A DNA stretch of 64,000 bases from positions 2,436,472 to 2,500,471 of the forward strand of contig AP021858.1 in assembly GCA_017347465.1 (NCBI GenBank), written 5' to 3'. Below are positions 1 through 64,000 of this stretch, one piece after another. Under the pieces are notes generated by a model. It was not told the DNA's origin, did not search any database, and worked only from the letters and a program-made list of their open reading frames with translations. The first letter of the stretch is position 1; each line of letters begins with the position of its first letter. A program made the translations under genes and the position numbers. The stretch is from Candidatus Nitrosymbiomonas proteolyticus (lineage in GTDB: Bacteria; Armatimonadota; Fimbriimonadia; Fimbriimonadales; Fimbriimonadaceae).

Positions 1-1984
1 CTTCCGGTTTGCAGAGGATAAAGACGGTTCCAGGTTTGCGCTTACGAAGCCCCAGATGCGCGTTGTGGATAGACTGGCCGACGAATATCGAATTTATCGT
101 CAGAATCCACTGACCTCTCAGTCAGGCAGCGAATCCACGACTGTGCCCTACGAGTACGCTGGAATTACTTATCGACCTAAGAAGGGCGGATGGAAAACCA
201 ATGCAACAGGGCTGAGCCGCCTTGCTGCAGCCAGACGACTGGAGGGTGTCGGGCAGACTCTGACCTTCATTCGTTTTATCGACGACTTTCCCTACCAGGA
301 CGACAATGACGTTTGGGAGGACACAAGGCAAAGCGGTTTCGGAACCGAAAAGACATACGCAGTAACAACGGCGGAGCGCGTCATAGAGCGCTGCATCCTC
401 ATGACAACCGACCCCGGCGACCTCGTCCTCGACCCTACCTGCGGCAGCGGCACCACCGCGTACGTCGCCGAGCAGTGGGGCCGCCGGTGGATCACCATGG
501 ACACCAGCCGCGTCGCCCTCGCCATCGCCCGCAACCGCCTGATGACCGCCGCCTTCGACTACTACAAGCTCCGCCATCCCACCAGCGGCGTCTCCGGCGG
601 CTTCGTCTACAAAACCGTCCCCCACGTCACCCTCAAATCCATCGCCCAAAACCCCGAGATCGACAGGATTGTGGACGAGTGTGGACCGGGGCTGGACGCG
701 GCGCTGAAAGAGGTGAACAGCGCCCTTGGAAGGGACTATAAGGAGTGGGAAGTACCTCGGTTCGACCCATCCACTCCGTCCACAGCGTCCACAAAAGAGC
801 TGGGCGAGTTTTGGAAGCTCAAGCGCGAGATGCAAGCCCGCATCGACGCTTCCATCGCCAAGAACGCGCCGACCGAGGAACTTGTCGACCAGCCCCAGAA
901 AGAAACTGGAATCGTCCGAGTCAGCGGCCCGTTCACCATGGAAGCGGTCCCGAATGTGGGGGCGGAGATGAGCATGGCAGTGGAGACGGTGGACGCAGTG
1001 GACGGTATGAGCGTGACGGTGTTCAGCCCTACAGAGCAAGTGGAATCAGGCAACGTCTCAGCCTACATCTCCGACATGATCGAGAAGCTCCGCAAGACCG
1101 GCGTCGTCGCCAAGAGCGGCCAAAAGCTCTCCTTCCAATCCCTGCGCCCGCTCGGCCACGCCACCCTCCACGCCGACGGCGAGACCCAGAACGGCGAGCC
1201 CAAGAGCATCGCCGTCGTCTTCGGCCCGCAGAACGGCAGCATCAGCGAGTCGCACGTCAAGGACGCCCTGCACGCGGGGAAGAAGTACGACATCCTGCTG
1301 CTCTGCGGCTACGACTTCACCCCAACCGCGCAGGAGATGGCCCAGGCAGCATCAAAGGACGATTGGCAGGTGCTTCTGGCCTACGTCGCACCGGATACGG
1401 TGATGACCGACCTGCTGAAGGACACGAAAGCCTCGCAGCTCTTCACGATGATCGGCGAGCCGGACGTGGTGGTGTATCGGCAGGGCGATCCGAATCTTCC
1501 CACGCTCCTCGCCCAAGCGCGCGAGCGTGCCGGCCTCGGCCCCTCCGAGCCAATCCGCAATCCACAATCCGAAATCCGCAATCGGTCGGCCTACGAGGTT
1601 CTGCTCCGCGCCGAAGACCTGGCCGAAGGCGAACTGTTCGTCGAGCTTCGCGGCGTGGACGTTTACGACCCGGTGACCGGCGAGGTGAAGAGCGACGCCG
1701 GCGAGAACGTGCACGCGCTGCTGATCGACCAGGATTACGACGGCAAGAGCTTCTGCATCTGCCAAGCCCTCTTCCCGAACAAGAAGGACTCTTGGACCAA
1801 GATCGCCAAGAACTTGAAGGGGACGATAGACGAGGAGGCGTTCTCGGCATTCCGGACGCTGGTCTCGCTGCCCTTCAAGCCGGGAACGTCGTTCGACCGA
1901 GAGTTCGGAAAGGAAGGCCGAGTCCAGATAAAAGTCATCGACCAGCGTGGGAATGCGGTGGTGAAGACGGTGAGGGTGGATTAA
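1..1984 (+). CDS. Type III-like DNA methyltransferase (Mod), 5' end outside window
   Basis: C-terminal part of an adenine/cytosine-N4 DNA methyltransferase of the beta class. The frame is open from base 2, so the start and the DPPY motif IV lie upstream. SAM-binding motif I, DPTCGSGTTA, is at bases 431-460, followed by the conserved region up to about base 560. The remaining ~480 residues form the long C-terminal region usual in type III Mod proteins. The four-helix-bundle gene and res follow directly, so Mod should give host protection and, with Res, target recognition. Two in-frame repeat insertions (9-nt units at 768-792 and 980-1003, an AATCC-type repeat at 1551-1583) lie in the C-terminal half. 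Assignment to type III rests mainly on the neighbouring res. Confidence 0.88.
   Translation, partial: FRFAEDKDGSRFALTKPQMRVVDRLADEYRIYRQNPLTSQSGSESTTVPYEYAGITYRPKKGGWKTNATGLSRLAAARRLEGVGQTLTFIRFIDDFPYQDDNDVWEDTRQSGFGTEKTYAVTTAERVIERCILMTTDPGDLVLDPTCGSGTTAYVAEQWGRRWITMDTSRVALAIARNRLMTAAFDYYKLRHPTSGVSGGFVYKTVPHVTLKSIAQNPEIDRIVDECGPGLDAALKEVNSALGRDYKEWEVPRFDPSTPSTASTKELGEFWKLKREMQARIDASIAKNAPTEELVDQPQKETGIVRVSGPFTMEAVPNVGAEMSMAVETVDAVDGMSVTVFSPTEQVESGNVSAYISDMIEKLRKTGVVAKSGQKLSFQSLRPLGHATLHADGETQNGEPKSIAVVFGPQNGSISESHVKDALHAGKKYDILLLCGYDFTPTAQEMAQAASKDDWQVLLAYVAPDTVMTDLLKDTKASQLFTMIGEPDVVVYRQGDPNLPTLLAQARERAGLGPSEPIRNPQSEIRNRSAYEVLLRAEDLAEGELFVELRGVDVYDPVTGEVKSDAGENVHALLIDQDYDGKSFCICQALFPNKKDSWTKIAKNLKGTIDEEAFSAFRTLVSLPFKPGTSFDREFGKEGRVQIKVIDQRGNAVVKTVRVD
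768..792. repeat. 9-nt minisatellite inside mod (unit GTCCACNNC)
   Basis: About 2.7 tandem units of GTCCACNNC, read in frame as STPSTASTK. The same unit occurs inverted at 980-1003 and again at 2382-2406 in the next gene, so it looks like a small repeat family specific to this operon within the window. Confidence 0.7.
980..1003. repeat. 9-nt minisatellite inside mod, inverted copy
   Basis: Reverse-complement copy of the GTCCACNNC unit (plus strand GTGGACGCAGTGGAC), read in frame as VETVDAVDG. It is in the opposite orientation to the copies at 768-792 and 2382-2406. Confidence 0.6.
1551..1583. repeat. AATCC-type repeat inserted in frame in mod
   Basis: Imperfect direct repeat built from CAATCCGCAATCC, CACAATCC and GAAATCCGCAATC, translated as IRNPQSEIRN. 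It lies between otherwise ordinary protein sequence (LGPSEP before, SAYEVLL after). From memory, similar AATCCGCAATCC strings recur in intergenic regions of many environmental bacterial genomes. Confidence 0.6.
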
Positions 1985-2001
1985 GTGTACGGGGTGGACA
2001 A

Positions 2002-2565
2002 ATGGGTGAGAGTCTGATTCCGAAGCACGGGGGATATAGGAATCTGAAGTCATTCCAGGTTGCGCAGTTGGCATACGACTTGACGGTGGAGTTTGTGGAT
2101 AGATATGTGGACCCGAAGAGCCGAACGAGGGACCAAATGGTGCAAGCGGCTCGCTCAGGCGTTCAGAACATCGCCGAAGGCAGCCAGGTGAGCGTGACTT
2201 CCAAGAAGATGGAGATGAAACTCACCAGTGTGGCAAGGGCAAGCCTGGAGGAATTGCGGCTGGACTACGAGGACTTCTTGCGCCATCGAAGTTTGACCCA
2301 ATGGGAGCGAAACGACACCCGGCGCCAAAGCCTGATTGACGCTCGGCCCCGCTCTTTGGAGGACGTCGAAGCCTGGATCCTGTCCACGCCGTCCACCCCG
2401 TCCACCACATGCCCCGAAGCCGAAATTCACGCCAATGGGGCGCTCGCCTTGGTTGCTGTAGCGACCGCTCTCCTGACACGACAGCTACAGTCTCAAGCGG
2501 ACTCCTTTGAGAGGGAAGGCGGTTTCACGGAAAGGCTCTACGGAGTCAGGAAGGCGAATCGTTGA
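2002..2565 (+). CDS. Four-helix bundle protein (S23/IVS family) within the RM operon
   Basis: 187-residue protein. The N-terminal ~115 residues have the pattern of the four-helix bundle (23S rRNA intervening-sequence, Avd-like) family: FQVAQLAYDLTVEFVDRY, then QMVQAARSGVQNIAEGSQ, then a third helix with ASLEELRLDYEDFL. The ATG at 2002 is 17 nt after the mod stop. A linker made of the 9-nt repeat (STPSTPSTT, ~residues 128-136) precedes a C-terminal helix ending GGFTERLYGVR. Its TGA overlaps the TTG of res, so the two are translationally coupled. Family members are proposed to act as nucleic-acid-binding scaffolds; the role beside an RM pair is unknown to me. Confidence 0.82.
   Translation: MGESLIPKHGGYRNLKSFQVAQLAYDLTVEFVDRYVDPKSRTRDQMVQAARSGVQNIAEGSQVSVTSKKMEMKLTSVARASLEELRLDYEDFLRHRSLTQWERNDTRRQSLIDARPRSLEDVEAWILSTPSTPSTTCPEAEIHANGALALVAVATALLTRQLQSQADSFEREGGFTERLYGVRKANR
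2382..2406. repeat. 9-nt minisatellite inside the four-helix bundle gene
   Basis: Three units of GTCCACNNC in tandem (GTCCACGCC, GTCCACCCC, GTCCACCAC), read as STPSTPSTT. Same family and orientation as the copy at 768-792. Confidence 0.7.
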
Positions 2566-5417
2566 GCACCCTTTTCGACCCCATCGCTCAAGCTCGCTCC
2601 GCTGGCGCGGCGGCGATTGAGAGCCCCATCTGCAACCGGCCCTACGAGGAGCCGAGCAGTTATTGGCAGGTCGTGGACTTCGAGACCGGAGAGCGCACCG
2701 AGCCCAAGCTGATCGAAGGCGAGCGGCGGCCGGCGGGGTACTTCTACTCCCCCAAGGGCGCGAAGTACGACAGCAGCCAGCTCGAAGAGGAGTTCGTCCC
2801 CCTCGAATGCGTCAATGAAATCCGCGGACGCGTGAATCTTTGGCGGCAAGAGGGCTATCGCGGCGTCACGCCCGTTACCCGCCGTCTGCTCGAGCATTGG
2901 GCCCTCGGCAAGCCGGAGCGCGACAGGCCCCTCTTCTTTTGCCAGCGCGAGGCGGTTGAGACGATCATCTGGCTTCATGAATCCCACGCCGCCGACCGTC
3001 AAGGCCTGATGACGCTTACCATCGACGGCGAAAGCGTCCCGCTGGAAAAAGCCCACGCCGAGTTCCTCCGCTACTGCTGCAAGATGGCTACCGGGACGGG
3101 AAAGACCATCGTCATGGCGATGCTCGTCGCCTGGTCCGCGCTGAACAAAGCGCAGTACCCGCATGATACGCGATTTTCGGATGCGGTCCTTATCGTCGCG
3201 CCGGGCCTGACCGTCCGCGAACGTCTTCAGGTGCTCTATCCCGAGAATCCGGGCAACTACTACGACAAGTTCGAGTTGGTGCCCGGCGCTTTACGCACCA
3301 TGCTATCCGGCGCGGTGAAGCTGCACATCATCCATCGACAGGAAATGGCAGTTCGGGACGACACGAACACGAAGGGACCCCGCAAACTCGGGCCCGAATC
3401 GGACGGCGCATTTGCCAATCGCATCTTGAGCAAGCTAAGGTCAAAGAGGCGAATTCTCGTATTGAACGATGAAGGACACCATTGTTATAGGCCGCGCGAG
3501 AAGGCGGTGGACGAGGACGCCCCAACGCGAGAGGAAAAGGACGAGAACGAGCTTGCCGGAAAATGGCTTCTTGGGCTCGTGAAGATCAATCGCGCCCGAG
3601 AAATCCTCACCTGCATTGATCTCTCCGCGACGCCTTTCTACATTCATGGCAGCGGGTATCCGGTCGGGCGGCCGTTCCCTTGGATCGTGAGCGACTTCGG
3701 ATTGGTGGACGCGATCGAAAGCGGCCTGGTGAAGATCCCGCAGATTCCGGTGGACGACAGCCTGGGCGGAAGCCCACCCGCCTACTTCCACCTTTGGCGA
3801 TGGATTAACGAGAAACTGCCGCCCGAGTCGCGAGAGACGGCTCGCCGGAAAGCCAAGCCCGAAGCGGTGGTTCTCGAAGCCGAGCCTGCCGTCGTGACGA
3901 TGATTGGGAACTGGCTGGAGGAGTTTGAGCGGTGGGCGGGGGAAGGCTCCAAGGTCCCGCCCGTTCTGATCGTCGTGACTCAGGATACGACGCTTTCGAA
4001 GCTGCTCTATGAGCGCATGACGCGCGAAGACTTCGAGTTCAAGGAGTTTGTGAACACCGAGAAGCAGCAGGTGACGTACCTCTACGACAGCAAGGAGCTA
4101 AAGGAGGTCGAAGAGGGCGAGAAGGCCAAAAAGAGCGAGCTTCGCAAACGAGCGATCATGCTCTCGGTCGGCAAAGAGGGAGAGCCGGGCGAGCAGGTGC
4201 GGTGCATCGTGAGCGTTTCGATGCTGACGGAAGGCTGGGACGCTAGCAACGTGACGCAGATCGTGGGTTTGAGGGCGTTCACTTCTCAGCTCCTTTGCGA
4301 GCAAGTTGTTGGTCGTGCGCTTCGGCGGCGCTCATACGAAGTGGACCCTGAGACCGGGATGCTTCAGCCCGAATATGCGGACGTGTACGGCGTGCCGTTC
4401 CAGGTGATCCCGGTCAAGGCGAAGGGAAAGGCGGGGCCGCCTCCACCCCCGCCTTCGGTTTTGATTCGGGCCATTGAAGACCGAAAGCACTTCGAGCTGA
4501 CCTTCCCGAGAGTCGAGGGCTACATCACGGAGATTCGGGATACGGCGGTTTGCGCCTGGGACAAGGTCCCTTCGCTGGTGATCGGGCGGGACGAACCAGC
4601 AGAGACCTACGTAAAGGGAGTGGCCGGGTTTCGCGTTGGGAGACCAGATATCGGCGGCCCGGGCGATTTGGAGAAACACGACCGAGTTCCTTATTATCTT
4701 CTGGCACGTGTGTCTTCCGCTTGTTTCAAGATGGCTTCGGACATCGTCGGAATTCGCATCCCCGGGGAATCTGATGTGGAATGCGCACGGCGAAGCAAGC
4801 TCTTTCCTCAGGTTCTGGAGATCGTGCGGAAGTACGTATCCGAGTACCTGGTCTTCGAGAACGTGCCTCAAGAGGAGGTCACCTTCGAGAAGTGGCAAGC
4901 AAAGATCGTGAACGTGCTTAACGGGTGCATCGCCGAGAAGGGGGAGGATGGGTCGGTGGTGGTGATGCCGAGGATCGAGCGGTATCGGGGAGAAGGATCG
5001 AGCGGGCAAGTGTTCTTCCGAACAGGGCGCCCGGTTCGGGAGACCGTCAAGAGCCATGTGAGCCATGTCGTGCTGGATGCGCCGGTTTGGGAGGGATCGG
5101 CGGCGGCTACGTTGGAGCATTCGGACGTGGTCGAGTGCTATGTTCGGAACGACCACCTGGACTTCACGATCCCGTACGTGGATTCGTTCGGGAATCCGCA
5201 CATGCATCGGCCGGACTTCATTTTGAGGCTCACGAACGGGCTTCTCGTAGCGCTCGAAGTCAAGGGACAGGTGCGGGAGTTGGACGAACTGAAGGTTAGA
5301 GCCGGCCTCAAGTGGGCGGATGCAGTAAATCGCTTTTATGGCGAGCAAAGGTGGGTCTATCACGTGTGCTTTTCGCCGTCGCACCTTCCTGAGCATCTCA
5401 GACGCATGGCTCTTTGA
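2562..5417 (+). CDS. Type III restriction endonuclease subunit (Res)
   Basis: 951-residue SF2 helicase-nuclease. Walker A MATGTGKT is at residues 175-182, the DEAH-like box DEGHH at 303-307, helicase motif VI QVVGRALRR at 581-589, and a C-terminal PD-(D/E)xK nuclease site at 884-901 (PDFILR, then LEVKG; D885, E899, K901). It should translocate on and cut DNA together with Mod when target sites are unmethylated. The TTG start at 2562 is chosen because AGGAAGG lies 7 nt upstream and the TTG overlaps the preceding stop. The length is typical and all motifs look intact. Confidence 0.93.
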   Translation: MSTLFDPIAQARSAGAAAIESPICNRPYEEPSSYWQVVDFETGERTEPKLIEGERRPAGYFYSPKGAKYDSSQLEEEFVPLECVNEIRGRVNLWRQEGYRGVTPVTRRLLEHWALGKPERDRPLFFCQREAVETIIWLHESHAADRQGLMTLTIDGESVPLEKAHAEFLRYCCKMATGTGKTIVMAMLVAWSALNKAQYPHDTRFSDAVLIVAPGLTVRERLQVLYPENPGNYYDKFELVPGALRTMLSGAVKLHIIHRQEMAVRDDTNTKGPRKLGPESDGAFANRILSKLRSKRRILVLNDEGHHCYRPREKAVDEDAPTREEKDENELAGKWLLGLVKINRAREILTCIDLSATPFYIHGSGYPVGRPFPWIVSDFGLVDAIESGLVKIPQIPVDDSLGGSPPAYFHLWRWINEKLPPESRETARRKAKPEAVVLEAEPAVVTMIGNWLEEFERWAGEGSKVPPVLIVVTQDTTLSKLLYERMTREDFEFKEFVNTEKQQVTYLYDSKELKEVEEGEKAKKSELRKRAIMLSVGKEGEPGEQVRCIVSVSMLTEGWDASNVTQIVGLRAFTSQLLCEQVVGRALRRRSYEVDPETGMLQPEYADVYGVPFQVIPVKAKGKAGPPPPPPSVLIRAIEDRKHFELTFPRVEGYITEIRDTAVCAWDKVPSLVIGRDEPAETYVKGVAGFRVGRPDIGGPGDLEKHDRVPYYLLARVSSACFKMASDIVGIRIPGESDVECARRSKLFPQVLEIVRKYVSEYLVFENVPQEEVTFEKWQAKIVNVLNGCIAEKGEDGSVVVMPRIERYRGEGSSGQVFFRTGRPVRETVKSHVSHVVLDAPVWEGSAAATLEHSDVVECYVRNDHLDFTIPYVDSFGNPHMHRPDFILRLTNGLLVALEVKGQVRELDELKVRAGLKWADAVNRFYGEQRWVYHVCFSPSHLPEHLRRMAL

Positions 5418-5604
5418 TGAAACTGGCTTTCCGGGGAATCGAAACCCGAGCCTGTCAAAAGCCAAGGGGCCGGGGCGGTTTCCACCTCGCAAGAATGCGG
5501 GTTTGGGAGGTTTTCTCATCGAGAAGAAGCGGTCTATGCTATTGTAAGATCGTTCGGACCGGCCTGTTCCAGTCCGGCTTTTACTGGCTCTAAAGGAGAA
5601 AAAC

Positions 5605-6294
5605 ATGAATCAAAGGCTCTTTCGGCTTGTGGCCGCGGTCTCGCTGTTGGCCCCGATTGGGATCATCGCGAGCGCCGTAACGGTGAGCGGCCAGGCCAAC
5701 ATCTTTTCGGCCGGGCACGCATTTCAGCCCGATCCAGGGGGCGGGGGCGGCGGCCTTCCTGCGGTAGAAATCTCCGCAGCGGGCATCGCCTATTTCGAGT
5801 TCACGAGCGTCACCGGTCTCACGAACTGCTGTTCGTCCACGCCGAACACGGGACCCGACGGCGGGTCTGGCAGCACCAACATCACATCGACCGATGGGAT
5901 TTCCGGCATCAAGGCACCGAAGCGGATGTTCCTTGTCGGCGTGTATCTGGATGCGACCGAACCCGCAGGCGCGGGCCCTGCCATCCTCGACTTCACTTCG
6001 ATCGGCACCAGCTTCAGCGACCTGAGCCCGGACCTCAACCAGACGTTCTGGATCGGCGACGGTCTTACCGGCACGGGTTCGGGCACGCTTCAGAAGTTCC
6101 ATGCTCCCACCGGCGCGACGCGCTTGTTCTTGGGCATCGCGGACGCCTATTCGTTCTCTGGCGCGCCCGGTTGGTACGATGACAATCGAGGCGCATACGA
6201 GGTGGAGTACAACGCGGTCGTGCCCGAGCCTGGGACGATGGCTGCCTTGCTCTTGGGCGTGGCCGGGATCGCCAGACGACGAGCGCGGCGATAG
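5605..6294 (+). CDS. PEP-CTERM protein with PA-IL-like (lectin-fold) domain
   Basis: 229-residue exported protein. It has an N-terminal signal peptide (about residues 1-30) and a C-terminal sorting signal: VPEPGTMAALLLG, then a hydrophobic helix and an RRRARR tail. The body (FSAGHAFQPD, FLVGVYL, FWIGDGLTGTGSG, ATRLFLGIADA, YDDNRGAYEV) follows the PA-IL-like pattern common in PEP-CTERM proteins. An exosortase would be expected to process it, but none is in the window. The ATG at 5605 follows AAAGGAGAAAA. The 187-nt gap upstream of it holds only a CCGG..CCGG near-palindrome. Confidence 0.85.
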   Translation: MNQRLFRLVAAVSLLAPIGIIASAVTVSGQANIFSAGHAFQPDPGGGGGGLPAVEISAAGIAYFEFTSVTGLTNCCSSTPNTGPDGGSGSTNITSTDGISGIKAPKRMFLVGVYLDATEPAGAGPAILDFTSIGTSFSDLSPDLNQTFWIGDGLTGTGSGTLQKFHAPTGATRLFLGIADAYSFSGAPGWYDDNRGAYEVEYNAVVPEPGTMAALLLGVAGIARRRARR

Positions 6295-6431
6295 TCTCTT
6301 CGCAGGGGCTCCCCACTCGGATCGATCCGGTTGCTTGATCGGAGCCGTTGCCGGTTTGGGGTGACCGGCTTGCGGCAACGCCACCGATCCGGGCGCTAGC
6401 TGGGAGAACGGACTGCCATAATCCTGGCAGG

Positions 6432-7085
6432 ATGGATGAGGGGGCGCTGCGGGAAGAGCTTTGCCGGACGGGGAGGCTGTGTTGGGAGCGTGGGCTCGTC
6501 GGGGCCGCCGAGGGAAACCTCAGCGCGAGGCTCGCCGACGGGCGCATCCTTTGCTCGCCTTCCGGGGCGAGCAAGGGCCACCTTGATCCGGCAAACCTTA
6601 CGATCGTCGACGAAAGCGGCGCCAGGGTCTCCGGGCCGAAACCTTCGAGCGAGCTCGGGTTGCATCTTTGCCTTTATGGCGAGAGGCCCGACTGCCGGGC
6701 GGTGGTCCACGCCCACCCGCCTACCGCGACGGCCTTCGCCCTTGCGGGAGTTTCGATTCCCGACGACGTGTTGCCCGAAGGGGTTTTCGTGCTGGGTCCG
6801 GTCGCACTCGCGCCGTTCGCGTTTCCCGGGTCTGAGGAGGTCGCGGCGAAGGTTCGTCCCTTTGCGCGGGGCCACGACGCCATTCTGCTCGCCAACCACG
6901 GCGCAGTGACGATCGGCGGCAGTTTGGAGGAGGCGTACTTCCGCATGGAGACCTTGGAGAGGGTCGCGGTGGTGGTGGCTGGGGCGCTCGCGCTGGGAAA
7001 GGTCAACCCCTTGCCGGCCGACGCGGTCGCCCGTTTGCGCGCCCTTCGCCAGCGAATCTCAGGCGGCGACTCTGGGACCGAATAG
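6432..7085 (+). CDS. Class II aldolase/adducin family protein (fuculose-phosphate aldolase-like)
   Basis: 217-residue zinc aldolase or epimerase. The expected metal ligands are the pair of histidines in VVHAHPP and the histidine of LLANHGAVT; the catalytic glutamate is in PKPSSELGLH. Early residues GNLSAR and CSPSGASKG form the phosphate-binding region. Family members cleave L-fuculose-, L-rhamnulose- or methylthioribulose-1-phosphate; the substrate cannot be told here. I chose the ATG at 6432 because the family N-terminus aligns from there; upstream codons have no homologous look. It precedes hisS by 46 nt and may be co-transcribed with it. Confidence 0.85.
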   Translation: MDEGALREELCRTGRLCWERGLVGAAEGNLSARLADGRILCSPSGASKGHLDPANLTIVDESGARVSGPKPSSELGLHLCLYGERPDCRAVVHAHPPTATAFALAGVSIPDDVLPEGVFVLGPVALAPFAFPGSEEVAAKVRPFARGHDAILLANHGAVTIGGSLEEAYFRMETLERVAVVVAGALALGKVNPLPADAVARLRALRQRISGGDSGTE

Positions 7086-7131
7086 GCTTCCTGATCGCTC
7101 GGTGCGTCGGATGGGGCAAAATGGGAATCCG

Positions 7132-8394
7132 ATGCGGTTTCAGTCCCCCCGAGGCACCGAAGACGTCTTTCCGCCCGCCTCCGACCGGTGGCTTTGGCTC
7201 GAAGGCGAGTTCCGGGAGCAATGCAGGTTGTTCGGGTACGGCGATATCCGCACGCCAACGTTCGAGGACACCGAGCTTTTCCTGAGGAGTTCGGGGGAGA
7301 CGAGCGAGGTGGTTTCGAAGCAGATGTACTCGTTCCTCGACAAAGGGGGCCGCGACATCACCCTGAAACCCGAAGGCACCGCTCCGGTCGTGCGAGCCGT
7401 GATGGAGCACGGGCTTTATGCTCCCGGCAACGTGTTGCGACTGAGCTACGTGACCCCGATCTTCCGCTACGAGCGTCCGCAAAAAGGCCGGTTGCGGGAG
7501 GCGCACCAAGTCGGGATCGAATTGATCGGCAGTTCCTCGCCCGAGGCTGATTTCGAGGTGATTCTGTTTACGGTCGGGTTTTACGAACGGCTCGGTCTGT
7601 CGGACGTTGTGGTTTCGCTCAACTCAATCGGGCGGGTCCAGTGCAGGGAGGCTTATCGCGGCGCGATCCTCGACCATGCGAAGGGGTACTTGGGGTCGCT
7701 CGACGCTGAGAGCCGGGCGAAGGTCGAGCGCAACCCTCTGAGGCTGCTCGACAGCAAGGACCCCAAGGCGGCGGAGGTCATTGCAGGGCTGCCTTCGATC
7801 TTGGACTTCTTGGAGCCTGAATCTGCGGCGCATTTCGCTCGGCTTCAGTCTCTGCTGGACTTCGAAAGGGTGAAGTACCGGGTTGAGCCGAGGATCGTGC
7901 GGGGGCTCGACTACTACACCGACACGGTTTTTGAGGTCGTTTCGGAGCGCCTTGGCGCGCAGAGTTCGCTGTGCGGCGGGGGTCGGTACGACCAATTGAT
8001 GAAGGAGCTTGGGGGACCCGAAGCTCCGAGCGTCGGGGTCGCAATGGGAGTTGAGCGGGCGCTGATCGTTTTGGAGTCGATGGGCGCTTCGCCGCCAGTG
8101 GGGACTCCGAGCGCGTTTGTGGCGTGCGCGGAAGACTCGTTGCGCGAGGAAGCGTGGCGACTTTGCGGCGAGTTGAGGGGCGCTTCGATCGCGTGTCAGC
8201 TCGATGTGGAGGCTCGGAGTCTGCGGTCGCAGCTCAACCAGGCGAACAAGGTCGGCGCGCGGGTGGTGGCGATTTTGGGGCCCGAAGAGTCCGCCGAAGG
8301 GTCGGTGACCCTCAAGCAAATGGAATCCGGCGAGCAGAAGAGGGTCTCCCGGGTTTGCTTCGTCGAGGAGGTCGCGAATTGGCTCGGGCTTTGA
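7132..8394 (+). CDS. hisS: Histidine--tRNA ligase
   Basis: 420-residue class II aminoacyl-tRNA synthetase that charges tRNA-His. It starts MRFQSPRGTEDVFP, as the family does. Motif 2 is FRYERPQKGRLREAHQVG, the HisRS-specific loops are RGLDYYTDTVFEV and GGGRYDQL, and motif 3 is VGVAMGVERALI. A C-terminal anticodon-binding domain follows from about residue 325. The ATG at 7132 is preferred over an in-frame start 30 nt upstream because the conserved sequence begins there. The 3' end overlaps the next gene by 16 nt. Confidence 0.96.
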   Translation: MRFQSPRGTEDVFPPASDRWLWLEGEFREQCRLFGYGDIRTPTFEDTELFLRSSGETSEVVSKQMYSFLDKGGRDITLKPEGTAPVVRAVMEHGLYAPGNVLRLSYVTPIFRYERPQKGRLREAHQVGIELIGSSSPEADFEVILFTVGFYERLGLSDVVVSLNSIGRVQCREAYRGAILDHAKGYLGSLDAESRAKVERNPLRLLDSKDPKAAEVIAGLPSILDFLEPESAAHFARLQSLLDFERVKYRVEPRIVRGLDYYTDTVFEVVSERLGAQSSLCGGGRYDQLMKELGGPEAPSVGVAMGVERALIVLESMGASPPVGTPSAFVACAEDSLREEAWRLCGELRGASIACQLDVEARSLRSQLNQANKVGARVVAILGPEESAEGSVTLKQMESGEQKRVSRVCFVEEVANWLGL

Positions 8395-9263
8395 GATCCC
8401 TTGCGGCTGGCGTTGCTCTCACCGCAGCCGCAGCGTCTTTCGCGCAGGTTCCCGACGTGGTCGCCCATGTGGACCTGCGAATCACGTACTACGTTCAACC
8501 TGGCGGGGACGGGCGACTCCAAGCTTGGGACAGCTTGGGCAGGCTGAGTACGGTCGGGCTGCAGTTCTTTCTCGAACCGGGCCTGGAAGCGTTCTTCTCG
8601 CAGCGCTTCGACGTTCCCAGCGGGTCGAGCGATACGAGCCAAGTCGATGAGATGTACGTCGAGGACCCTGGGTACTGGCGGTTTGGCAAGCAGGCGCTCC
8701 CCTTTGGCAATGGAGCGATCCTCGACGATCGGGCGATGGGAGTGAGGCTGCATACGAAGTTCAGCGGCGCGGGGATCCCCCTCGTGGTTGCCGGATGCGA
8801 CGAGTTACCGGGGCGTCAAGAGGGGCTGATCGGGCGGTTGGGGTCGAAGGTCGGGTTCAGCTTCGCGTTGGGCCGCCACTTTGGGATCGATGTGGGGTCG
8901 CTTGCGATTTTGCGGCTCCCGACGGAGTTTAAGTCGCGGGGAGAGGGCTACCGGCAAGCGCTTGGCGGAGACTATGCGGCCAAGCTGGGGATTTGGAGAA
9001 TCGAACTCGAAGCGGCGTGGTTCGATCGGGGTCACACAGCGGCCGACCCTGACCTCGTGGTGACGGACCTTCGGGCGCGACTCTCGCCCAACGTCGCCAA
9101 GTCGTTCGAACTCGCTTGGAGCCGGGATTGGAAGGACGGGTCGGACTTCTATTCCGCTTCGGGCCAGTTTCAGGTCGCCCCCGCGACGTGGATCGAACCC
9201 CGAGTGCGTATGAAAGGGGGAAGGACTCTCGACTTCGCGTTGACGGTTCACGTAAGGCTGTGA
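8379..9263 (+). CDS. Exported protein, predicted outer-membrane beta-barrel
   Basis: 294 residues with a signal peptide (LRSLAAGVALTAAAASFAQ). The rest alternates polar and hydrophobic residues in short strands, with porin-like phrases such as YWRFGKQALPFGNG and a C-terminal strand ending LTVHVRL. The TTG start at 8379 sits 7 nt after AGGAGG inside the end of hisS, which makes it the likely initiator. No specific family recognised; a phosphate/maltose-porin-like or general barrel role is inferred. It ends in a GTGA overlap with the next gene. Confidence 0.6.
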   Translation: MARALRSLAAGVALTAAAASFAQVPDVVAHVDLRITYYVQPGGDGRLQAWDSLGRLSTVGLQFFLEPGLEAFFSQRFDVPSGSSDTSQVDEMYVEDPGYWRFGKQALPFGNGAILDDRAMGVRLHTKFSGAGIPLVVAGCDELPGRQEGLIGRLGSKVGFSFALGRHFGIDVGSLAILRLPTEFKSRGEGYRQALGGDYAAKLGIWRIELEAAWFDRGHTAADPDLVVTDLRARLSPNVAKSFELAWSRDWKDGSDFYSASGQFQVAPATWIEPRVRMKGGRTLDFALTVHVRL

Positions 9264-9973
9264 AGTACTTCCTCCACCCGATGGCGATTTTGAGCGAGGC
9301 GGCCGCGCTCGTCGGGGTGTTGCTCGGGCGCATCGACCTCTTGGCTCTGGGGGTCGTGGGATGGGTCGCGGTGACGGCGTGGCTTTCGATCCGTTCGGGA
9401 CCTAAATCGGCCGCGCTCCCCGTTCTGTCGCTGGATTCCGTTCGGAATGAGAACCGAACCCGACTATTGCCGATCAAGCGCCTGCACGACGACATCGCGA
9501 AGGTAGTGTCCGAGCATTCCGACAAACCCGTCGTGAAGGTCGTAGGCGGCGAGGCGCTTTCGGAGGCGCGAAGGGTGGGAGAGCACGCGATTCGACTGCT
9601 GAACTTGCGGGATCAAGTCTTGAGCGCGGTTCGGGGCGAGGAGGATGCGAGAAGGCGGCTCGAACTGGCCGAACAGCAACTGGCCGAAGCCGGAGGGCCG
9701 GAGCGCGAGGCGATCGAAGTTGCCGTTCGGGCGCATCGGCAGGAGATCGAGCATTATGAAGGGGCGGAATCCGCCCTCCAAAGGATCGACGCCGAACTCA
9801 GGCTTGCCGAAGCCGCGCTGGCCGAGGCCAAGGCGCGAATCCTCGTCTCCGCAAGCCGCGATGGGTCGGCTGTCGAGGGCGACTCCGATCTTGCGGATAC
9901 AATTCGAAGGCTGAAGTCGCTCCAACAGTCGTTCGACGAAGCGGAGTCGCTGACAAGGCAAGAGATCAGATGA
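9260..9973 (+). CDS. Membrane-anchored coiled-coil protein, unknown function
   Basis: 237 residues. One or two hydrophobic segments near the N-terminus (about residues 6-46) are followed by a soluble region and a long charged, Ala/Glu/Arg-rich coiled coil (about residues 105-237). The GTG at 9260 overlaps the preceding stop, and the 3' end overlaps the next start (ATGA at 9970), so three genes are coupled. No family recognised. The downstream J-like protein suggests the pair acts together at the membrane. Confidence 0.6.
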   Translation: MKYFLHPMAILSEAAALVGVLLGRIDLLALGVVGWVAVTAWLSIRSGPKSAALPVLSLDSVRNENRTRLLPIKRLHDDIAKVVSEHSDKPVVKVVGGEALSEARRVGEHAIRLLNLRDQVLSAVRGEEDARRRLELAEQQLAEAGGPEREAIEVAVRAHRQEIEHYEGAESALQRIDAELRLAEAALAEAKARILVSASRDGSAVEGDSDLADTIRRLKSLQQSFDEAESLTRQEIR

Positions 9974-10377
9974 GCGCAGCCAAGAGAGCCTATGACCTAT
10001 TGCGGGGCCACCTCTCCCGTGAGTGGGATCGAATCAAGCAGATCGAGCGTGACCTGGCCGAATCGGAATTGGAGGAGTCGATGAGGAACCCTCCTCCCGT
10101 AGCTGCGCCGCCACTCCGAACTCCCGAACAGATTGCCGCTGACCGGATCGCCACGGCTCGCAGGCTCCTCGGCATCACAGAGAAGGACGGTTTCCCTGAA
10201 ATCCGCGCGGCTTTCGAGCGCCTCAACTCCCGTTCGGATCCCTCGAAGTTCCCGGACCGTTCCGAGGAGCAACGCCAGGCCGAGCAGATTCAAAAAAGGG
10301 TTCACTGGGCCTACCAAGTGCTAACCGAATCCGTCGATGTCACGATCAAGCGGTTCAGCACGTTGGAACTCGATTAG
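9970..10377 (+). CDS. Small J-domain-like protein lacking HPD
   Basis: 135 residues. The first ~45 form a helical charged segment. Residues ~60-125 (RRLLGITEKDGFPEIRAAF through WAYQVLTES) match the helix pattern of a DnaJ J-domain, including the entry into helix II (IRAAFERLN). The HPD tripeptide that stimulates DnaK is not present; the loop reads NSRSDPSKFPD. It would not be expected to activate Hsp70 in the usual way. Translationally coupled to the membrane coiled-coil gene. The J-like call is by eye and moderate. Confidence 0.5.
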   Translation: MSAAKRAYDLLRGHLSREWDRIKQIERDLAESELEESMRNPPPVAAPPLRTPEQIAADRIATARRLLGITEKDGFPEIRAAFERLNSRSDPSKFPDRSEEQRQAEQIQKRVHWAYQVLTESVDVTIKRFSTLELD

Positions 10378-10455
10378 CGAGAATTGCGTTTCGGTAGCCA
10401 GAGTTCAGGCGTTGGCCCGACTCATCGATTCCCACCGGAGGTATACGGAATTCCT

Positions 10456-10848
10456 ATGAAAGTTCTTCTTTCGATCGCAGCCCTTGCGACGCTCGCCCTT
10501 TGGATCGCGGCTGGATGCAGTTCCCAGTCCACGCCCACCGATGACGGTACGGCGACCACCTCGACCTCGCCGAGTTCGACAACGACAGACGCCCCAAGCA
10601 CCGCCGATCCGTCGGGCGGGTCGATGCAACTTGCCGACTACACCAACGACAAGGGAGAAATCGTCTGCCCCGTGATGGGCACGATCATCAAGGACAAGTC
10701 CAAGGCTGTCGGCACCTACGACTTCGAAGGCAAGCGGTACTACTTCTGCTGCGGCGGCTGCCCGGAGTTGTTTGAGGCCGACCCGGCGAAATACTCGGAC
10801 GGAAAGGCGCTCGAACCCGAGACCAAGACGGACGAGCACGACCACTAA
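10456..10848 (+). CDS. YHS-domain lipoprotein
   Basis: 130 residues. An N-terminal signal ends in a lipobox-like LWIAAGC, so Cys20 is probably lipidated. A Thr/Ser/Pro-rich linker (~residues 24-58) leads to a YHS domain (~68-115) with CPVMG, then YYFCCGGCPELFEADP, a cysteine-rich metal-binding pattern. The tail DEHDH may also bind metal. YHS proteins are linked to copper or heavy-metal handling; no metal transporter adjoins it here. The ATG at 10456 is chosen because the hydrophobic signal starts there. Confidence 0.8.
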   Translation: MKVLLSIAALATLALWIAAGCSSQSTPTDDGTATTSTSPSSTTTDAPSTADPSGGSMQLADYTNDKGEIVCPVMGTIIKDKSKAVGTYDFEGKRYYFCCGGCPELFEADPAKYSDGKALEPETKTDEHDH

Positions 10849-10866
10849 ACCCGCAAACGGAGCAAC

Positions 10867-11748
10867 CTACTGTGTCGGGTTGGGGACGAACTCTCCACCC
10901 CGACACGCCCTTAGATAATCGAGCGCATAGACCTGGCCGGTCATTTCGAGTTCGTCGCGGTACACGGGGTCGTGCCATCCCTCGATGTCGATCGCGCCCC
11001 GAAAGCCTCCCAGTCGGAGAATCGTGATCACGTCGCTCCAGTTGGTGTCGCCGAAGCCTGGGGTGCGGTGCCAAACGTAGGTCTCGCCCGACCTTGTTCC
11101 CCGCTCTTCGATCACGTCCCACGCCACGGTCGCGTCTTTGCCGTGAAGGTGATGAACCTTGCTTACCCACTTTCTCAGTTGAGGAACCGGGTCGATGAGG
11201 CTCACCATCTGGTGGCAAGGCTCCCATTCCAAGCCTAACGCGTCGCTCGGGACGGCGTCAAACATCATTTCCCACGCCCTCGGAGAGTGGGCGATGTTCC
11301 ACTTCGGGGCGTTCCAAGTGCCTCCCATATCGCAGTTTTCGAAGGCGATTTTGAGGCCCTCTCCTTCGGCGATTCTCGCCAATTCTCCGAACACCTCCCG
11401 GAACTTGTCCATGCTTTGGTCGACGGGTCGGTCTTCGAGGGCGCCGGCAAAGCCGCACACCACGTTCGCTCCGAAGTGCTTGGCGCCCCGAAGCAGGGCC
11501 TCCCACCCCCGAACCCACTTCTCTTCCTGCAGCGGGTTGCCGTAAATGCCCACGCTACTGATGACGGCCCTCCCGTCGATCACGCCCAAAAGCTCTTGCG
11601 CCAAAGCAGGCAGATCGGCGTCGACGACCTCAGGGCCGAACGTCAGCTCGAAGCACTCAAAGCCGTGCTCGACGACCTGTCGAAGGTAATCGGGCTTGGG
11701 TGGAGCGATGGTTCCAATGAGGATGTCTTGGTGGTTTTCACGGGACAT
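10867..11748 (-). CDS. Sugar phosphate isomerase/epimerase-like TIM barrel
   Basis: 293-residue xylose-isomerase-like TIM-barrel protein. Predicted divalent-metal ligands: the glutamate of IAFENCDMGG, the Glu/His pair of GLEWEPCHQ, the histidines of VHHLHGKD, and the glutamate of DIEGWHDP. Family members interconvert keto-sugars or act on inositol and related polyols; the substrate is unknown. It is alone on the minus strand, converging with the YHS lipoprotein gene and divergent from the methyltransferase at 11857. Confidence 0.82.
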   Translation of the reverse strand: MSRENHQDILIGTIAPPKPDYLRQVVEHGFECFELTFGPEVVDADLPALAQELLGVIDGRAVISSVGIYGNPLQEEKWVRGWEALLRGAKHFGANVVCGFAGALEDRPVDQSMDKFREVFGELARIAEGEGLKIAFENCDMGGTWNAPKWNIAHSPRAWEMMFDAVPSDALGLEWEPCHQMVSLIDPVPQLRKWVSKVHHLHGKDATVAWDVIEERGTRSGETYVWHRTPGFGDTNWSDVITILRLGGFRGAIDIEGWHDPVYRDELEMTGQVYALDYLRACRGGEFVPNPTQ

Positions 11749-11856
11749 GCGAGGTTTCTCCGGTTTCGAATCGGAGCGGAGGTTACCTGGGACGCTCCGA
11801 CCTCAGCACGGGTGGGGCGCGCCTAGGTACGATTCTCATTCGGCCGTGAGGCTCCC

Positions 11857-13044
11857 ATGACTCGATCTGCTTTTGAACCCCAAGGGAACGTTCGCTTGCG
11901 GCCGGATCGGCACAAGAAGCTGCTGAACGGCTACCCTTGGGCGCATAAGGGCGATCTCCAATCCGCCGACCCAGGTCTCGAACCGGGTGGCCTCGTGCGG
12001 ATCGAATCGTCCCAAGGCGAATTCGTCGGGATCGGAAGCTACCTCCCCGAGGGTCGATTCCCGGTTCGATTGTTTACGAACCGCGACGAAAGGATCGACG
12101 AGCGCTTCTTTTTAGGTCGGTTCGAATCCGCCCTCAAGCGCCGGCCGCTCACGGAATGGAACACGGACGCCTATCGCGCCCTTTTTTCGGAGGCGGATGG
12201 CGTCCCCGGCTTGGTGCTGGACGTCTATCGGAAGCGATTGGTGGTGCAAGTGCGCTCGATGGGTATGGAGAGGCTCCGCGAGGCCTGGATGCCAGCGTTG
12301 CTCAAGGCGTTTGAACCTGATTCGATCCTTGAGCGTAGCGACATGGCCGGGAGGCTCGAAGAAGGGTTGGAGCCGCTGGTGGCCGACCTTTATGGCACCT
12401 CCCCCGATGAGGTTCCGCTTACGGAAGGTGGGCTCGAATTCCGCGCTCAGATCCGGTCGGGGCCGAAGACCGGCTTCTACCTCGACCAGCGTGAGAGCCG
12501 CGCCTTGCTGCGGGCGAGCGTGCGACCCAATGACAAGGTCCTCGATCTCTTCTGTTTTTCTGGTGCGTTCGCGATTTCAGCCGCCGCTGCCGGCGCGCGA
12601 GTTACGGGGATCGACCTTCTCCCGGAGGCGATCCGGCTCGCCAAGGCGCACGCCAACACGAACGGGATCGAAGCGAACTTCATCGAAGCCAACGTGTTCG
12701 ATTGGCTCGAGGGGGGCCTCGCAAGGGAGACCTACGATTGGATCGTCATCGACCCTCCGGCGATCTCCAAGAGCCGGGAAAAAAGCGACTCCCTCAAATG
12801 GGCGATTTGGAAGCTGGTGTACCACTCGCTCCCGGTTTTGGCCGAGGGTGGGAGATTGGCGGTCTTCAGTTGCTCCTATGCGCTTAGTTTGCAGACCCTG
12901 ATGGAGACAGTGCGAATGGCGGCGAGCGACCGAGGCCGAAGGCTCTTCGTCGAACGCATTACGCTCCAGCCGCTCGACCACCCTTACCTCCTGCAATTCC
13001 CAGAGAGCCTCTATCTCAAGGGCCTTTGGGTTCAAGCCGGGTAG
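11857..13044 (+). CDS. RlmI-type 23S rRNA (cytosine-5) methyltransferase
   Basis: 395 residues. An N-terminal PUA domain (about 10-85: RLRPDRHKKLLNGYPWAHKG) binds RNA. A middle domain ends in the family signature KTGFYLDQRESR (~residues 205-216). The Rossmann SAM-binding fold follows, with VLDLFCFSGAFAISAA (motif I), GIDLLPEA, then IDPPAISKS, and a conserved cysteine in FSCSYAL. This is the COG1092 (RlmI/RlmK-like) architecture, which methylates 23S rRNA. Complete and of normal length. Confidence 0.88.
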   Translation: MTRSAFEPQGNVRLRPDRHKKLLNGYPWAHKGDLQSADPGLEPGGLVRIESSQGEFVGIGSYLPEGRFPVRLFTNRDERIDERFFLGRFESALKRRPLTEWNTDAYRALFSEADGVPGLVLDVYRKRLVVQVRSMGMERLREAWMPALLKAFEPDSILERSDMAGRLEEGLEPLVADLYGTSPDEVPLTEGGLEFRAQIRSGPKTGFYLDQRESRALLRASVRPNDKVLDLFCFSGAFAISAAAAGARVTGIDLLPEAIRLAKAHANTNGIEANFIEANVFDWLEGGLARETYDWIVIDPPAISKSREKSDSLKWAIWKLVYHSLPVLAEGGRLAVFSCSYALSLQTLMETVRMAASDRGRRLFVERITLQPLDHPYLLQFPESLYLKGLWVQAG

Positions 13045-13102
13045 CTTGTCACGCCCACGCTGGCCCGCTCGGACTTTCCGCTTGCCCTGCCATACTGGAG
13101 CC

Positions 13103-13939
13103 ATGAATTCGAGTGTCGATCGCAGCGAGTTTTGGGCGGAAAACGGCTACTGGGTCGAGCGTGCGCTCTTCACGAAAGACGAGTGCTCCTCGTTCATCGA
13201 TCACTTCATGGAGTTGCGGGGGAAGGGCGAGTATTGGGGAGACTTCCCCGGAGTCGATCCTTCGTTCTCTGACCCGTTGCTCAAGTATCCGAGAATGATC
13301 CATATGCACCGGTGGGACTCGCTGAGCCGGGCTTGGGTGGTCGAGCCCCGAATCGGCGGCTGTTTCGCAAACCTGCTCGACGAACTCCCCATCGCCGTTC
13401 AAACGATGCTCTACTTCAAGCCTCCGGGCGCGAGGGGTCAGGCGCTTCACCAAGACCAGACGTACCTGCGGGCCCGGCCAGGAACCTGCTACGCCGCTTG
13501 GCTGGCCCTCGACGATTGCGACGAAGAGAACGGATGCCTCGTGGTCGTCCCGGGCTCTCACCGACTGCCGCTGCTTTGCACGGAGAAGGCGGATCTCACC
13601 GAGAGCTTTACAGACGTCGCCGCGCCCCTGCCCCCAGGAGCCTCGGAGGTTCCTATGGTCATGGAGTCGGGCGACTGCTTGTTCTTCCACGGCAACCTCA
13701 TCCATGGAAGCCACCCGAACCGAACTTCGGACCGCTTCCGCCGTTCGCTGATCGGACATTACATCGACCAGATGTCCGAAGAAGTCGCCGGGTTCTATCA
13801 TCCGGCGATCCGGTTCGACGGCGCCGAGCCCCAATTGGCTGTGAGTCCTGAGGGGGGACCTTGCGGTAGGTTCGTCGCTGAGACCGGTGAGTTGGTGATG
13901 GAGGCGTTCGTCCCGCGCACCGGCCCCAAGCACGAGTAG
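13103..13939 (+). CDS. Phytanoyl-CoA dioxygenase (PhyH) family protein
   Basis: 278-residue Fe(II)/2-oxoglutarate oxygenase. The facial triad is visible: H116 and D118 in LHQDQTY, and distal H201 in LIHGSHPN. A conserved arginine for 2-oxoglutarate follows (NRTSDRFRRSL). Such enzymes hydroxylate lipids or small metabolites; the substrate is unknown. The ATG at 13103 is chosen because the conserved N-terminus (FWAENGYWVERALF) begins shortly after; a TTG 57 nt upstream has no support. A membrane-protein gene follows after 6 nt. Confidence 0.85.
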   Translation: MNSSVDRSEFWAENGYWVERALFTKDECSSFIDHFMELRGKGEYWGDFPGVDPSFSDPLLKYPRMIHMHRWDSLSRAWVVEPRIGGCFANLLDELPIAVQTMLYFKPPGARGQALHQDQTYLRARPGTCYAAWLALDDCDEENGCLVVVPGSHRLPLLCTEKADLTESFTDVAAPLPPGASEVPMVMESGDCLFFHGNLIHGSHPNRTSDRFRRSLIGHYIDQMSEEVAGFYHPAIRFDGAEPQLAVSPEGGPCGRFVAETGELVMEAFVPRTGPKHE

Positions 13940-13945
13940 TAGGCG

Positions 13946-14461
13946 ATGACGGAGGTTCTCAAGTGGCTTGAACGGCTGCTCGATCCCTTGAGCTTCCCTC
14001 GCGACGAGTTCCCTTGGCTCACCCTCGAAACCGCCAAACTGATCGTCCTGATCGGCCTTGTGTGGTTGCCGCTTCACGTCGGACTCGCTTGGCTAAGGCT
14101 GGCCGCCCAGGGCGAGCTTCGGGGGAGGTCGCTTGCCATGCTGGCGGTTCTGCGCGTGCAGACTTGGGCGCTGGGCGCGGTGATTTGGTGCTCAGGAGTG
14201 GCGGCGATCGAAGGTCTGATAAGGGTGAAGGACCCTGGAATCCTGCTGTTTTCGTCTCACGTGGCCGCAGCTTCGGCGTTCTTCCCTCTCCTCGCCCTTT
14301 CGTTGGCGCTGGTTCGCGAGCCTCAAAGGGTAGCGCGGATCGAGGCAATTGCGGGCCCACGCCGGTTCGCGATCTGGTGGGCGGTCGCCTCCCATGTTCC
14401 TATGCTGCTTTCTTGCTCCCCGTTGCTCGCGATTTCCGCCTATGTGGGACTGCCCAACTGA
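13946..14461 (+). CDS. Hypothetical membrane protein
   Basis: 171 residues with four likely membrane helices (about residues 27-48, 61-86, 97-122, 140-168). No family recognised. It starts 6 nt after the PhyH-family gene and ends 22 nt before the amidase gene, so the three probably share a transcript. Confidence 0.7.
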   Translation: MTEVLKWLERLLDPLSFPRDEFPWLTLETAKLIVLIGLVWLPLHVGLAWLRLAAQGELRGRSLAMLAVLRVQTWALGAVIWCSGVAAIEGLIRVKDPGILLFSSHVAAASAFFPLLALSLALVREPQRVARIEAIAGPRRFAIWWAVASHVPMLLSCSPLLAISAYVGLPN

Positions 14462-14483
14462 CGCAGCGGGGTAAAAAGAAGCC

Positions 14484-15080
14484 ATGCCGACGCCATTGCT
14501 CGCTCTCGGAATCCTCGGCGCATTCTGGGCGCAGGAACCTACAGAGTGGAAAGACCCCGGGTACGCCAAGCTCGTCTGGGACCAATCTCCGAACTTCAAT
14601 CGCCGCCCCGAAAGCGCGCTGATCGACACCGTAGTGCTCCATCACACCGCGGGGCCGACACTTTGGGGGACCGTCAGTTGGTTCCGAGCCGAACGTAGCC
14701 AGGTGAGCGCTCACTTCACCATCGGCAAAGATGGCTCCATCGTTCAACATGTTTCGACCTTCGAACGGGCTTGGCACGCGGGGGTGAGCCGGGATCACCT
14801 TGGCAGGGAGAACCTAAACAACTTCTCCGTCGGGATTGAAATGGTGAACGTCGGAGACGGAAACGACCCTTGGACCAAAGAGCAGGTCGCGGTGGTGGGG
14901 TTCCTGATCTCTCACCTGAAGAAGCGCTTCCCGCTCAAGTACATTACGAGCCACGAGTTCATCGCGGTCCCGAAGGGAAGGAAGCCCGACCCCAAGAATT
15001 TCCCGTGGAAGGACCTCGACTGGCTGGGTCTGGAGCTCGTCTACGATATGAGCCGTCGTGCCGACCCATCGACTCGATAG
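14484..15080 (+). CDS. N-acetylmuramoyl-L-alanine amidase (Amidase_2/PGRP family)
   Basis: 198 residues with a short hydrophobic N-terminus ending WAQ, compatible with export. The zinc amidase fold shows VVLHHTAG (H53/H54), FTIGKDGSIVQHV, AWHAG, VGIEMVN, TSHEFI and GRKPDPKNFPW, which carries the last metal/catalytic residues. It should cleave the lactoyl-alanine bond of peptidoglycan in the periplasm, for remodelling or recycling. Confidence 0.88.
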   Translation: MPTPLLALGILGAFWAQEPTEWKDPGYAKLVWDQSPNFNRRPESALIDTVVLHHTAGPTLWGTVSWFRAERSQVSAHFTIGKDGSIVQHVSTFERAWHAGVSRDHLGRENLNNFSVGIEMVNVGDGNDPWTKEQVAVVGFLISHLKKRFPLKYITSHEFIAVPKGRKPDPKNFPWKDLDWLGLELVYDMSRRADPSTR

Positions 15081-15170
15081 GGGTTGGGCAGGCGGGCCGG
15101 ATCGCCGAGAATGGAAGTACGGCTTGGACGGTCGGGTCGTAATGAGTCGATTGTAAGGTAAGGACTGAAC

Positions 15171-16805
15171 GTGCGACAGAGCTACCGAAAGTACGCCCCA
15201 GGAATCCGCATCTCCCGAATCGGCCCGACCCTCGTGGGTGCTTTCGTTCTGACTTTTGCGGCATGGGCACAAAGCGTAGTCCCCGACGAAGTGGTTGTTC
15301 AGTTTCGCCCTGGCGGGGAGCTTGCGGAGACCCTTTCGCGGGTCCGGTTTGGCGCAAGAGAGATCGGGCGCATCGAGGGCACGCGCGCGAGGCTCTGGCG
15401 GGTTCGAAACGCCTCCCAACGGAACCAGGTGATCGGCGCGCTTCGCGCCCATCCCGACATCGAGTTCGCAGAACCGAACGCGATATGCGCTGCCGCGTTC
15501 GTCCCGAACGATCCACTGCTGGGCATGCAATGGGCTCCTGCCAAGATCCGACTTCCTCAGGCTTGGGACCTGGGGATCGGAGCGCCGACGGCAATCATCG
15601 CCATCGTCGACACAGGCGTCGATCTCTATCACCCGGACCTCAGGGCTAAGATGCTGGACGGTTGGGACTTCGTCAACAACGACTCAATCCCCCAAGACGA
15701 CAATGGCCATGGCACTCACTGCGCCGGAATCGCGGGCGCGGCCACGAACAACGCTACCGGCATCGTAGGCGTGGGGTACCTCTGTAAGATCATGCCGGTC
15801 AAAGTCCTCAATAACCTGGGAGGAGGGACGACCTTTACGGTCAGCCAAGGAATCAACTATGCGGTGGTCAAAGGCGCGAGCGTAGTTTCCCTCAGCCTGG
15901 TCTCGTCCGCTACGTCCTCGGTCCTTCAGTCTGCCGTCGATCAGGCGGTCGCCAGCGGCGTTGTGGTTGTGGCGGCTGCGGGCAACGACGCCAACCAGAA
16001 CCCGAAGTATCCGGCCGCGTACGCAAGCGTGATCGGCGTGGCTGCCAGCGAATCAGGCGACGGCCGAGCTTCGTTCAGTAATTACGGCGCATGGGTCGAT
16101 GTCGCCGCTCCGGGGCAGGGCATCCTCAGTACCTATGTGGGCGGAGGGTACACGAACCTGAGCGGCACCTCGATGGCGACGCCCCATGTCGCGGGGCTTG
16201 CGGGGTTGCTGCGTGCGCGAATGGGACCGGCGGCGTCGGTCGCCGAAATCCGTGACCGCATTCGAACGCACTGCGAACCCGTCGGGGACTGGGTCGCCTA
16301 CGGGCGCATCGACGCGTTCCGCAGCCTGAATGGCGGAGAAGCAGCGACCCAGCCGAACCTGAGCGGGCCCAACTCGTTCGTCGTCGACGTCGGAAGCGAG
16401 GTTTCAGGTAGTGCCGCCAGTCTCGCCCAAAGCGATGGCGACCACCTGACGCTTGAAGGGACGCTCGAGGGCCGCACGAGCCGGGTCATCGCAACGTTCA
16501 ATTTTCAGGGCAGCCAAGCGCAGAGTCTCGGAGGAATCACCCTCAATTTCAAGGCGCATTTCAACCCCGGCGGCGCGGCGATGGTGTTTCTCTACAACTG
16601 GACCCTCGGCGGATGGGACTGGGTGGGAGTGGCGTCCGCAGACCCGTCCGGACGGACCTTTGCCCTTTCGCCCCCTGGCACCGGCTCGGCGTACCAAAGC
16701 TCAAGCGGCCTGGTTCGGGCAAGGATCGAAGCCAAGCGATCGACGAGGCAAAGAATCCTGTTGTCGTTCGACGAGCTTTCCTTGACGAAGTGGGTCGTCC
16801 CCTAG
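15171..16805 (+). CDS. Secreted subtilisin-like serine protease (S8)
   Basis: 544 residues. Signal peptide (to about residue 34, AAWAQ), an inhibitor-like propeptide (VVPDEVVVQF through EFAEPN, ~35-105), and a catalytic domain with triad D147 (IVDTGVD), H180 (NGHGTHCAG) and S334 (GTSMATPH). It resembles thermitase/fervidolysin subtilases. A ~150-residue C-terminal beta-rich extension (from ~395) has no family I recognise. GTG start at 15171 with AAGGTAAGGA upstream. It converges on dnaK with only ten bases between the stops and no visible hairpin. Confidence 0.92.
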   Translation: MRQSYRKYAPGIRISRIGPTLVGAFVLTFAAWAQSVVPDEVVVQFRPGGELAETLSRVRFGAREIGRIEGTRARLWRVRNASQRNQVIGALRAHPDIEFAEPNAICAAAFVPNDPLLGMQWAPAKIRLPQAWDLGIGAPTAIIAIVDTGVDLYHPDLRAKMLDGWDFVNNDSIPQDDNGHGTHCAGIAGAATNNATGIVGVGYLCKIMPVKVLNNLGGGTTFTVSQGINYAVVKGASVVSLSLVSSATSSVLQSAVDQAVASGVVVVAAAGNDANQNPKYPAAYASVIGVAASESGDGRASFSNYGAWVDVAAPGQGILSTYVGGGYTNLSGTSMATPHVAGLAGLLRARMGPAASVAEIRDRIRTHCEPVGDWVAYGRIDAFRSLNGGEAATQPNLSGPNSFVVDVGSEVSGSAASLAQSDGDHLTLEGTLEGRTSRVIATFNFQGSQAQSLGGITLNFKAHFNPGGAAMVFLYNWTLGGWDWVGVASADPSGRTFALSPPGTGSAYQSSSGLVRARIEAKRSTRQRILLSFDELSLTKWVVP

Positions 16806-16815
16806 TATTACTAGA

Positions 16816-18732
16816 CTACTTTTCTTCCTTGAACTCAGCGTCGATCACGTCGTCGCCTCCCGAGCCACCGGTTTCCGCACCGACTCCCGCAGCGGGCGGT
16901 TCCTCTTCAGAAGCCGACTCGGTGGAAGCCTGCTTGTACATCTGCTCGGCGATCGTGTGGCTCTCGGACTCAAGGTCGCGGTACGCTGCCTCGATCTCGG
17001 CCGCCTCGTCTTGGCTGACGGCCTTGCGTAGGTTGGCGATCTTCTCTTCGATGCGCGATCGATCCGCCTCCGCGATCGTATCCCCCGCTTCCTTGAGCGT
17101 CTTTTCGACCGAATAAGCGAGTTGGTCGGCCTTGTTCTTGAGTTCGGCGCGGTCCGCAGCCTCGCGGTCGGACTCCGCGTTCATCTCGGCCTCCTTCACC
17201 ATCCGGTCGATCTCTTCCCGGTTCAGGTTGCCCGAACCCGTGATGGTGATCTTCTGATGGTTGCCGGTTCCGAGGTCCTTTGCGCTGACGTTCAAGATTC
17301 CGTTCGCGTCGATGTCGAAGGTGACCTCGATTTGCGGGACGCGGGCAGGCGCAGGCGGAATGCCGGTCAGGTGGAACTTGCCAAGGCTCTTGTTGTCCCT
17401 CGCAAGCGGGCGCTCCCCTTGCAGAATGTGGATTTCGACGTCGGACTGGTTGTCCACGGCAGTCGTGTAGGTCCTGCCCTTGCGCGTGGGGATCGTCGTA
17501 TTGCGATCGATCAGCTTGTCAAAAATCCCGCCTTGGGTCTCGACTCCGAGCGAGAGCGGCGTCACGTCGAGAAGCACGATGTCCTTCCCAAACTCTCCGC
17601 CCAAGATGCCCGCTTGGATTGCGGCGCCTACCGCCACGACCTCATCCGGGTTCACCGAACGGTTCGGGTCCTTCCCCGTGAGCTTCTTCACGAGTTCTTG
17701 CACCATCGGCATCCGAGTCGAGCCACCGACCAGCACGACCTCGTCGAGACCCTTTGCTTCGAGCTTGGCGTCGTCGAGAGCCTGCTGAAACGGCTTGCGG
17801 ATACGCTCCAAAAGGTCTTCACACAGTTCGGCGAACTTTGCCCGGGTGAGCGTGTAGTCCAGGTGCTTGGGGTCGTTGTCGACGCTGGTGATGTAGGGAA
17901 TGTTGATCTCCGCGGTCAACTGCGAGCTCAGCTCGATCTTCGCGCGCTCGGCCGCATCGCGCAGCCGCTGCAAGGCATTCCGGTCCTTCGAGAGATCGAT
18001 CCCTTGGTCTTTCTTGAACTCCTTGATCAGCCAATCGACGACCCGCTGGTCGAAATCGTCGCCCCCAAGGTGACTGTCGCCCGCCGTCGATTGAACCTGA
18101 AACACGCCTTCGCCCACGTCGAGAACCGACACGTCGAACGTCCCCCCTCCAAGGTCGAACACGAGAATCGTCTCGTTCGTCTTCTTGTCGAGGCCATAGG
18201 CCAGCGAAGCCGCGGTCGGCTCGTTGATGATCCGCTCGACCTTGAGGCCGGCGATTTCTCCCGCGTTCTTTGTCGCGGTTCTCTGCGCGTCGTTGAAGTA
18301 AGCCGGGACCGTAATCACCGCTTTGTCGACGGTCGTGCCCAGGTAGGCCTCGGCATCGGCCTTCAGCTTCTGCAAGATCATGGCGCTGATCTCTTCGGGC
18401 GTGAACTCTTTCTCGGCAGCGGGGATATACGCAACGGCGTTGCCCTTCTTGTCGGCCTTGACCTTGTAGGTCACCCGTCCGGCCTCTTCCTTGACCTCGT
18501 CCAGCTTGTGGCCCATGAACCGTTTGATCGAGTACACGGTGTTCTCTGGGTTGACCACCATCTGGCGCTTGGCGACCACTCCGACCAGGCGCTCGCCATT
18601 GGCCTTGAAGCCCACCACGCTCGGGATCGTGCGTCCCCCTTCTGCGGAGGCGATCACGACCGGCTCTCCGCCTTCCATCACGGCCACGACGGAGTTCGTT
18701 GTTCCTAAATCGATTCCTACTGTTCGCGACAT
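16816..18732 (-). CDS. dnaK: Chaperone protein DnaK (Hsp70)
   Basis: 638 residues, full length. The ATPase domain begins [16 protein letters not shown] and carries [15 protein letters not shown] and [14 protein letters not shown]. The linker [13 protein letters not shown] leads to the substrate-binding domain, a helical lid and an acidic C-terminus ending [11 protein letters not shown]. It folds nascent and stress-damaged proteins with DnaJ and GrpE, neither of which adjoins it. It appears to be a single-gene unit with an inverted repeat upstream (18769-18791). Confidence 0.98.
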
Positions 18733-18768
18733 TGTTTCACCTATACGTTAGTTTAGTGGAGGCAAGTC

Positions 18769-18791
18769 ATTTGAGCCTCATGCACTCATAT
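18769..18791 (-). promoter_or_regulatory. Inverted repeat upstream of dnaK with CIRCE-like spacing
   Basis: ATTTGAG, nine bases, CTCATAT: arms match at six of seven positions, about 37-60 nt upstream of the dnaK start. The 9-bp spacer equals that of the HrcA operator CIRCE, but the half-site differs from TTAGCACTC. A heat-shock repressor site is an inference. Confidence 0.35.
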
Positions 18792-18855
18792 TGTTTGAAC
18801 TACGTCTATTTTACATCATTGGTTTCGGCGATGGGACGTTGGAGGGGCCTACGTC

Positions 18856-19323
18856 TCAGGCTCCCGCGACGTAGAGGGCATCGTACTCTTCCGCTTCCTC
18901 GACGAGTCCCTGCTCCGCCGGGCTGAAGATAATCGACTCCCAGAACTGATGAAACTCGTCGTCATCGCGAACGATATGGTCGTAACTCTCGCGGTAAAAG
19001 GGCGGAAAGCGCTCGCCGGACTTCTTGAGGATCGCCTTCCCCGCCTTACTCTTTGCCTTCTCCACGACGTCGCTGAGTTCGGCCTGCTTCCCTCCGGACC
19101 CTTTCGGCACCCGGACAAGAAGCTCGGTCTTTTCGGGCAGCACGCAGAGGCAGTCCAGATTCCACCTCTTGCCTTCGGGTTGAAGCAGGCAAGCGAACAG
19201 TACGTGGACTTCAGGGGGCGTGAGGGGCCGCGAGTGTCGGAACGTCACAAAGTAGGTGACGCCGTCCGCGCGCCAGTGGGGCAGTCGCGCCCTCCAAACG
19301 TGGAAGTTGTCCCATCGCGCCAT
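18856..19323 (-). CDS. REP-associated transposase-like protein with lost HUH motif
   Basis: 155 residues with the layout of a Y1/REP-associated tyrosine transposase (RAYT): FHVWRARLPHWRADG and YFVTFRH at the start, then ESYDHIVRDDDEF near residue 113, where the family keeps its catalytic tyrosine region. The metal-binding HUH motif, normally PNHVHLL, reads PEKTELL (residues 63-69), so both histidines are replaced (K65, E67). It should not be able to nick DNA. It starts 5 nt after glnB and looks like the last gene of hslV-glnB. Either decaying or domesticated as a nucleic-acid-binding protein. Confidence 0.7.
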   Translation of the reverse strand: MARWDNFHVWRARLPHWRADGVTYFVTFRHSRPLTPPEVHVLFACLLQPEGKRWNLDCLCVLPEKTELLVRVPKGSGGKQAELSDVVEKAKSKAGKAILKKSGERFPPFYRESYDHIVRDDDEFHQFWESIIFSPAEQGLVEEAEEYDALYVAGA

Positions 19324-19328
19324 TTACG

Positions 19329-19670
19329 TCACTGCAAGGCCGCGTCGCCAGTCTCTCCGGTTCGAATTCGGATCGCGTCGAGAACTTCGGAGACGAAGAT
19401 TTTGCCGTCGCCAATTTCGCCCGTATGACAAGCGGAGACGATCGCCTGAATCGCGGTTTCGCAGTCCTCGTCACGAACGACCGTCACGATCTTACTTTTG
19501 GGAAGCAGGTTCATCGCATAGGTGCTGCCTTGGTATCGGTCGGTACGGCCAAACTGCCTGCCGTACCCTCGAACCTGTTCGACGGTCAGCCCGAAGATCC
19601 CTTCTGCCTCGAGGGCTTCCTTGACCGCTTCCAGACTGCTGACCCGGACGACGGCCTCAATTCGCTTCAT
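19329..19670 (-). CDS. glnB: Nitrogen regulatory protein P-II
   Basis: 113 residues, normal PII length. The start MKRIEAVVR, the T-loop region GYGRQFGRTDRYQGSTY with the uridylylation-type Tyr51, LLPKSKI, and the C-terminal GDGKIFV plus IRIRTGE (ATP/2-oxoglutarate-binding B and C loops) are present. It would sense 2-oxoglutarate and energy charge and bind target enzymes or transporters. No amtB or glnA is next to it; instead it overlaps the end of hslV by 14 nt. The ATG at 19670 matches the family start exactly. Confidence 0.92.
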   Translation of the reverse strand: MKRIEAVVRVSSLEAVKEALEAEGIFGLTVEQVRGYGRQFGRTDRYQGSTYAMNLLPKSKIVTVVRDEDCETAIQAIVSACHTGEIGDGKIFVSEVLDAIRIRTGETGDAALQ

Positions 19671-20205
19671 CGGCCCCCAAAGTCTCGATGTTGATTTGGT
19701 CGTTGGTGTAGACGCAGATCTCTGAAGCAATTTGGAGCGACTGTTCGGCGATCTGCCTTGCGGAAAGGTCTGTGTTCTTGAGTAACGCCCTCGCCGCCGC
19801 GAGCGCGAAGGCTCCCCCAGATCCGATTCCCGCCACCCCATCGTCAGGCTCTACGACGTTTCCGTCGCCGCTGATGACGAGCAGAGCTTCTGCGTCCGCT
19901 GCGATCATGAGAGCGTTGAGATGTCTCAGGACCTTGTCGGTCCGCCAGTCCTTGGCGAATTCGATGGCGGCTCGTTTGAGGTTGCCGTTGAACGCGTCGA
20001 GCTTGGTTTCGAACCGATCCTGAAGGGCTTGGGCGTCCGCCACCGCGCCCGCAAACCCGCAAAGGACCTTTCCTCCTGAGAGCCTCCGCACCTTCTTGGC
20101 CGTGTGCTTCAGGATCGTCGCATCGCCCATCGTCACTTGCCCATCGGCGGCGACGGCCACGCACCCGCCCTTGAGGACCCCCACCACCGTTGTGCTTCGA
20201 GTCAT
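19657..20205 (-). CDS. hslV: ATP-dependent protease subunit HslV
   Basis: 182 residues, proteasome-beta-like peptidase. After a four-residue propeptide (MTRS) the mature protein would begin at Thr5 (TTVVGV), the nucleophile. VAADGQVTMGDATILKH, KVRRL, GFAGAVADA, EFAKDWRTDKVLR, GIGSGG and EICVYTND are diagnostic. It degrades proteins unfolded by the HslU ATPase. hslU is not adjacent; PII follows with a 14-nt overlap. Confidence 0.95.
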   Translation of the reverse strand: MTRSTTVVGVLKGGCVAVAADGQVTMGDATILKHTAKKVRRLSGGKVLCGFAGAVADAQALQDRFETKLDAFNGNLKRAAIEFAKDWRTDKVLRHLNALMIAADAEALLVISGDGNVVEPDDGVAGIGSGGAFALAAARALLKNTDLSARQIAEQSLQIASEICVYTNDQINIETLGADEAN

Positions 20206-20282
20206 GAGCGGATTGTACTTGACGGGCCGCCGGACGCCCCGGACGTTCGTATTCGGGCTCCGCTACGTCTTACTGATAGTTG

Positions 20283-21575
20283 ATGAACCAAGGCTCCCTC
20301 TGGACGAACATCGTTTGCTTCGGTGGCGCTGTGTTGCTCGGCGCGACGGGGGTCTATTTGTGGTTCGTGCCGGGAGTCCCGGTCTCGACGCGGCTCCTCG
20401 TGCTCTCCTTCGCCTTGCTATTGGCTTTGGTGGGGGGCAAGGCGCAATCCCTCATCGGAGTCCAGTTGAAGAGGTCGAAGCGAGCGGAAGACCGATCAGA
20501 AAGATATCTTTCTCAACTGCAGGTCCAGCGAAATGCCATCAACGCGTTTGCAGACGGCCTCGAAAACGGGGTCATCGTGTGCGACACCAAGAGGACAATC
20601 GTTTTTGCGAACAAGTCTGCGAGGGAGATGTTCGGCTACGATTCCGTCAGAGGGCGCTCGGTGATAGCGGTCACGCTCTCCTACGACCTCGAACAGCTGG
20701 TTTTGTCGGCGGGTCAGGGCGAGGAGACCCGGACATGCGAAGTGTCGCTCAGTTACCCCGAATCGCGCGTGTGCTTGGCCGAAGCGTGGCCCGATCCTCA
20801 AGGCGGGAGGGTGTTCTTGACCCTTTACGACATGACCGCGCTTCGCAGGCTGGAGCGGATTCGAAAAGACTTCGTCGCCAACGTTTCGCACGAGCTCCGT
20901 ACGCCTCTCTCGTCGATCCGGGCGATGGCCGAAACCCTCCAAACCGACGACACTCTCGACCCTCCCAAGCGGTTCGAATACCTCGAGCGGATCATCGCCG
21001 AGGTCGACCGGCTCTCTCAACTCACCTCCGACCTGCTCGTGCTTTCCTCCGCCGAGTCCAACCCCGTCCGGCAGCAGGCCTGCGACTTCAGCGCTCTGAC
21101 GCAAGCCGTGCTGCAACAGCTTGAGGCCAAAGCGAAAAAGAAGGGACTGAAGCTCACTCTGAAGTCGCCCAAGCGGCTCGACATCGAAGCCAACCCGGCG
21201 CAGATTTCCCAGGTTGCGATCAACCTGATCGACAACGCCATCAACTACACGAATGAAGGCGAGGTGAGCGTGGAGGTTCGCCAAGAAGGGGACAACGCGG
21301 TTCTCGAAGTCAGCGATACAGGCATTGGCATCCCCAGCGAGCAACTCCCGCGTGTGTTCGAGCGATTCTATCGGGTCGACCCCGGCAGGTCGCGCGCGAC
21401 TGGGGGGACGGGCCTGGGCCTCTCTATCGTCCGGCACATCGTCGAAGCCCACGGCGGGTATTGCGAGGTAGAGAGCACCCTAGGCAAGGGTTCGACGTTT
21501 CGGGCGATCCTCCCGATTCGAGCCGAGGGCCCATCACCTCCACCGACCACGCAGGCCGAACTCAAAAAGAAGTAG
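20283..21575 (+). CDS. PhoR-like sensor histidine kinase
   Basis: 430 residues. Two N-terminal membrane helices (about 10-56), a PAS domain (~82-180), HisKA with phospho-acceptor H203 (NVSHELRTP), and HATPase_c with the N box NLIDNAINY, DTGIGIP and GGTGLGLSIV. The arrangement is that of PhoR-type kinases with a short periplasmic loop. No response regulator is adjacent, so the signal and partner are unknown. The ATG at 20283 is preferred to the immediately preceding in-frame TTG. Confidence 0.9.
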   Translation: MNQGSLWTNIVCFGGAVLLGATGVYLWFVPGVPVSTRLLVLSFALLLALVGGKAQSLIGVQLKRSKRAEDRSERYLSQLQVQRNAINAFADGLENGVIVCDTKRTIVFANKSAREMFGYDSVRGRSVIAVTLSYDLEQLVLSAGQGEETRTCEVSLSYPESRVCLAEAWPDPQGGRVFLTLYDMTALRRLERIRKDFVANVSHELRTPLSSIRAMAETLQTDDTLDPPKRFEYLERIIAEVDRLSQLTSDLLVLSSAESNPVRQQACDFSALTQAVLQQLEAKAKKKGLKLTLKSPKRLDIEANPAQISQVAINLIDNAINYTNEGEVSVEVRQEGDNAVLEVSDTGIGIPSEQLPRVFERFYRVDPGRSRATGGTGLGLSIVRHIVEAHGGYCEVESTLGKGSTFRAILPIRAEGPSPPPTTQAELKKK

Positions 21576-21610
21576 CCGCCCACCCCCCATCAGGCGAGGG
21601 GCCGGCGGCT
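21574..21610 (-). terminator. Hairpin between converging kinase and PEP-CTERM genes
   Basis: Perfect 7-bp arms AGCCGCC and GGCGGCT, with an inner CCCC/GGGG pairing, starting at the kinase stop codon. On the minus strand it is followed by CTTCTTTTT, which fits a rho-independent terminator for the PEP-CTERM transcript; it may act both ways. Confidence 0.55.
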
Positions 21611-21642
21611 CTTCCGACGGTTGACGACAGAACGGGGTCCGA

Positions 21643-22287
21643 CTATTTCTTTTTGCGCCGGGCCATGAAGGCGAGCCCAAGGCCGAGAGCGGCCATTGTG
21701 GCAGGCTCAGGAACGCCGCACAAGGTGTCGATCACCACTTGATCGAGGTAGATCGGATCAGAAGTTCGGTTATCGAAGTGCACGTTCTCGAAGTCAGGAC
21801 ACCCGTCGAGCATGAACGTAGCAACCGAGTTGTACCAACCGCCGCCGATCCCTTCCGTCGTGATCTGGGCGGGGCTGTGATCGCTATTGAACGCCTCGAC
21901 GATCGTGTCGGCCGCTGCCGACCACCACGTGAACTGAACTCGGATTTCCTTGTCGTGCCCAGAATCGTCGTAGTTGGGAATCCGGAAGGTCGTGCGGCTG
22001 CCCGGAGGCAGGCAAATAACGCCCGTCATTCCCTCGAACGTGGGGAGCCATTCGTAGGCACCGGGGAGCAGAAGCGGGGGCGCGGTTAGCCCAGGGTTCT
22101 GCTGCCAGCCGCCATCCGGCAGGTAGGGTTGCCCAGGTGTTGGGGGCTGCCCAAACTGCCAATGCTGGTAAGTGGTTCCGGGTTGCCCACGCCAAGGCGG
22201 AGGGTGGTCGTCGTGAGCAAAGACGCTCGAAGCAACTGCCGAAAGCGCTGCCACACAGATGAGGTTCCTAAGGAACGGGGTTCGCAT
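21643..22287 (-). CDS. PEP-CTERM protein, unknown body
   Basis: 214 residues. Signal peptide (about 1-24, ending VFA), a His/Pro/Gly/Gln-rich segment (DDHPPPW to WQQNPGL, ~25-70), a beta-rich body of no recognised family, and a C-terminal signal VPEPATMAALGLGLAFM with basic tail ARRKKK. It should be anchored or processed by an exosortase not seen in this window. A strong ribosome site AAAGGAGG precedes the ATG at 22287. Confidence 0.82.
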   Translation of the reverse strand: MRTPFLRNLICVAALSAVASSVFAHDDHPPPWRGQPGTTYQHWQFGQPPTPGQPYLPDGGWQQNPGLTAPPLLLPGAYEWLPTFEGMTGVICLPPGSRTTFRIPNYDDSGHDKEIRVQFTWWSAAADTIVEAFNSDHSPAQITTEGIGGGWYNSVATFMLDGCPDFENVHFDNRTSDPIYLDQVVIDTLCGVPEPATMAALGLGLAFMARRKKK

Positions 22288-22433
22288 GGTCGATAGACCT
22301 CCTTTCGTGCGTTAGCTTTGACTCCGCGGAAAGACCATGGCGGCCCTTAGGCGTATCGCAACTACTAGGGAATTGTTAGTTGGGGCGGCTTTTGTGACGA
22401 AAATCCCTTGTTCGTGTACTCTTTTGTCAGCGA

Positions 22434-23939
22434 TTATCCGTCCCACCCGCCCCGAAACGCCGCTCGCGCCTTCGGGCCTTCGTTCCCGGACCGATCGACG
22501 CTCGAAACCAAGACGGTGTGCAGCGCCTGGCCCCCCGAGGTCTTCGGGCGCTGGAACTCGCGAACCTGGCTGGAGATCACTTCGTGCTGCCAGGCGTCTC
22601 CGTACCTGGTGTAGATCGCGAACCGGGTCGGTTGCTCGCCCCGATTCGGTGCGATGTGAAACACGATGTTCGCGCTTTCTTCGGTAAATCGAACGACCGG
22701 CGCAGGTGGCGGAGTGGCATCGAGCCAAGGCGTCGCCGGGGGAAGAGTCGGGTACGAATACATCCCCGAGGCCAAAGTCGTGCGAATGCCGAGCCGGTCG
22801 TACTTGAACGGCTTGATGCTGTAATGAACGTTTCCGGTCGCGCCCGGAGTGTCTCGCGTGATTTGAATCTGGTCGAGAATCTCCTGCACAGGCCACGACG
22901 AGGACGTTCCATCGACCTTGCTTGCGAAGTTCGACGGCCAGATGTGGCGGCCTTGGGTGTTTTGGGCGACCCACCAAGAAAGCAGAGCCGGATAGCTTTG
23001 GTTCGGCGCGCTGATCTTCCAATAGAGTTGGGGGCTGAAGTAATCGATCCAACCGTTCTGGAGCCACTTTTTGCTGTCGGCGTAGATGCTCGCGTAGGCA
23101 TCGAGCCCTTGCACTCCAGGCGGGTTGTTCGGGCGCCAAATCCCGAACGGGGCGATCCCGAATTTCACGTCGGACTTGAGGGCTCGGATGGCCGCGTAGC
23201 ATCTTTGAACGAAGCGATTGACGTTGTCGCGCCTCCAATCTCCGAGCGACAGCGTTCCCCCATTGTTCTGATAGGACTGGTAGCTGGTTCCGTCCGGGAA
23301 CGGCACGCCAGAAACTGGATAGGGATAGAAGTAGTCGTCGAAGACGATGCCATCGACGTCATAGCGGCCCACGATGTCGGCCACCGCAGCCAAGGTGTAA
23401 TCGGGCGTATCGGGCTCGCCCGGGTCGAGCCACTTATAGACGTCGTAGGTTCGCACGATGTGGGGGTGCGTGACGCTCACGTGGTTCGGCGCGATGGGAG
23501 AGCTTCCCGTCGAATGCCGCGCTCGGTAGGGGTTGAGCCAAGCGTGAATCTCGATGCCGCGTTTGTGCCCCTCGTCGATCCAGAACTCCAATGGATCGTA
23601 ATAGGGGTAGGGTGCCCGCCCCATGAGGCCCGTCAGGTACTCCGACCAAGGCTCTTGGGAACTGGCATAGAGCGCGTCGCAAGCCGGTCGGAACTGCACG
23701 AACAGCGCGTTGAGTTTGAGTTGGCGAGCCACTTCCAGAATCTGAATCGCCTCCGCCTGCTGTTGAGGCGAGCTTAGGTAGCGGCTCGTGGGCCAGTCGA
23801 TGTTGGCGACGGTCGCCACCCAGGCGGCCCGGAACTCCCTCGGAATCGGGGGAGGCACGTCGGCCGATTGGGCGGCGCCCAACAGCGGACAGCAGATCAG
23901 GATCCCAACTGCGATGAATGATTTACCTTGCATCCTCAC
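22434..23939 (-). CDS. Glycosyl hydrolase-like 10 (YngK-type) family protein, copy 2
   Basis: 501 residues. Signal peptide to about residue 25, then a GHL10/DUF187 TIM-barrel-like domain: REFRAAWVATVANIDWPTS, NALFVQFRPACDALY, EPWSEYLTG, GIEIHAWLNPYRA, DGIVFDDYFYPYPVSG and FGIAPFGIWRP. A fibronectin-like C-terminal segment follows (PPAPVVRFTE to VDRSGNEGPKA). Probably a secreted or envelope polysaccharide-active enzyme; the substrate is unknown. It begins 6 nt after a close paralogue (23946-25430). Confidence 0.87.
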   Translation of the reverse strand: MRMQGKSFIAVGILICCPLLGAAQSADVPPPIPREFRAAWVATVANIDWPTSRYLSSPQQQAEAIQILEVARQLKLNALFVQFRPACDALYASSQEPWSEYLTGLMGRAPYPYYDPLEFWIDEGHKRGIEIHAWLNPYRARHSTGSSPIAPNHVSVTHPHIVRTYDVYKWLDPGEPDTPDYTLAAVADIVGRYDVDGIVFDDYFYPYPVSGVPFPDGTSYQSYQNNGGTLSLGDWRRDNVNRFVQRCYAAIRALKSDVKFGIAPFGIWRPNNPPGVQGLDAYASIYADSKKWLQNGWIDYFSPQLYWKISAPNQSYPALLSWWVAQNTQGRHIWPSNFASKVDGTSSSWPVQEILDQIQITRDTPGATGNVHYSIKPFKYDRLGIRTTLASGMYSYPTLPPATPWLDATPPPAPVVRFTEESANIVFHIAPNRGEQPTRFAIYTRYGDAWQHEVISSQVREFQRPKTSGGQALHTVLVSSVDRSGNEGPKARAAFRGGWDG

Positions 23940-23945
23940 TTCCCT

Positions 23946-25430
23946 TTAGCTCCTTGCAACCGGGCTTTCGTTCCCGGCTCGGTCGACCGCGCTCACCGCC
24001 ACCGCCCCGATGTCCCATCCCGCCGACGCCAACGCTCGCAAGTCGAACTCGGCGGATTCGCTGAAGGGAATCACCTTCGCCGCTTGGAGCACGCCCGCCT
24101 TTCGGGCGTAGAGCACCCACCACTTGAGGTCCTCGCTCCGGCCCGAACCTGGGCGGACTTTCAGCGCGTTGCCCTGCCGGGTCACATTGGGCGCGGCAGG
24201 CGGGACCTGATCGATCCAAGGGCTTGCGGGCGGGAGAGCCAGCTCCGAATAAAGTCCCTTCGCCAGCCGATCAGCGAGCCCGCGCGCGTTCCGCGAAAGC
24301 GCCTTCATGCTGAAGTGAACGTTGCCAGTTGCGCCCTTTTGCCCTCGCGTGGCTCGGATTTGACGCTCGATTTCGTCGTCCTTCCAGTTGTTGTTCGATT
24401 CCAGCAGCCGGCTGGTGAAGTTCCCCGGCCACAGGTGAATGTTCTTGACGTTTTGTTCCGACCACCACGCGAGGAGCTTGGTGTAGCTTTGCGGCGCCTG
24501 TTCGATGGGCCAATAGAGTTGGGGCGTCAGGTAGTCGCACCAACCCTCGCGGTACCACTTCAGACAGTCCGCGTAAAGTTGAGCGTACTGGTCGATTCCC
24601 GCCTGAATCCCTTGAGGGCGCCCAGGCCGGTAGATGCCAAACGGACTGATCCCGAACTTGACCCAAGGCTTCAGCTTGTTCTTCTCCACGAAGACCTTCT
24701 GAATGAACGTGTCGACGGACCAGCGCCGCCAGTCGTCGCGGCCCATCTCGCCGCCCCCCGAACGGTACTTCGCGTAGCTCTTGTCGTCGGGAAACGGGAC
24801 CTCCCTCCCCGAAGCGTCCCGCACCGGATAGGGATAGAAGTAGTCGTCGATGTGAATGCCGTCGAGGTCGTAGCGCCGCACCACGTCGAGAAAGACGTCG
24901 AGCGATCGCTGGGCGGCGGCCGGGTGTCCCGGGTCGAGCCAGAGGTACGTTCCGTACGTCGCGACCGCGTCAGGATGGGTGTTGGCGATGTGGTTCTTGG
25001 CGAGCGGACCCTCTTGCGCCGGATGCTTCGCTCGATAGGGGTTGAACCATGCGTGGAGTTCAATCCCGCGCGCATGAGCCTCCTTGATGGCGAATTCGAG
25101 CGGGTCGTAGAACGGTTCGGGCGCCTCCCCTTGCGCTCCCGTGAGGTACTCCGACCAGGGTTCGAGCTTCGAATCGTACAAGGCATCGCAACTCGGCCGC
25201 ACCTGCAAGATCACGGCGTTGAGCTTGAGCTTCTGAGCGGAATCGAGCAGCGCGAGAAGCTCGGCCTTTTGCGATGCCACGGTCAAGTCACGGCGGGTGG
25301 GCCAGTCGATGTTGTCCACCGTCGCGATCCATGCGGCGCGAAACTCCCGCTGAATCCGCTGAACGCTCTGTGGAGTCTCCATCGTCGGGCCGGAAATCAC
25401 CAAGTGAACCGCAAGAATACTGGCGAACAT
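23946..25430 (-). CDS. Glycosyl hydrolase-like 10 (YngK-type) family protein, copy 1
   Basis: 494 residues with the same layout as the following gene: REFRAAWIATVDNIDWPT, NAVILQVRPSCDALYDS, EPWSEYLTGAQ, GIELHAWFNPYRA, DGIHIDDYFYPYPVRD, FGISPFGIYRPG, and a C-terminal beta segment ending VDRAGNESP. The N-terminus is hydrophobic (SILAVHLVISG) but shorter than in its paralogue. The two genes are a tandem duplication, probably co-transcribed. Confidence 0.87.
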   Translation of the reverse strand: MFASILAVHLVISGPTMETPQSVQRIQREFRAAWIATVDNIDWPTRRDLTVASQKAELLALLDSAQKLKLNAVILQVRPSCDALYDSKLEPWSEYLTGAQGEAPEPFYDPLEFAIKEAHARGIELHAWFNPYRAKHPAQEGPLAKNHIANTHPDAVATYGTYLWLDPGHPAAAQRSLDVFLDVVRRYDLDGIHIDDYFYPYPVRDASGREVPFPDDKSYAKYRSGGGEMGRDDWRRWSVDTFIQKVFVEKNKLKPWVKFGISPFGIYRPGRPQGIQAGIDQYAQLYADCLKWYREGWCDYLTPQLYWPIEQAPQSYTKLLAWWSEQNVKNIHLWPGNFTSRLLESNNNWKDDEIERQIRATRGQKGATGNVHFSMKALSRNARGLADRLAKGLYSELALPPASPWIDQVPPAAPNVTRQGNALKVRPGSGRSEDLKWWVLYARKAGVLQAAKVIPFSESAEFDLRALASAGWDIGAVAVSAVDRAGNESPVARS

Positions 25431-25488
25431 CCTCTTAGTGTACTAAAAGTCCAGGCTCAAGGGAAGGCGTTGGGTACCCTCTTGAGCC

Positions 25489-26004
25489 GTGCCACGAGCC
25501 ACTCAGGTCGAAATGGGCCTCCTGGAGCTTGCCCGAGTCACCACGCCGATGGGGCTGGTGGTCGACCGGATCGTCATCGACGGGCGGGAACTCAGCGTTG
25601 AGTCCGAGCCGTTCGCAGTCGCATCTCGGGGGCCCCTCGAAGCTGAGGTCGTTCTCGCGCCCGAAGACGTTTCGGCGTTTGTCGGGGCCAAAGCGCCCCC
25701 CCAAGTCAAGAAGATCGAGCTTGAGTTCCTCGAGGGCGCGATTCGGGCGATCGTAACCGTGAAGGTGATCTTTGATATCTCCGCTTCGGCTACGCTCGGC
25801 CTTCGCATCGCCGAAAACCGGCTGGAAGTCTATGGGATCGACGATTCGCAAGTGCCCGCGCCAGCCCGCCCGATGCTCCACAACCAACTGGCGTCGATGA
25901 ACCCGCTTTTCGATCCCTCCTCGCTTCCGCTTGAGGTGCGGCTCACTTCGGTCGCGATCTCCGCCGAAGGCGTCCGGCTTCGAGGCCGAGCGTCCCTGCC
26001 CTGA
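25489..26004 (+). CDS. DUF2993 (LmeA-like) protein
   Basis: 171 residues resembling DUF2993/LmeA phospholipid-binding proteins: alternating beta pattern, LGLRIAENRLEV, a middle segment ending MNPLFDPSSLPLEV, and a C-terminal VRLTSVAISAEGVRLRG typical of the family end. No clear signal peptide. The start is uncertain between GTG 25489 and ATG 25513. It lies just upstream of tRNA-Leu and divergent from the GHL10 pair. Confidence 0.6.
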   Translation: MPRATQVEMGLLELARVTTPMGLVVDRIVIDGRELSVESEPFAVASRGPLEAEVVLAPEDVSAFVGAKAPPQVKKIELEFLEGAIRAIVTVKVIFDISASATLGLRIAENRLEVYGIDDSQVPAPARPMLHNQLASMNPLFDPSSLPLEVRLTSVAISAEGVRLRGRASLP

Positions 26005-26041
26005 CGCGCGGCCAGCGGTACACTCACTCCCTCGAAGCGCC

Positions 26042-26126
<85 letters not shown>

Positions 26127-26386
26127 CGCCCGGCCTCTCCGTTTCGGACGGACGATGCACCGAGCCTTCCCATCCCTCCATCGCCTTCGTGTCCCGTGTC
26201 AGGCTCGCAGAACAGACTCGGCCACGCAGCCGCTCTTCCTTGGGCAGCCCGGTCGAGAAACGGGAACCACTCAAATGCTAAGCAGCTTCCGCACGAAACC
26301 CGGTAGCTTTGACTGCTTCTTCTCGTGGTCGCTCCTCACGCGCAGGGGGGCGATGCGATTCGCGGAGCGAAGGACGGGCAGTTCCG

Positions 26387-27523
26387 CTACTTCCCGCTCT
26401 TGGTTCGGTTGTCCATCTTGCAGAGCATCTGGCAGTTTTCCAGGACGGTCTTGCCGCCGTTGTGCCAGGGGAGGATGTGGTCGGCTTCCATTTCGCCGAT
26501 TTCGAAGTGCTTCTTGCACATAGGGCAGATGCCCTTCTGCTCCTCGTACTTCTTCCGCTTCATCTTGTCGTCGAAGGTGCGCAGGTTCAGGGTCTTTTCA
26601 TTGTTCGTCAGCAAGTACTCGTAGATTCCCTTGACGCTTTGCACTTCGTCGTCGTCGATCAGTTCTTTGATCCGGCTCTCGAGCGTGGCGGCGTTCAGGT
26701 CTTTTCTCTGTCCGTGGTCTCGGTAGAACCTGCCCCATTCGAGGCCCTTCATTTCCTTGCGGTAGTTCGGGAATAGCACCTGCACCCAGTTGATCACGCT
26801 TTGAAAGTGCTGCCAGAGCGGTTGGGCGTCGGCGTCGTGCTGGTGCACGCTCATGTAGCCTTCGACGTCGCCGTCGTTCATCCACTCGAGGGCCGTTTCC
26901 AGGAAGTCCTGCCGGATGGGCGAGCCGTTCACGTACTTCTCGCCGATCGCGTAGGCGGGGCAGCCGGTCTTGCTGAACCATCGCTTGGCATCGGCGAGCC
27001 AGGGACCAGTGTAGATCGCGTTACGCAGCTCCTGGTCGGTCAGCTTCTCACCCGCGATGTTGATGATCTTGAACCAGTCGAGCTTTTCCTGGTCGGTGCC
27101 CTCGCAGACGTAGATCTGGAGCTCGTAGTCCAGGATCTGATTCTGCCGCTCGGCGGTGAGGTTGCCGAAGAAGTAGGGCGTCCTTTCGATCTCGATGGCG
27201 AAGTCGCCCGCGACGTACTGGCAGAGGCTGATCGTGCGCTGCTGCCCGTCCATGAGCTCGTAACCCCCTCGCCCCTCCGGGGGAGAGGGGGCGGGGGGTG
27301 AGGGGTCCTCGACGGCAACCCAATACATCGTGTTGAGCGGGAAGCCCTTGCGCACGGTGTGGATGACCTCGTTGCGCTGCTTGTCCTTGTAGATGAACTC
27401 GCGCTGGTAGGCGGGGCGGATGTTCAGCTTCCCGCCATACCCGCGCACGCCCTCTTCCGCCTGGTCCACGTAGCCCTCGACCAGCTCGCGGACGGTGATC
27501 CTTCTCTTCGTGTCTATGTGCAT
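26387..27523 (-). CDS. DUF262 + HNH nuclease (GmrSD-like) protein
   Basis: 378 residues. The N-terminal DUF262 domain has NIRPAYQREF and DGQQRTISL (D92-R96), the ParB-like nucleotide-binding and hydrolysis motif of GmrS-type proteins. The C-terminal HNH nuclease is visible as CPMCKKHF, EADHILPWHNGG and ENCQMLCKMDNRTKSGK. DUF262-HNH proteins include modification-dependent and other anti-phage nucleases. It is the last gene of a five-gene block that includes an EcoRI-family methyltransferase, a plausible protecting partner. A palindromic repeat is inserted in frame at residues ~73-87, just before the DGQQR motif. The ATG at 27523 fits the family start. Confidence 0.87.
   Translation of the reverse strand: MHIDTKRRITVRELVEGYVDQAEEGVRGYGGKLNIRPAYQREFIYKDKQRNEVIHTVRKGFPLNTMYWVAVEDPSPPAPSPPEGRGGYELMDGQQRTISLCQYVAGDFAIEIERTPYFFGNLTAERQNQILDYELQIYVCEGTDQEKLDWFKIINIAGEKLTDQELRNAIYTGPWLADAKRWFSKTGCPAYAIGEKYVNGSPIRQDFLETALEWMNDGDVEGYMSVHQHDADAQPLWQHFQSVINWVQVLFPNYRKEMKGLEWGRFYRDHGQRKDLNAATLESRIKELIDDDEVQSVKGIYEYLLTNNEKTLNLRTFDDKMKRKKYEEQKGICPMCKKHFEIGEMEADHILPWHNGGKTVLENCQMLCKMDNRTKSGK
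27262..27305. repeat. Palindromic GC-rich repeat, copy 1, inside the DUF262-HNH gene
   Basis: On the minus strand: CCCCTCACCCCCCGCCCCC, then TCTCCCC, a short centre and GGGGCGAGGGGGTT. Translated as DPSPPAPSPPEGRGG. Same family as 30582-30631, opposite orientation on the chromosome. Confidence 0.75.
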
Positions 27524-27537
27524 CGCGTATGTACGTT

Positions 27538-28323
27538 TTAGGGTTGAAGCCAATCCCGGTCGGGACGAGCGAGTTGCCGAGCGTTGTTGTAAGCCATGTC
27601 CAACGTTAGGCACGTAGCCGCTCGATAGGCATACTCCCCCTGCTCTATTGTGATTGCCAGGTCCGCCTTACTCGGATCGCTCAAGCAGAGCGGGAGGAGC
27701 AACTGAATCCGACCGCGATAGTATTGCGGTACTGCAGTCTTATAATTCCTCCGGACACGCTCTTTAGCGGTGTCCAGAGCTCCCTTGACCACCTGAACCA
27801 ACTGAAAATCGTTCATGCTGCGGTAAGGCTCAGGGAAGCGTTCTTTATTGTCCGCGACGATGTGCTCGACGTTCACTTGCAACTCCTTATTGAGGTCGAG
27901 AACAAGTTTCTTGGGATCGTCGATGTAGCTCGCCATATCCGGGAGTTGCGGAAACTTGCCTAGTAGCCAATCGCTCTTTTTCAGCCAGTTGTTGTGATAC
28001 CACTGTTGTTGATCCGGGTTCTGGTTCAGCTCGAAGTAGGCGAAAATCGGCTCCTGATAAGGCGTCACCAAGCCAGTGTTATACACAAGAGCATCGCCCT
28101 GAGGCGTCATGACAAATTTCTCTTCCTCAGCGAGACGCCGGTACGTGTATTCGAGGAAATTAAAGAGCACCGGAAGCGGGCCAGGAGCATAGCTGTTGTG
28201 ATATTCCCAATCTTCTCGCTCGGCCGTATCAGCCAAGTTTTGTAGCCTCTGTTCCCGACTCGGAAAGAAGGCCAAGTCCCAGAGTGACTCCGGCCAGCGG
28301 CTCGCGTCTCCGACTGTTGCCAT
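27538..28323 (-). CDS. DUF3825 domain protein
   Basis: 261 residues. It matches the DUF3825 pattern by eye: LWDLAFFPSREQRLQNLAD, EDWEYHNSY, LFNFLEYTYRRLAEE, VYNTGLVTPYQEPIFAYFE, LPDMASYIDDP and NVEHIVADNKERFP. Function is not established; such domains occur beside RNA-related and defence genes. It lies 14 nt upstream of DUF262-HNH and 181 nt downstream of the HEPN gene. AGGAG sits just before the ATG at 28323, at the end of a 23-codon open frame. Confidence 0.72.
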   Translation of the reverse strand: MATVGDASRWPESLWDLAFFPSREQRLQNLADTAEREDWEYHNSYAPGPLPVLFNFLEYTYRRLAEEEKFVMTPQGDALVYNTGLVTPYQEPIFAYFELNQNPDQQQWYHNNWLKKSDWLLGKFPQLPDMASYIDDPKKLVLDLNKELQVNVEHIVADNKERFPEPYRSMNDFQLVQVVKGALDTAKERVRRNYKTAVPQYYRGRIQLLLPLCLSDPSKADLAITIEQGEYAYRAATCLTLDMAYNNARQLARPDRDWLQP

Positions 28324-28326
28324 CTC

Positions 28327-28398
28327 CTAAATCCGACCCTCCAGGCTCGCCCGGTCGGACTCCTGCTTCCCGGGCCCGTCGCGCTTGATTCTTGCCAT
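28327..28398 (-). CDS. Possible 23-residue leader peptide or uORF before DUF3825
   Basis: Short frame MARIKRDGPGKQESDRASLE plus three more residues, ending 3 nt before the DUF3825 ATG and containing its ribosome site. TAAAAT lies 6 nt upstream of its ATG, which would give a leaderless message; no good -35 is visible. It could be a leader peptide, the remnant of a gene start, or chance. The remainder of the 28324-28504 gap shows no gene. Confidence 0.25.
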   Translation of the reverse strand: MARIKRDGPGKQESDRASLEGRI

Positions 28399-28504
28399 AG
28401 GTCTATTTTAACCCCGACAGCCGAGATTCCCGCCCCGACGGAAGCTCCCGCTCGGGTGGCGGGGGCCGTTGTTGGGGCTGCGGGAGCTGTTGTTAGGACG
28501 CGAA

Positions 28505-29059
28505 TTAGAGAGTGCGTCCCTCTAGGTCCTTCGCTCTCTTGAGCAACTTCGACACGTAGCCAAGCGCTTCATTCATGCCGGGGTCTGGATTCCCGGGATG
28601 CGCGCACTGGTTCCGTTCGGCAAGAGCGCCGTGGAGGGTGTTCATCGTTGATTTCGTGTAAAGCCCGCATTCCTTCCCAAGCATTACAAACGCGTGCTCG
28701 GTGTACGACTCGCGAACTTCCTCTAAGGTCTTGGTGGTGGGGAACGTCGACCAAACGGAGTTCGCCTTCGCCCACCCATCCGATGCCAGTTTCGTCTCCA
28801 AGACATCGACGAACCCGGCCCAGGCGAGAACGATAGCGGCTCGGAAGAGGCGGTTTTCGATTGCCGTCACCGACTGGGAGAAGAGGCTCTCTTGATATTG
28901 GGAGAGCCCAACTAGGTCGTCATAGGTCTCACTGAGTGTGATGACCCGAGCCGCTGAGCCCTCGAACTTCGCGAACTGCTTCTGCACATCGGCGAGAAAG
29001 GCGGAGGCCTTCCGCCCATATTCAGCGGCGGTTTTGAACGATCCTACTTGCTTGGCCAC
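28505..29059 (-). CDS. HEPN-domain protein (putative RNase toxin)
   Basis: 184 residues, all-helical. It carries the HEPN signature R-x4-H in RNQCAHP (R149, H154) near the C-terminus, preceded by a helix and followed by EALGYVSKLLKRAKDL, as in RiboL-PSP/MAE_28990-like HEPN proteins. The central helix RLFRAAIVLAWAGFVDVLE fits the four-helix core. HEPN proteins with this motif are metal-independent RNases in toxin-antitoxin and abortive-infection systems. Its start overlaps the end of the DUF5343 gene by 16 nt, suggesting a functional pair. Confidence 0.72.
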   Translation of the reverse strand: MAKQVGSFKTAAEYGRKASAFLADVQKQFAKFEGSAARVITLSETYDDLVGLSQYQESLFSQSVTAIENRLFRAAIVLAWAGFVDVLETKLASDGWAKANSVWSTFPTTKTLEEVRESYTEHAFVMLGKECGLYTKSTMNTLHGALAERNQCAHPGNPDPGMNEALGYVSKLLKRAKDLEGRTL

Positions 29060-29739
29060 AGATGCTTCCTCATCGACGCGAAGAAAGCGTCGTAAGACTT
29101 CTCGTCTGCGCCCGAGGGAAGCGTAACTTGAATGTTGATCACAACGGAGGGTCCTGCGAGCTCGCAGTTCTGTTCAAAATCAGCCCCTCGAACCGTCGTT
29201 TCCTTACCCTTGCTAGGGCCACTCTTGTCTTTGGCGCTCGACGCTCCGGACCAGTCAGCTGCTCGGCACAGGATCAGGAACGTTTCCCGCATCCGGCCAA
29301 TCGTGGCCTTGGCTTCCGTGCCGCCGTGAATGTGAAGCAGCTTGGTAACCGTGCCCTCATCCTTGTACGGTTCGTGTTCGGCTTCAAAGAACTCCTTGTA
29401 AACGCTCTTGATATTCGCCGCGAGCTCTTTTTCGCCCACGCCGCCTTTCATGAGCCGCTCATAGAGCTCCGTCGGAACCCCGTCCGTCCCGAGCACTCCG
29501 ACCGAAGCCAGCACCTTCACGATGGTCGGGGCGTTGTTATCCTTGATATCCCATCCCTTGAGTTGCGCTAGGTTCACCTTGGGCGGCTTCGGCTTTTTGG
29601 GAACCTGCTCCAGGAATTTCTTCAGGGATCCGGGCGAAATCGTGTACGGGTACTTGGGCGAGCCGACCGCGCCGGTGGTTCGCGTGCGCTTCTTCGCGGG
29701 TTCAGCGGGTACTGCCGCTTCTGGCTGTTTTTTGGCCAT
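29044..29739 (-). CDS. DUF5343 domain protein
   Basis: 231 residues. After a Lys/Ala/Pro-rich start (~1-28) comes the DUF5343 pattern: YPYTISPGSLKKFLEQVP, PTIVKVLASVGVLGTDGVP, YERLMKGG, IKSVYKEFFEAE. These are helical, winged-helix-like stretches. The C-terminal part includes ATIGRMRETFLILCRAAD and ends in a segment (VVINIQVTLPSG) seen at the end of some DUF5343 proteins. It overlaps the HEPN gene downstream, so it may be the antitoxin or sensor of the pair. It lies 52 nt after the EcoRI-family methyltransferase. Confidence 0.7.
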   Translation of the reverse strand: MAKKQPEAAVPAEPAKKRTRTTGAVGSPKYPYTISPGSLKKFLEQVPKKPKPPKVNLAQLKGWDIKDNNAPTIVKVLASVGVLGTDGVPTELYERLMKGGVGEKELAANIKSVYKEFFEAEHEPYKDEGTVTKLLHIHGGTEAKATIGRMRETFLILCRAADWSGASSAKDKSGPSKGKETTVRGADFEQNCELAGPSVVINIQVTLPSGADEKSYDAFFASMRKHLWPSK

Positions 29740-29791
29740 AACCAGATAAAGACGAGGAGCTTCGCCGAAACGATTCTCGACCGCTCTTGAC

Positions 29792-30943
29792 TTACTTCTG
29801 CTTGATGACGATGCGGTCGTATTGGCGCTGGTAGGTTCCGTCGCCCTTGGCGAGGTAGAAGCGCGGCCCGCCTTGAAGGAAGGTTCCTTTCGGGGCGATC
29901 TCGGACATTCGGGTGCCGAGCGTCATGCTCGAACCAAGAATCTCGAACTGGTCGGGGTTGTACTTGTCGAGGAAGGTGATCGGGACGCCCATGGCTCCGG
30001 CGTAGTCCTCCGGGATGTCAGCGACCCTGCCTACCTCGATCGCGTCGTAGTTGACGTATTTTGGATACGCTTCGGGCGAATACTTCTTGAAGAGCGGGAT
30101 GAACTCGTGGCGCTTTGGGTTGTCGAGGTTGGTGTACCAAGTCGTCGGGACGTTGATCAGCTTCACTCCGTCGACAACCTTCTCGTACTTGCCCATGTAG
30201 TCGGCAATGAACCACATCCCTCCCGAGAAGGGTCTGCAGCCCGCCCACACTTTGTTCTCCTTGATCAGTCTGAAGAACTCCTTAAGCGTAATGGCGTTCT
30301 TGTTCCCGATGATCAGAAACTGCTTGCCGTGCTCCATGAGCTGGGCGACGTACTCGCGGAACAGGGAGAACGGGGGGTTGGTAACGATGATGTCGGCCGC
30401 CTTGAGAATCTCCACGCACTCGGGGCTGCGGAAGTCGCCGCCTTGCTTGAGGGGCCGGGACGTGTTGGCGTCGTGCCGGAGCAGGTGCTCGACGTCCTCC
30501 AGGTTGATCGCGCCGTCCTGGTTGAGATCGGGGACCTCGTTGATCTCGACCAGGTGAGCCCCGTCCCAACCACGCGGCTTGCCCCTCACCCCCTGCCCCC
30601 TCTCCCCGCCATTCATCGGGGCGAGGGGGTTCAGATACGGCTTCAAGCCCTCCATCACCATGAGGGGAAGCTGGCCGCCGACGATGGGCGAGCCCTCGTA
30701 GCTGGTGGTGACGAGCTTCTTGAGGCCAAGAGTGTTGAAGTTTGCGGCGAAGTACTTGAAGAAGTTGCTTTCGTACGGGTCGTCGCAGTTGCAGAGGACG
30801 ACCTTGCCTTTGAAGTGGTCCTTGTAGTGCTTCAGCTCGTTGGCGATGTCGGCGAGCTGGGTGTAGAACTCGTCCTGCTTGGCCGCCTTCGCGCTGGAGA
30901 GCGTGCGGTTGCCAGAGGAGGTAGACATTCGCCTATCGCTCAT
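29792..30943 (-). CDS. EcoRI-family adenine-specific DNA methyltransferase
   Basis: 383 residues of the EcoRI_methylase family: AAKQDEFYTQLADIANELKH, GKVVLCNCDDPYESNFFKYF, the catalytic motif TNPPFSLFREY (N189-PPF192), LIIGNKNAITLKEFF and GGMWFIADY. An EF-hand-like DLNQDGAINLEDV precedes the catalytic motif. It should transfer a methyl group to adenine in a specific site. No EcoRI-type endonuclease gene is adjacent; the DUF262-HNH protein is the candidate nuclease. A palindromic repeat is inserted at residues ~105-121. The ATG at 30943 is chosen from its position just below a consensus promoter; 30928 is an alternative. Confidence 0.9.
   Translation of the reverse strand: MSDRRMSTSSGNRTLSSAKAAKQDEFYTQLADIANELKHYKDHFKGKVVLCNCDDPYESNFFKYFAANFNTLGLKKLVTTSYEGSPIVGGQLPLMVMEGLKPYLNPLAPMNGGERGQGVRGKPRGWDGAHLVEINEVPDLNQDGAINLEDVEHLLRHDANTSRPLKQGGDFRSPECVEILKAADIIVTNPPFSLFREYVAQLMEHGKQFLIIGNKNAITLKEFFRLIKENKVWAGCRPFSGGMWFIADYMGKYEKVVDGVKLINVPTTWYTNLDNPKRHEFIPLFKKYSPEAYPKYVNYDAIEVGRVADIPEDYAGAMGVPITFLDKYNPDQFEILGSSMTLGTRMSEIAPKGTFLQGGPRFYLAKGDGTYQRQYDRIVIKQK
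30582..30631. repeat. Palindromic GC-rich repeat, copy 2, inside the methyltransferase gene
   Basis: Plus strand: CCCCTCACCCCCTGCCCCC, TCTCCCC, centre CGCCATTCATC, then GGGGCGAGGGGGTT. The arms match copy 1 (27262-27305) almost base for base; only the centre differs in length. On the coding strand it reads NPLAPMNGGERGQGVRG. Confidence 0.75.
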
Positions 30944-30950
30944 ATGGCGT

Positions 30951-30979
30951 ATTATACACGGGCGATGGCTATCCGCCAA
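30951..30979 (-). promoter_or_regulatory. Consensus sigma-70-type promoter of the defence island
   Basis: On the minus strand: TTGGCG, 17-bp spacer, TATAAT. The -10 box ends 7 nt before the ATG at 30943, so transcription should start at or within a base or two of the start codon, giving a leaderless mRNA for the methyltransferase and perhaps the whole block. Confidence 0.65.
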
Positions 30980-31280
30980 CCTCGCAGTATGCCCGACCTT
31001 CGCCTTCGCTCTGGCTGGGGGATGGGTCTGGCCCCCCGAGGCAAGCTCGGACAAGCGGACGCCCTCCGATAGACCGCGGTTCAGGCGCACCATTGTGCGC
31101 CTGAACCTGCAGCCGCGTTGGAAAGCAGAAGCCCGGGGCTGGCCGTGCGAACTTTCCTGTTCCCGGCCCGCCTGAGGAGCCCGAGCGGGCCGCCCTTCGT
31201 GCGGTCGCCAAACGCCTCCGAGGGATTCGAACCCCCGCAGCAGCGACGCCTTGCGGTACAACGTACAGCAGGCCGTCATC
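30980..31280. other. Intergenic region with two hairpins and a tRNA T-arm-like fragment
   Basis: No convincing gene. It contains a perfect 12-bp stem with a 4-nt loop at 31079-31106 (GTTCAGGCGCAC/GTGCGCCTGAAC), and a 7-bp stem at 31165-31191 (GGCCCGC/GCGGGCC). On the minus strand, 31213-31236 resembles a tRNA T-arm and 3' acceptor strand (GGGGGTTCGAATCCCTC then GGAGGCG). No T-run follows either hairpin, and no complete tRNA can be folded around the fragment. Confidence 0.5.
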
Positions 31281-32726
31281 ATGTACCTTAAAGCATTCTT
31301 CGAGCCGAAGCTGGCGCAGTACAGCTACTTGTTGGGTTGTCCGGGCGTGGGCGAAGCTATCGTCGTGGACGCGAGTCGGGACGTCGAGGGATATATCCGA
31401 GAGGCAGCCTCACAGGGGATGCGGATCGTCGCAGTCACCGAGACCCACATCCATGCCGACTACCTTTCGGGCAGCCGGGAGCTCGCGCATCGGACCGGCG
31501 CGCGCCTTTACCTTTCCAACGAAGGCGGCGAGGAGTGGAAATACGATTTCGCATCCGAACCCAACGTCACCCTCTTGCATGACGGCTGCCGAATCGAGGT
31601 CGGGGGGATCCAGGTCCAGGCGATCCACACGCCGGGGCACACTCCTGAGCATCTGGTGTTTCTCGTCACCGACACCTCCGCCAGCGCTGAAACCCCCGTC
31701 GCGCTCCTGACGGGCGACTTCGTGTTCGTGGGGGACGTGGGCCGGCCCGATCTCCTCGAACGGGCCGCACACTACCGGGGAACGATGGAGCCGGGCGCCC
31801 GCAATCTTTACCGTTCCCTCCAGAAACTCGGCGACTTACCGGATTCGCTGTTGATTCTTCCGGCGCACGGCGCGGGCTCGGCTTGCGGGAAGAGTCTCGG
31901 CGGCGTTCCCTTCAGCACGCTTGGCTATGAGCGAAGGGTGAACTGGGCTTTGCGTGCGAGCACGGAGGACGGTTTCGTGTCGGAGGTGCTTGCCGGACAG
32001 CCCGAACCTCCCAAGTACTTCGCGCAGATGAAGAGGCTCAATAAGCTGGGTCCCGACGCGTTCGGCGAGCGCGCTTTCCCCGTACGCAAGCCCGGCAGCG
32101 CGCTCCGCGAGGCGATGGAGCAGGGGGCAATCGCCGTCGATATTCGGTTGGACGCCGAGTTCGCTCAAGCTCATGTGCCCGGTTCGCTCAACATCCCCCT
32201 TTACAGCGGATTCCCCACCTACGCGGGGTGGGTCTTGCCGTACGATCGCCCGATTGTCCTCATCGCGCAAGACCAAGAATCCGTGCGCCAAGCCGTACGC
32301 GATCTGTCGCTGATCGGCCTCGATCGCGTGGACGCGTGGTTTGGAGTCGATGCGGTGTACGGATTGGCTCGAAACGGCGAGACCTTAGGGTCGATCGGGA
32401 GCCTCTCGACCGTCGAGGCAGCCGAACGCGCCGCGCGAGGGGACTTGTGCCTCCTGGACGTTCGTGGAGCCACCGAATTCGAAGGCGGATACATTCCGCA
32501 CGCGCAGCACGTGCCTTACGGCTACCTGTGGGATCGTCGCGACGAGGTCCCCCTAGGGAAGCCCGTCGCCGCCTATTGCACGGGGGGCGGGCGCTCGCCG
32601 GTCGCTTGTTCGCTCCTCAAGCTGATGGGAGTCCGAGAGGTGTTCAACGTGCCTGGAGGGTTTCAGGAGTACGCTTCGCTGGGTTTGCCTGTTGCGAGTC
32701 CGGAGTCCGCGGCGACCCCCACGTAG
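31281..32726 (+). CDS. Metallo-beta-lactamase + double rhodanese protein (persulfide dioxygenase-like)
   Basis: 481 residues. The N-terminal MBL domain carries THIHADYLSG (H56, H58, D60), HTPGHTPEH and TGDFVFVGDVGRPDL, the ETHE1/BaeB-type pattern of glutathione-persulfide dioxygenases. Two rhodanese domains follow: the first (~275-355) lacks the active cysteine (VLIAQDQES), the second (~375-475) has it at C433 (YCTGGGRS). It probably oxidises or transfers sulfane sulfur in sulfide detoxification. The ATG at 31281 matches the family start MYLKAFFEPKLAQYSYL. Confidence 0.9.
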   Translation: MYLKAFFEPKLAQYSYLLGCPGVGEAIVVDASRDVEGYIREAASQGMRIVAVTETHIHADYLSGSRELAHRTGARLYLSNEGGEEWKYDFASEPNVTLLHDGCRIEVGGIQVQAIHTPGHTPEHLVFLVTDTSASAETPVALLTGDFVFVGDVGRPDLLERAAHYRGTMEPGARNLYRSLQKLGDLPDSLLILPAHGAGSACGKSLGGVPFSTLGYERRVNWALRASTEDGFVSEVLAGQPEPPKYFAQMKRLNKLGPDAFGERAFPVRKPGSALREAMEQGAIAVDIRLDAEFAQAHVPGSLNIPLYSGFPTYAGWVLPYDRPIVLIAQDQESVRQAVRDLSLIGLDRVDAWFGVDAVYGLARNGETLGSIGSLSTVEAAERAARGDLCLLDVRGATEFEGGYIPHAQHVPYGYLWDRRDEVPLGKPVAAYCTGGGRSPVACSLLKLMGVREVFNVPGGFQEYASLGLPVASPESAATPT

Positions 32727-32783
32727 GCCGGTAACTCTAACGGGTCGAACCCAACCTCCCGACATTAGAGAAGGGTGGATACC

Positions 32784-34289
32784 ATGAGCACGCTTCCCTC
32801 TTTCGTTTCGTCTGTCGATTGGTCTCGGCCGGATTCGCTGGCCTCCAGCTTGCGCTTTCTCAGGCCCTTGTTCGTCGATTCGCGCGTTGCGATCGTCGGC
32901 GAACAGGCCGCAGAGGCCGCCCACTTCGCCTCGCTTTACGCTGAGTCCATAACGGCGTGGGTGGAGTCTGAAGAGCTGAGAGGCGAGTTCCTGATCGAAT
33001 GTCCCTCGATTCCGTGTCGGCTCGTCGCTGATCTCGATGCCGGCAGTTGGGACTGGGCGCTCCTCCAACTCAAAGCCGCCGAAGCCTCGCGTCCTGACCT
33101 GAAAGCGTTGGGTCCGAGGGGAGTGCTTCTCGTCCGCGACTCGGCTCCCGTTGCAGATTCAGGGAGCGGAGTCAGGTGGTTTTCTCGGTCCACAAGCGCC
33201 CCAAGCTGCTTTTCAGAAGGGATCGACCCCCACGCCGACGAGTGGATCGGGTTCTGGGGCGAGATCGAAACTCCTGTTTGGCCCAAGGTATGCGGGGTCA
33301 TTCCGACTCTAAGCCAAGTCGAAATGGCCGTTGCGGCAGCCGAGGCGTTCCTCAATACCTACCCTGGCCCCATGGAGCTGGTGCTCGTCGCGAACGGGAC
33401 GGCCGAGCCGCTTCTTGAAACCCTGCGAGCGTTCGCCCAGGAGCGCCCCGATTCGGTGCGACTGGCCGTGCTTCCCGAAAACCGGGGGTTCGCGGGCGGA
33501 GTCAACGCTGGGCTCGCCGCGTTGGGGGACCTTGAGGAGTGGGACATCGTAGTGGTTTCGAACGACGACGTGATCCCTCACTCCGAGTGCATGGCCGAGA
33601 TCGCCTCCAGTTGGAGGGAACTCAAGGAGCGGGGGCTGCGGCCCGGGATCGTCGGCCCTGTTTCGAACAACATCAACGGCAGACAGCAGGTCGAAATCGG
33701 AATCTACGCGAGCGCGGACGAGATGCAGGCTCGCGCGACGGCGTATCACCGCGACAATTGCCAGTCTGTGAGTCAGGAAATGCAGATTCGGGGCCTGCTC
33801 CTGTGGCTCGACCGGGGACTCGTTTCTGAGATCGGCGGGTTCGACCCTCGGTTCGGGATTGGCAACTTCGAGGACGATGATTACAACCTGAGGGCCCGGC
33901 TTGCGGGATATACGCTTTGGCGGGCCGATGGCGCGTTCCTTCACCATGCAGGCTCTTCGACGTTCAGGTCTCTCAACGTGGACTACGAGGCCAACATCGC
34001 CCGCAACGCCTCACTTTTTTGTGAGAAGTGGCAGATCGACTCGTTGGACAGGTGGCCGCTTTTGGAGCGCGCCCCGCAGGGGGTCTCGCTGTATTGCGAT
34101 CCCGACACGGCGTACCAGCCGAGTGAGTTCTCGGTCACGCTCAACGGAGAGAGGATCGACTTGGTCACGCAGGCTTCGGATATCGAGTTCGCAGGTTGGG
34201 TCCTTTCGAGGTTGGCGCAGTTCCCCCGATCCAAGAGAAGGGACATCATCGAGCTGCTCTCGGAAACTTCCGCTTTCGATGCCGCTTAG
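32784..34289 (+). CDS. GT2-family glycosyltransferase with N-terminal extension
   Basis: 501 residues. Residues ~175-415 form a GT-A fold: NRGFAGGVNAGLAAL, the metal-binding VVVSNDDV (N260-D262), GFDPRFGIGNFEDDDYNLR (acidic cluster at 363-366) and FLHHAGSSTF. A ~175-residue N-terminal domain of no recognised family and an ~80-residue C-terminal domain flank it. Probably transfers sugar to a cell-surface glycan; donor and acceptor unknown. The ATG at 32784 has AGAGAAGG 9 nt upstream. Confidence 0.82.
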   Translation: MSTLPSFVSSVDWSRPDSLASSLRFLRPLFVDSRVAIVGEQAAEAAHFASLYAESITAWVESEELRGEFLIECPSIPCRLVADLDAGSWDWALLQLKAAEASRPDLKALGPRGVLLVRDSAPVADSGSGVRWFSRSTSAPSCFSEGIDPHADEWIGFWGEIETPVWPKVCGVIPTLSQVEMAVAAAEAFLNTYPGPMELVLVANGTAEPLLETLRAFAQERPDSVRLAVLPENRGFAGGVNAGLAALGDLEEWDIVVVSNDDVIPHSECMAEIASSWRELKERGLRPGIVGPVSNNINGRQQVEIGIYASADEMQARATAYHRDNCQSVSQEMQIRGLLLWLDRGLVSEIGGFDPRFGIGNFEDDDYNLRARLAGYTLWRADGAFLHHAGSSTFRSLNVDYEANIARNASLFCEKWQIDSLDRWPLLERAPQGVSLYCDPDTAYQPSEFSVTLNGERIDLVTQASDIEFAGWVLSRLAQFPRSKRRDIIELLSETSAFDAA

Positions 34290-34351
34290 TCCGGATTCAC
34301 GGCAGTCGCTTCTGGGCGGGGCGTAGTTAGTCCCGCCGCCTCATCGGTAAT

Positions 34352-35998
34352 ATGGGAAGCGCCATGGAGTTGCTTCCCACAAGCGTCAATCTGCGCGACC
34401 CCGAACACACCGAGAACCTGGCGAAGATGAACCAGGCGCTCGACGAGTATCGAGGGGCGATGGCGCTTGCGCTTGCGGGAGGAGGCGAGGCGGCGATTGA
34501 GAAGCACAGGTCGCGCGGAAAGATGCTCGCCCGCGAGCGGATCGACTCGCTCCTCGACGATGGGGCGCCTTTCCTCGAGTTCTCGACCTTGGCGGCGAAC
34601 GGCATGTATGAGGGCGACGCACCGTGCGCGGGCATCGTGACGGGGATCGGGCGAATCGCGGGCCGGCTTTGCGTGGTCGTTGCGAACGATGCGACGGTCA
34701 AAGGCGGCACCTACTTCCCTATCACCGTAAAGAAGCACATTCGGGCCCAGGAGATCGCCCTTGAGAACCGCCTTCCCTGCGTATACCTGGTGGACTCGGG
34801 CGGCGCCTATTTGCCGCTCCAGAGCGAGGTATTCCCCGACCGGGATCACTTCGGGCGCATCTTCTACAACCAAGCCGTCCTTTCCAGCCGAGGCATCCCG
34901 CAAGTAGCGGCGGTTCTGGGGAGTTGCACGGCGGGCGGAGCCTATGTTCCTGCGATGAGCGACGAGTCCGTTATCGTCAAGGGCAACGGCACCATCTTTC
35001 TGGGCGGTCCTCCCTTGGTCAAAGCCGCCACAGGCGAAGAGGTCACGGCTGAGGAACTCGGGGGTGCGGACGTTCACACCCGCATCAGCGGAGTGGCCGA
35101 TCACTTTGCGGAGAACGATGCCCACGCAATCGAGATCGTACGCAACATCGTGGGTTCACTGGGGTCGATTCCTGGCGGACAGGCGCCTCCCAGTTTCGGT
35201 TGGGGCCAGCCCCAGCCCGACGCGCCCGAAGACCCTCTCTATGACGTTACGGACCTCTATTCCCTAGTCCCCTCGGCGCATTCGCAACCGATGAGGATGC
35301 GAGAGGTCCTCGCTCGCGTCGTCGACGGCAGCCGGTTTCAGGAGTTCAAGGCCAGTTTCGGAACGACCCTGATTTGTGGTTTTGCGAAGTTCTACGGCCA
35401 CCTTGCAGGCGTGCTCGCCAACGATGGCATCCTTTTTAGCGAGTCGGCGCAGAAGGGCGCGCACTTTATCGAGCTGTGCTGCCAGCGAGGGATTCCGCTG
35501 GTGTTCCTACAAAACATCACGGGGTTCATGGTCGGCAAGAGATATGAGAACGAAGGCATCGCAAAGCACGGCGCGAAGTTGGTGACCGCGGTCTCGGCGG
35601 CGAACGTTCCCAAGTTCACCGTGATCGTAGGCGGATCGTACGGCGCGGGGAACTATGGGATGTGCGGCCGAGCGTACGGGCCCCGACAATTGTGGATGTG
35701 GCCCAACGCCCGGATTTCGGTCATGGGGGGAGAGCAGGCGGCCAACGTCCTGCTCACCGTAAAGCTGGACCAACTCGCGCTGCAGGGCAAAACGATGAGC
35801 CTGGAAGAGCAAGAGGAGTTCAAGCGGCCGGTGTTGGAGCGGTACGCCTGGGAGTCGTCCTGTTATTTCTCCAGCGCGCGGCTTTGGGACGACGGAATCA
35901 TCGACCCCGTCGATACGCGGCGGGTGCTGGCGCTCGGGATCGAGGCGGCCCGGGAAGCGCCCCTCGGACCTCCGCCTTTCAGCGTGTTTCGGATGTAG
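34352..35998 (+). CDS. Acyl-CoA carboxylase carboxyltransferase (beta) subunit, MccB-like
   Basis: 548 residues, full length. N-terminal carboxyltransferase half with [52 protein letters not shown] and [16 protein letters not shown]-terminal half with [30 protein letters not shown] and the [13 protein letters not shown] motif. This is the methylcrotonyl-CoA carboxylase beta layout; substrates could be methylcrotonyl- or another branched acyl-CoA. The biotin carboxylase (alpha) subunit is not adjacent. The start is 34352 or the in-frame ATG at 34364. Confidence 0.92.
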
Positions 35999-36008
35999 GC
36001 AGAACAAA

Positions 36009-36032
36009 GCGACCCACCTTGCGGCGGGTCGC
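36009..36032 (+). terminator. Hairpin between converging carboxylase and pilin genes
   Basis: GCGACCC and GGGTCGC pair around a 10-nt loop, 10 nt after the carboxylase stop. The tail CTGTTCCCC is only weakly U-rich. Placed between converging genes, it fits a terminator. Confidence 0.5.
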
Positions 36033-36085
36033 CTGTTCCCCTATTGGTCGGCTCGCTAAATCCAGTTCAGCACTTCAATCAGCGG

Positions 36086-36535
36086 CTACCAACTCGAGTA
36101 CGCCGTGCCATCGGACGCATTGCCGCTGGCGGATGACGTGATTTTTCCAACGGACCCGGAGGTCGTCGAGTAAGTGAAAGCGGCACCGGAGACCGGATCG
36201 TTCTCGATCTTCTCTACGTAGGGCCCTTTGTAGTCGGCTGCGTTGATGGACTTCGCGGTTCCCGCTTCGTCCTTGCCAGCAGCCGGCGCGGTCGTGACAG
36301 TCAGATCCGCCAGCTTGTCAGGAAACGCTCCGGTGTCGTTTCGGAACAACTCCACTGCATTCCTGTACAGCTTCAGGTTCGCCTTTAGGGCCGACTCCTT
36401 GCTTCGAACACCGGAGTTCGCAAACTTCGGGATCGCGATAGCGGCGAGGACCGCGATGATGATGATGACGATCAGCAACTCTACCAGCGTGAAGCCGCGA
36501 CGGTTGCCACTTCGATTAGCGAATGCCATTCCCAT
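36086..36535 (-). CDS. Type IV pilin/major pseudopilin-like protein
   Basis: 149 residues. Prepilin leader NRSGNRRG then FTLVELLIVIIIIAVLAAIA, with the invariant Glu5 of mature pilin, cut by a prepilin peptidase not in the window. The body (KSINAADYKGPYVEKIENDP) resembles T2SS-G-like pseudopilins with a calcium-site-like loop. It is the last gene of the pilus operon, 71 nt after pilC, and may have its own promoter. The ATG at 36535 has GAAGGGG upstream; an in-frame ATG lies 6 nt later. Confidence 0.85.
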   Translation of the reverse strand: MGMAFANRSGNRRGFTLVELLIVIIIIAVLAAIAIPKFANSGVRSKESALKANLKLYRNAVELFRNDTGAFPDKLADLTVTTAPAAGKDEAGTAKSINAADYKGPYVEKIENDPVSGAAFTYSTTSGSVGKITSSASGNASDGTAYSSW

Positions 36536-36606
36536 TGTTACCCCTTCTAAGGAACCTCGCCCCGTTCTGGCCAGGTCTATTGGACATTGTCGGCAGGGAT
36601 TTGCCA

Positions 36607-37839
36607 TTACTTTACGTTTTGCACCACAGAATAAATCGGACCGATGATCGAGATCGTGATGAACCCGATAATGCCGCCCATGAGCACGATCATGACGGGT
36701 TCGACGATCGATACCAGCGACTTGATCTTGCCGTCGACCTCTTCTTCGAGATGCTCCGCAGTCGTAGCCAACAGCGCGGGCAATCGGCCCGTCCGTTCGC
36801 CAACAGTCACCACCTGAGTCAGCATCGAAGGGAAAACGCGAGCGGCCGCCAGGGACTCGGAGAGCGACTTGCCGTGCTCGACCGAGTCACGAACCTCCTT
36901 CAGCGCCTTCGAGATCGTCCCGTTGCCAGCCACGCGAGCGGAGTGCTCCAGCGCCGACATCAGAGCCACGTTCCCTGCCGTAAGCGTTGCAATGGACTGA
37001 AACGCCCGCGAAAGGGCCAACTTGCGAGAAACCTCGCCAAGGAGCGGCAGGCGCTCGGCGAATCTGGTGAGGGCGAAGCGTGTAGCTGGGATTCGGACCA
37101 ACGCGACAATCCCGGCGATGGTGGCAAGAGTGCCCACGACCAACGGAATCGGGTTCTCGCGCCCCGCGTTTCCGACACTGAGCAGCCACAACGTGAGTTT
37201 CGGTACTTCGGAGCCCATGGACTCGAAAATCGAGCCAAACCTCGGCAGAACGAAAAGCACGAGCACCACGATCGCAGCAAAAGCGATGAATGTAAGGACC
37301 GCGGGATAGAGCATTGCGTTCGCGATTCTCCGCTTGAGGTCGGCGCTCCGAGCTAGGTACGCAGCCGATCCCTTCAGGGCACGATCCAGGCGGCCGCCTT
37401 CTTCAGCCACGGCGACCATTTCGCAAACGACCGAGGGGAACATCTCAGGCGCAGACTTCATCGCGGCAGACAGGCTCTTCCCGCCGACGATCTCGGACTT
37501 GACGCGGTGGAGCGCGCCCCGTGTTGTCGAGTTTTTCGCGGAGCCGATGACGGCATCGAGGGCTTCCACAAATGGAACTCCCGTCTCCGCCATCACGGAG
37601 AGGTCCCGAAGCACCAGACAAACGTCGGCGTCTCTGACCTTTCCGCTCTTCCTTGCGCGTGCGTCGCGCTCGGTCAAGGCTTCAGACTCCTTCTTTCGGA
37701 ACGATGCCGGGATGATCGAGATGATCGTAATGTCCATGCCGGCGACGCGGCGCTCGGCTTCGTCGATGTGGTGGGCGATCACCTCGCCGGTGACCCGCTT
37801 GCCTTGGCTGTTGACGCCCTGATATTTGAACGCGTTCAT
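36607..37839 (-). CDS. pilC: Type IV pilus/type II secretion inner-membrane protein PilC/GspF
   Basis: 410 residues. Two T2SSF cytoplasmic domains (about 65-190 and 270-395) with membrane helices near 167-195, 215-240 and 375-400. Diagnostic patterns: RDLSVMAETGVPFVEALD, GGKSLSAAM, FPSVVCEMVAVAEEGGRL and AFQSIATLTAGNV. It forms the inner-membrane platform driven by PilB. It starts 4 nt after pilB. Confidence 0.92.
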   Translation of the reverse strand: MNAFKYQGVNSQGKRVTGEVIAHHIDEAERRVAGMDITIISIIPASFRKKESEALTERDARARKSGKVRDADVCLVLRDLSVMAETGVPFVEALDAVIGSAKNSTTRGALHRVKSEIVGGKSLSAAMKSAPEMFPSVVCEMVAVAEEGGRLDRALKGSAAYLARSADLKRRIANAMLYPAVLTFIAFAAIVVLVLFVLPRFGSIFESMGSEVPKLTLWLLSVGNAGRENPIPLVVGTLATIAGIVALVRIPATRFALTRFAERLPLLGEVSRKLALSRAFQSIATLTAGNVALMSALEHSARVAGNGTISKALKEVRDSVEHGKSLSESLAAARVFPSMLTQVVTVGERTGRLPALLATTAEHLEEEVDGKIKSLVSIVEPVMIVLMGGIIGFITISIIGPIYSVVQNVK

Positions 37840-37843
37840 GCGT

Positions 37844-39550
37844 TTACTCCCCAGCGGTCGACCGAATGACCTCTTCGACCGTCGTCGAACCTTCTTTCAC
37901 CTTTCGCAAGGCGTCTTCGCGTAAGAGGGTCATGCCCTCCTCGCTCCCCCGCTCACGGATATCGGCGGCGCTCGCACCCGCGAGGATCATCTTGCGAACC
38001 GACGGCGAGATGTCGAGCACCTCATAGACCCCCGTTCGGCCGCGATAACCCGACCTGGCACAGTACTCGCAGCCCGTGCCCCGAACGTACTCGACGTCCC
38101 GTTCCAACCCCAGTCGGGCTAGCATCGCCTCGGGCGGGTCGTAGGGCTCGGAGCACTTGGGGCAGACCATCCTGAGCAGGCGCTGCGCCACCGAGCAACT
38201 CACGCTCGAAGCGAGGAGGAACGGCTCGACTCCCATATCGATCAGCCTTGTAATGGCCGCCGCGCTGTCGTTGGCGTGAACGCTCGTTAAGACTTGGTGG
38301 CCGGTCAGCGAAGCCTCGACCGCAATCGACGCAGTTTCCGCGTCTCGGACCTCCCCCACCAAGATTACGTCCGGGTCTTGACGTAGGATCGACCTCAGGC
38401 CGTTCGCAAACGTTGTTCCCGCCTTGGGGTTAACGTTCCCCTGAACCACGCCGTCGATCTGATACTCCACCGGGTCCTCGATCGTGATGATGTTCCGGTG
38501 GACCGCGTTCAGATGGTTGATGGCGGCGTACAGCGTCGTCGTCTTCCCTGAGCCCGTCGGACCCGAAACCAACACGAAACCCTGCGGCTCTTCGATCGCG
38601 GTCCGAAAGACCTCGCGCGGCGTTGGGTCCAATCCAATCTTGCCGAGATCGAGCACAGAGCTGTTCTTGTCGAGAATGCGGATAACCACGTTCTCGCCGT
38701 GGGTGCTCGGATAGGTCGAAACGCGGAAGTCAAACTCCCCTTGAGCCGAGATCAGCGTGCAGCGCCCGTCCTGAGGAACTCGGCGCTCGGCGATATCGAG
38801 GTTCGCCATGATCTTGATGCGCGAAACGAGAGCCTGCTGAAGGTCGCGGGGGACAATCATGACCTCCTGCAACATGCCATCGATCCGAAAGCGAACCCGA
38901 ACGCGCCGGGACATCGGCTCGATGTGAATGTCGCTTGCCCGCATGGAAAGAGCCCGCGTCATCAGCGCGTTGGCGAGCTTGATGACCGGCGCCCCTTCGA
39001 CGACCTCCTTGAGTTCGACGACGTTGACCTTCTCGTCTTCGTCGTCGGCCTGTGCGAGCCGAACGTCCTCGGTATCTACGCCTTTGATCGCCTCACCGAT
39101 GATCTCGCCCAGGTCGTCGTAAGCCCCGTAGCAACGAAAGATCGCGTCGCGGACGTCCTCTTCGGTAGCGAGCAGGGGGTCGATGTCGAGTTGGAGGACC
39201 GTGCTCAGTTCGTCGATCGCAGCCAGATCGAGCGGGTTCACCATCGCAACTGAGGCGGCTGTTTCGGTCGCCTCGATCGGAATCGCCAGCAGCCTCAGAG
39301 CCAGAGAATGCGGAGAAATCTGGGCGACGTTCGCGTCGATCTCCATCTTGGCCAAGTCAACGAACGGAACACCCATTTGCAAGCCGACGCACTTGAGCAT
39401 CTGCTTCTGTGTGATGAGGTTCTTGCGAACCAGCAACTCGCCTACGGACTCGGTTGTATCGGTACGACTTCCGAGAATATCGCCGAGTTGATCGCGAGTG
39501 ATCAGCCCTTCTTCGACAAGGATTTCGGCAAGGGGACGATCGAGGTTCAT
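37844..39550 (-). CDS. pilB: Type IV pilus assembly ATPase PilB/GspE
   Basis: 568 residues. The N-terminal MshEN-like region (about 5-150: LAEILVEEGLITRDQLGDIL and a second repeat VGELLVRKNLITQKQM) resembles cyclic-di-GMP-binding MshEN domains. The ATPase core has Walker A GPTGSGKTT (from G330), RQDPDVILVGEVRD (Walker B) and LTGHQVLTSVHAND (His box). A zinc tetracysteine follows (CPKC, CEYC). It powers pilus extension or secretion. The start overlaps the pilQ stop by one base (TAATG). Confidence 0.95.
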   Translation of the reverse strand: MNLDRPLAEILVEEGLITRDQLGDILGSRTDTTESVGELLVRKNLITQKQMLKCVGLQMGVPFVDLAKMEIDANVAQISPHSLALRLLAIPIEATETAASVAMVNPLDLAAIDELSTVLQLDIDPLLATEEDVRDAIFRCYGAYDDLGEIIGEAIKGVDTEDVRLAQADDEDEKVNVVELKEVVEGAPVIKLANALMTRALSMRASDIHIEPMSRRVRVRFRIDGMLQEVMIVPRDLQQALVSRIKIMANLDIAERRVPQDGRCTLISAQGEFDFRVSTYPSTHGENVVIRILDKNSSVLDLGKIGLDPTPREVFRTAIEEPQGFVLVSGPTGSGKTTTLYAAINHLNAVHRNIITIEDPVEYQIDGVVQGNVNPKAGTTFANGLRSILRQDPDVILVGEVRDAETASIAVEASLTGHQVLTSVHANDSAAAITRLIDMGVEPFLLASSVSCSVAQRLLRMVCPKCSEPYDPPEAMLARLGLERDVEYVRGTGCEYCARSGYRGRTGVYEVLDISPSVRKMILAGASAADIRERGSEEGMTLLREDALRKVKEGSTTVEEVIRSTAGE

Positions 39551-41001
39551 TAATCTTCCGATTTGAGAATCGTCGGAGTGATCGAGATGATCACCTGGGA
39601 CGACACCTTGGTCCTCTTGCGCCGAGTAAACAACTCGCCGATGAGCGGAATCTGGCTGATGATGGGGACCCGTTCGAGCTGAACGATCTCCTCGTCTTTG
39701 AGCAACCCGCCCATCACGATCGTCTGGCCCGAAGGCACTCGGAGTGTCGTCTGAGCCTCTCTCGTTGAAATCTGCGGGTAGCTTGCGCCGTTGACCTCGA
39801 GGAATCCGGTCACCGTGGAAACCTGTGGGTACAGCACGAGCGTAACCTGCCCGTCAGAACTCACTTGGGCCGAAACCTGAAGGTAGATGCCAACGCGCTC
39901 CTCTTCCCGCGAGAAGATCGGGGTATTGGCTTGCGTGTAGCCAACGAGCACCGGAAACACGAGCCGATCGCCGATCAAGATGAACGCCTTTTCGCCTTCG
40001 AGGACCGAGATGTTCGGCGACGCGAGGAGCTTGGCGCGGTTTTGCTGCTCGAGAGCCTTGATCGCGGCCGAAAACGCCTGCGGGACCCTCGTGAAAGTAC
40101 CGAAATTCAGCTTGTTGGGTGACGATTCTGAGATCGCGAGATTGCCGAGACTCCAGCTCATCCCCATCTCCTTCAGCGCGTCCTCGTTGATGTCATGGAT
40201 CGTGACTTCGATCACGACCTGAGGCCGTGCGAGGTCGATCGCTTCGAGCAGCCTTCGCGCTTCTTCGAGTCGTTGCCTTGGCCCTCGAAGGATCAGAAGC
40301 TTGCTGCCGTTTCCGGTTTCGGAGCCCGATTCAGTGAGAGTGCCGGCTTGGACTCCCGTGGTTGCCGAGGTTTCTGCCCGGCTGAGTCCTGGAGTAATCA
40401 TCGAGGGAGCGACTTCGGCCACCAGGTCGCTCTTGGCGAAGAACTTCTCGATGAACGAGATCGCCTCAGACCCGCGAAGATATCGGAGTTGAACGACCTC
40501 GACTTCGAGAGCGGGAGGCTCGGGCGTCGCGACCTCTTCCCCAAATGCCTTTGCATACTCGGTCGGGTACCCTGATTTCAGCTTCTCCGGCGTGGCTAGG
40601 ACGAACGTCTGTCCGACCTTGAGGGCCTTGAGGCCGCTCAGGGCGCAAAGATGCATCAGCATTTCGCCGAGCTTGACGTTGGCAAGACGCACCGTGAGCT
40701 TCGAGCTTGCGTTCGAAAGCAGTACGAGGTTAGCCCCCGTTTGCTCGCTCAGGATGCTCGTCATTTTGGCAAGGTCCCAATCGACGGCGTTGAGCGAGCA
40801 GATTCGCTCCTCGGGTGGGGTCTCGGGATCGTCCGCTTCCACTTCGGCTGACGCCTGCGGAGGCTCGACCTGCTTTGCCGGTTTCTGGACCGTGACGTTC
40901 GCAGTCGTCGGCGCCGGCGTCAGTTGCGCTGGGATGATGGCAGAACTCGTCGCGGAGCTTACGTGAAAATAGGCTAAAGAAGCTAATAGAAGGCCGTTCA
41001 T
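39550..41001 (-). CDS. pilQ: Secretin PilQ/GspD
   Basis: 483 residues, short for PilQ. It has an N-terminal hydrophobic export segment, a Pro/Glu-rich linker (~25-65), an N0/STN-like domain (~66-140), one N1-type domain (~165-260) with a polar insertion (TPGLSRAETSATTG), and a C-terminal secretin barrel: LLASPNISVLEGEKAFILIG, VPSGQTIVMGGLLKD, VPIISQIPLIGELF. It makes the outer-membrane pilus pore. AMIN domains of classical PilQ are absent. Confidence 0.9.
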   Translation of the reverse strand: MNGLLLASLAYFHVSSATSSAIIPAQLTPAPTTANVTVQKPAKQVEPPQASAEVEADDPETPPEERICSLNAVDWDLAKMTSILSEQTGANLVLLSNASSKLTVRLANVKLGEMLMHLCALSGLKALKVGQTFVLATPEKLKSGYPTEYAKAFGEEVATPEPPALEVEVVQLRYLRGSEAISFIEKFFAKSDLVAEVAPSMITPGLSRAETSATTGVQAGTLTESGSETGNGSKLLILRGPRQRLEEARRLLEAIDLARPQVVIEVTIHDINEDALKEMGMSWSLGNLAISESSPNKLNFGTFTRVPQAFSAAIKALEQQNRAKLLASPNISVLEGEKAFILIGDRLVFPVLVGYTQANTPIFSREEERVGIYLQVSAQVSSDGQVTLVLYPQVSTVTGFLEVNGASYPQISTREAQTTLRVPSGQTIVMGGLLKDEEIVQLERVPIISQIPLIGELFTRRKRTKVSSQVIISITPTILKSED

Positions 41002-41615
41002 ATTTGAACCTCGCCACCCACTTTGAGCCGCACAGAGCCTTTGGGTGTGGCGAGGGTCACGCCTTCGTCGTCGATTGCAGTGACTCGGATGCCTTCAAGG
41101 ATCACGTCGTTCGCGCGGAACGGCGTGTCTTCCGTTGAGTTGACCGAGATATAGGCGACCCTTCCCTTGACTTCCATGACGGCCTTGAGAACCAGCGTTG
41201 CATAGCGGTTCTGCTCTGATTCTCGGCCAGTCCCGGTATTTTCATCAGGGTTCGGAGGGGCCGAACTCCCGGTGGGTCGTATGTTTGGAAGGATGTCTTC
41301 GATCCCGAAAGGTAGCGGCGGACGGCCGTTCCCCATCAAGCCGGGAGGGATCCCGGTCGCATCGGCGGCAGGGTCGGTCGGCAAGTCCCCCATTCCCTCA
41401 GCGATCAGCATCAGCCGAGGGTGAGAAAACGGATCGACCTGCAACGCCATGGGAAGTTGCAGCAGTTCGTCGGCGATCGCCGTTTGGGTCTCGTCGGCCT
41501 CGGCGGCGGCCACCTTCGCGGGACCATTGCCGAGCAATTGGATCATGAGGAATGCGATAGCTGCCACCGCCCCGATGGCCAACCATGTCGCCTTGCGCCG
41601 GTCGCCGAGTTGCAT
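40998..41615 (-). CDS. pilP: PilP/GspC-like pilus alignment protein
   Basis: 205 residues. One N-terminal membrane helix (about 8-28), a proline-rich periplasmic stretch (~85-130), and a C-terminal HR-type beta domain (LKAVMEVKGRVAYISVN to VRLKVGGEVQI) like PilP/GspC. It would link the PilMNO inner-membrane complex to the secretin. Its ATG/TGA overlaps with pilQ (4 nt) and pilO (1 nt) and its position support the name more than sequence alone. Confidence 0.75.
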   Translation of the reverse strand: MQLGDRRKATWLAIGAVAAIAFLMIQLLGNGPAKVAAAEADETQTAIADELLQLPMALQVDPFSHPRLMLIAEGMGDLPTDPAADATGIPPGLMGNGRPPLPFGIEDILPNIRPTGSSAPPNPDENTGTGRESEQNRYATLVLKAVMEVKGRVAYISVNSTEDTPFRANDVILEGIRVTAIDDEGVTLATPKGSVRLKVGGEVQI

Positions 41616-42193
41616 TATCCTGTCACTCCCGGCGTCACGATGCGAAACTGGATCGCAGCGGCTAATACGGCCACTCCGGTTCGGCTTACCGACTGCCTGG
41701 TGACTTCGACAACGTTGAACTCGAGGGGAACATCACATTTCTTGAGGGCGCCCAGCGCGCCCAAGACGTTGGCGGCCGTACCTTGGATCACCGCCTGGGC
41801 TTCGATCTGGCCCCACCCGTTCTGCTCCGCGTCGAATCGGAATCGGCTTAAGTAGGGGGCGATTTCTGCCCCTGCGTGAAACTCTTGCAGAACGCAGTTC
41901 CACTCGACGGCGACATTCTGAAGGTAGTTTCGCGTGGCCGCCACACTTTCGAGCCCCTTGGGAGACGGCGTTTCCTCGATTCCCTTGGCCTTGTCGAGGA
42001 GTTCCAGCGAGCTGTCGATTCGGTCCTGCAATCCGGAGGCCTTGGTTCGGAGGTCCTCAGCCTCCCCCCGCAGTCGGAAGTAGTCGAGCGCGAGAACCGA
42101 GACGGTCAAGAACGCGGCGATGGCAAGGGTCGCCGTCGCTCGCTTGACGAGCTTGAGAGACGAGGGCCTTCCGAGCCAGATGCGGTACTTCAT
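41615..42193 (-). CDS. pilO: PilO-like pilus assembly protein
   Basis: 192 residues. A short cytoplasmic start, a membrane helix (~17-37), a coiled coil (~40-75, DYFRLRGEAEDLRTKASG) and a ferredoxin-like periplasmic domain. Sequence similarity to PilO is weak, but size, topology and place between PilN- and PilP-like genes fit. ATGA overlap with pilN. Confidence 0.72.
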   Translation of the reverse strand: MKYRIWLGRPSSLKLVKRATATLAIAAFLTVSVLALDYFRLRGEAEDLRTKASGLQDRIDSSLELLDKAKGIEETPSPKGLESVAATRNYLQNVAVEWNCVLQEFHAGAEIAPYLSRFRFDAEQNGWGQIEAQAVIQGTAANVLGALGALKKCDVPLEFNVVEVTRQSVSRTGVAVLAAAIQFRIVTPGVTG

Positions 42194-42792
42194 CGGGCCA
42201 CTTGCACCTTCTTGAGAAAGTCGAAGGCAAGGCCGTTGTCGCCCAGGAGAGCGCTGCTGCGCGTCGAGGAAAGCACGGCAGTCTTGACCGAGGGCCCGTG
42301 GGAGGCGGCGGCGACGAAGTCACGCAGGCTCGCGTAGCTTTCGCAATCGCCTCGGAGCGTCATCGCCAACTGGCCGCCGACGAGTTCACCCCGCAATGAG
42401 GAGACCGCCATCGACTTGGGGACTGAATTGAGTACCAACAAGAGGTTGCCGAGCACCAGTTCGCTTTGGCTCGACATACGTTCCTGCATCTCGTGCCCAG
42501 CGAGCATGGGCGTGGTGACCTCGCTTTGCTTCTCGATCGATTCGACCTGTTTCTCCAGGATTGCGACGTTGGCGCGGCTCTTTCGGATCTCCGTGGCGAC
42601 CTCCGCCCTGGACTCCAGAATCGACGGAACGACGACAGAACTCGACCCGATTACGACGGCAAGAAGGAGCAACCAGCGCGCCGATCGCAACGCTATCGCC
42701 CTGCGCAACTCGATACGCTCGGAAAGGAGGTTCGCCTCGACGTTGATCGAGCGATCAGCTTGCCCGCGCCCAAACAAACTCTCTTGTAGCAT
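42190..42792 (-). CDS. pilN: PilN-like pilus assembly protein
   Basis: 200 residues. A cytoplasmic N-terminus containing the PilN-type SINVEANLLSERIELRR stretch (binds PilM), a membrane helix (~38-58), a coiled coil (~60-95) and a periplasmic domain. It overlaps the end of pilM by 38 nt, an unusually long overlap that implies tight coupling. Confidence 0.78.
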   Translation of the reverse strand: MLQESLFGRGQADRSINVEANLLSERIELRRAIALRSARWLLLLAVVIGSSSVVVPSILESRAEVATEIRKSRANVAILEKQVESIEKQSEVTTPMLAGHEMQERMSSQSELVLGNLLLVLNSVPKSMAVSSLRGELVGGQLAMTLRGDCESYASLRDFVAAASHGPSVKTAVLSSTRSSALLGDNGLAFDFLKKVQVAR

Positions 42793-43918
42793 CGTCCGTT
42801 CCCTGCCGGAGGTCGCGCGATTCCAAGTGCGACATCGCCAGCCCCACCGAGACCGTATAGGCTTCTTGCCGGTTCACGATGTTCGTAAACGCCTCCTTGC
42901 TGAACTTGCCGACCATCCCTGCGAACGGTCGAGCCCGCTCGACGCGGAGGCCGACGGTCCTTTGTACATATTCGGCAAATCCCCGCAATCCCCCCAGTCC
43001 CCCACAGAGAATCACGTGGTCGAGGATGCCCGCATAGCTACGCTCGGGGTGCAAGGACCGGAAGTACCTGAGCAACCGAACGAACTCGGTATGGAGCTTG
43101 TCGACTTCCGAATGCACGCTGACCCTAGCGGGAAGGCCCTCGACCTCGACATGGAGGACCCCGTTCTCGTCGAGTTCGGTGAGTTCGGCTCCGAGGAGTT
43201 CCTCCGCACGATCCTGGGGGATTCCGAGTTCGAGAGCGACCGCTCGCGCGATCCGCTCGGAGCCAAATCGGATGCTCCGCATGAATTGCAGTCGCTGGTT
43301 TTGCACGACGTACATGTGCGCATTGTTGCTGCCCATATCGATGATCGTAAGCGACGCGTCGCGCCACAGGGCGGAGCGCTGATTCAGGTTGCGCTCGACG
43401 ACTCGCAAGAGAGCTGACGCTTCGAGTTCCGCCGAAACAGGTTCGATCCCCGCGTACTCCAGGACCTCGGCACGAGAGTCCACGATGGCTTTGGGGACTG
43501 CGAAAACGAGGGACGGACCTGTTTCGGCGCCATCCGGCACGTCGGGTGTCGAGGCCTCGATGTAGGCGGCTTCGACCGAAAACGGGATGTGCCGCTTGAC
43601 CTTGTACCTCGCGGCGTCTCGGAGGTCTTGTCCCAGAAGCGGGGGCAGCGAGACCCACCGAAGGGTCGCCAACTGGCTCGGAATCGAGAAAACAGCCGAA
43701 TGAAGAGGGATTCCTGCCCCTTCCAGATGCTTCGCGAGCCTTGCAGCGAGGGGTTTCGGAGACGTTACGACCCCTTCTTCGACGATTCCTGGGTCGAATT
43801 CGAGCAGGCCAGCCGCCTGGATATCCACCCGGCCAGCTGACCGCCGCAGGCTCAGAGTCTTGACGACTCGGCTGCCAAAGTCGATGCCAAGCCCAAACTC
43901 CTCAAGGGAATGAATCAC
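42755..43918 (-). CDS. pilM: Actin-like pilus assembly protein PilM
   Basis: 387 residues. Actin/FtsA-like fold: GLGIDFGSRVVKTLSLRR at the start, SAVFSIPSQLATLRWVSLPP, FAVPKAIVDSRAEVLEYAG, IIDMGSNNAHMYVVQN and LDHVILCGGLGGLRGFAEYV. It is a cytoplasmic ring component that binds PilN. The GTG start at 43918 is chosen because the family begins there, GAGAGGAG lies just upstream, and it is 16 nt after the HD-GYP stop; upstream codons read through that gene. Confidence 0.9.
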   Translation of the reverse strand: MIHSLEEFGLGIDFGSRVVKTLSLRRSAGRVDIQAAGLLEFDPGIVEEGVVTSPKPLAARLAKHLEGAGIPLHSAVFSIPSQLATLRWVSLPPLLGQDLRDAARYKVKRHIPFSVEAAYIEASTPDVPDGAETGPSLVFAVPKAIVDSRAEVLEYAGIEPVSAELEASALLRVVERNLNQRSALWRDASLTIIDMGSNNAHMYVVQNQRLQFMRSIRFGSERIARAVALELGIPQDRAEELLGAELTELDENGVLHVEVEGLPARVSVHSEVDKLHTEFVRLLRYFRSLHPERSYAGILDHVILCGGLGGLRGFAEYVQRTVGLRVERARPFAGMVGKFSKEAFTNIVNRQEAYTVSVGLAMSHLESRDLRQGTDDATREFVWARAS

Positions 43919-43934
43919 CGGGCCGAAGCTCCTC

Positions 43935-45584
43935 TCACGCTGCCTCCGCCTCCTCTTCGGTCCAATAATGCGCGTACAACTCTTGCATCCGGGCCGAATT
44001 GAGCAGGTCGCGCAGGGACTCGACGACGACCGGATCAAACTGGATTCCCGCCCCTCGGCTGAATTCCGACATCACCGTATGGCGGTCCATGACACCACGG
44101 TACGGCCTGCGCGAACTCATCGCGTCGAAGGCGTCCGCCACGCATACGATCCTGAGCGAAAGCGGCAGCTCACCGCCCTTGAGGCCGTCGGGATAGCCGC
44201 TTCCATCGAGCTTCTCATGGTGGTTGCGGATGATCATCAGCACGCCTTCGGAGAGGGCGAGCGGCTTACAAATCTCATACCCGATGACCGGGTGCGTCTT
44301 CATGATCTCGAACTCGTCGTCGGTGAGCCTGCCGCGCTTGTTCAGAATCGCATCGGGCACACCGATCTTCCCAATGTCGTGGAGCACGGTCCCGACCCTC
44401 AGCTCTTCCAGTGCTTCAGGTCCGAAACCGAGTCGCTCGGCGATGAGGAGCGAGACCTCGCAGACCCTTTGGGAGTGGCCCCGCGTGTACTCGTCCCGAG
44501 CTTCCAAGGCGGTCGCGAGACTTTGCATAGTCCGAACAAAGGTCGAATGTTGCCTTTCGTCCGACCTCGCGTTCGAAACCGCCACAGCGACGAGCGCGGC
44601 GAAGGTCCGGAGGAGTTCCATGTCATCGGCAGTGAATGAATCTCCCTTGTGGGTGCTCAACAAGGTCATAACGCCCAACACTTGCTCCTCCGCCGAACGG
44701 CCCGGCGTCGACGACCCGCGCGTGAGCAACGGAACCGAAATCGCTGCCGTCACCCCTTCCGTAATGCCGTCAAACCCGCTCTGATCTTCGTTCTTATCGG
44801 TGACAGAGACGGGCTGGCCCATTTTGGCGACGTACCCGGAGAGTCCAAACCCAAAGTCGAGCTCTTGCGGGAAATCGAACTCGCCGTGGGGAGAGTACGC
44901 GACCTCCGTGACCAGGGGTCCCCTGGACTCATCTGCGCCGAGCATGATGTAGCCACAGCTCGCTCCCGTCTCGACGACCGCCGCCTTGATGGTCAGTTCC
45001 ATCGTAGCGCGCAGATCTTGACTTTCTGCAAAGGCAAGTCCTACCCGCTGGACCGCATGAAGGCGCTGGTCCCTGCGAGAGAGGTTCACTTCGCGCCGTT
45101 GCGCCTTCGAGAGACCGGCGGCAAACGCCCCAGCGACGACGACGGCCCCCAAGGACATCGCCAAGGAGACCCAGGTGTGGTTGGCCAGCATGTTGAACGC
45201 AAGGCAAACAGCGGCCGTCCAGCCCGAAAGCGAAAAGATCCTCCGCAAGTTATGGTGGACCAACGAATCGGCGATGATGAGCGGGATGCTTAGAAGCCAC
45301 AAGTTGTGAGAGGCGACGCTCGGCACGAGCAAGGTCGCCATGATGGCGAGCGCATCCAAATACGCTACTGAGTTTCGAGCTGACGCGACGAACTTGAACC
45401 GGAACTCGATCGACTCCGATGCGACAAAAAGGATGTTCGAGATTACCGCTGCGCCCATGGCGAGCAGCCAAACCGATGACCGAAGCTCCTCGATCGTGAT
45501 CAACCCGGCGACGCCAATGAGGCACCACCGGACCAACGCGGCCCCACGAATCCAATTCAAATCCTTCTTGCCTCTCATGGCCAA
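43935..45584 (-). CDS. GAF/HD-GYP protein (putative c-di-GMP phosphodiesterase)
   Basis: 549 residues. Five or six N-terminal membrane helices (~13-160), a GAF domain (~185-335) and an HD-GYP domain (~350-530) with HDIGKIG (H402-D403), the HHE motif in IIRNHHEKLDG and the GYP signature DGSGYPDGLKGG. It should hydrolyse cyclic di-GMP. It sits inside the pilus operon, overlapping the gene before it by 10 nt and 16 nt ahead of pilM, implying control of pilus assembly by cyclic di-GMP. The start is 45584 or 45578. Confidence 0.92.
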   Translation of the reverse strand: MAMRGKKDLNWIRGAALVRWCLIGVAGLITIEELRSSVWLLAMGAAVISNILFVASESIEFRFKFVASARNSVAYLDALAIMATLLVPSVASHNLWLLSIPLIIADSLVHHNLRRIFSLSGWTAAVCLAFNMLANHTWVSLAMSLGAVVVAGAFAAGLSKAQRREVNLSRRDQRLHAVQRVGLAFAESQDLRATMELTIKAAVVETGASCGYIMLGADESRGPLVTEVAYSPHGEFDFPQELDFGFGLSGYVAKMGQPVSVTDKNEDQSGFDGITEGVTAAISVPLLTRGSSTPGRSAEEQVLGVMTLLSTHKGDSFTADDMELLRTFAALVAVAVSNARSDERQHSTFVRTMQSLATALEARDEYTRGHSQRVCEVSLLIAERLGFGPEALEELRVGTVLHDIGKIGVPDAILNKRGRLTDDEFEIMKTHPVIGYEICKPLALSEGVLMIIRNHHEKLDGSGYPDGLKGGELPLSLRIVCVADAFDAMSSRRPYRGVMDRHTVMSEFSRGAGIQFDPVVVESLRDLLNSARMQELYAHYWTEEEAEAA

Positions 45585-46618
45585 AAACCGGGAAGTTTGT
45601 ACTTGGGTCCCTCTTCGGGATTGTCGGCGAGGAAGCGGTCGAACCCGATGATGAACGCCTTCTTGAGCTCAAGATTGTCCAGCGAGGCGGCGATTCCGGG
45701 CTCGAGCTTCACCGTCGGCCCCCCATCGATTTTCAGCTTCTTGGCAGAATAGAGCACTCCGACGACGTTGGCCGTTGATCCCGTGACCCTTATCTCGCCC
45801 CCCGCGAGAAACACAGCGCGGCTGTTCTTGTCGGCGTAAGACGTATCGCCTTGAAACTCGATGTCGCCTTTGGCGACGATTGTTCCCTTGCCCGTGATCG
45901 TTCCGGAAAGCTTCAGGCTACCGTCCACATAGACGACCTCGTAGTTCTTCGCGAACGTGAATCCGAGAAGAGTAGAGCCGGAAATCGTCCGATCCGCGAT
46001 GGATGCGTACAGGCTCACATCCAGAGGCGGCAGCCCCCGAGTCTGGAGGTTTTGGCCGACTCCGTCCGTGACCGTGACCAAAGGGTTGGTGACGGTGGAC
46101 GTCGCTCGCAACTCGCCATTGACGGTAAACAACTGGGTACCGATGACTCTGCCTTCGTTCCAAACGTTACTCTTGAGGAGGAGGGACCCAACTACCAATG
46201 AACTTGAGATGTTCAGATCGGCCATCGTGGAGAGCCCATAAGTAAAGGGGCTTTCCAGGTACGGCCTCGCAAACACCTTTCGTCCGTATTCGACCTTTCC
46301 GTTCACAATTCCCATTCCGCTCACGAGGATCGAATCGGTTTTCGATGCGGAGTTATCCGTCAGCGTCAAGTTCCAAGTTCCGCCGTTGATGGCGACGGTG
46401 ATCATGCTCGCGCTCAATTCGCGATTTCCAGCGGCGAACTCGGAAACGACCTTGTTGGCAACCGCATCGAAGGACGAGTTGACGAGGTGGCTCCTTTCCG
46501 CAAGTCGTTGACGCTGGACCTCTTGAGTGATCGAACCTACCGTCGCCAGGATCACGGTCGTGGCCGCGATACTGGTCAATAAGGTAAAGAGCAGTGCGCT
46601 TCCTCGTTGTTTTTTCAT
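45575..46618 (-). CDS. PilX-like pilus protein of unknown subtype
   Basis: 347 residues. One N-terminal membrane helix preceded by KKQRGSALLF, recalling PilX-type minor pilins (G then S/A-L-L), but without Glu5. The rest is a repetitive beta-rich region (LSGTITGKGTIVAKGDIEFQ, RAVFLAGGEIRVTGST) like the polymer-forming or DUF7305-type domains found in PilX-family proteins. It probably belongs to the minor-pilin priming complex. The ATG at 46618 has GGAGGA upstream. Confidence 0.65.
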   Translation of the reverse strand: MKKQRGSALLFTLLTSIAATTVILATVGSITQEVQRQRLAERSHLVNSSFDAVANKVVSEFAAGNRELSASMITVAINGGTWNLTLTDNSASKTDSILVSGMGIVNGKVEYGRKVFARPYLESPFTYGLSTMADLNISSSLVVGSLLLKSNVWNEGRVIGTQLFTVNGELRATSTVTNPLVTVTDGVGQNLQTRGLPPLDVSLYASIADRTISGSTLLGFTFAKNYEVVYVDGSLKLSGTITGKGTIVAKGDIEFQGDTSYADKNSRAVFLAGGEIRVTGSTANVVGVLYSAKKLKIDGGPTVKLEPGIAASLDNLELKKAFIIGFDRFLADNPEEGPKYKLPGFWP

Positions 46619-47289
46619 CCGTTCCTCCAGCAAACCACGCGGGTAATCGTGTAAGAATACGTTTCTCTATCGGCCGACCCGCTGACGGTTCGGTTTCGAC
46701 CCGCCGCAGAGGATGCGGTAATGGTGTACGTTACGGTCTTAGTCGCCGAATCGACCTTGAACTCAAGCTGGGACAACAGGTGGAACTTGTTGTTGGCAGA
46801 GCCGTAGTACCGGCTCCAATTCATGTCGATGTCGCCCGAAGTCGGAATCGTGTCGTCAGAGCGAATCGCTTTGTGGGGGTCAATTCCCGCCAAGGAGTCC
46901 TTCGAAAGAACTCCACCGAGCCTGCCCAAAACGTACCAGACACGCTTTCCGGCCGAGTAGGATGCCTTGCGGTAAGTCGTGACCGAATCCAGATCGTACG
47001 CGTCGGCGGTACCGTCGCCTTGCCGGTCGTACACCGTCGCAGGCATCGTACACTTGAGATATACGTATTTGCCCGAGGGGACAAGTTCGCAATTGATCGC
47101 CGATTGGACGGTCGCTTCGATGTCCTGCGCGACGGCGGTTGCTTGCCGAACGGCCTCCGCGCGGGCAAAAGCGTGGCCCATCCTCACCACAACGAAACCA
47201 TAAACGCCCACTGCTGCCGAAACCACGATGCCCGTTAGCACCGAGGCCAGCGCCACTTCGACCATGGTAAGCCCGCGCCTGCGCTTCAT
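46615..47289 (-). CDS. Minor pseudopilin, PilW-like
   Basis: 224 residues. Prepilin leader MKRRRG then LTMVEVALASVLTGIVVSAA with Glu5, a class III signal. The body is beta-rich with no recognised family. Overlaps both neighbours by an ATGA-type junction. Likely cut by prepilin peptidase and part of the pilus tip or priming complex. Confidence 0.75.
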   Translation of the reverse strand: MKRRRGLTMVEVALASVLTGIVVSAAVGVYGFVVVRMGHAFARAEAVRQATAVAQDIEATVQSAINCELVPSGKYVYLKCTMPATVYDRQGDGTADAYDLDSVTTYRKASYSAGKRVWYVLGRLGGVLSKDSLAGIDPHKAIRSDDTIPTSGDIDMNWSRYYGSANNKFHLLSQLEFKVDSATKTVTYTITASSAAGRNRTVSGSADRETYSYTITRVVCWRNG

Positions 47290-47756
47290 TCGCCGACCCT
47301 CACTTGCGCGGTGAGCGTCAAGGTCTTTGAACCTGTGGAGGCGTAGGAGGAGTCGCCTTCCCAAGCTCCCGTGACCTCGACCTGGAATAGCTTGGGCACG
47401 CCCGAAATCGCGGTCACCTTGCGCGTAACCGTGACCTTGTCCGCGATCGAAATCGTGGACATCGGCAGGCCGTCGGTCGGTAGGGCAGTTCCCGATGCGT
47501 TCGCGAGTTTGCCGCCGTTGGAGTAGGTCACAGTTCGAGTCGATGGCGATAGGCTGCTCGTCTTGGCGGCAGCGCGGGCCGCTTCGAGCTCGTTCTTCAT
47601 CACCGCGAGCACGACAGCCCTTTTCCGGGAGATTTCCGCGCGTTTGGCGGTGTAAACGGTTGACCCGATGAGCCCCGATGCCGCAGCGCCCAAAAACACC
47701 GCTGCTACCAGCAACTCTGCGAGCGTCGTTCCCCTGCGACGATTGTGCCGTCTCAC
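47286..47756 (-). CDS. Minor pseudopilin, PilV-like
   Basis: 156 residues and the first gene of the pilus operon. Leader MRRHNRRRG then TTLAELLVAAVFLGAAASGL, with Glu5 present. The remainder has a PilV/GspI-like length and fold pattern (KRAVVLAVMKNELEAARAAA). The 180-nt gap upstream (47757-47936), shared with the divergent ABC transporter genes, should hold both promoters; it shows a repeated TATCGGCA but no clear -35/-10 pair. Confidence 0.75.
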   Translation of the reverse strand: MRRHNRRRGTTLAELLVAAVFLGAAASGLIGSTVYTAKRAEISRKRAVVLAVMKNELEAARAAAKTSSLSPSTRTVTYSNGGKLANASGTALPTDGLPMSTISIADKVTVTRKVTAISGVPKLFQVEVTGAWEGDSSYASTGSKTLTLTAQVRVGE

Positions 47757-47936
47757 AATCCTATATCGGCAGATTCTCGATGAGCCTTATCGGTAAGTCA
47801 CTCGGTATTTCGCTCATCGCCGTTTATCGGCAATTCAACGGGGTTCGGCCGCGCCCTTGATCCCAAGCTCGAATCCTAACCGGTCGAACGTCCTGCGCGC
47901 GGGGCCCCCGACGTTCCTGGGTGCCAAACTGGGGCG

Positions 47937-48692
47937 GTGGTCGAAACTCAGGGCTTGGGGAAGGTGTTTTTCGATGGCAAGGGCAACCGCATCGAAGCCG
48001 TAAGGGACGTGTCGCTCCGCGTTCGACCCGGACAGATTCTCGGCTTGTTGGGAGTCAACGGGGCGGGCAAGACGACCCTGCTTCGGATGCTCTCGACGGT
48101 GTTGGAGCCGACCTCAGGCACCGCGGCCGTCGCCGGATACGACGTCGCCACCGACCCAGAGAAGGTTCGGGCGAGCATCGGCTTCATGAGCGCCTCAACC
48201 GCGCTCTACGGCAGGCTCTCCCCCCTCGAACTCCTGAAGTACTTCGGACAACTGTACGGTCTAGGCGGTTCGACCTTACGAAACCGGATCGATTCGCTCG
48301 TCGAGCAACTTGGCATCGGCGAGTTTGCCGATCGCCTCTGCGACAGGCTCAGCACTGGCCAGAAGCAACGGGTCTCCATTGCCCGGACCATGCTCCACGA
48401 ACCCCCCGTGCTTTTCTTCGATGAGCCGACCAGCGGCCTCGACGTTCTCACCAGCCAGACGGTTCTCGGATTCATCGAACGATCGCGCGACGAAGGTAAG
48501 ACCGTCGTCTTCTGCTCGCACATCATGAGCGAAGTCGAGCGGTTGTGCGACCCGATCGCGATCATCCACAACGGGAGTATTCGGGGCGAGGGTTCGCTCG
48601 CTGAAATCCTCGACCAAACGAACGCATCGTCGTTGGAAAGGGCGTTTCTCCATCTCGCCGAGTCGCCTGAGGCCGTCGAGGTGGCGTCGTGA
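47937..48692 (+). CDS. ABC transporter ATP-binding protein (NatA-type)
   Basis: 251 residues. Walker A GVNGAGKTTL, Q-loop region IGFMSASTALYGRLSP, signature LSTGQKQRVSIAR, Walker B VLFFDEPTSGLD, and the H-loop CSHIMSEVERLCD. The DrrA/NatA/CcmA type used for export. GTG start. It ends in a GTGA overlap with its permease gene. Confidence 0.9.
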   Translation: MVETQGLGKVFFDGKGNRIEAVRDVSLRVRPGQILGLLGVNGAGKTTLLRMLSTVLEPTSGTAAVAGYDVATDPEKVRASIGFMSASTALYGRLSPLELLKYFGQLYGLGGSTLRNRIDSLVEQLGIGEFADRLCDRLSTGQKQRVSIARTMLHEPPVLFFDEPTSGLDVLTSQTVLGFIERSRDEGKTVVFCSHIMSEVERLCDPIAIIHNGSIRGEGSLAEILDQTNASSLERAFLHLAESPEAVEVAS

Positions 48693-49882
48693 GTCCCCTC
48701 TGGACCGTTTGCTGGAAGGAGGTCCGAGAGATGGCGCGGGATAAGCGCGTCGTGTACTCGGCAATCCTCGGCCCCGTTATCTTGATCTTCCTGTTCCTGT
48801 TCTTGTTCGGGTTCCTGAAGGAAACCGTCACGAAGCCCAAGTCCCAGACTCTCCACGTCGTCTCAGGGCGGAGCGACAACCTCTTTGTGGAGGCATTGCG
48901 GAAGAGCGGGACGCTCGACATCCGAGAGGTTGACTCCGTGGACGAGGGTCGCAAACTGCTTTCTGCGGGGAAAGCGAAGGTCGTGCTCCTTCCCCCCGAA
49001 GACTTCGATGCCGAGCTTGCGGCGGGCCAGACCGTCACGGTCGAAGCGCTCTTCGACCCCGACCAGCAGGCCTCTGAAATCGTCCTGGCAATGCTTGAAA
49101 AGACGGTCTCGGCAGCCTCCCGCGAAGCTGCGGGGAGAATCTTGGAAACACAAGGCTTGCCCAAGGAACTTGCCGATCCGATCCGGTTGGAACGAAAGCC
49201 GATCAAGGTCGAAAAGGAGGAGTTCGGTTCCTTTTTGGCCGGGCTCCTCCCGTACCTGATCGTGATCTGGGCCTTCTACGGAGGGTTCAGCGTAGCCAGC
49301 GACCTCGTGGCGGGCGAAAAGGAGCGGTCCACGCTCGAAACACTGCTCATCAGCCCCGTTGCGCGCAACCACCTCGTGGGCGGGAAGTTCGTCGCGCTAT
49401 GGATCCTTTGCTTCGTGAGCAGCATCGTGTCGGTGTTGGCCGTCGTCTTGGCTGCGATTACCCCGATTCCGCTCGTGCAGTCGATGTTCCCCCAAGGGAT
49501 CCCTCTCTCGCCGCTCTCGGTCGTTGCGATCGTGACCGTGCAGGTGCCGCTTGCAGCAGCCTTCGCCGGGGTGCTGCTCGCGGTGAGCGTCTTTGCGAGA
49601 AACATGCGCGAGGCTCAAAGCTATCTCAGCCTGCTCAGCTTCGTTGTGCTGATGCCCGCGCTCTTCAGCCAGTTCATCGGCTATACGAGCTTTGCCAAAG
49701 CTCTTTGGGTCTCATTGGTTCCGATCCTCAACAGCGCTACCGTCTTGCGAGAAGGGATGCTCGGCAACTTCTCACTCGTTCCGTATCTATTGACAATGGG
49801 GGTCAATGTCGCCCTGGCGGCCGCGTCGCTCATCGCCTGCACGACGATGTTTCGGAAAGAGCGGATCGTCTGGCGTGTTTAG
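48689..49882 (+). CDS. ABC transporter permease (NatB/ABC-2 type)
   Basis: 397 residues. One membrane helix near the N-terminus (AILGPVILIFLFLFLFGFL), a large periplasmic domain (~50-185), then five or so helices (from LPYLIVIWAFYGGF). The segment VAGEKERSTLETLLISPV is a hallmark of NatB/ABC-2 permeases. With the preceding ATPase it forms an exporter, perhaps for sodium, a drug or a lipid; substrate unknown. Confidence 0.88.
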   Translation: MSPLWTVCWKEVREMARDKRVVYSAILGPVILIFLFLFLFGFLKETVTKPKSQTLHVVSGRSDNLFVEALRKSGTLDIREVDSVDEGRKLLSAGKAKVVLLPPEDFDAELAAGQTVTVEALFDPDQQASEIVLAMLEKTVSAASREAAGRILETQGLPKELADPIRLERKPIKVEKEEFGSFLAGLLPYLIVIWAFYGGFSVASDLVAGEKERSTLETLLISPVARNHLVGGKFVALWILCFVSSIVSVLAVVLAAITPIPLVQSMFPQGIPLSPLSVVAIVTVQVPLAAAFAGVLLAVSVFARNMREAQSYLSLLSFVVLMPALFSQFIGYTSFAKALWVSLVPILNSATVLREGMLGNFSLVPYLLTMGVNVALAAASLIACTTMFRKERIVWRV

Positions 49883-49884
49883 CC

Positions 49885-52137
49885 TTACCCGAACATCGAG
49901 CTCAGGCGGGTCTGCTGCGTTTGCAGTTGCGAGATCGCTTGCTCCATCGCGGCGAACCGCTGTTGGAGCGACTGTTTCTTCACAAGGAGCGCTTCCGTCA
50001 GGCGTTCGATCGAGTCGTCGATGGTTTCGACTTGCGACTGAATCGATTGATCGTTCGCCGCAAAGAGCCCATTGATCGAGTCGGTCATGGAGTTGATTTG
50101 TGCCTGTAGGAGCGCGCCGATCCCCTGCGTCAGTTGAATGCTCCCCACATCGCCCAGCGTCGTGCCCGTGTACTGAATCTGAAGGCCATCGGTCGTCGCG
50201 TTGCCAGAGTTCCCCGTCAGGTACTGGCCGTTTCCAGTCGCTTCTTCTCCGTTGATCGTTCCGGCGACATCGAGCGCATCGGTCTTGGCGCTTTCGCCTT
50301 CGAGCCCGATCCCCGTGCTGTCGGACGCAGCGGCGACGTTGCTGACGACGGTGAAGTCGTTGCTCGTGCCGTAGTTCTTGCTCGCGATCTTGAGGAACCC
50401 TCCTTCGACCGTCGCGACAACGATGTCTTGGAGCTTGGAATCGTTGTTGATGAGATCGACGACGGCGGACTGGCTGTACCCGCTCGGCACGAGCAGATCA
50501 TAGGGCGTGCTGCCAAAGAGCGAACCGGAAAACGTGAGGATCTCGGAATTTGCGGTGTTCGAACTCTGGGCGACGCCCGCGACGAGGTCTCCCTTGGTCG
50601 CTACCTGGGTGATGTTGACGCTGTAGTACCCGCTGCCTGAGGCGACGGTCTTGTCGGTGCTCGAAATGTAAGTCAGGGTGTTCGCGGTCGAACTTCCCAT
50701 GGCCCGGAACACCGCACTCACCTCGCTGAGATTCGACGCGATCGCCGTGCTTAGCTGGCTTTCGTCGAGCGTGAGCTTGCCCTGGTCATCGAAGCTGAAG
50801 CCGATGTCGGCAAGGTTCGTGTACGTTCCTGTCAACCCGTCTACGGTCCGGAAAACCAGGTTCGATACGGTGTCTTCGACCTGCCTTGCAGTTGAATCGC
50901 CAAAGAGAGGCCCCGATTGAAACGTCTCCTTATCGAACGCGCTGTTGGCCCGGATGAAGTCGATCAGGCTGTTAAACGCGTTCATGACCTCCTTCACGTT
51001 GCTGACGATCTTCTCGTCGTCGCGAGTCAGCGTGAGCGTCGAGGTCTTTGGAGTCGTCTCGTCGGCCTGGAGCAGCGTCAAAGTGACGTCGGGAATCACG
51101 CCGGTAACCGTGTTCGTCGCCGAGGTGAGCGAAACCCCGTCGAGGGTGTATTCGGCGTCCTGGGCGGTGACGAGTACCGAGCCGAATCCTTGCTGGAGGA
51201 TTCCCAACGCATGGAGAGCCGAGTCTGGGTCGGTGAAAGTGGGTGTTGAGGCTCCGGAAATATCAAGGTGATAAACGGTAGTGCCGTCCACCGTTTCTGA
51301 TCTTACGCTCGCCGTCGCGCCCGTGCCTGCGGCATTGATCGCGTTGGCGATGTCTTGGAGCGAGTCGTCATCGAAGTCGACGGTGACATCGACGCTGTTC
51401 ACCGAAAAAGTTAAGCTCCCTAAGCCTGAAACGCCCATCAACTCCCCGACGGCGGTCGAACTGGACGTGAAGGCCACGCTCGTCGCGCCGTTGGTGATTG
51501 CCGAACGAATGCTCGATCCCCCGCTGATCAGCCCCAGGTCTGCCGCAACCGTGCCGCTGAGATCGGCCACTTGCGCCTTGTTGCTCGCCCCCGATTTCGA
51601 CGAAGTGATCGTCAGATACGCGTTGTTCGTTCCCCCATCGAGCACGCTTGCGACGACGCCCGCTTGCTTATCGTTGATCTTCTGCGCGAGGGTCTTGAGC
51701 GTGTCGGACGCCGTGACCTCCACGGCTTCGCCGTTCACCACAAAGGTCCCCGAGTATCCCAGCGCATCCGTCGTATTGGCCTGAGCCGACGAAGAGACCT
51801 TGTGCGCCTTTGCCAGCTTGCTTACGGTGAGTTCGTACGTCCCCGCTTGCGAGCTTGTGCCCGCGGACATCGTCGCCACGGCGGTATCGGAGGAAGCGGC
51901 TTTGATCGCCTGGTACGTGCTAGCTGAATTGAGCTTCGAACCCGCCCCGGCCAAGTTCGAAACCTGCCCTTTGAGTTGCTGCAGGATCGTTTGACGCGAT
52001 TGCAACTGCGCTTTCTGGCTTTCCAAGCGGTTGATCGGAATCGCCTCAATCTGAAGCAGCCGACTGATGATCGACTCCGAGTCGATTCCGCTGCTGAGTC
52101 CGCTGAACGAGATTCCGCTTAGACTACTTCCTATCAT
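49885..52137 (-). CDS. fliD: Flagellar hook-associated protein 2 (filament cap)
   Basis: 750 residues. N-terminal FliD_N (ISFSGLSSGIDSESIISRLL, then a coiled coil LESQKAQLQSRQTILQQLKG) and C-terminal FliD_C ending in a coiled coil (AAMEQAISQLQTQQTRLSSM). The middle is a long, Ser/Thr/Ala/Asp-rich region with repeated flagellin-hook-like beta modules. It caps the growing filament. No other flagellar gene is in the window. Upstream, TCAG-N15-GCCGAAAA is a poor match to a sigma-28 promoter. The ATG at 52137 is preferred because the family starts there. Confidence 0.9.
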   Translation of the reverse strand: MIGSSLSGISFSGLSSGIDSESIISRLLQIEAIPINRLESQKAQLQSRQTILQQLKGQVSNLAGAGSKLNSASTYQAIKAASSDTAVATMSAGTSSQAGTYELTVSKLAKAHKVSSSAQANTTDALGYSGTFVVNGEAVEVTASDTLKTLAQKINDKQAGVVASVLDGGTNNAYLTITSSKSGASNKAQVADLSGTVAADLGLISGGSSIRSAITNGATSVAFTSSSTAVGELMGVSGLGSLTFSVNSVDVTVDFDDDSLQDIANAINAAGTGATASVRSETVDGTTVYHLDISGASTPTFTDPDSALHALGILQQGFGSVLVTAQDAEYTLDGVSLTSATNTVTGVIPDVTLTLLQADETTPKTSTLTLTRDDEKIVSNVKEVMNAFNSLIDFIRANSAFDKETFQSGPLFGDSTARQVEDTVSNLVFRTVDGLTGTYTNLADIGFSFDDQGKLTLDESQLSTAIASNLSEVSAVFRAMGSSTANTLTYISSTDKTVASGSGYYSVNITQVATKGDLVAGVAQSSNTANSEILTFSGSLFGSTPYDLLVPSGYSQSAVVDLINNDSKLQDIVVATVEGGFLKIASKNYGTSNDFTVVSNVAAASDSTGIGLEGESAKTDALDVAGTINGEEATGNGQYLTGNSGNATTDGLQIQYTGTTLGDVGSIQLTQGIGALLQAQINSMTDSINGLFAANDQSIQSQVETIDDSIERLTEALLVKKQSLQQRFAAMEQAISQLQTQQTRLSSMFG

Positions 52138-52219
52138 GCGACGACCTTCCGAACGTGATCCGACTACATGATTTTCGGCACGATAGCCTCTGGACTGAAG
52201 CGTCAACCTGCCGTTCGCT

Positions 52220-53002
52220 TCAGAAAGGCGCGCCGATCGTCCAAGTGGCCCATCGGTTTTTCAGGTAGCCGAACGTCACGACCGCCGGACGTTCTCCGGC
52301 GACCAGCCCTTTGAGACGGGCCGCGACACCCCAGTTGATCCCAAACGTGTCGTACTCGGCATACGCCTTCCATCCTTCGGCAATGGGGGCGCTCGCGCTC
52401 GCGAAGTACCCATAAAACCGCTGGCCGCCGTATCCGACGCTCGCAAATGCGTCGCCGCCGAATTCGTAGGTCGCCACAACGTAAGCGGACGCCGAGTTCG
52501 TCAGGTCGAGGGGAATCTGCGTGTTGCTGTCGCCAAAAACATCTTGTAGCCCTGCACCGAGCCTCCACCTTCCCTTCAGATCGGGCGAATAGTGGATGTG
52601 GTACACGTTCTTGAGTCTGGAGTCGACGAACATCCAGGAGAACGTGGCATTTCCTCGGAACATCCGCGAGCCAAACTGCATCCCAAGGCTCCCGTTCGAG
52701 TCGCCCTCCCCCTTCCTGGCGTCGAAAAGTTTGGGCCACCTCGCGTAGTTGGTATTGCCCATGACGTAGACGCCCTCTTTGGCGCGCAAGCTGTAGGCGA
52801 TGGGGGTGGAAAGGGTCAGCGCCCCTTCCCATCCGGGAACCCCGTCCGAACTCACCGGCACGCCCCCTCCTGGAAGCAGCGAGAGCGATCGAGTCTGGGG
52901 GAACTGCCGCTCCCCCGAAATCTGGGCCCCCGCGGCCGCCGCCAGAATCAGAGCCCCTGCGGCCGCCAACCTCGCTCGCAACGTGACATCGCTTTGTGCC
53001 AT
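52220..53002 (-). CDS. Exported protein, predicted outer-membrane beta-barrel
   Basis: 260 residues. Signal peptide (LAAAGALILAAAAGAQ), then amphipathic strands with aromatic girdles (YAEYDTFGINWGVAARL, FGYLKNRWATWTIGAPF at the C-terminus). No named family; similar in feel to the barrel at 8379-9263 but not an obvious paralogue. The ATG at 53002 fits the signal peptide. Confidence 0.6.
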   Translation of the reverse strand: MAQSDVTLRARLAAAGALILAAAAGAQISGERQFPQTRSLSLLPGGGVPVSSDGVPGWEGALTLSTPIAYSLRAKEGVYVMGNTNYARWPKLFDARKGEGDSNGSLGMQFGSRMFRGNATFSWMFVDSRLKNVYHIHYSPDLKGRWRLGAGLQDVFGDSNTQIPLDLTNSASAYVVATYEFGGDAFASVGYGGQRFYGYFASASAPIAEGWKAYAEYDTFGINWGVAARLKGLVAGERPAVVTFGYLKNRWATWTIGAPF

Positions 53003-53119
53003 AATCCCTTCCGCACTCCTATGAAAGCCGGCGGCGAGCAATCGCCTTAATCGGTTCCGGCCGAGGGGTAGAACGGAAAACAGTTTGCCATAGATGACCG
53101 CTTCGAAGGCGGGAATTGC

Positions 53120-53149
53120 GGCGCTCCGGGCTGCCCAGTCTGGAGCGCC
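53120..53149 (+). promoter_or_regulatory. rplJ leader hairpin (possible L10 autoregulatory site)
   Basis: Perfect 8-bp stem GGCGCTCC/GGAGCGCC with a 14-nt loop, 29 nt before the rplJ start. Leaders of rplJ mRNA commonly bind the L10-L12 complex; a smaller stem CCGC/GCGG lies just upstream. The identity as an L10 leader is inferred from position. Confidence 0.4.
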
Positions 53150-53177
53150 AAATCATTTGTAAGGAGCAAGGCAACTT

Positions 53178-53885
53178 ATGCCCACGGCCGAAAAACAGAG
53201 AACCATCGAGGAGGTTGGCGAGCTTTATTCGAAGTCCGCTGGACTTCTCTTCACGGATTATCGCGGCCTGAAGGTTCGGGAGTTGCAGGAACTTCGGTCC
53301 AAGCTCAAGGACGCGGGCGGTGAGATTCACGTTGTGAAGAACACCCTCTTGCGCCTCGGCGTGGGCGAAGTGATGAACGAGCTGCCTTTGGAGTACCACA
53401 GCGGGCCGACGGCGGTCGCCTTCGTCTTCGAAAACGAAAGCGCCTGCGCAAAGGTTCTTGTGGATTTCGCCAAGACGCATAAGGCGTTTGAGGTGAAGGG
53501 CGGGTATATCTCCGGAAAGTCGTTCGACGCAAAAGCCGTCGAGTTCCTTTCCAAGCTTCCCTCGCGCGAGGAGTTGATCGCTCAGGTCGTCGGTCTGGTG
53601 GCCGCGCCTCTCAGTCAACTCGTCGGCGTCGTGGAGGCGATCTACGCCCAACCGATCCGAACGGTTTATGCGGCGGCCGACAAGCTCATGGAAGGCCAGC
53701 CTTCCCCTGCCGCCGAACCCCAAGCAGAGGCATCCGGCCCCGAGCCCGATGCCCCTGCCGCAGAATCCGAAACCCCGGCGCAAGACTCGCCCGCGGAGCC
53801 CGAGCCCGCGAGTGAGCCCACGCCCATAGCCGAAGCCGAAGAGAACACTCCCGAGGCAGAGGCATCCCCGAACGAATCGAACTGA
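53178..53885 (+). CDS. rplJ: 50S ribosomal protein L10 with long acidic tail
   Basis: 235 residues. The canonical L10 part (~1-172) includes GLLFTDYRGLKVRELQELR, VVKNTLLRLG, GPTAVAFVFENE and the C-terminal helix that binds L7/L12. From ~173 a ~60-residue tail of Ala, Pro, Glu and Ser extends the protein well past usual L10 length. L10 anchors the L7/L12 stalk on 23S rRNA. AAGGAGC precedes the ATG; rplL follows after 11 nt. Confidence 0.95.
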   Translation: MPTAEKQRTIEEVGELYSKSAGLLFTDYRGLKVRELQELRSKLKDAGGEIHVVKNTLLRLGVGEVMNELPLEYHSGPTAVAFVFENESACAKVLVDFAKTHKAFEVKGGYISGKSFDAKAVEFLSKLPSREELIAQVVGLVAAPLSQLVGVVEAIYAQPIRTVYAAADKLMEGQPSPAAEPQAEASGPEPDAPAAESETPAQDSPAEPEPASEPTPIAEAEENTPEAEASPNESN

Positions 53886-53896
53886 AGGAATAAGCT

Positions 53897-54289
<393 letters not shown>

Positions 54290-54314
54290 GCATCGCCTAC
54301 GCGGTCTCGCGAAC

Positions 54315-54351
54315 GAATTGCCTCGACTGCCCACGGGCGTCGGGGCAATTC
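54315..54351 (+). terminator. Hairpin after rplJ-rplL
   Basis: Perfect 8-bp arms GAATTGCC and GGCAATTC, continued inside by CGAC/GTCG and GCCC/GGGC. It lies 26 nt after rplL and between converging genes, so it could stop both transcripts. The downstream tail is not U-rich. Confidence 0.55.
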
Positions 54352-54364
54352 TGCCAGTATGGGC

Positions 54365-56857
54365 TTACCCTTTGGCGAGAGCCTTTTCTTTGCGCTTGCT
54401 CCCGCCGTCGCCGCCCTTCTTCTTGAACACGACCGCGCCTTCGGCGTCCAACGTCGCGACGACGACGTCACCGGCGCTGAACCGTCCATACAGCAGTTCC
54501 TCGCTCAGCGGGTCTTCGATGAACCGTTGCACGGCTCGCCGCAACGGCCTTGCGCCCAAGTTCGGATCGTAGCCCTTGTCCACGAGCATGTCCTTGACCT
54601 CGTCGCTGAGCTCGATCGTGAGGTTGAGCGCGGCGGCCTGTTCGTTGACTCGTCGCAGATAGAGGTCGGCGATCCGAAGGATCTCGTCCTTCTTGAGGTG
54701 ATGGAACACGATGACCTCGTCGATGCGGTTGAGGAACTCAGGACGGAAGAGCTTCTTCATCTCATCCATCATCTTGTTCTTCATCGCCTCATAGGTTCGA
54801 GGATCATCGATGTCTTGCTTCACGGCCCGGAATCCGAGTCCTTGATCGAGTTCGATCGGCTTCACGCCGACGTTCGAAGTCATGATCAGCAGCGTGTTGC
54901 GGAAATCGACGGTGCGGCCCTGCGAATCCGTAAGCTGTCCGTCCTCCATGATCTGCAAGAGGATGTTGAACACGTCGGGGTGCGCTTTCTCGATCTCATC
55001 GAGCAAAACGACGCAGTACGGGTTGCGGCGCACCTGTTCGGTGAGCTGCCCGCCTTCGTCATACCCAACGTATCCCGGAGGCGCGCCCACGAGCCGGCTC
55101 ACGCTGAACCGCTCCATGTACTCGGACATGTCGATTCGGACAATGTTCGACTCTTTTTCGTAAAGGTACGCGGCGAGCGCCTTGGCGAGTTCGGTCTTTC
55201 CGACACCGGTCGGCCCTAGGAAAATGAACGTGCCCATCGGCCTCTTGGGGTCCTTGAGTCCGCTTCGTGACCTTCGGATCGCCCGCGATACCGCTGCGAC
55301 GGCCTCGTGTTGGCCAATGATCCGCTCGTGCAGGTCGTCCTCCATGCGGAGCAGCTTCTGCGATTCCGCCTCGACGAGCCTTGTCACCGGGATGCCGGTC
55401 CAACTCTGAACGATGGACGCGATCTCCGATTCGTTGACGATCGGTTCGGGCTTCTCTTGCTGGTCCCAACTCTCTTCACGGTTGGCGAGATCGTGTTCGA
55501 GGGCCTCGTACTCCTCTTCCATCTTGGTGACGGCCGATTCGTCGTGCTGTCGCTTCTTGATGTGCTCGATGTCTTCCGCGAGCTTCTTGAGCTTGGCGCG
55601 GTCTTGTCGAATGTCGAGCGGGGGAAGGCTCTGCTGCAAGCGAACCCTTGAGGCGGCTTCGTCGATCAGGTCGATCGCCTTGTCGGGGAGCGACCGGTCC
55701 GAGATGTACCTATTGGAGAGGCTGACCGCGGCCTCGATCGCGTCGTCCGTGATCTCGACCTTATGGTGCGCCTCATAGCGCTCGCGGAGGCCCTTCAGAA
55801 TGTCTTTCGCTTCTTCCAATGAGGGTTCGCGGACCTTGACGGCCTGGAACCTTCGCTCGAGGGCGGCATCGCGCTCGATGTACTTGCGGAATTCGTCTTG
55901 GGTGGTCGCGCCGATGCACTGCAACTCCCCGCGAGCCAACGCGGGCTTCATGATGTTGGAGGCGTCGATCGCGCCTTCTGCCGCGCCAGCCCCCACCAGA
56001 GTGTGCAACTCGTCGACGAAGAGAATCACTTGGCCATCGGCCTTCCTGACCTCTTCCATCACCTTCTTCATGCGCTCTTCAAACTCGCCCCGGTACTTGG
56101 TCCCTGCCACCAGGCCCGCAAGGTCCAGCGCGACGATTCGCTTGTCGCGGAGCAGATCGGGGATGTCGCCGCTGATGATTCGAAGCGCCAACCCTTCTGC
56201 GATGGCGGTTTTCCCGACTCCAGGATCGCCGATCAAGCACGGGTTGTTCTTGGTGCGTCGGCAAAGGATCTGCATGACCCTTTCGATTTCGCTGATACGG
56301 CCCACAACGGGATCGAGCCGGCCATCGCGGGCAAGGTCGGTGAGGTCGCGGCCGAACTCGTCGAGGGTCGGAGTCTTGGTGCCCGGGGCGTGCGCGGCCC
56401 TTCCGCTCGAACGCCCTTGAGTCTCGTTCTCCTGAAGCGACTGGACTTCTTTCCGAGCGCGGTCGAGTTCGACGCCGAGCTTGGTCAAAACGCGTCCGGC
56501 GAGTCCATCCCCTTCCCGAATGAGACCGAGGAGCAGGTGCTCGGTGCCGATGTAGTTGTTGTTGAGTTGCCGAGCCTCATCATAAGCTAGGTCGATGACC
56601 CGTTTGGCTCTCGGCGTGAGAGTCATCTCCTGGGCGGTTCGGCTCTCGCCACGGGGGAGCTGCTTCTCCACTTCTGAACGGACTCGGCCCAGGCTAACGC
56701 CGAGCTTCTCCAATACGCGCGATGCAACGCTCTCCGACTCTCGCACCAGCCCCAAAAGCAGGTGCTCCGTCGAAACGTATCCTTCACCGAACTTCTGCGC
56801 CTCTTCTTGGGCGTAGAAAACGACCTTCCTGGCTCTTTCCGTAAAGCGTTGCCACAT
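54365..56857 (-). CDS. clpC: AAA+ chaperone-protease ATPase ClpC
   Basis: 830 residues. Double Clp_N repeat ([15 protein letters not shown] and [15 protein letters not shown]), AAA-1 with Walker A GDPGVGKT (from G210) and [11 protein letters not shown], a UVR-containing middle domain ([13 protein letters not shown] region), and AAA-2 with Walker A GPTGVGKT (from G548) and [14 protein letters not shown]. The C-terminal tail is rich in Lys and Gly. It unfolds proteins for ClpP; clpP is not nearby. Upstream lies a direct-repeat/palindrome cluster at 56891-56928. Confidence 0.96.
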
Positions 56858-57210
56858 AGATTTTCTCTTGTTTACCTCTATCCGAGGCGTCCGTACCGTG
56901 TTCGACAGCCTCGAACCGTATCGTGTTCTACGAACCAGACGATGGACCCATCTCTTTCGAATGTAGGAACACCCTGTTTAGACGTGCGTCGCCTGGCGCC
57001 AGCATCGGCTCGGATTCGAGAACCCATATCTTAGCGTCGGTACCCAACTTATCGGCACGAACCTCTCATCCATCCAGGGGAAAACGCCTCAAACCTGGTG
57101 TAGAAATTGCGCCGGATTTGTCAATCGCGCCGTGGGTCCAACGCCCCACTTCGATTCGCGGTCCGGACGGAGCGTTCCAATCGTCTGAACAGCGGAGGTT
57201 CAATCAGGTC
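56858..57210. other. Divergent clpC/mlaD intergenic region
   Basis: 353 bases with no supported gene, although the frame leading into the mlaD gene is open and could give a longer N-terminus. It holds the repeat cluster at 56891-56928. I see no convincing -35/-10 pair for either gene. Confidence 0.5.
56891..56928. promoter_or_regulatory. Direct and inverted repeats upstream of clpC
   Basis: Two 13-mers, CCGTACCGTGTTC (56891-56903) and CCGTATCGTGTTC (56916-56928), differ at one base and are 25 bp apart. A perfect inverted repeat GTTCGA-N5-TCGAAC (56900-56916) lies between and overlaps both. It is 34-71 nt upstream of the clpC ATG. It does not match CtsR, CIRCE or HspR sites as I know them; a repressor or activator site is inferred. 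Confidence 0.4.
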
Positions 57211-58611
57211 ATGCAGGGCGCTTGGAAGGTCGGATTGCTTGTGGTCGTCTTTGGGGTCTTGCTAGTCGCGGGATTCCAGTTCTTGGGAAAGAGCGTCTTC
57301 GCGCAACCGACAGACGAATACTACGCCGAACTCGAATCCGTCGAGGGCATTTCGGAGGGGACGAAAGTGTTGATGGCCGGGGTGCCGATCGGCACGGTGC
57401 GCCGCGTCGAACTGACGGACGACGTGCGGGCCAAGCTCGTTCTCGCGATCGACCGCGGGGTCCGAATCCCCGAAGGCAGCCGCGCGGCGATCCCCACCGC
57501 CCTGATCGGATTTGGCGACGGCACCCTGCTCGTGCTCCCTCCGGCGCGCCTTTCGGGCCGCCACGTATCTCCCGGCTCGACCCTCGCAGGGAGCAAGCTC
57601 TCGCTCCTCGAAGGGATGTTCCCCGAGCTTGGAGAGTCGGTGTCGGCGCTCAACGAAACTCTCAAGGCCACCCAAGACCTGATCGCCGACCGTGAACTGC
57701 GAGATCGGCTGACTTCCCTGCTTTCGACGACCGAGGAAACAGTCGCTCAATTCGGCAGGCTCGCGACCAACATTCAGGGCGTGGTCGTGACGAACCAGGC
57801 TTCGATCAAGAGCGCGATGGGCGACCTTGCTGCTGCGATGGAAAGCGTACGGCAGACCGCTGAGCTTGCGGCCAACCTCGCCGGCGACGAGCGATGGCAG
57901 CAGAGCGCAGGCGAGATTCTCGACAGCCTCAGCCGAACCGCCACCAAGGCAGAAGAGTTGCTCACCAGCGTCAATGAGTTTGTCAACGATCCTGAATTGC
58001 GAAACCCGCTCACCGCCTCGATCAAGAATGTCGAAACGATCACTGAGTCGGGCACGAGGGTCGCCACCAACGCCGAGGAGATATCGAAGAACGGGATCGC
58101 AATTACGAAAAACGTCGAAGAACTGACTTTGAAGGCGAACGCCCTTGCCGACCAGGCGTCGGATGTTCTGGAAAAGATCAAGGGCTTTTTTGACCGAGTG
58201 CCGGGAAGTTCGAGCTTTCAGGGCGTCGAGACCTCGATGTCCTTGCACCGGGACAACTTTCTCGATCGCTTTCGAACGGATTTCGAGGCCGAGGTCCCGA
58301 TTTCGGGCGGCCGAGTTCACCTAGGAGTCTTCGACGCCTTCGAAGCGAATCGGCTCAACGTCCAATTCGGCAAGGACCTTGGATCGAACGTAAGGCTTCG
58401 ATATGGGGTTTACGCGAGCAAGCCGGGCGCTGGGGTAGACTTCACGGTCGCGCCAAGGTTACGCATTCAGGGTGACCTGTACGACTTGAACAACCCGATG
58501 CTCGACCTGCGCACCCGAATCGATTTCGGGAACGGCCTGTTGGGTTGGGTGGGCATGAACTCCGTGTTCGACCGCAACGCGTTTACGGTCGGGCTGGGAA
58601 TCCGAAGATAA
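57211..58611 (+). CDS. MlaD/MCE-domain lipid-transport protein
   Basis: 466 residues. Membrane anchor (~5-27), MCE domain (~32-112: YYAELESVEGISEGTKVLMA, GVPIGTVRRVEL, GTLLVLPPA), then a long helical region (~130-330) with many Thr/Ala heptads and a C-terminal beta-rich part (GGRVHLGVFDAFEANRLNVQF to FTVGLGIRR). It probably carries phospholipids across the periplasm. mlaE/mlaF are not adjacent. The ATG at 57211 starts just before the membrane helix. Confidence 0.85.
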   Translation: MQGAWKVGLLVVVFGVLLVAGFQFLGKSVFAQPTDEYYAELESVEGISEGTKVLMAGVPIGTVRRVELTDDVRAKLVLAIDRGVRIPEGSRAAIPTALIGFGDGTLLVLPPARLSGRHVSPGSTLAGSKLSLLEGMFPELGESVSALNETLKATQDLIADRELRDRLTSLLSTTEETVAQFGRLATNIQGVVVTNQASIKSAMGDLAAAMESVRQTAELAANLAGDERWQQSAGEILDSLSRTATKAEELLTSVNEFVNDPELRNPLTASIKNVETITESGTRVATNAEEISKNGIAITKNVEELTLKANALADQASDVLEKIKGFFDRVPGSSSFQGVETSMSLHRDNFLDRFRTDFEAEVPISGGRVHLGVFDAFEANRLNVQFGKDLGSNVRLRYGVYASKPGAGVDFTVAPRLRIQGDLYDLNNPMLDLRTRIDFGNGLLGWVGMNSVFDRNAFTVGLGIRR

Positions 58612-58623
58612 GGTCCTATCGAA

Positions 58624-59136
58624 ATGAAGGTGATTTTGAACGAGACGGTGCCCCAAGTGGGCAAGCGCGGACAGGTGGTCAACGTAGCGAACGGTTTTGC
58701 CCGGAACTTCCTGTTCCCGAGGGGCCTGGCTGTCGTTGCCGACAAGGGTCAGTTGAAGGTCCTCGAACTGCGGAGGGCCAAGCTTGAGAAGCTGGATTCC
58801 GAAACGCTGAGTTCCGCCGAGTCTGTACGCGAGAAGATTCATGGGAAGGAAGTCCGAATCGAGGCGAAGGCTGGCGCGGACACCACCAAGCTGTTTGGCG
58901 CAGTCACCTCCCAGGACATCGCCGACGCGATCAAGTCCCAACTCAAGGTGGAACTCGAGAAGAAGCAAATCGGGTTGTTGACTCCGATCAAGCGGCTGGG
59001 ACGGCACAAGGTCGAGATCGACCTGCACCGGCAAGTTGACGCTTCCGTCGAATTGTTCGTGTTCGACCCGGAGCACCCCACCGAGGAACCGGTCGAAGCC
59101 AAGGCCGCTGAAGCTGCGCCCGAAGAGACCGCGTAA
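58624..59136 (+). CDS. rplI: 50S ribosomal protein L9 with acidic tail
   Basis: 170 residues. N-terminal domain MKVILNETVPQVGKRGQVVN and GFARNFLFPRGLA, connecting helix, and C-terminal domain ending GRHKVEIDLHRQVDASVELF. After residue ~150 an extra Glu/Ala-rich tail (EEPVEAKAAEAAPEE) is present. It binds 23S rRNA near L1. Starts 12 nt after the MCE gene rather than in the usual rpsF-ssb-rpsR cluster. Confidence 0.96.
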   Translation: MKVILNETVPQVGKRGQVVNVANGFARNFLFPRGLAVVADKGQLKVLELRRAKLEKLDSETLSSAESVREKIHGKEVRIEAKAGADTTKLFGAVTSQDIADAIKSQLKVELEKKQIGLLTPIKRLGRHKVEIDLHRQVDASVELFVFDPEHPTEEPVEAKAAEAAPEETA

Positions 59137-59198
59137 GCCCCTTCCGCTTCGAATGTCTGGGGAATTCCCCACGGGCGCGCCGATTCGGATTCCTTGAA

Positions 59199-59214
59199 GC
59201 TGCCCTTGGGCAGC
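59199..59214. terminator. Hairpin between converging rplI and holA
   Basis: GCTGCCC/GGGCAGC stem, 2 nt before the holA stop codon on the opposite strand. A perfect 12-bp palindrome GGGGAATTCCCC lies at 59159-59170. No U-run follows, so a terminator role is uncertain. Confidence 0.35.
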
Positions 59215-59216
59215 GC

Positions 59217-60284
59217 CTAGGCTCGGGTCGCCATCTGCAAGACGAGCATCTCCAAGGCACCCTTGGCGTCGATCGCCGACCCCAACCCTTTGAGGGTCGC
59301 GTCGGTCTGAGCGATCGATCCCATCCACATCGACAGGCGATCGAGGTCAAGGGTTTGAGCCTGCCGAAGGGCCATGTTCTGAATCCAGTCCCTTTCCTTT
59401 GTGAGGTTGGGGCTCGTGGGAAACATCCTGAGCACTTCGACCGGCGCGTTGGAGGGTCGGCACCGCGCCTCGACGCAAAGCCTAGCTTGCCAAATCAGGC
59501 GAAGCTGCCGCGAGAGCGTCGGAAAAATACGCGAAAACACGGCGTCTTCGATCTTCCCTGAGCCTTCGATCAGCGTTTCGAGCTGCCGAAGCGCCTCTCC
59601 TGAATTACCCTCGACGGCGGCCCCGACAAGCTTGAAAACGTTCCACTCCCGCGAGGGCATGACGACAGACTTGACCGCCGCTTCGGATATTTGCTCGTCG
59701 TCGCCTACGTAAAGGACCAGCTTATCGAGTTCGGCAAGGGCGCGGCTCAGGTTGCCTCCGGTCATTTCCACCAGGAGGTCCATCGCCTTCGGTGTGAGGC
59801 TCTTGCCCGACTGACCCGCGTGGTCCTTGAGGTTCTTCTTGACCGAGGATTCGTCCGATTCGAACTGGACCGTCTTGCCTCCCAGTTTGGTGATCGTGGT
59901 CTCCCAAGCCTTCCGTACGGTCGCAAGGCGCCGTTGCTTATCGTCGTCGCCGAGTTCGTCGTCGGCTACGAAGAGCAGTGTGTTGGGATCGGGGACCTTC
60001 GAAAGTTGATCGAAAAGCGGCCCGAGCGCGTCGGCGGGTTGACCCGCCCGCAGGATGTTCCGAACGATGATGAGCCTTCGGTCTCCGAGAAACGGCAACG
60101 TCATCGCCGCCGTGATGTACTCCTCAGGGTTTGACCCGTCGGCGATGAATTGCTCGATGTTGAACTCAGAGTCGTCACCCATCGCCTCGTGAAGCTGCCG
60201 CAAGGCTTGCAGGCGCAGATAGGGCTCTTCGCCCGAAAACAGCGCGATTCGGCTCTTGAAGACCGCTTCTACCGAGAAACTCAT
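59217..60284 (-). CDS. holA: DNA polymerase III subunit delta
   Basis: 355 residues with the HolA layout: LFSGEEPYLRLQALRQLHEA at the start, FLGDRRLIIVRNI, LSKVPDPNTLLFVADDE, then the AAA+ lid with LLVEMTGGNLSRALAELDKL and a helical C-terminal domain. It loads the sliding clamp as part of the clamp loader. It begins 9 nt after the transglutaminase gene, so it sits at the end of the MoxR operon. Confidence 0.9.
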   Translation of the reverse strand: MSFSVEAVFKSRIALFSGEEPYLRLQALRQLHEAMGDDSEFNIEQFIADGSNPEEYITAAMTLPFLGDRRLIIVRNILRAGQPADALGPLFDQLSKVPDPNTLLFVADDELGDDDKQRRLATVRKAWETTITKLGGKTVQFESDESSVKKNLKDHAGQSGKSLTPKAMDLLVEMTGGNLSRALAELDKLVLYVGDDEQISEAAVKSVVMPSREWNVFKLVGAAVEGNSGEALRQLETLIEGSGKIEDAVFSRIFPTLSRQLRLIWQARLCVEARCRPSNAPVEVLRMFPTSPNLTKERDWIQNMALRQAQTLDLDRLSMWMGSIAQTDATLKGLGSAIDAKGALEMLVLQMATRA

Positions 60285-60293
60285 AGTGGACCG

Positions 60294-62375
60294 CTACGCG
60301 GAGTTGTCCGGCTCCGCTTCTGTATTGTGCCCCGAAACCGTGGGCCTTTTGAGCGATCTGAGGGTGCTCTTGAATTCCGCGACGCCTAAAGCCAACGCTT
60401 CCGCTTGAGGGCCGTTCGGGAATCCGTAGAACGCGGACTCAAACGCCGTCGTGAGAGACTCGGCCCGCGGACGTGCGTCACCCAACAGGTCGCGCACGGC
60501 AAGGTAGTACTCCCTCGGAGTCTCGCTGGGCCTGCGGTAGCGGCGAGTAAACCGCTCGACTGCGGCAACGAACTGGCCGTAGGCTCGCGTCATGGCGTAG
60601 GAGTCGTGGCGCATGAGCCGGATCGAACTCAGCACAGCCGAGATAACGAACCATCCGCCGATCGAAGCGCCGCCCAGCATGAGCAGTGCGAGGCCCGCTT
60701 TGACCCAAGGAGACTCCATCCAAGGCGCGGCCAAGGTCGGATCGCCCACTCCGCCTCCGGGCACTTCCCTTGCGCCTTCGGTCGGGTCGAAAGGCACCCA
60801 GCCCAGCCCTTCGAAGTAAAGCTCGGCCCAGGCGTGAGCATCGGCCTCGCGCACCTCATACGCGCCGTTTCGGTCACGCTTGCCGGTCGTGGGGAAATAG
60901 CCGGTCGCGAGCCTCGCAGGAATCCCCTGGCTCCGGGCCATCAGGGCCATCGAACTAGCGAAGAGGTCGCAGTACCCCTCTCGTTCGCCCTCGAAGAGGA
61001 AGTACGACACAGGGTCGGGGCCGCTCGGCGTGGGCTCAGCGTTGAGATTGTAGACGCACCTCCGCTCGATCTCCGCCTTGAGTGCCAGGGCGCGCTCATA
61101 ACTGCCCTCGATGTTCTCGCAGACCCGATCCGCAAGGGCGGCCACGTCGGATTGGATTCCCCTCGTGTCCACGTAGTTGGCCAAAAATCGGGGCGTCGGC
61201 CTGGGTATCCCACCGTCGGTGGCTTGGGGGGAGAGCACCTTGGTTTGGCCGGTGACCCTGACCATCGGGGGCATGCCCGCGGGCACTTCGAGGGTGCCGT
61301 CGGGGTGGAGCCTCCACCGGCCTTCGGGCTTCAGCGAGACCACTTCGCCGGGCAAGGGCAGCTTGGAAAACGAAATCGTCAGCGGCTGTACGGCGAACGG
61401 TACGGTTTCGAAACTCTCCGACCTCAGAAGCTCCCTCCGAGCCGAATACGCCTCTTGATTGACGAAGTAGAACTCGTTGGCCTCCCAATTCGTCGCCGAC
61501 CAACCCGTGCCCGTGTAGCTATCGTAGGTCGAGGAGCGCAGGTACCTGGGCCGGTCGAGTTCGGCGAGCATCACTACCCGATCGGAGAGCAACCGGGGAC
61601 CGGTGCCGACGCGGAGCGCGGTCGGGTTGCCGGCTGCGCCGATCCCCGAGGAGGGCGAGGCGGAGACGCTGGGGCGCGGAAGCCGCACGACGCCCGCGAC
61701 GCCTTGAAACGAGAATTGGACCACGGGCGCCCCGAAGAAACTGATCAACACCACGAGCGTCGCCGAAGCCAGCGCCCATCCGGGACCGGCGACCCACCGC
61801 CAAGGGCCTTGTCGGATCTCTTCGAGCCTCGCATACCCAGAGAGCCTCGCCCGCTGGATCATCTCCCGTTGGTGAGACCGAGCGTAAAGCACAGCCATCG
61901 AAAGCAAGAAAAAGAAGAACGCGAAGGTTGCGCCCTCGAAGTTGCTGAACGTCCCGACCAGAGCAAAGAGCGAAATGCAGGGTACCGCTTGAAACAGAAG
62001 GGTCGCGTCGCGCCAAGTGGCAAAGCTGCCGAAGAGGATCATCCACGTGAGAACCGACGCAATTCGCAGTTCAGGGGGGATTCCATCTCCGGGAAGTACG
62101 GCGTTGAGCCTATCGGGAAGCATGAGCGCCGCGAACGCTCCGAGAGCATAGAGGTACGAATCCCACGCCAACGAACTCTGGCTCTTGAGGAGAGTCTGGA
62201 CGCCCAAGCTGACGACGGCCCCGACAGCCACGACAAACACGCAGAACACTGCGAGCGGCGTGTTCGCAAGCGAAAGTCCCAGCGAATAGACCGCGAGCAT
62301 CGAGGCGATCGCGGAGAGGCTTGTGTCGAGCAAACCGGTGCTTGCCGACTTCAGGCTAGCGGGGTACTCCTTCAT
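60294..62375 (-). CDS. Transglutaminase-like membrane protein (TgpA/DUF3488 family)
   Basis: 693 residues. Seven or so N-terminal membrane helices (~10-230), a periplasmic transglutaminase-like domain (~395-530) with the cysteine region EREGYCDLFASSMALMARSQGIPARLATGY, the histidine in ADAHAWAELYFEG and the Asp of WVPFDPTEGA, then another membrane helix (~560-585) and a C-terminal DUF4129-like tail. Always found with MoxR and DUF58 proteins. The ATG overlaps the DUF58 stop (ATGA). Confidence 0.9.
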   Translation of the reverse strand: MKEYPASLKSASTGLLDTSLSAIASMLAVYSLGLSLANTPLAVFCVFVVAVGAVVSLGVQTLLKSQSSLAWDSYLYALGAFAALMLPDRLNAVLPGDGIPPELRIASVLTWMILFGSFATWRDATLLFQAVPCISLFALVGTFSNFEGATFAFFFFLLSMAVLYARSHQREMIQRARLSGYARLEEIRQGPWRWVAGPGWALASATLVVLISFFGAPVVQFSFQGVAGVVRLPRPSVSASPSSGIGAAGNPTALRVGTGPRLLSDRVVMLAELDRPRYLRSSTYDSYTGTGWSATNWEANEFYFVNQEAYSARRELLRSESFETVPFAVQPLTISFSKLPLPGEVVSLKPEGRWRLHPDGTLEVPAGMPPMVRVTGQTKVLSPQATDGGIPRPTPRFLANYVDTRGIQSDVAALADRVCENIEGSYERALALKAEIERRCVYNLNAEPTPSGPDPVSYFLFEGEREGYCDLFASSMALMARSQGIPARLATGYFPTTGKRDRNGAYEVREADAHAWAELYFEGLGWVPFDPTEGAREVPGGGVGDPTLAAPWMESPWVKAGLALLMLGGASIGGWFVISAVLSSIRLMRHDSYAMTRAYGQFVAAVERFTRRYRRPSETPREYYLAVRDLLGDARPRAESLTTAFESAFYGFPNGPQAEALALGVAEFKSTLRSLKRPTVSGHNTEAEPDNSA

Positions 62376-63607
62376 GGGGCGCCCCCGAGCGGAGCGAGCA
62401 AGATCGTCGCCCCCGCGTCGCACAAGTCGTCGACGAAGTTCGGGTTCGTCGCCGAGCTCAGGCTCGATTTCCTCTTGGGCGGCGCGAAACGTTCCGCATC
62501 GTAAAGGACCGCCGTAACGTCGTGGCCAGCCCTTCGAAGTTGTCCGATCGCCCCTGGCAACCCCGCGTCTTCGACAGCAACGAACACGTAAACGATGTTG
62601 TTGGGCGCGAGTTCAGGGATCGTAGAGAGGATTCGGCTCGAAAGCGGCGCCTCGTCGATCGCTTCAATCTCCGCCAACAGTCGCATGAGGTTCTGCTCGC
62701 GCTCCTGGGGAGGCTGGGTTTCGGGGTCCAACTCTCGCCCAGGAAGTTGAACGGCGACGCCCTGCCGCAGGAACTGCTTGATCGAGTACGCCAGGTGCGA
62801 ACACATTCGCTCCAGAGTCGTGTCGACGCCTTCTCCAACATCTGAGCCTCGCTCGGTTTGCAGGTAGAGGCTCACACCGCTCTGCGAGCCCGTCTCAAAC
62901 TCCTTGACCATGAGTTGGCCCGTTCTCGCCGTCGTGCGCCAGTGAACGTGCCTAAGCGCGTCGCCGGGGAAGTACTGCCTGACCCCGCGCGGCTCGATGC
63001 CATGTCCCCGCGACCTTCCATGCTCGGCCTCCGAAAAGCCCCAGCCGGCAGCCGAAGAGAAGTCGAGATCGAGCGGCAGCGGGTCCGGGAGAACGAGCAT
63101 TTCGGATGGCTCGGTTTCGTATTTTCTCGACATCGTGACAAGCCCCAAGGCGTCGCTTCCGAACACGGCGAGCCGAGACCAAACGTACCTGCCGCGACGC
63201 AACGGCTTGAACTGGTACTGCGTCGAGATGGCCTGTCCAAACGCGGGCGCAATCGGAAGGCTCGGCGAGAGGTCTTGCCACACCATTCGCTCCGGGAGAA
63301 AGTCCGACACCATGATGAGCGGCCGGCGAATCTTCCGAAGACTCCATGCGGTGAGCTCGATCGTTACTAGGTCCCTCGCCCGAACGACGGGCGGGACGGT
63401 GCGCTCAAATCTCAGCCCCCGCACCGAGAGCCACGCCTGCAACCGCGATGCGCCGATCGTCGCAATCATCGCCGTACTCATATAGAAGAGGGCTGGAGAA
63501 TTGAGCGCGACCGCGACCAACAGCAGGAACGCGGAAGCGGTCGTGAGCGCCACCGCCGCGATGTTGCTCAGGGATTCGGTCGTGGAGTTGGGCCGAGGTT
63601 TGCTCAC
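62372..63607 (-). CDS. DUF58 domain protein
   Basis: 411 residues. Two N-terminal membrane helices (~16-55), a beta-rich region, and the DUF58 core with RQYFPGDALRHVHWRTTARTG and LMVKEFETG, followed by a vWA-like domain. Partner of MoxR ATPases in folding or secretion of envelope proteins. GTG start at 63607, one base after the MoxR stop. Confidence 0.9.
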   Translation of the reverse strand: MSKPRPNSTTESLSNIAAVALTTASAFLLLVAVALNSPALFYMSTAMIATIGASRLQAWLSVRGLRFERTVPPVVRARDLVTIELTAWSLRKIRRPLIMVSDFLPERMVWQDLSPSLPIAPAFGQAISTQYQFKPLRRGRYVWSRLAVFGSDALGLVTMSRKYETEPSEMLVLPDPLPLDLDFSSAAGWGFSEAEHGRSRGHGIEPRGVRQYFPGDALRHVHWRTTARTGQLMVKEFETGSQSGVSLYLQTERGSDVGEGVDTTLERMCSHLAYSIKQFLRQGVAVQLPGRELDPETQPPQEREQNLMRLLAEIEAIDEAPLSSRILSTIPELAPNNIVYVFVAVEDAGLPGAIGQLRRAGHDVTAVLYDAERFAPPKRKSSLSSATNPNFVDDLCDAGATILLAPLGGAP

Positions 63608-63608
63608 G

Positions 63609-64000
63609 TCAAGCGGTGGGACTGGGGATCGGGGCTGGCACGGAATCCAACGTTTTCATCAAAATCTGCTCGGCGTTCGTGCCCCTCGCTCGAACATCGG
63701 CGCGGGGCAGAACCCTGAGCGAGAGCACGCTGAGGGCGACCGCCTTCACGTCATCGGGCCGGACGAATTCCGATCCGCTCATCGCCGCGTGCGCCTGAGC
63801 CGCGCGCATCAGGTGGAGCGAGCCTCGCGGCGACGCCCCCATCAGAAGTTGAGGGTTCTCACGAGTGGCTCGGACGATTTGGACGATGTACTCGCGGACC
63901 GAATCATGTACGAACACCTCCCGAACGGCTGCCTGCAACTCCAAGAGGTCGTCCATCGTCAGAACCCCTTTCATGGATTCGAGCGGATGTTCGAGTTGAT
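63609..64000 (-). CDS. MoxR-family AAA+ ATPase, N-terminal part outside window
   Basis: C-terminal ~130 residues only; the frame is open to the window end. EHPLES, LLELQAAVREVFVHDSVREY, ASPRGSLHLMRAAQAHAAM and FVRPDDVKAVALSVLSLRV match the MoxR C-terminal lid domain. First visible gene of the MoxR-DUF58-TgpA-holA operon. Confidence 0.92.
   Translation of the reverse strand, partial: QLEHPLESMKGVLTMDDLLELQAAVREVFVHDSVREYIVQIVRATRENPQLLMGASPRGSLHLMRAAQAHAAMSGSEFVRPDDVKAVALSVLSLRVLPRADVRARGTNAEQILMKTLDSVPAPIPSPTA

Follow-up and report, generated by a model that had tools for sequence, protein, structure and literature searches.

A predicted cyclic di-GMP (c-di-GMP)-degrading enzyme of the HD-GYP type is a conserved member of a pilus gene cluster in Candidatus Nitrosymbiomonas proteolyticus, and it ends in Ala-Ala, a C-terminus found on many c-di-GMP enzymes of its lineage. 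The gene lies in a 64,000-nucleotide stretch of contig AP021858.1, hereafter the window. From its sequence we somewhat favour the reading that the protein is the operon's c-di-GMP phosphodiesterase, acting at the pilus, and that its amount is set through an ssrA-like Ala-Ala degron shared across the c-di-GMP network. The observations on which this rests are the anatomy of the locus, its synteny, the catalytic residues, the tail statistics and the tmRNA tag.

The HD-GYP gene is part of a type IV pilus operon

All pilus-cluster genes of the window are on the minus strand. An HD-GYP gene stands immediately before pilM in this genome and in 17/60 relatives, these 17 being the complete set of relatives with a best PilM match of the window type, and the HD-GYP-pilus operon is found in each of the 18 genomes of this type, counting our own. 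The cluster opens with minor-pilin reading frames of the PilV-like (47286..47756), PilW-like (46615..47364) and PilX-like (45575..46633, also read in the DNA) kinds, with BLAST counterparts near the locus in 11/17, 12/17 and 10/17 of the relatives' loci. The first two gave no NCBIfam match and the PilX-like protein no Pfam match; PilX-like genes are also found upstream of HD-GYP genes in distant families. The HD-GYP gene (43935..45578) is followed by pilM, with a GTG start (42755..43918; Pfam PilM_2, 5.3e-28; TIGR01175, 133.8 versus 133), and by the pilN-like (42190..42792), pilO-like (41615..42193) and pilP-like (40998..41615) genes, which are named from gene order since a Pfam search gave no convincing match, and which have BLAST counterparts in 10/17, 11/17 and 8/17 loci. 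The pilQ secretin gene (39550..41001; Pfam Secretin, 1.6e-39) and pilB (37844..39550; Pfam T2SSE and MshEN) are found in 17/17 loci, pilC (36607..37839; Pfam T2SSF, 1.7e-53) in 13/17, the rest being cut by contig ends, and the pilA-like major pilin gene (36086..36607; N_methyl, 5.7e-09) in 13/17. With pilA, pilB, pilC, pilM and pilQ recognised together by Pfam and NCBIfam, the cluster qualifies as a type IV pilus operon.

The ATG of the HD-GYP gene overlaps the stop of the PilX-like gene by 4 nt, as ATGA, its stop lies 16 nt before the pilM GTG, and five genes (pilM, N, O, P and Q) separate it from pilB. An earlier sequence-only reading had described this overlap with a minor-pilin gene and this 16-nt gap, and both were confirmed in the DNA; the arrangement holds, except that the TTG at 45584, which it gave as the start, precedes the ATG at 45578 by two codons. 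That reading had also proposed that the HD-GYP gene is built into the pilus operon. As the arrangement recurs in 17/60 relatives, it is not due to chance, and the synteny comparison bears the proposal out: the gene is kept at the locus in these relatives rather than absent from it. A predicted phosphodiesterase is thereby located in the conserved pilus operon of a lineage that has been little studied. The protein would be made together with the inner-membrane pilus platform and is presumably sited there, because its start is fused to a minor-pilin stop, pilM adjoins it and membrane helices are predicted.

Domains and catalytic residues of the HD-GYP protein

The 547-residue protein contains a GAF_2 domain (residues 189-336, 1.6e-15) and an HD_5 domain (residues 356-520, 2e-32) according to Pfam, and its HD-GYP domain is above the curated cut-off (PF13487, 112.7 bits versus 27.2). 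The residues H368, H400, D401, K404, H429, H453, H454, G461, Y462, P463 and D482, which we take to be the HD, GYP and metal-ligand set, are all present. The N-terminus comprises six predicted helices, probably transmembrane; neither these nor the C-terminal Ala-Ala figured in the sequence-only reading.

The closest solved structure, by sequence (4.9e-41) and by fold, is 4mcw, a c-di-GMP phosphodiesterase that likewise has a GAF followed by an HD-GYP domain and which we take to be PmGH of Persephonella marina. The window protein differs from it in having an N-terminal membrane region, a pilus-operon setting and the C-terminal Ala-Ala. In 4mcw a Glu presumably acts as an extra metal ligand; the aligned residue of the window protein is Tyr364, which makes a two-metal centre more likely. 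We infer that the protein is a c-di-GMP phosphodiesterase, which would lower c-di-GMP locally and be tuned through its GAF domain.

The gene might instead have been kept for a mainly structural or c-di-GMP-binding pilus subunit in which catalysis is secondary, as eight operons (L077-L082, L285, L286) retain it beside pilM despite the loss of H400 or D482. These encode a short, membrane-less HD-GYP clade. The full ligand set is, however, present in the other 15 scored pilM-linked proteins (window, L067-L076, L083, L279-L281), and we regard such a role as unlikely.

PilB and its MshEN domain

The sequence-only reading had further proposed a loop in which the HD-GYP protein removes c-di-GMP sensed by an MshEN-like PilB, which would keep control of pilus extension inside the operon. 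Its MshEN assignment holds as far as the Pfam match goes (residues 59-142, 3.1e-18), and a sequence search with PilB found 5htl, the V. cholerae MshE, at 1.2e-12. The domain is of the same fold family as those of MshE and T. thermophilus PilF (GSPII-B) and has the same N-terminal place, but it departs from them at several ligand positions in both motifs. Against the two-motif consensus (R/K/L)LGxx(LVI)(LVI)xxG(LVI)(LVI)xxxxLxxxLxxQ, as given in excerpts of PMC5013675 and PMC11731258, motif I has Pro for R1, Ala for G3 and Arg for Q24, and motif II has Ser for R1, Val for L2, Asn for G10, Met for L17 and Val for L21. The protein thus matches 14/22 key positions, which does not qualify it as an MshEN receptor, and its NF053729 score of 35.8 is below the NCBI c-di-GMP-motif cut-off of 38. 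Ligand sensing by PilB is therefore doubtful in this species, and PilB cannot be upheld as a certain c-di-GMP reader.

The loop draws support from the operon linkage, constant across the 18 genomes, and from the 6/21 PilBs of this operon type, the window's among the 21, that exceed the NCBI cut-off. Moreover, PilBs score lower on the motifs when the HD-GYP protein of the operon lacks catalytic residues (14 intact, 7 degenerate; Mann-Whitney p=2.6e-4, ignoring descent and entering as 0 the L079 PilB, which has no NF053729 match), but the degenerate HD-GYPs all belong to one clade. The loss of R1 from both window motifs counts against sensing (among the relatives, L076 keeps Arg in motif II), as does the presence, in 18/18 aligned PilBs (window and 17 relatives), of an Arg at the end of motif I and a residue other than Leu at position 17 of motif II. 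In the excerpted literature, changing Gly11 of MshE motif I to Ile abolished binding (PMC5013675), where the window PilB has Ala, and no binding is seen for Thermus GSPII-A, in which one motif is good and the other degenerate, although PilF GSPII-C binds despite a Pro at the start of motif II (PMC11731258). With the linkage sound and PilB weak as the reader, we consider the loop possible but doubtful.

The c-di-GMP reader of this species is more likely another protein than the window PilB, for example an ATPase with intact MshEN motifs (G000:1682020) or an MshEN-only protein (1691379) of the same genome. No pilus cluster was seen around this ATPase in the ten neighbours scanned. These neighbours include members of glycosidase, urocanase and aromatic-amino-acid-lyase families, PEP-CTERM proteins, a polysaccharide-export protein, a peptidase and a ParA-like ATPase.

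A C-terminal Ala-Ala is shared by many c-di-GMP proteins of the lineage

The window HD-GYP protein ends in EAEAA, its final codons GCA GCG and stop TGA (43935..43943) encoding the predicted degron. At the lineage loci, 68/85 HD-GYP/GGDEF proteins end in Ala-Ala compared with 30/827 other genes, and in other bacteria 3/75 compared with 7/283. The lineage count took reading frames of at least 200 residues, sorted by motif and deduplicated by their last 60 residues, at loci chosen either because they resembled the window HD-GYP or because they held the best GGDEF matches; 36/85 of the proteins (36/48 HD-GYPs) belong to the window's subfamily. The figure of 30/827 overstates the background, because at least five of these Ala-Ala proteins are of c-di-GMP type (L004, L005, L251, L254, L284). 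In a sample of the own genome, made of the window and 20 stretches positioned manually at approximate intervals, 7/307 proteins end in Ala-Ala, the window HD-GYP being one of the seven. The tail is conserved beyond chance, in a count of related sequences for which all p values ignore descent.

By class, 42/48 HD-GYP proteins, 24/35 GGDEF proteins and 2/2 with both domains carry the tail, and 26/27 do under a stricter motif. It is frequent among window-type HD-GYPs (33/36) and is not confined to one subfamily, as other HD-GYPs (9/12) and GGDEF proteins also have it. The own-genome exceptions are two HD-GYP proteins (L091, L092) and one GGDEF protein (L283). Across the phylum, 6/20 HD-GYPs from 19 families end in Ala-Ala (f12 and f17 had been sampled before; these are not part of the 68/85), so that a whole-phylum trait was rejected; so was a universal HD-GYP trait, given the 3/75 outside the lineage, where a different gene rule gave 3/81 HD-GYP frames. 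Three of 10 own response-regulator proteins lacking HD-GYP, one of them a hybrid kinase, and one own HDOD protein also end in Ala-Ala, and the tail may therefore mark signalling proteins generally.

Conservation is limited to the last two residues. Ala occupies positions -1/-2 in 91/87% of HD-GYP and 85/74% of GGDEF proteins, no residue exceeds 25% at positions -3 to -10 of either, and Ala at -3 to -12 amounts to 9 and 11%, respectively, versus 8% in other genes. Base composition, codon context or operon junctions might have produced the tail, in favour of which is the short distance, in operons of this type, between the HD-GYP stop and the start of pilM. Such an origin is nevertheless highly improbable and was rejected: the two alanines are written in 13 codon combinations with little or no upstream Ala enrichment, GGDEF genes elsewhere bear the same tail while other genes rarely do, and L084 carries it with no pil gene seen in its vicinity.

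Among MshEN proteins, 8/11 that match at least 18/22 key positions end in Ala-Ala compared with 3/32 below 18, counting the matches listed for eight relatives (4/5 for G046) and six from the own genome, 43/44 with a complete C-terminus. Cut-offs of 16, 17 and 18 all separate the two groups (p 6e-5 to 1.5e-4, ignoring descent), with eight of the 11 high-scoring proteins being, or looking like, one orthologous MshEN-only protein. The window PilB ends in STAGE and is without the tail.

A candidate degradation signal

The resemblance of the tail to a known destruction tag suggests control of the c-di-GMP network by protein turnover. The tmRNA tag of this genome, ANNNFAYAA, ends in YAA, and a ClpX zinc-finger match is present. 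The amount of HD-GYP protein would be set by proteolysis, with Ala-Ala recognised, in the manner of the ssrA tag, as a C-degron by ClpXP or another AAA+ protease; Ala-Ala by itself is no proof of ClpXP targeting, and a membrane-anchored HD-GYP protein would need to be extracted by the protease. In the predicted model, tail residues 543-547 have pLDDT below 50, which is weak evidence of flexibility because the GYP loop (residues 459-466) is equally low.

Alternatively, Ala-Ala could allow c-di-GMP proteins to dock at a common hub, such as a polar or scaffold protein, where they would be brought together. Its presence on makers, breakers and intact MshEN proteins, and its retention in HD-GYPs with lost metal ligands, would fit docking. 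However, conservation of just two residues is more in keeping with a C-degron than with a docking motif, and the organism's own tmRNA tag has the same ending; we think docking improbable.

Under the degron reading, the enzymes that make and break c-di-GMP, and some of the proteins that read it, would share one turnover code, given the tail on most sampled GGDEF and HD-GYP proteins of the nearer lineage and on intact MshEN proteins. More tentatively, the whole c-di-GMP signalling of the lineage (cyclases, HD-GYPs and MshEN receptors) might stand under a single C-terminal Ala-Ala destruction code, through which one protease or adaptor could reset the network, with the pilus HD-GYP as a fixed node and a tail that outlives catalysis. 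If so, regulated proteolysis would be a general layer of second-messenger control, and the last two residues a sequence rule for finding such enzymes and receptors.

Comparison with known systems

Single c-di-GMP enzymes under protease control are already known; what is new here is the C-terminal Ala-Ala on many c-di-GMP enzymes of one lineage. According to the excerpted reports, ClpXP degrades PdeA in Caulobacter (PMC10212136) and turns over PdeH in E. coli by way of an N-terminal signal (PMC12974527). The window HD-GYP would resemble both as a c-di-GMP enzyme that is a protease substrate, whereas a network-wide C-terminal tail is not described in those excerpts. The CtrA-type signal of Caulobacter and the ssrA tag have the same last two residues, Ala-Ala, as the tail described here, and an allele of CtrA with Asp-Asp in their place is stabilised, as excerpted from PMC12421884. 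In contrast to these single regulators, the predicted signal is found here on most of the sampled HD-GYP and GGDEF proteins of the nearer lineage.

The HD-GYP gene in the pilus operon

The minus strand of the window (G000:C1:2436472-2500471) encodes a complete type IV pilus operon, as judged from open reading frames and Pfam/NCBIfam matches, in the order three minor-pilin-like genes, HD-GYP, pilM, pilN-, pilO- and pilP-like genes, pilQ, pilB, pilC and pilA. The HD-GYP gene (43935-45578) starts within its neighbour, its ATG overlapping the minor-pilin TGA in the ATGA at 45578-45575; 16 nt separate its end from the GTG start of pilM. Overlap and spacing are as the sequence-only reading had described. 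The 547-aa product presents six predicted N-terminal helices, likely transmembrane, followed by a GAF domain and a HD-GYP domain with the catalytic residue set present; its closest solved structure is 4mcw, a GAF-HD-GYP c-di-GMP phosphodiesterase.

The synteny check showed a HD-GYP gene directly before pilM in 17 of 60 relatives (loci L067-L083), which are all the genomes besides the own one with a best PilM match of at least 143 bits, the next best being 125. All 17 loci contain pilQ and pilB, while pilC and pilA are each found in 13, several of the remaining loci being cut by contig ends. The proposed membership of the HD-GYP in the pilus operon is therefore firm. A similar HD-GYP in G046 (L084), outside the 17, has no pil genes found nearby. 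In L083 (4437-6114, G007), PilB lies in two overlapping frames, by frameshift or sequencing error, next to pilus genes that otherwise seem to form a full set.

Further loci of this operon type (L279-L282, L285, L286) came from a draw across the phylum that comprised 201 genomes, the own one among them. In other families, PilX lies directly upstream of the HD-GYP (L270, L272-L274, L276, L277, L289), with the order pilC-pilA-pilV-pilW-pilX-HD-GYP in L272 and L276, and BLAST found no window-like pilM after the HD-GYP in these seven loci.

PilB as a c-di-GMP sensor

PilB (37844-39550, minus strand) had been proposed to sense, through an MshEN-like N-terminus, the c-di-GMP that the HD-GYP degrades. 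Compared with the MshEN consensus in the sections consulted of PMC5013675 and PMC11731258, several key residues are replaced in both motifs: motif I, PLAEILVEEGLITRDQLGDILGSR, is without the first Arg/Lys/Leu, the position-3 Gly and the final Gln, and motif II, SVGELLVRKNLITQKQMLKCVGLQ, without the first Arg, Leu 2, Gly 10, Leu 17 and Leu 21. In 18/18 aligned PilBs of the operon type (window and 17 relatives), motif I closes with Arg in place of Gln. With the NCBI c-di-GMP-motif model, the window PilB scores 35.8 bits, below the cut-off of 38. Six of the 21 PilBs scored from operons of this type, window counted, exceed that cut-off (L067, 43.2; L070, 46.5; L073, 38.7; L075, 42.8; L076, 42.7; L279, 39.2). 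Because of these losses and scores, c-di-GMP binding by PilB is doubtful in the window species and plausible in some relatives; the case for the sensing loop is weak in this species.

Operons that retain an intact HD-GYP (14) have higher PilB scores than those whose HD-GYP is degenerate (7; p = 2.6e-4; the L079 PilB, with no match to the model, was scored 0). This would speak in favour of a link between the two proteins, though the seven degenerate HD-GYPs lie within one tree clade, which also holds the intact L083, so that their co-degeneration is close to one evolutionary event.

A C-terminal Ala-Ala on c-di-GMP enzymes

A more surprising and more testable result than the sensing loop is a shared C-terminal Ala-Ala. 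It ends 18 of 19 aligned HD-GYPs, Ile-Ala ending the remaining one; its Ala codons vary between genes and the residues before it do not match. Among frames of at least 200 aa from own-genome stretches and the window, it occurs in 7/307, the window HD-GYP being one. In the own genome, it is present in 5/6 proteins with a Pfam GGDEF match and in 3/7 HD_5 matches (window, L090, L094; absent from L091, L092 and the two in L093).

Across the lineage loci, Ala-Ala ends 42/48 HD-GYPs (33/36 of the window subfamily, 9/12 others), 24/35 GGDEF proteins and 2/2 with both domains, compared with 30/827 other genes; in loci of other bacteria it ends 3/75 HD-GYP/GGDEF proteins and 7/283 other genes. The Fisher p of 4e-62 is not readable as an independent-sample probability, since the proteins are related and were chosen by similarity. 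Ala occupies positions -1/-2 in 91/87% of HD-GYPs and 85/74% of GGDEFs, whereas from -3 to -10 every residue is at or below 25%, and the Ala share at -3 to -12 is 9 and 11%, respectively, against 8% in other genes. The two conserved alanines thus stand alone, without conserved context.

The own genome carries Ala-Ala on both intact-motif MshEN proteins and not on the four degenerate ones, window PilB included. In a set of 43 MshEN proteins from nine genomes, all with complete ends, it is found in 8/11 with at least 18/22 key motif positions (the others ending SA, VA and AS) and in 3/32 below (p = 1.5e-4). Thus, the tail follows c-di-GMP competence across three protein families.

The two own-genome proteins are an ATPase (L099:5775-7559, G000:1682020; 19/22, 61 against the cut-off of 38) and, about 9 kb away, a stand-alone MshEN protein (L099:14534-15841, G000:1691379; 18/22). 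With near-perfect motifs, both are likely true c-di-GMP receptors. A ParA-like ATPase gene (L099:13672-14499) adjoins the latter, and no pilus genes were found among ten neighbours scanned.

Boundaries of the tail

The tail is not a phylum-wide trait: it ends 6 of 20 HD-GYPs from 19 families, counted apart from the 48 above (f8, f12, f17, f26, f39, f40), and has a boundary inside the phylum, being absent from 14 HD-GYPs of L357-L370 (f25, f36, f27, f6, f44, f19, f23, f13, f9, f31, f41, f14, f7). Nor is it exclusive to c-di-GMP proteins. It ends 4/12 own response-regulator proteins, one of the four a HD-GYP (3/10 without the two HD-GYPs, one a hybrid histidine kinase), an own HDOD protein, and PilM in six relatives (L070, L076, L077, L079, L082, L083). 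Stated more widely, then, the tail belongs to signalling proteins, chiefly to c-di-GMP enzymes.

An own-genome PilM paralogue (L103:4834-6075) also ends in Ala-Ala, as does, with FDAA, a putative glycosyltransferase of 504 aa encoded outside the pilus operon (32775-34289).

A possible degradation signal

In a short membrane-less clade, pilus HD-GYPs have lost the HD histidine or a later Asp by differing substitutions (L077-L082, L285, L286; genomes G033, G030, G021, G022, G002, G004, G213, G199), and retain GYP, the position beside pilM and the tail. Keeping the tail despite lost metal ligands suggests that the amount of these proteins still matters, as scaffold or binder. The pLDDT of the tail in the predicted model is below 50, which carries little weight as the GYP loop is equally low.

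The literature searched on HD-GYP/diguanylate cyclase, ClpXP, C-terminal degrons and CtrA, mostly outside subscription sources, gave no report of the tail on c-di-GMP proteins, leaving absence unproven; neither did that on HD-GYP, pilM and type IV pilus, and nothing was found for cyclic di-GMP, ClpXP, Ala-Ala and ssrA together or for armatimonad HD-GYPs.

By analogy, the tail would act as a ssrA-like C-degron and the pilus HD-GYP would be a turnover-controlled phosphodiesterase, since the own-genome tmRNA tag is ANNNFAYAA, a ClpX zinc-finger protein is present, and Ala-Ala is an established degradation signal elsewhere: according to excerpts of the respective papers, an Ala-Ala to Asp-Asp allele of CtrA is stabilised (PMC12421884), some E. 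coli substrates have conserved C-terminal di-alanines (PMC3946367), and Streptococcus mutans has C-terminal ClpX signals, its SsrA ending in AVAA (PMC10782952).
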